DNA from: Propionibacteriaceae bacterium
GTDB lineage: Bacteria > Actinomycetota > Actinomycetes > Propionibacteriales > Propionibacteriaceae
Direction of reading: 5' to 3'
NCBI GenBank assembly: GCA_020438595.1
Contig: JAGQUI010000055.1
Location: forward strand, 1 to 10,799
DNA: 10,799 bases
The notes under the pieces were generated by a model. That model was not told the origin of the DNA, made no database searches, and saw only the letters and a list, made by a program, of their open reading frames with translations. The stretch's first letter is position 1, and each line of letters begins with the position of its first letter. Both the position numbers and the translations under genes were made by a program. Below are positions 1-10,799 of this stretch, piece after piece.

Positions 1-651
1 ACGAAGCTGATCTGGGGCGCGGTCGCGATGACCATCATCGGGATCGTCGTGTTCACCCTGTTCTCCGCGCAGAAGGCCGCGCCCGACACCGAGTTGCCGC
101 CGACGCGGATCATCGTCGCCTGCCTGATCGTGTTCGCGATCGGCGGGCTGCTGGGCTTCCTCGGCCGGTTCGGCTCGCCGTCGCTGCGCTGCCTGATGTG
201 GGCGTCGGGCGGCTCGTTCTTCTACGGGCTCAGCTCTGCGCTGATCAAGACCGTCGCCGAACTGGTCAGGGGCGGGGACTTCACCGCCCGCCCGCTGTTC
301 TGGACGGCGGCCGCGTTCCTGCTGATCTGCTACCTCGTCGGCGGCTGGATGGTGCAGCAGGGCTACGCGAACGGGCCCGCCGAGATCGTCGTGGGGTCGA
401 TGACCACCACCGACCCGATCGTCGCGGTCACCTTCGGTCTGGCCGTGCTGGGCGAGGGCGTCCTGCTCGGCCCGCTGGATGCGCTGGGCATGGCGGTCAG
501 CGGCGCGGTCGCCGTCGCCGGCGTGTTCGTGCTCTCGAAGTACCACCCGGATGCGCAGGGCAACGAGCCCGCGGCCCCGCCCGGTTCCGCGGCGCCGGAC
601 TCCGAGCCGGACTCCACGCCGAGCCCCGAGGCGGAGCCGAGCGAACTCTGA
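1..651 (+). CDS. DMT/EamA-type membrane transporter, C-terminal part (5' end outside window)
   Basis: The frame is open from the first base (the first Met, at base 28, lies inside a membrane segment), so this is the C-terminal 216 residues of a longer protein. Six hydrophobic segments can be seen, at about residues 4-21, 37-58, 63-85, 98-120, 123-146 and 148-170. A polar tail rich in Pro, Ser, Glu and Ala (about residues 178-216) follows and is probably cytoplasmic and disordered. Six helices with short loops, small residues in the helices and a late segment reading TTDPIVAV...LGE suggest the second half of a ten-helix drug/metabolite transporter (EamA-like). In that fold the loop after the penultimate helix often carries a Pro and an acidic residue. 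The substrate cannot be told. It ends 4 nt from the convergent glycosyltransferase gene, with no hairpin between them. A different multi-helix permease is possible. Confidence 0.7.
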   Translation, partial: TKLIWGAVAMTIIGIVVFTLFSAQKAAPDTELPPTRIIVACLIVFAIGGLLGFLGRFGSPSLRCLMWASGGSFFYGLSSALIKTVAELVRGGDFTARPLFWTAAAFLLICYLVGGWMVQQGYANGPAEIVVGSMTTTDPIVAVTFGLAVLGEGVLLGPLDALGMAVSGAVAVAGVFVLSKYHPDAQGNEPAAPPGSAAPDSEPDSTPSPEAEPSEL

Positions 652-655
652 GGGC

Positions 656-1930
656 TCAGCGGCGCTCGGGTGCCCGCGCCGCGATCGCCGTCCGGTAGAC
701 CTCGACGTACGCGTCCCGCATCGCCGCGGCCGTGAGCCCGCTGCCGAGTTCGGCGGACGCGGCCGACATCGCGACCAGGCGATCGGTGTCGTCGACCAGT
801 TCGGCCATGCCGGCGGCGAGTTCACCGGCGCCGGGACCGGTGAGCACCGCGTTGTCCGGCCCGACCCCCACGCTGAGCCGGTCGTCGCAGTACAGGATCG
901 GGGTGCCCGCGGCGGCGGCCTCGGCCAGCACCAGGCCCTGGGTGTCGAACCGGTAGGACGCCAGGACGAACGCATCGGCGTCCGCGATCTCCTGCGCGAT
1001 CAGGTCGGCGTCGGTGAAGTGGCCGAGGAACCGCACCGTTCCGTGCGGGATCCGCGCGGCCTGCTGGCGCAGGGCGCCCTCGGCGGAGCCGGTGCCGACG
1101 ATGTGCAGCTCGGCGTCGTCGCGGCCGAGCCTCGCGAACGCGTCGAGGATCACATCGACGCGCTTCTCCGGTCCGAGCCGGCCGCAACTGAGGAACCGGG
1201 TCGGGCCGCCCCGCGGGCGCTTGCGCCGGGCCCGGCCGAACGCGTCCGGCACCCCGGAGGCGACCACGTGGCCGCGTCCGGCGAGCGCGCCGTCCGAGGC
1301 GTCCACGACCGCGTCGACGACGTAGCCCGCGGGGGAGGTGAAGGCGTCGACGGCGGAGGCCAGCCGGGCCAGGCTGCGCCAGTCGCGCCGGGCGAACGGC
1401 GAGTCGGAGGCCGCGTCCGGGTCGGGCGGGAGGTGCAGCGCCACGTCCGCGCCACGGCCGGCCACCCGGCGCAGCCAGCGTCCGGACCAGTCGAGGTAGG
1501 TGATCGAGTTCAGCCCGGACGACAGCGGGGTGGTGCGGTGGGTGCCGACGTAGTTGGAGTGGAACGTGTGCACGTGCGGGACGCCGGCCGCGCGGGCGAC
1601 CTGGGCGGCGAGGAAGATCGACCCGCGCTCGTTCTGGGAGTGCACCACGTCGAGGCGGTGGTCCGCCGCGATCCTGCGGGCGAGCCCGGGGAGCGTCTGC
1701 AGTGAGCAGAGGAAGCTGGGGGTGCCGGGCATCCGCCAGAACGGCAGGCCCTCCCAGGCCGCGTCGGCGGGCGGGGTGAACTTGGTCTTCGGCGCGAAGA
1801 GGGTGACGTGGTGGCCGGCCGAGACGAGCTGGTCGACCTGCATCTGGATCGAGCGGGACACCCCACCGGACTCGGGGTAGAAGTCGTCGGTGAAGATGCC
1901 CACCCTCACAGCGGTCTCCGGCGACGTCAC
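656..1930 (-). CDS. GT4-family glycosyltransferase (GT-B fold)
   Basis: This 424-residue protein probably transfers a sugar from a nucleotide-sugar (or GDP-mannose) donor to a lipid or glycan on the cytoplasmic face of the membrane. The N-terminal acceptor domain opens with VGIFTDDFYPESGGVSRSI (residues 10-28), the usual start of diacylglycerol glucosyltransferase and MgtA/PimB-like enzymes. A His-rich loop HTFHSNYVGTHRT lies at 121-133. The donor domain has GRLGPEKRVD (250-259; R251 and K256 are the expected phosphate-binding residues), HIVGTG (276-281) and FDTQGLVLAEAAAAGTP (328-344). In that last motif the first acidic residue of the EX7E pair is Asp329 rather than Glu; Glu337 is kept. The GTG start at 1930 has AGG 7 nt upstream. 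The same stretch, TAAGGT (1942-1937), could serve as a -10 for a leaderless mRNA. The family is clear; the exact acceptor is not. Confidence 0.85.
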   Translation of the reverse strand: MTSPETAVRVGIFTDDFYPESGGVSRSIQMQVDQLVSAGHHVTLFAPKTKFTPPADAAWEGLPFWRMPGTPSFLCSLQTLPGLARRIAADHRLDVVHSQNERGSIFLAAQVARAAGVPHVHTFHSNYVGTHRTTPLSSGLNSITYLDWSGRWLRRVAGRGADVALHLPPDPDAASDSPFARRDWRSLARLASAVDAFTSPAGYVVDAVVDASDGALAGRGHVVASGVPDAFGRARRKRPRGGPTRFLSCGRLGPEKRVDVILDAFARLGRDDAELHIVGTGSAEGALRQQAARIPHGTVRFLGHFTDADLIAQEIADADAFVLASYRFDTQGLVLAEAAAAGTPILYCDDRLSVGVGPDNAVLTGPGAGELAAGMAELVDDTDRLVAMSAASAELGSGLTAAAMRDAYVEVYRTAIAARAPERR

Positions 1931-1936
1931 CCGTTC

Positions 1937-1942
1937 ACCTTA
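1937..1942 (-). promoter_or_regulatory. Possible -10 hexamer / SD overlap for the GT4 gene
   Basis: On the minus strand GCTAAGGTGAACGG runs directly into the GTG start. TAAGGT fits the actinobacterial TANNNT -10 and ends 6 nt before the GTG, the spacing for a leaderless transcript. Its AGG could instead act as a Shine-Dalgarno sequence 7 nt from the GTG. The sequence alone cannot decide. No convincing -35 is seen. Confidence 0.35.
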
Positions 1943-1973
1943 GCGAGCGGGCCGCTCACGGCGCGTCAGCGCG

Positions 1974-1991
1974 ACGGGTCTCAGACCCCGT
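1974..1991. repeat. Short inverted repeat upstream of the GT4 gene
   Basis: ACGGGTC, a 3-nt loop TCA, then GACCCCGT form a small hairpin with one extra C. It abuts the first 55-bp repeat. It could be an operator, or the edge of the repeat insertion. No function can be assigned. Confidence 0.3.
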
Positions 1992-2155
1992 GGGCCGAAT
2001 GGGGGACGGTTCCTTACTCGGTCCACCTCCACACCACCACCGCAATGGACCGAATTGGGGACGGTTCCTTACTCGGTCCACCTCCACACCACCACCGCAA
2101 TGGACCGAGTCGGGGACGGTTCCTTACTCGGTCCACCTCCACACCACCACCGCAA
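1991..2155. repeat. Three tandem 55-bp hairpin-forming repeats
   Basis: Three head-to-tail copies occupy 1991-2045, 2046-2100 and 2101-2155. They differ only at unit positions 4, 9 and 11; the other 52 positions are identical. Each unit opens with TGGACCGA (TGGGCCGA in copy 1) and carries TCGGTCCA 19 nt further on, so each can fold into a stem around GGGACGGTTCCTTAC. The position-4 G of copy 1 still pairs as G-T, and G9 in copy 3 extends its stem to 10 bp. The rest of the unit is C-rich (CCTCCACACCACCACCGCAA). Since 55 is not a multiple of three, reading frames shift between copies and this is not coding. It looks like a dispersed extragenic (REP/MITE-like) repeat. I do not recognise a named family. 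Confidence 0.9.
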
Positions 2156-2235
2156 GGTGGCCACTATCGGCCGACTACGGCCGATACTGGCCACTTTGTT
2201 GAGGCGGGAGCGTGGACCGAGTGAGGAACCGTCCC
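2101..2235. repeat. ~125-bp imperfect palindrome with nested hairpins
   Basis: Bases 2113-2136 of the third 55-bp copy recur inverted at 2212-2235 with 23 of 24 positions matching. Nested inside is a second hairpin: GTGGCCACTATCGGCCG (2157-2173), loop ACTA, and its inverse at 2178-2194, with one C:C mismatch. This extends outward to 2154-2197 with A-T and G-T pairs. Both symmetry centres fall within 2 nt of each other (about 2174-2176), and the linkers are both C-rich on their own strand. The whole therefore behaves as one palindromic element. It lies 3' of the Pro-rich membrane protein gene and 5' of the glycosyltransferase gene on the minus strand. It may act as a terminator or be a non-autonomous mobile element. 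There is no T tract of the classical kind. Confidence 0.85.
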
Positions 2236-2250
2236 TGGTCCGGTCCGGGA

Positions 2251-2934
2251 CTAGCCGGAGACGGGCAACGCCGACATCTGCCGGCCAGCGGCCGTGAGCA
2301 GGATGATCGTGCTGGCGCCCCGCTGCAGCGGGAAGAACAGCCAGCCGGTCTCCTGGTTGCCGCTCTCGATGGGCATGCCGGAGAACTGCGGCGACTGCGA
2401 GCCGGGCTGGGACGCCGTGGCCTGCACGTCGTCGTTGCCGAAAGCCATGAACGAGTAGCTGATCGGGCCGTTGTCGGCCATCACGCGGATCTCGACCTCC
2501 AGGCCCGAGTCGGTCCACTGCTGGCGGAGGATCTCCCAGCGCCCGGTGCGGCGCTCGTCGGGCGTCACGAACGGCAACCCGGATCCGGACGAGGTCGCGC
2601 TGGGCTGGGCACTGGGGCTGGCGGACGCGGCCGGGTCCGACCGCGGGGCGACCAGGGTCGTGCCGGCCCAGATCAGGCCCGCGACCACCACGGCGACCAG
2701 CGCGACGAGGAGGGGTAACCGGGATCGTGGCGGCGCGAACTCCTCGATGGTGACCGAGGGGAGTGCGGGACCGCCGAGGGCCTGGCCCTGCGCGGGCGGT
2801 GGGGTCGGCGTCTCGTCGACGGACGGGCGGCCGGGCCCGGACAACGGCGCGGGCGCCCAGCCGGACGGCGGCGGGGTCGATCCGGTCGGGGGCTGGCCGC
2901 CGGACGGTCCGGCGGTGGGCTGTTCCTGGCTCAT
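2251..2934 (-). CDS. Single-pass membrane protein with Pro-rich N-terminus and extracytoplasmic beta-type domain (unknown function)
   Basis: This 227-residue protein has three parts. Residues 1-66 are Pro/Gly/Ser-rich, cytoplasmic and probably disordered. Residues 73-96 are one strong membrane helix (LPLLVALVAVVVAGLIWAG). After a Ser/Ala/Pro linker (about 98-120), a C-terminal domain of about 100 residues has alternating hydrophobic strands (WEILRQQW, LEVEIRVMA, ISYSFMAFG) and a late ETGWLFFPL segment. That last pattern recalls the immunoglobulin-like DUF4352 fold, a guess from pattern only. With no signal-peptidase site, it is probably anchored with its C-terminus outside. I chose the ATG at 2934. 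An in-frame ATG at 3048 would add 38 residues of low-quality sequence and overlap the divergent DUF4192 start. No clear Shine-Dalgarno is seen. Function unknown. Confidence 0.75.
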   Translation of the reverse strand: MSQEQPTAGPSGGQPPTGSTPPPSGWAPAPLSGPGRPSVDETPTPPPAQGQALGGPALPSVTIEEFAPPRSRLPLLVALVAVVVAGLIWAGTTLVAPRSDPAASASPSAQPSATSSGSGLPFVTPDERRTGRWEILRQQWTDSGLEVEIRVMADNGPISYSFMAFGNDDVQATASQPGSQSPQFSGMPIESGNQETGWLFFPLQRGASTIILLTAAGRQMSALPVSG

Positions 2935-2969
2935 CGCCGCCAAGGCTACCCCGGCCGCGGAGGCCCGCC

Positions 2970-3008
2970 TGTGGACAACCTCCCGGCCGGTCGGCCCCCT
3001 GTGGACGG
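2970..3008. promoter_or_regulatory. Two DnaA-box-like motifs between divergent genes
   Basis: TGTGGACAA (2970-2978) is the exact reverse complement of TTGTCCACA, the GC-rich actinobacterial form of the DnaA box. A second, imperfect copy, TGTGGACGG (3000-3008), lies 30 bp on in the same orientation. They sit in the 112-bp gap between the start codons of the Pro-rich membrane protein (2934) and DUF4192 (3047). The 13-mer CCTGTGGACAACC at 2968-2980 recurs at 9143-9155. The match is plain; the function is inferred. Confidence 0.4.
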
Positions 3009-3046
3009 GTGACCGTTCGGGCCCGGCGCTGCCGAGGATCCCGGGC

Positions 3047-4039
3047 ATGAGTGTCTCGGAACAGCCGGCCCGCCTGGCCGTGCGCAGCGTCGACGACCTG
3101 GTCGGCCTGGTGCCCTACTTGATCGGATTCCATCCCGAGGAGTCGCTGGTGGCGATGCTGCTCGAGAGTGGCCGGGTGGTGGTCACCGCCCGGGTCGATC
3201 TCGACGCCGTCGCACAGCCCGGGGCGCTGGACGCCCTGCTCGCGAGGTTGTTCGACCGCTTCCCGCACGCCGAGGGCTGGTTCCTCGCCTACACCGATGA
3301 CGACGAGGTGGCCTGGAACGTGCTGGCCGAGTGCGTGGAGCTGGTGGGGTTCGTCCGGCTCGGTAGGGTGCTGCAGGTGGGCAGCTGCGAGTGGCGGGCC
3401 GACTGCCCAGACGGCCCGGTCGGTGCGATCACCGGGGAGGTCGGTTCGGTGGCCGCGGCAGCGGCGGTGCTGGGCCTCCCGGCCCGGGCATCGCGGCGCG
3501 ACCTCGCCGCCGGTCTGGCCGGTCCGCCCGACGCAGAGGTGGCCGGGCTGCTCGAGCAGTTCGAGGCCGTCGGGACGGAACTGGAGGCGATCGGCCCTCG
3601 GGGGCGCAGGCGCCTGCTGCGCAAGCTGCTGGGCACCAAGGGCCCGGTTCCCGTCGACGACTGCGTCCGGCTCGCGCTGCTCGCCAGGCGTACCGAGGGC
3701 CAACTGGCGGTGCTGCGTGGGCTCGCCCGCGACAACGCCGACCAACAGTTGGAGCTGTGGGCGGCCGTGGTGCGGCACTGCCTGGTCGATCAGCGCCCGC
3801 ACGTGCTCGGGCTCGTCGGCATGGCGGCCTGGCAGACCGGTGACGGCGCGCTCCAGGTGGTCTGCCTGGAGGAACTGGACCGAATCGATCCCGCGGTGCC
3901 GATCGCGGCGCTGCTGGAGCTGCTCAACCGGAACGTGGTGCCACCGGACGCCTGGCTCGAGCTCCGTGACGTGCTGCTGGGCCTGCTCGAGGCGGAGGTC
4001 ACAACTGCTGACCGACCAGGTAGCCCACGAGGTAGGTGA
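3047..4039 (+). CDS. DUF4192 domain-containing protein
   Basis: This 330-residue protein begins with the hallmark of DUF4192: VRSVDDLVGLVPYLIGFHPEESLVAML (residues 12-38, interrupted here only by my choice of ends). It is followed by a paired strand with VVVTARVDLD (44-53). The family is common in Actinobacteria and has no established biochemical role that I know of. The protein has no signal peptide or membrane segment, so it should be cytoplasmic. The C-terminal half is Leu/Ala-rich and probably helical. The ATG at 3047 has GAGG 9 nt upstream and places the conserved block at the very N-terminus, as in relatives. The frame stays open further upstream, but that stretch lies opposite the Pro-rich membrane protein gene and looks like shadow coding. 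Its last 41 bp overlap the convergent VIT1-type gene. Confidence 0.88.
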   Translation: MSVSEQPARLAVRSVDDLVGLVPYLIGFHPEESLVAMLLESGRVVVTARVDLDAVAQPGALDALLARLFDRFPHAEGWFLAYTDDDEVAWNVLAECVELVGFVRLGRVLQVGSCEWRADCPDGPVGAITGEVGSVAAAAAVLGLPARASRRDLAAGLAGPPDAEVAGLLEQFEAVGTELEAIGPRGRRRLLRKLLGTKGPVPVDDCVRLALLARRTEGQLAVLRGLARDNADQQLELWAAVVRHCLVDQRPHVLGLVGMAAWQTGDGALQVVCLEELDRIDPAVPIAALLELLNRNVVPPDAWLELRDVLLGLLEAEVTTADRPGSPRGR

Positions 4040-4712
4040 GGCCCATGGCCAGGCTGCCCACCACGACGTTGCGGATCATCGCCCGGACCGGCCGGGCGCC
4101 GCCCAGCCGGGCGCTCACGAAGCCGGTGATCAGCAGCGCGCTGAGCACGGCGGCCACGGTGAGCGGCAGCCGCACCCCGAGCGGTGTGGTCACGATCGCG
4201 ACCAGCGGGATCACCGAGCCGGCGACGAAGGCGATCAGCGACGCCCGGGCCGCGGCCCACGGCGAGACCTGCTCGTCGGCGTCGAGGTTGAGGAACACCT
4301 GGGCGTGTGCGTCGAGGGCGGCGTGCTGGCTGAGTTCGGAGGCGACCTGTTCGGCCAGCTCGTGGGAGAGGCCACGCTCGGCGTAGTGGTCGGCCAGCTG
4401 GCGCAGCTTGCCGTGCGGGTCGGTGGCCAGTTCGTGTTCCTGCTGGCGGAGCGCGGCGAGCTCGCTGTCCTTCTGGCTGCTCACCGACACGTACTCGCCA
4501 CCGGCCATCGACAGGGCGCCGGCCACCATGCCGGCGAGGCCGGCGATCAGCAGGGCGACGGTGTCAGTGGTGGCGCCGGCGACACCGAAGACGAGGCCGG
4601 CGGTGGAGACGATGCCGTCGTTGGCGCCGAGCACTCCGGCGCGCAGCCAGTTGAGTCGCTGCGAGAGCGACTGGGTGGGAGCCGCGGCCGTGACCCCGGG
4701 GGTGATTGCCAT
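3999..4712 (-). CDS. VIT1/CCC1-family iron/manganese transporter
   Basis: This 237-residue membrane protein of the vacuolar iron transporter family probably moves Fe2+ or Mn2+ out of the cytosol in exchange for protons; in bacteria this serves metal detoxification. Helix 1 carries LRAGVLGANDGIVSTAGLVFG (residues 23-43, split by my choice of ends); Asp32 is the position equivalent to the metal-path Asp of plant VIT1. Helix 2 ends in ALSMAGGEYVSVSSQKD (66-82), with the conserved Met69 and Glu73. A soluble helical segment (about 84-145), rich in Glu, Asp and His, fits the cytoplasmic metal-binding domain. Three further helices are seen (about 155-176, 182-201, 213-234). The ATG at 4712 gives the usual family N-terminus; its ribosome site is weak (GAAAG). 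An iron box lies 38-56 nt upstream. Confidence 0.92.
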   Translation of the reverse strand: MAITPGVTAAAPTQSLSQRLNWLRAGVLGANDGIVSTAGLVFGVAGATTDTVALLIAGLAGMVAGALSMAGGEYVSVSSQKDSELAALRQQEHELATDPHGKLRQLADHYAERGLSHELAEQVASELSQHAALDAHAQVFLNLDADEQVSPWAAARASLIAFVAGSVIPLVAIVTTPLGVRLPLTVAAVLSALLITGFVSARLGGARPVRAMIRNVVVGSLAMGLTYLVGYLVGQQL

Positions 4713-4749
4713 GAATACAGTCTTTCGGGGCAAAACCCCTAGTCGCAAG

Positions 4750-4768
4750 CAAGGAAAGGCTTGCCTTA
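4750..4768. promoter_or_regulatory. DtxR/IdeR iron box upstream of the VIT1-type gene
   Basis: CAAGGAAAGGCTTGCCTTA matches the 19-bp DtxR/IdeR consensus TWAGGTWAGSCTWACCTWA at 16 of 19 positions on the plus strand. It also matches at 16 of 19 on the minus strand, as expected for a near-palindrome. It lies 38 to 56 nt upstream of the ATG of the iron/manganese transporter and about 110 bp from the leuS leader promoter. Control of an iron-efflux gene by the iron regulator is biologically sensible. Whether the metal-loaded regulator activates or represses here depends on a promoter I cannot place. Confidence 0.75.
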
Positions 4769-4878
4769 CCGGGGTCGCTGAGGCGGTTCGGCCGGCCACG
4801 GTACTGAATTGTTCGCAGATGCGGTTGTGCAGCGGGTCGGCCACGGCGGCCGGTGCGCGTCCGGGCGGAGCGATCCGA

Positions 4879-4884
4879 TACCAT
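4879..4884 (+). promoter_or_regulatory. -10 hexamer of the leuS leader promoter
   Basis: TACCAT fits TANNNT and ends 6 nt before the GTG of the leader peptide. Transcription should therefore start at or beside that GTG, giving a leaderless leader peptide. A good -35 is not visible at 4856-4862. Confidence 0.5.
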
Positions 4885-4890
4885 GTGCGG

Positions 4891-4920
4891 GTGCGCAACG
4901 CATCACTGCTGCTTCGATAG
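4891..4920 (+). CDS. Leucine leader peptide of the leuS attenuator
   Basis: A nine-codon frame GTG CGC AAC GCA TCA CTG CTG CTT CGA TAG encodes M-R-N-A-S-L-L-L-R. Three consecutive Leu codons (4906-4914) sit just before the stop. The stop codon directly abuts a perfect 10-bp hairpin, and leucyl-tRNA synthetase is encoded downstream, which is the expected layout of a leucine-sensing leader. No Shine-Dalgarno is present, but the -10 at 4879-4884 would place the transcript start at the GTG, so leaderless initiation is likely. A competing ATG at 4883 opens a Cys-rich frame ending at 4963; it does not fit the downstream gene and would need a start site further upstream. Confidence 0.7.
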
Positions 4921-4946
4921 CCGCGGCTGCACGAGCAGTCGCGGCG

Positions 4947-4982
4947 GCCCCTGGCGAGCCTGACGGCCCGCGGGGGCTTTTT
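4947..4982 (+). terminator. Intrinsic terminator inside the leuS leader
   Basis: GCCCC (4947-4951) pairs with GGGGC (4973-4977). An inner GGC/GCC helix (4953-4955 with 4966-4968) is also possible. Five T residues (4978-4982) follow immediately. It lies 48 nt upstream of the leuS start, so it must be conditional. Confidence 0.7.
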
Positions 4983-5030
4983 CATGCCGAAGCGCAGGGC
5001 AGTGCACACCGACGAAGGAGAAACACCGAA

Positions 5031-7502
<2,472 letters not shown>

Positions 7503-7520
7503 GCGGTCGACTGCGCTCAC

Positions 7521-7629
7521 CGGTCCCTGAGGAGAACGAGCGGCGTCACCACGGTCCCTGAGGAGCCGCGGGGAACGAGCGGCGTCACCACGGTCCCTGA
7601 GGAGCCGCCGGGAACGAGCGGCGTCACGA
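7521..7629. repeat. Three tandem 31/39-bp GC-rich repeats between convergent genes
   Basis: Units lie at 7521-7551 (31 bp), 7552-7590 (39 bp) and 7591-7629 (39 bp). Each begins CGGTCCCTGAGGAG and ends AACGAGCGGCGTCAC plus CA or GA. The two 39-bp units contain an extra 8 bp (CCGCGGGG or CCGCCGGG) that the first lacks. With that insert, GCCGC pairs with GCGGC around a 9-nt loop, so only the longer units form the hairpin. The array fills the gap between leuS and the convergent phosphatase-fold gene. Its opening resembles GGTCCCTGAG-type intergenic repeats that I recall from other actinobacteria; that likeness is from memory. It may help end transcription from both sides, though no T tract is present. 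Confidence 0.85.
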
Positions 7630-7635
7630 AGGGCT

Positions 7636-8724
7636 TCAGCCGAGCGCGAGCGTGACGTCGAGCCCGAGGTGGTCGGTGCCGTCGATCCGGAACGTCCGAT
7701 AGCCGGTGGCGCTGAAGTCGTTCGAGACCAGCACGTGGTCGATCTGGATCAGCGGCGGGTACCAGGCGTCCGCGGGGTAGGTCGGGTGCCAGCCCTCGCC
7801 GGCGCCGGCATCGGTGAGGCCCGCCTTGGCCGTGAGCTCGCGCAGGGTCAGGTGCTCCGCGGTCGCGTTCAGGTCGCCGACCACCAGCAGGGGCCCGCCG
7901 GTGTGCTCCAGCGCCAGCCGGGTGAGCGACGTGGCGTCGTCGAGCCACCGGTTCAGCCCGTGCTTGGGATTGGCCGGGTGCGCGGCGACCAGGGTGAGCG
8001 GGTGGTCCGGCACTCCGAGGGTCACCGCGAAGTTCGAGAACAGGGTGTCGTCGGTGCCGTCCAGGGGTGTGATCGGGTGCCGGGAGAGCACCATGGTGCC
8101 GCGCGCGTCCCCGGTCCAGGTGGTGGTGCTGTAGTCGTCCCCGGCGGTGCCGGTCCGGTAGGGCAGCAGCTTCGACCACGGCCGGTGCGCGAACGCCTTC
8201 GCGTCCGACCGGGTCACCTCGGCGAGCACGACGACGTCGGGTCGGCGGCGCCCGACCTCCTCGGCGACCTGGTCGAGGTCGGCGAGTCCCCAGCGGAGGT
8301 TGAGCTCGAGGACCGACAGCGAGGTGCTGCCGGCGGCGCTCGCGCGGGCGGGCGCCGGCAGGTAGGGCAGCAGGACGCCGGTGTGCCAGGCGAGGCCCAG
8401 CGCGAGCGGCGCCACCAGCAGCCGGACGCGTCCGCGGCTGCCGATCAGGGCCAGCACGACGGCGACCAGCCAGGCCAGCCAGCCATACGGGGCGAAGGAC
8501 GCCGCCATCGCCAGCCACTGGTGCTGCGCCTGAAGCTGGGGCGCCGCGACGAGCAGCAGCAGGCCGAGCCCGACGAGCGCGAACGGGGTGGCCAGCCAGA
8601 GCAGCCAGCGGATGCTGCGCGGGGGCGCGCCGGCGGTCGGACGCCTCGTGTGTCCACCCGCGCCGCCGCGTCCGCCGGACGGGCGGTTGGCCGGCCGGTT
8701 CGACCGGCGGGTGGGCTGGGTCAC
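7636..8724 (-). CDS. Membrane-anchored endonuclease/exonuclease/phosphatase (EEP) family protein
   Basis: This 362-residue protein has a basic, Gly/Pro-rich N-terminus (1-38) and three membrane helices (about 40-61, 76-95, 100-121). An EEP hydrolase domain of about 225 residues follows, probably outside the membrane. EEP metal and catalytic residues are in order: Asn142 in LELNLRW, Glu169 in VVVLAEVT, His249 in VAAHPANP, Asp284-x-Asn286 in VVGDLNAT, Asp329-His330 in QIDHVLVS, and Asp351-His352 in GTDHLGLD. The likely activity is metal-dependent cleavage of a phosphodiester or phosphomonoester; the substrate (nucleic acid, phospholipid or other) cannot be told. I chose the GTG at 8724 (VTQPTRR), with GGAAG about 9 nt upstream. 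A TTG at 8751 would add nine residues. It lies 49 nt after the DUF2249 gene and may be co-transcribed with it. Confidence 0.87.
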   Translation of the reverse strand: MTQPTRRSNRPANRPSGGRGGAGGHTRRPTAGAPPRSIRWLLWLATPFALVGLGLLLLVAAPQLQAQHQWLAMAASFAPYGWLAWLVAVVLALIGSRGRVRLLVAPLALGLAWHTGVLLPYLPAPARASAAGSTSLSVLELNLRWGLADLDQVAEEVGRRRPDVVVLAEVTRSDAKAFAHRPWSKLLPYRTGTAGDDYSTTTWTGDARGTMVLSRHPITPLDGTDDTLFSNFAVTLGVPDHPLTLVAAHPANPKHGLNRWLDDATSLTRLALEHTGGPLLVVGDLNATAEHLTLRELTAKAGLTDAGAGEGWHPTYPADAWYPPLIQIDHVLVSNDFSATGYRTFRIDGTDHLGLDVTLALG

Positions 8725-8773
8725 GTCGTCCAGCTTCCCAGCTGTGCCCAAGCGGACGCGCGAGGCCCCGCCG

Positions 8774-9076
8774 TCAGCGCCGGGTGAACTCCAGCCGGAA
8801 CAGCTCGGGGCCGCGTTCCAGGTAGGCGAGGTCGAGCGCGTCGGGCGCGACCCGGTTGAGCTGGGTGAGCAGCGGCAGCGGGTCGTGGTCGACCACCAGG
8901 ACGACCTTCTGGCCGGGCTTCATGCTGGTCAGGCCACCGATGATCGCACCGTGCCGGACCACCTTGGGCAGCGAGCTCGCGAGCAGTTCCGGGGTGGCAT
9001 CGGAGGCGTCGCCGCAGCCGCAGCCGCAGCCGCCGTGCCGGGCCGGAGCCTTCGCGAGGTTGAGCTGGGTGGCCAT
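8774..9076 (-). CDS. DUF2249 domain protein with N-terminal Cys-x-Cys-x-Cys motif
   Basis: This is a 100-residue soluble protein. Residues 36-98 match the DUF2249 pattern, a TusA-like alpha/beta sandwich: LPKVVRHGAIIGGLTSMKPG, then VVLVVDHDPLPLLTQL with the typical D-H-D-P-x-P-L, then YLERGPELFRLEF. DUF2249 proteins are often found with nitrogen-oxide or haem/hemerythrin genes, but none is nearby here. Between a short Lys/Ala-rich start and the domain lies H14-G-G-C17-G-C19-G-C21-G, which could bind a metal or sulfur species. It is encoded by a GGCTGC hexanucleotide repeat (about 9013-9034). The ATG at 9076 has a strong AGGAGG 5 nt upstream, which settles the start; an in-frame ATG at 9178 would run through the DnaA-box-like inverted repeat. 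Exact function unknown. Confidence 0.85.
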   Translation of the reverse strand: MATQLNLAKAPARHGGCGCGCGDASDATPELLASSLPKVVRHGAIIGGLTSMKPGQKVVLVVDHDPLPLLTQLNRVAPDALDLAYLERGPELFRLEFTRR

Positions 9077-9082
9077 GGGCGC

Positions 9083-9088
9083 CTCCTG
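9083..9088 (-). promoter_or_regulatory. Strong ribosome binding site of the DUF2249 gene
   Basis: A perfect AGGAGG on the minus strand lies about 5 nt before the ATG at 9076. It is the best Shine-Dalgarno in the window and fixes this start over the longer open frame. Confidence 0.8.
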
Positions 9089-9143
9089 GTCGTTCTGGTA
9101 CCGCCGAAGGGTAACCCGACCGGACCTGCCGCGACGAATCGTC

Positions 9144-9180
9144 CTGTGGACAACCCTCGGGCGGTCGGGGTTGTCCACAG
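9144..9180. repeat. Perfect 13-bp inverted repeat with two DnaA-box-like sites
   Basis: CTGTGGACAACCC (9144-9156) and GGGTTGTCCACAG (9168-9180) are exact inverse copies around an 11-nt spacer. Each arm holds the actinobacterial DnaA-box form TTGTCCACA (9145-9153 on the minus strand, 9171-9179 on the plus strand). The centre is about 70 bp from the comEA start and 86 bp from the DUF2249 start. It is thus placed as an operator for one or both divergent genes. There is no T tract to suggest a terminator. Confidence 0.75.
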
Positions 9181-9218
9181 CCGGCCGGTCGGGCTGAACG
9201 CCGGCCGGGCCGGATGCC

Positions 9219-9224
9219 GATAGT
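9219..9224 (+). promoter_or_regulatory. Possible -10 hexamer of the comEA promoter
   Basis: GATAGT shares 4 of 6 bases with TATAAT and ends 7 nt before the ATG at 9232. This again suggests a leaderless or near-leaderless mRNA. No good -35 is visible. Confidence 0.35.
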
Positions 9225-9231
9225 GCAGGGC

Positions 9232-10062
9232 ATGAAGGTGGCTGCGGAAACCGCGATGAGCGATGTGGTGCGACAGCGGCTCGAGTTGCTCCTGGCCCAG
9301 GTGCCGCCCCGGCACGCGCTGGCCGACGAGGAGCCGGCCCCGGTGGCGGAACCGGTGGCGGAGCCGGTGGCCGAGGCGGTCAGGGACGGACCGGTGCCGC
9401 GACAGGCCCTGCGCGACGTCGGCGGACGTGCCGGCGAGCTCGGCCAGCGGGTGTGGGCCTTCGGTCGCGAGCACATCGCCGCCGTCGTGGTGGTGCTGCT
9501 CGTCGGGTGCGGCTGGACGGCGTACAGCCTGCTGCAGGCCCGTTCGACGCAGGTGGCCGTGGCGGCGCCGCCCTCGGTCGTGGCCAGCCCGACGCCGACT
9601 GCGACCCCGACCCCGGCGCCGACGCTGCTCGTGCACGTACTCGGCGCGGTGCGGCACCCCGGGGTGGTGGAACTCGCCGACGGCAGCCGGGTGGCCGACG
9701 CGATCGCGGCTGCCGGTGGGCTGGCGAAGTCGGCCGACCCTGCCGAACTGAACCTGGCCGCTGTGGTGGCCGACGGCTCCCAGATCGTGATCGGCACCCG
9801 GTCCAACCCGCAGGGCGAGGTGCGCGGCACCGGCGCGTCCGGTGCCTCCGGCGGCGGGTCGGCGGCGGGCGGCACCATCTCGCTGAACACGGCCACGCTC
9901 GACCAGCTGGACACGCTGCCGGGCGTCGGTCCGGTGACCGCGCAGAAGATCCTCGACTGGCGCGCCGAGCACGGCCGGTTCACCGCGGTGAGCGAGCTGC
10001 AGGAGGTGGACGGGATCGGCCCGAAGACCTACGCCGACATCGCTCCGAACGTGCGGGTCTAG
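9232..10062 (+). CDS. comEA: ComEA-type DNA-binding protein
   Basis: This 276-residue protein is a membrane-anchored receptor for double-stranded DNA during uptake, handing DNA to the ComEC channel. Domain order is a cytoplasmic N-terminus of about 80 residues with VAEP repeats (about 37-48), one membrane helix (about 82-102), a Pro/Thr linker (112-130), an SLBB domain (VHVLGAVRHPGVVEL, about 133-187), a Gly/Ser linker, and a C-terminal helix-hairpin-helix pair (about 216-274). The last contains LNTATLDQLDTLPGVGP and VDGIGPKTYADI, the hairpin GxG turns that contact the DNA backbone. The SLBB-plus-HhH layout is usual for Gram-positive ComEA; the long N-terminus is common in actinobacterial forms. 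I chose the ATG at 9232 because of the -10 just upstream; ATGs at 9214 and 9256 are alternatives. comEC follows with a TAGTG overlap. Confidence 0.93.
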   Translation: MKVAAETAMSDVVRQRLELLLAQVPPRHALADEEPAPVAEPVAEPVAEAVRDGPVPRQALRDVGGRAGELGQRVWAFGREHIAAVVVVLLVGCGWTAYSLLQARSTQVAVAAPPSVVASPTPTATPTPAPTLLVHVLGAVRHPGVVELADGSRVADAIAAAGGLAKSADPAELNLAAVVADGSQIVIGTRSNPQGEVRGTGASGASGGGSAAGGTISLNTATLDQLDTLPGVGPVTAQKILDWRAEHGRFTAVSELQEVDGIGPKTYADIAPNVRV

Positions 10063-10799
10063 TGCCACCCCGTCCTCCCGGGAGCGACCCGGGATCCTCG
10101 TCGGCCGCGGTCCGGACCGACTGGCGCTCACCGGCGCTGGCCCTCGCCCTGTGGCTGGGCGCGTGGCTGGGCACGTCCGGCAACGGGTGGCTGTCCGGCG
10201 GCGGCCTCGTCCTGGGCCTGGTCGTGGGCGGGCCCGGCTGGTGGCGTCGCCGCTGGCTGGTCGTGACCGCCGCGGCGGTGCTGCTCGCCGGCATCGCGAT
10301 CGGTGCGCTGCGGGTCTGGGCCGCCGGTCTCGGCCCGATCCCGGAGTGGGCGCGGCAGGGCGCGGTGGTCGTCGTCGAGGTGCGCGTGGGCAGTGGCCAC
10401 ACCTCCGACGTGGGTCGCGGTGGCCCGATCTGGACGACGCTCGCGACCCTGACCGGCGTCGAGGGCAGGGGAGTGGCGTGGGTGTCGGGCGCGATGGTGC
10501 GGCTGAGCGCCTCGGGGGATCTCGCTCCGGCCTGGGCCGCGGTGCCCGCCGGCGCGACCGTGCGCGCCGCCGTGCGGCTGGATCCCGCCGCCGTGGACGA
10601 GCCGGTGGTCGCGTGGGCGCGGGCCCGCGCGTCCCCGGAGCTGGTGGCCGGTCCGTCCCCGCTGGATCTTGCCGTGTCGGCGGTGCGGCAGGGACTGCGC
10701 GACTCCGTGGCCGGCCTGCCGCAGGGCCCTCGGGCGCTGGTGCCCGCCCTGGTGGTCGGCGACACCGAGCTGATGACCGCCGACCTGCAGGCCGACTTC
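10062..10799 (+). CDS. comEC: ComEC-type DNA uptake channel, N-terminal part (runs off right edge)
   Basis: The GTG at 10062 shares its G with the comEA stop (TAGTG), so translation is coupled. The frame is open for 246 codons to the edge. After a polar start come hydrophobic segments at about residues 26-58 and 67-87. A beta-rich, OB-like domain follows (about 98-190, the DUF4131-type region), then VRQGLRDSVAGLPQGPRALVPALVVGDTELMTADLQ split across 214-244. That last stretch, with LPxGPRALxPALVxGDT, is the signature entry to the ComEC/Rec2 competence domain. ComEC forms the membrane pore through which one DNA strand enters the cytoplasm. The C-terminal metallo-beta-lactamase-like part, if present, lies outside the window. 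Natural competence is known for few actinobacteria, so its real use here is open. Confidence 0.93.
   Translation, partial: MPPRPPGSDPGSSSAAVRTDWRSPALALALWLGAWLGTSGNGWLSGGGLVLGLVVGGPGWWRRRWLVVTAAAVLLAGIAIGALRVWAAGLGPIPEWARQGAVVVVEVRVGSGHTSDVGRGGPIWTTLATLTGVEGRGVAWVSGAMVRLSASGDLAPAWAAVPAGATVRAAVRLDPAAVDEPVVAWARARASPELVAGPSPLDLAVSAVRQGLRDSVAGLPQGPRALVPALVVGDTELMTADLQADF

Follow-up and report, generated by a model that had tools for sequence, protein, structure and literature searches.

The leuS gene of this Propionibacteriaceae bacterium is very probably preceded by a ribosome-mediated transcription attenuator that would respond to leucine and on which ribosomes would start at a leaderless leader peptide of nine codons. 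The window, a stretch of 10,799 nucleotides of contig JAGQUI010000055.1, holds it as a compact element that was read directly from the sequence at 4879-4982 of the forward strand (Table 1). Comparison with other leuS upstream regions strongly supports the leader, a control codon at fixed distance from the first hairpin (P1), the promoter spacing, P1, and the terminator as parts of this predicted switch, and the conservation of the last four across copies speaks strongly for the leucine attenuation, by way of the ribosome and a leaderless leader, that the preliminary description of this DNA had proposed. The element belongs to a kind of leuS attenuator that had already been predicted and is not a new use of attenuation.

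Table 1. Features of the putative leuS attenuator in the window
Feature	Positions	Strand	Basis
-10-like hexamer TACCAT, 6 nt (4885-4890) before the leader start	4879-4884	+	sequence reading
Putative leaderless leader peptide MRNASLLLR, 9 codons, TAG stop at 4918-4920	4891-4920	+	sequence reading
Putative control codon CTT, 8 nt 5′ of the P1 foot	4912-4914	+	conserved position in relatives
Hairpin P1, 11 pairs (4920-4930 with 4935-4945; loop 4931-4934)	4920-4945	+	sequence, fold, covariation
Predicted intrinsic terminator, hairpin 4946-4978 and T5 4978-4982	4946-4982	+	fold, terminator scan, covariation
Weak antiterminator candidate, 5′ side UCGCGG	4939-4944	+	longest run in the window, 6 pairs, without covariation
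Weak antiterminator candidate, 3′ side CCGCGG	4968-4973	+	longest run in the window, 6 pairs, without covariation
Shine-Dalgarno-like AAGGAG of leuS	5015-5020	+	by eye
leuS, leucine--tRNA ligase, GTG start at 5031	5031-7502	+	TIGR00396, 940.2 bits (cut-off 548.4)

The leader reads GTG CGC AAC GCA TCA CTG CTG CTT CGA TAG and thus contains the Leu-Leu-Leu run that had been pointed out before, the T5 terminator described along with it is equally present, and the estimated extent of about 90 nt measures 92 nt from 4891 to 4982. The "perfect 10-bp stem" said to begin at the base after the stop is a real stem as well but comprises 11 pairs, because the G of the TAG stop codon pairs too, and it can be called perfect over 10 bp only if the G·U pair 4926/4939 is counted. 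Elsewhere in the window, Pfam matches mark a DUF2249 protein (8774-9178, reverse strand) and a ComEA-like SLBB/helix-hairpin-helix protein (9214-10062, forward strand).

RNA folding gave a z of -2.2 (4 of 200 shuffles equally or more stable), and a terminator scan gave one site against 0.3 expected (sd 0.7), which is weak by itself. It is the conservation of the element, over fold and terminator scan, that we consider the strong evidence for it.

Occurrence ahead of actinobacterial leuS genes

We compared 290 actinobacterial leuS upstream regions, the window included, with identical copies counted once and with overlapping sets. These comprise 80 named loci, subsets of three whole-genome searches that matched 127 of 147 genomes, 134 of 246, and 108 of 246 (loci numbering 30, 28 new ones, and 30, along with 80 and 40 chosen places), the second leuS of one metagenome-assembled genome (MAG), and the window itself. 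A strict pattern of P1 and terminator, into which no leader base entered, found 109 distinct copies, and 181 of the 290 regions, duplicates included, are without a distinct copy of this kind; looser scans added few. Among the named loci, 18 of 80 carry the strict pattern, and these belong to Propionibacteriaceae, Arthrobacter, Pseudarthrobacter, Nocardioides, Thermoactinospora, and Nonomuraea.

The closest named records to the LeuS of the window are those of a Propionibacteriaceae MAG (79%) and Microlunatus endophyticus (75%), and a query with its first 215 residues found a best genome match of 93% over 214. Judged by eye, the element precedes leuS for four of the six most similar LeuS proteins (L081, L082, L083, and L085, with leaders of 9 or 10 codons) and is missing there for the other two (L084 and L086).

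A leuS covariance model built from 40 aligned copies, leader bases included, finds matches at E ≤ 1e-3 in 120 of the 246 genomes searched. At E ≤ 1e-6, 91 of 95 matches in the 246 genomes, training copies counted, sit at most 600 nt 5′ of leuS; three of the remaining four enter a LeuS-like coding sequence that is truncated where the contig stops, and for one the contig ends before any gene.

One genome (G344) encodes LeuS of both the short and the long type, with a predicted attenuator directly 5′ of each (C30:34680-34768 and C5:472929-473020), and a Propionibacteriaceae MAG carries two LeuS on separate contigs (L001 on G001:C113 and L219 on G001:C97), possibly through contamination. Seven viral contigs (L250-L256), which did not enter the comparison, encode LeuS-like proteins that are 39-60% identical to the long type of Actinobacteria.

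Control codon, leader start, and hairpins

The codon 8 nt 5′ of the P1 foot is CTT in 97, CTC in 7, and CTG in 1 of the 109 distinct copies, which is the kind of Leu codon conservation that the preliminary description had proposed to look for in actinobacterial leuS upstream regions. At five anchors this place holds something other than CTT or CTC, and all five were kept in the counts; four (L120, L127, L135, and L198) we read as P1 starts misplaced by the pattern, and L129 has CTG. Leucine is encoded at -8, -11, and -14 in 107, 99, and 90 of the 109 copies, with mixed codons at -11 (CTC 43, CTG 29, CTT 27) and at -14 (CTG 43, CTT 24, CTC 17, TTG 6). When the set is thinned to 68 copies of lower similarity, the codon at -8 is CTT in 60 and CTC in 4. 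CTT accounts for none of the 65 Leu codons in the window's own leuS and for 56 of 3151 in the leuS of 54 relatives. Of the 104 copies for which a leader start was assigned, 39 have their stop as a TAG at -2 and 61 as a TGA at +7, and since the spacing between CTT and P1 is identical for both, it is the codon rather than the stop that is kept at a fixed distance from P1.

The hexamer TANNNT, for which spacings of 5-9 nt were permitted, stands 6, 7, or 8 nt 5′ of an in-frame ATG or GTG in 104 of 109 copies (72, 31, and 1, respectively), compared with 4 and 1 of 109 in shifted frames and 1, 0, and 0 at shifted places. The assigned starts are ATG in 73 and GTG in 31 of these 104 copies, and a Shine-Dalgarno-like stretch precedes the leader in 11. 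This spacing fits a leaderless message on which the leader start codon is the putative transcript start. A simple promoter scan of the window found no sigma70-type -35/-10 pair, so the promoter was called from the -10 and the conservation of its spacing. The lack of a Shine-Dalgarno sequence at this leader had been singled out as worth attention; Streptomyces lividans leuL2, located 5′ of leuS, is already reported, in the part of the source used here, as leaderless and followed by a terminator (PMC8079986). The LeuL2 leader MRAVRLLLSEPR occurs in at least three of the genomes studied here (L243, L265, and L273, in a one-in-five sample of copies).

Both hairpins covary across relatives, a check that the preliminary description had proposed for the stems. 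Above the part fixed by the search pattern, P1 pairs covary, with 92 of 109 copies at level 6 (65.3 ± 3.1 in shuffled controls) and 98 of 109 at level 7 (68.5 ± 3.3), and none was found past the 11th pair in the 109 copies. In the alignment of 40 copies, which were hand-chosen and mostly have short P1 loops, 90.3% of cells in P1 and terminator are paired against 80.4 ± 0.8% after shuffling, and in 10 of 17 pairs both sides have changed. When the pairing partner is slid out of place, the paired cells drop to 40-54%.

A probable mechanism and its rivals

Transcription would start at or beside the GTG, and a ribosome would load on the leaderless end. With ample charged tRNA-Leu, it would clear the Leu codons and leave, upon which P1 and then the adjoining terminator would fold and transcription would stop. 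When charged tRNA-Leu is scarce, the ribosome would instead wait at the rare CTT. A ribosome usually shields ca. 12 nt beyond its A site, and at CTT it would cover the P1 foot GCCGCG (4920-4925) and release the 3′ strand CGCGGC. This freed strand might pair weakly with the terminator, at the loop or the 3′ arm, and by hindering it permit transcription of leuS. One point against this scheme is that a ribosome standing on the TAG would hide all of the 5′ arm of P1, and termination would then require its quick release.

The competing antiterminator of the preliminary description fared less well than its other parts: a conserved terminator loop favors it, but it shows neither covariation nor a clear thermodynamic switch. 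Mean terminator pairing stays at 0.91-0.95 in all modelled ribosome positions across the 109 copies and falls by more than 0.3 in five of them; in the window, it goes from 0.92 to 0.82 with the ribosome at CTT. With the ribosome-covered part removed, antiterminator folding is found in 63 of 109 copies and in 72.4 ± 3.8 after shuffling, i.e., without excess. Swapping terminators among relatives gave no sign of covariation between P1 arm 2 and the terminator (rank 0.49; 0.22 for P1 as positive control), and among 397 segment pairs in the 68 thinned copies, only the arms of P1 and of the terminator stood out (next rank 0.40). When the loop only was shuffled, runs of at least five pairs between P1 arm 2 and the terminator were present in 42 of 68 copies against 26.0 ± 3.8, with no shuffle above 38. 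YGYG, which could pair with CGCG, occurs in the terminator loop of 46 of the 68 copies (22.4 ± 3.7 after shuffling). Runs of seven pairs between the two were not in excess in these 68 copies (1 against 3.5 shuffled). A classical antiterminator is thus a weak candidate with the conserved loop as the one observation in its favor. In 31 of 109 copies the Leu codons were seen to pair with the 3′ arm of the terminator, but this was rejected as an antiterminator because C/U-rich codons pair trivially with a G-rich arm.

Attenuation could also do without a true antiterminator if P1 and terminator stack and a ribosome at CTT weakens termination merely by opening the P1 foot. The linker between the two hairpins is 2 nt long in 88 of 109 copies (with 0-3 permitted by the pattern), the distance from CTT to P1 is constant, and no covarying or thermodynamic antiterminator was found, all of which this arrangement would accommodate; the excess of YGYG loops and of runs of at least five pairs speaks against it, and we regard it as possible but rather unlikely. 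Arrest of the ribosome by the nascent peptide instead of a sensing of charged tRNA might be suspected from a short conserved ORF that ends near a hairpin. Yet, the peptides vary while one codon stays (MRNASLLLR in the window; MHGVSLELA and MFGVELKLL, noted by eye among relatives), and the control codon of the sister elements described below switches with the gene, which makes such an arrest highly improbable. An ordinary terminator of an upstream gene would have the same terminator-like form, but the hairpin stands between the leader start and leuS, a place at which it is conserved. Nor can it be the terminator of the nearest 5′ gene, a VIT family gene at 3999-4712, because that gene is encoded on the opposite strand and runs away from leuS; we give this explanation even less credence. 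The faintest chance of all is that of a T-box or another ligand-binding leader, for which one could argue from Firmicutes, where most synthetase genes are under T-box control (PMC1262725). In Actinobacteria, no classical T-boxes and only unusual ones at ileS were found according to the part of that study drawn on here (PMC1262725). Our Rfam scan gave no family at gathering score and two unrelated sub-threshold matches at E ≤ 1, and a T-box or known riboswitch was rejected.

Ribosome-mediated attenuation remains our preferred reading. It has against it that no more than 109 of 290 upstream regions and 18 of 80 named loci fit the strict pattern, and that two of the six nearest LeuS (L084 and L086) are without the element. 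Mutations of leader codons in Streptomyces coelicolor ilvB and leuA did not fit classical attenuation, as stated in the part of the source used (PMC1262725), and these results would count, with caution, against an attenuation reading of the present element.

Sister elements and known attenuators

The leuS model gave 55 further matches at E between 1e-6 and 1e-3 in the 246 genomes, a few of them at leuS. We examined 36 of the 55 (L301-L336), with genes assigned by motif and two of them via a locus shared with the set of the second model below, and these precede ilvB (15), citramalate synthase (16), leuA (2), threonine dehydratase (1), and other reading frames (2). Examples of citramalate synthase, ilvB, and leuA score above the curated NCBIfam cut-offs, and the threonine dehydratase (L332) falls under them. 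By eye, the -10 place of citramalate-synthase leaders L307-L314 is often CANNNT after a GTGGCA-like stretch, compared to TANNNT at leuS.

A second covariance model, built from 31 sister copies with neither leader bases nor leuS copies, has between one and three matches at E ≤ 1e-5 in each of 77 genomes from a set of 97 and 86 from a set of 98. Although no leuS copy went into it, this model finds the leuS element again, since at least 20 of its matches in the set of 97 genomes fall, by eye, at known leuS starts.

Slot codons were read in 58 loci (L337-L394) from the best matches of this model, some of them in its training set, and the slot position lies 8-10 nt 5′ of the model start across sister elements. 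Ahead of citramalate synthase, the slot holds ATT in 30 of 33 loci, including two (L359 and L366) whose frame was read by eye as ATT ATT, and ATC in 3 of 33; among the 391 Ile codons counted in 27 of these genes, 15 are ATT. At ilvB, GTA stands one codon 5′ of the slot in all 23 loci, and the slot codon itself is CTT in 11, CTC in 4, GTT in 3, and ATC in 2, with three rows fitting no slot. The two leuA loci read CTG CTC CTT with CTT 10 nt 5′ of the model start. A codon that tracks the pathway is hard to account for by RNA sequence alone, and the comparison suggests that a shared switch with other sensing codons also precedes other branched-chain amino-acid genes. Going further, we see an even chance that Actinomycetes use one modular leaderless attenuator for leuS, leuA, ilvB, citramalate synthase, and threonine dehydratase. 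Its single slot, placed a few nt 5′ of a P1 rich in GC, would carry in each case an uncommon codon for the amino acid of the gene in question (CTT with Leu, ATT with Ile, GTA and then mostly CTT at ilvB), and a waiting ribosome would open only the P1 foot, with little or no classical antiterminator. For citramalate synthase, we found no earlier report of an attenuator with leader peptide in the literature searched, which did not include the survey of Lopatovskaya et al. 2010; combining citramalate synthase, attenuation, and leader peptide turned up only a methanogen paper.

Leaderless poly-cysteine attenuator ORFs of mycobacteria, reportedly described by Canestrari et al. in 2020, have in common with the present element a leaderless short ORF that senses an amino acid and differ in that this is cysteine. 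The leu leader of Salmonella is a four-segment RNA switch whose leader is led by a Shine-Dalgarno sequence. Its control codons are rare CUA codons, and CUG lowered sensitivity (Carter et al. 1986, as cited in part of PMC1183508); rare Leu codons in control are thus common to it and the window, whereas it serves a biosynthetic operon and uses CUA instead of CUU (PMC1183508). Mycobacterial cys leaders lack a conserved terminator hairpin as far as the part of PMC1262725 used here goes. Actinobacterial ilvB attenuators and the Corynebacterium ilvB-II motif share the order of a leader with branched-chain amino-acid codons followed by a terminator (parts of PMC1262725 and PMC10272879) but precede another gene, and the Corynebacterium uORF of ca. 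15-17 codons spans most of P1 (PMC10272879).

The closest known systems are those of Streptomyces. Use of attenuation on a synthetase gene had been put forward as unusual, but classical attenuators were predicted 5′ of leuS in Streptomyces avermitilis and S. coelicolor already in 2005 (Seliverstov et al., part of PMC1262725). These and leuL2 share with the window leuS itself, a short Leu-rich leader, and a terminator, and in S. lividans also the leaderless start (parts of PMC1262725 and PMC8079986). The window differs by its TAG directly before P1 instead of a TGA at +7, by its own leader sequence, and by the shorter LeuS type. Beyond these two sources, no further reports of leuS leaders were recognised in the literature searched.

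The prediction made in 2005 from two Streptomyces is hereby extended to a wide set of Actinobacteria and given a codon-level signature. What makes it interesting is the codon slot, together with a switch that branched-chain genes seem to share, which would amount to a natural panel of codon-swapped switches for studying leaderless ribosomes, uncommon codons, and hairpins in high-GC transcription control, and the fixed slot makes their geometry directly testable.
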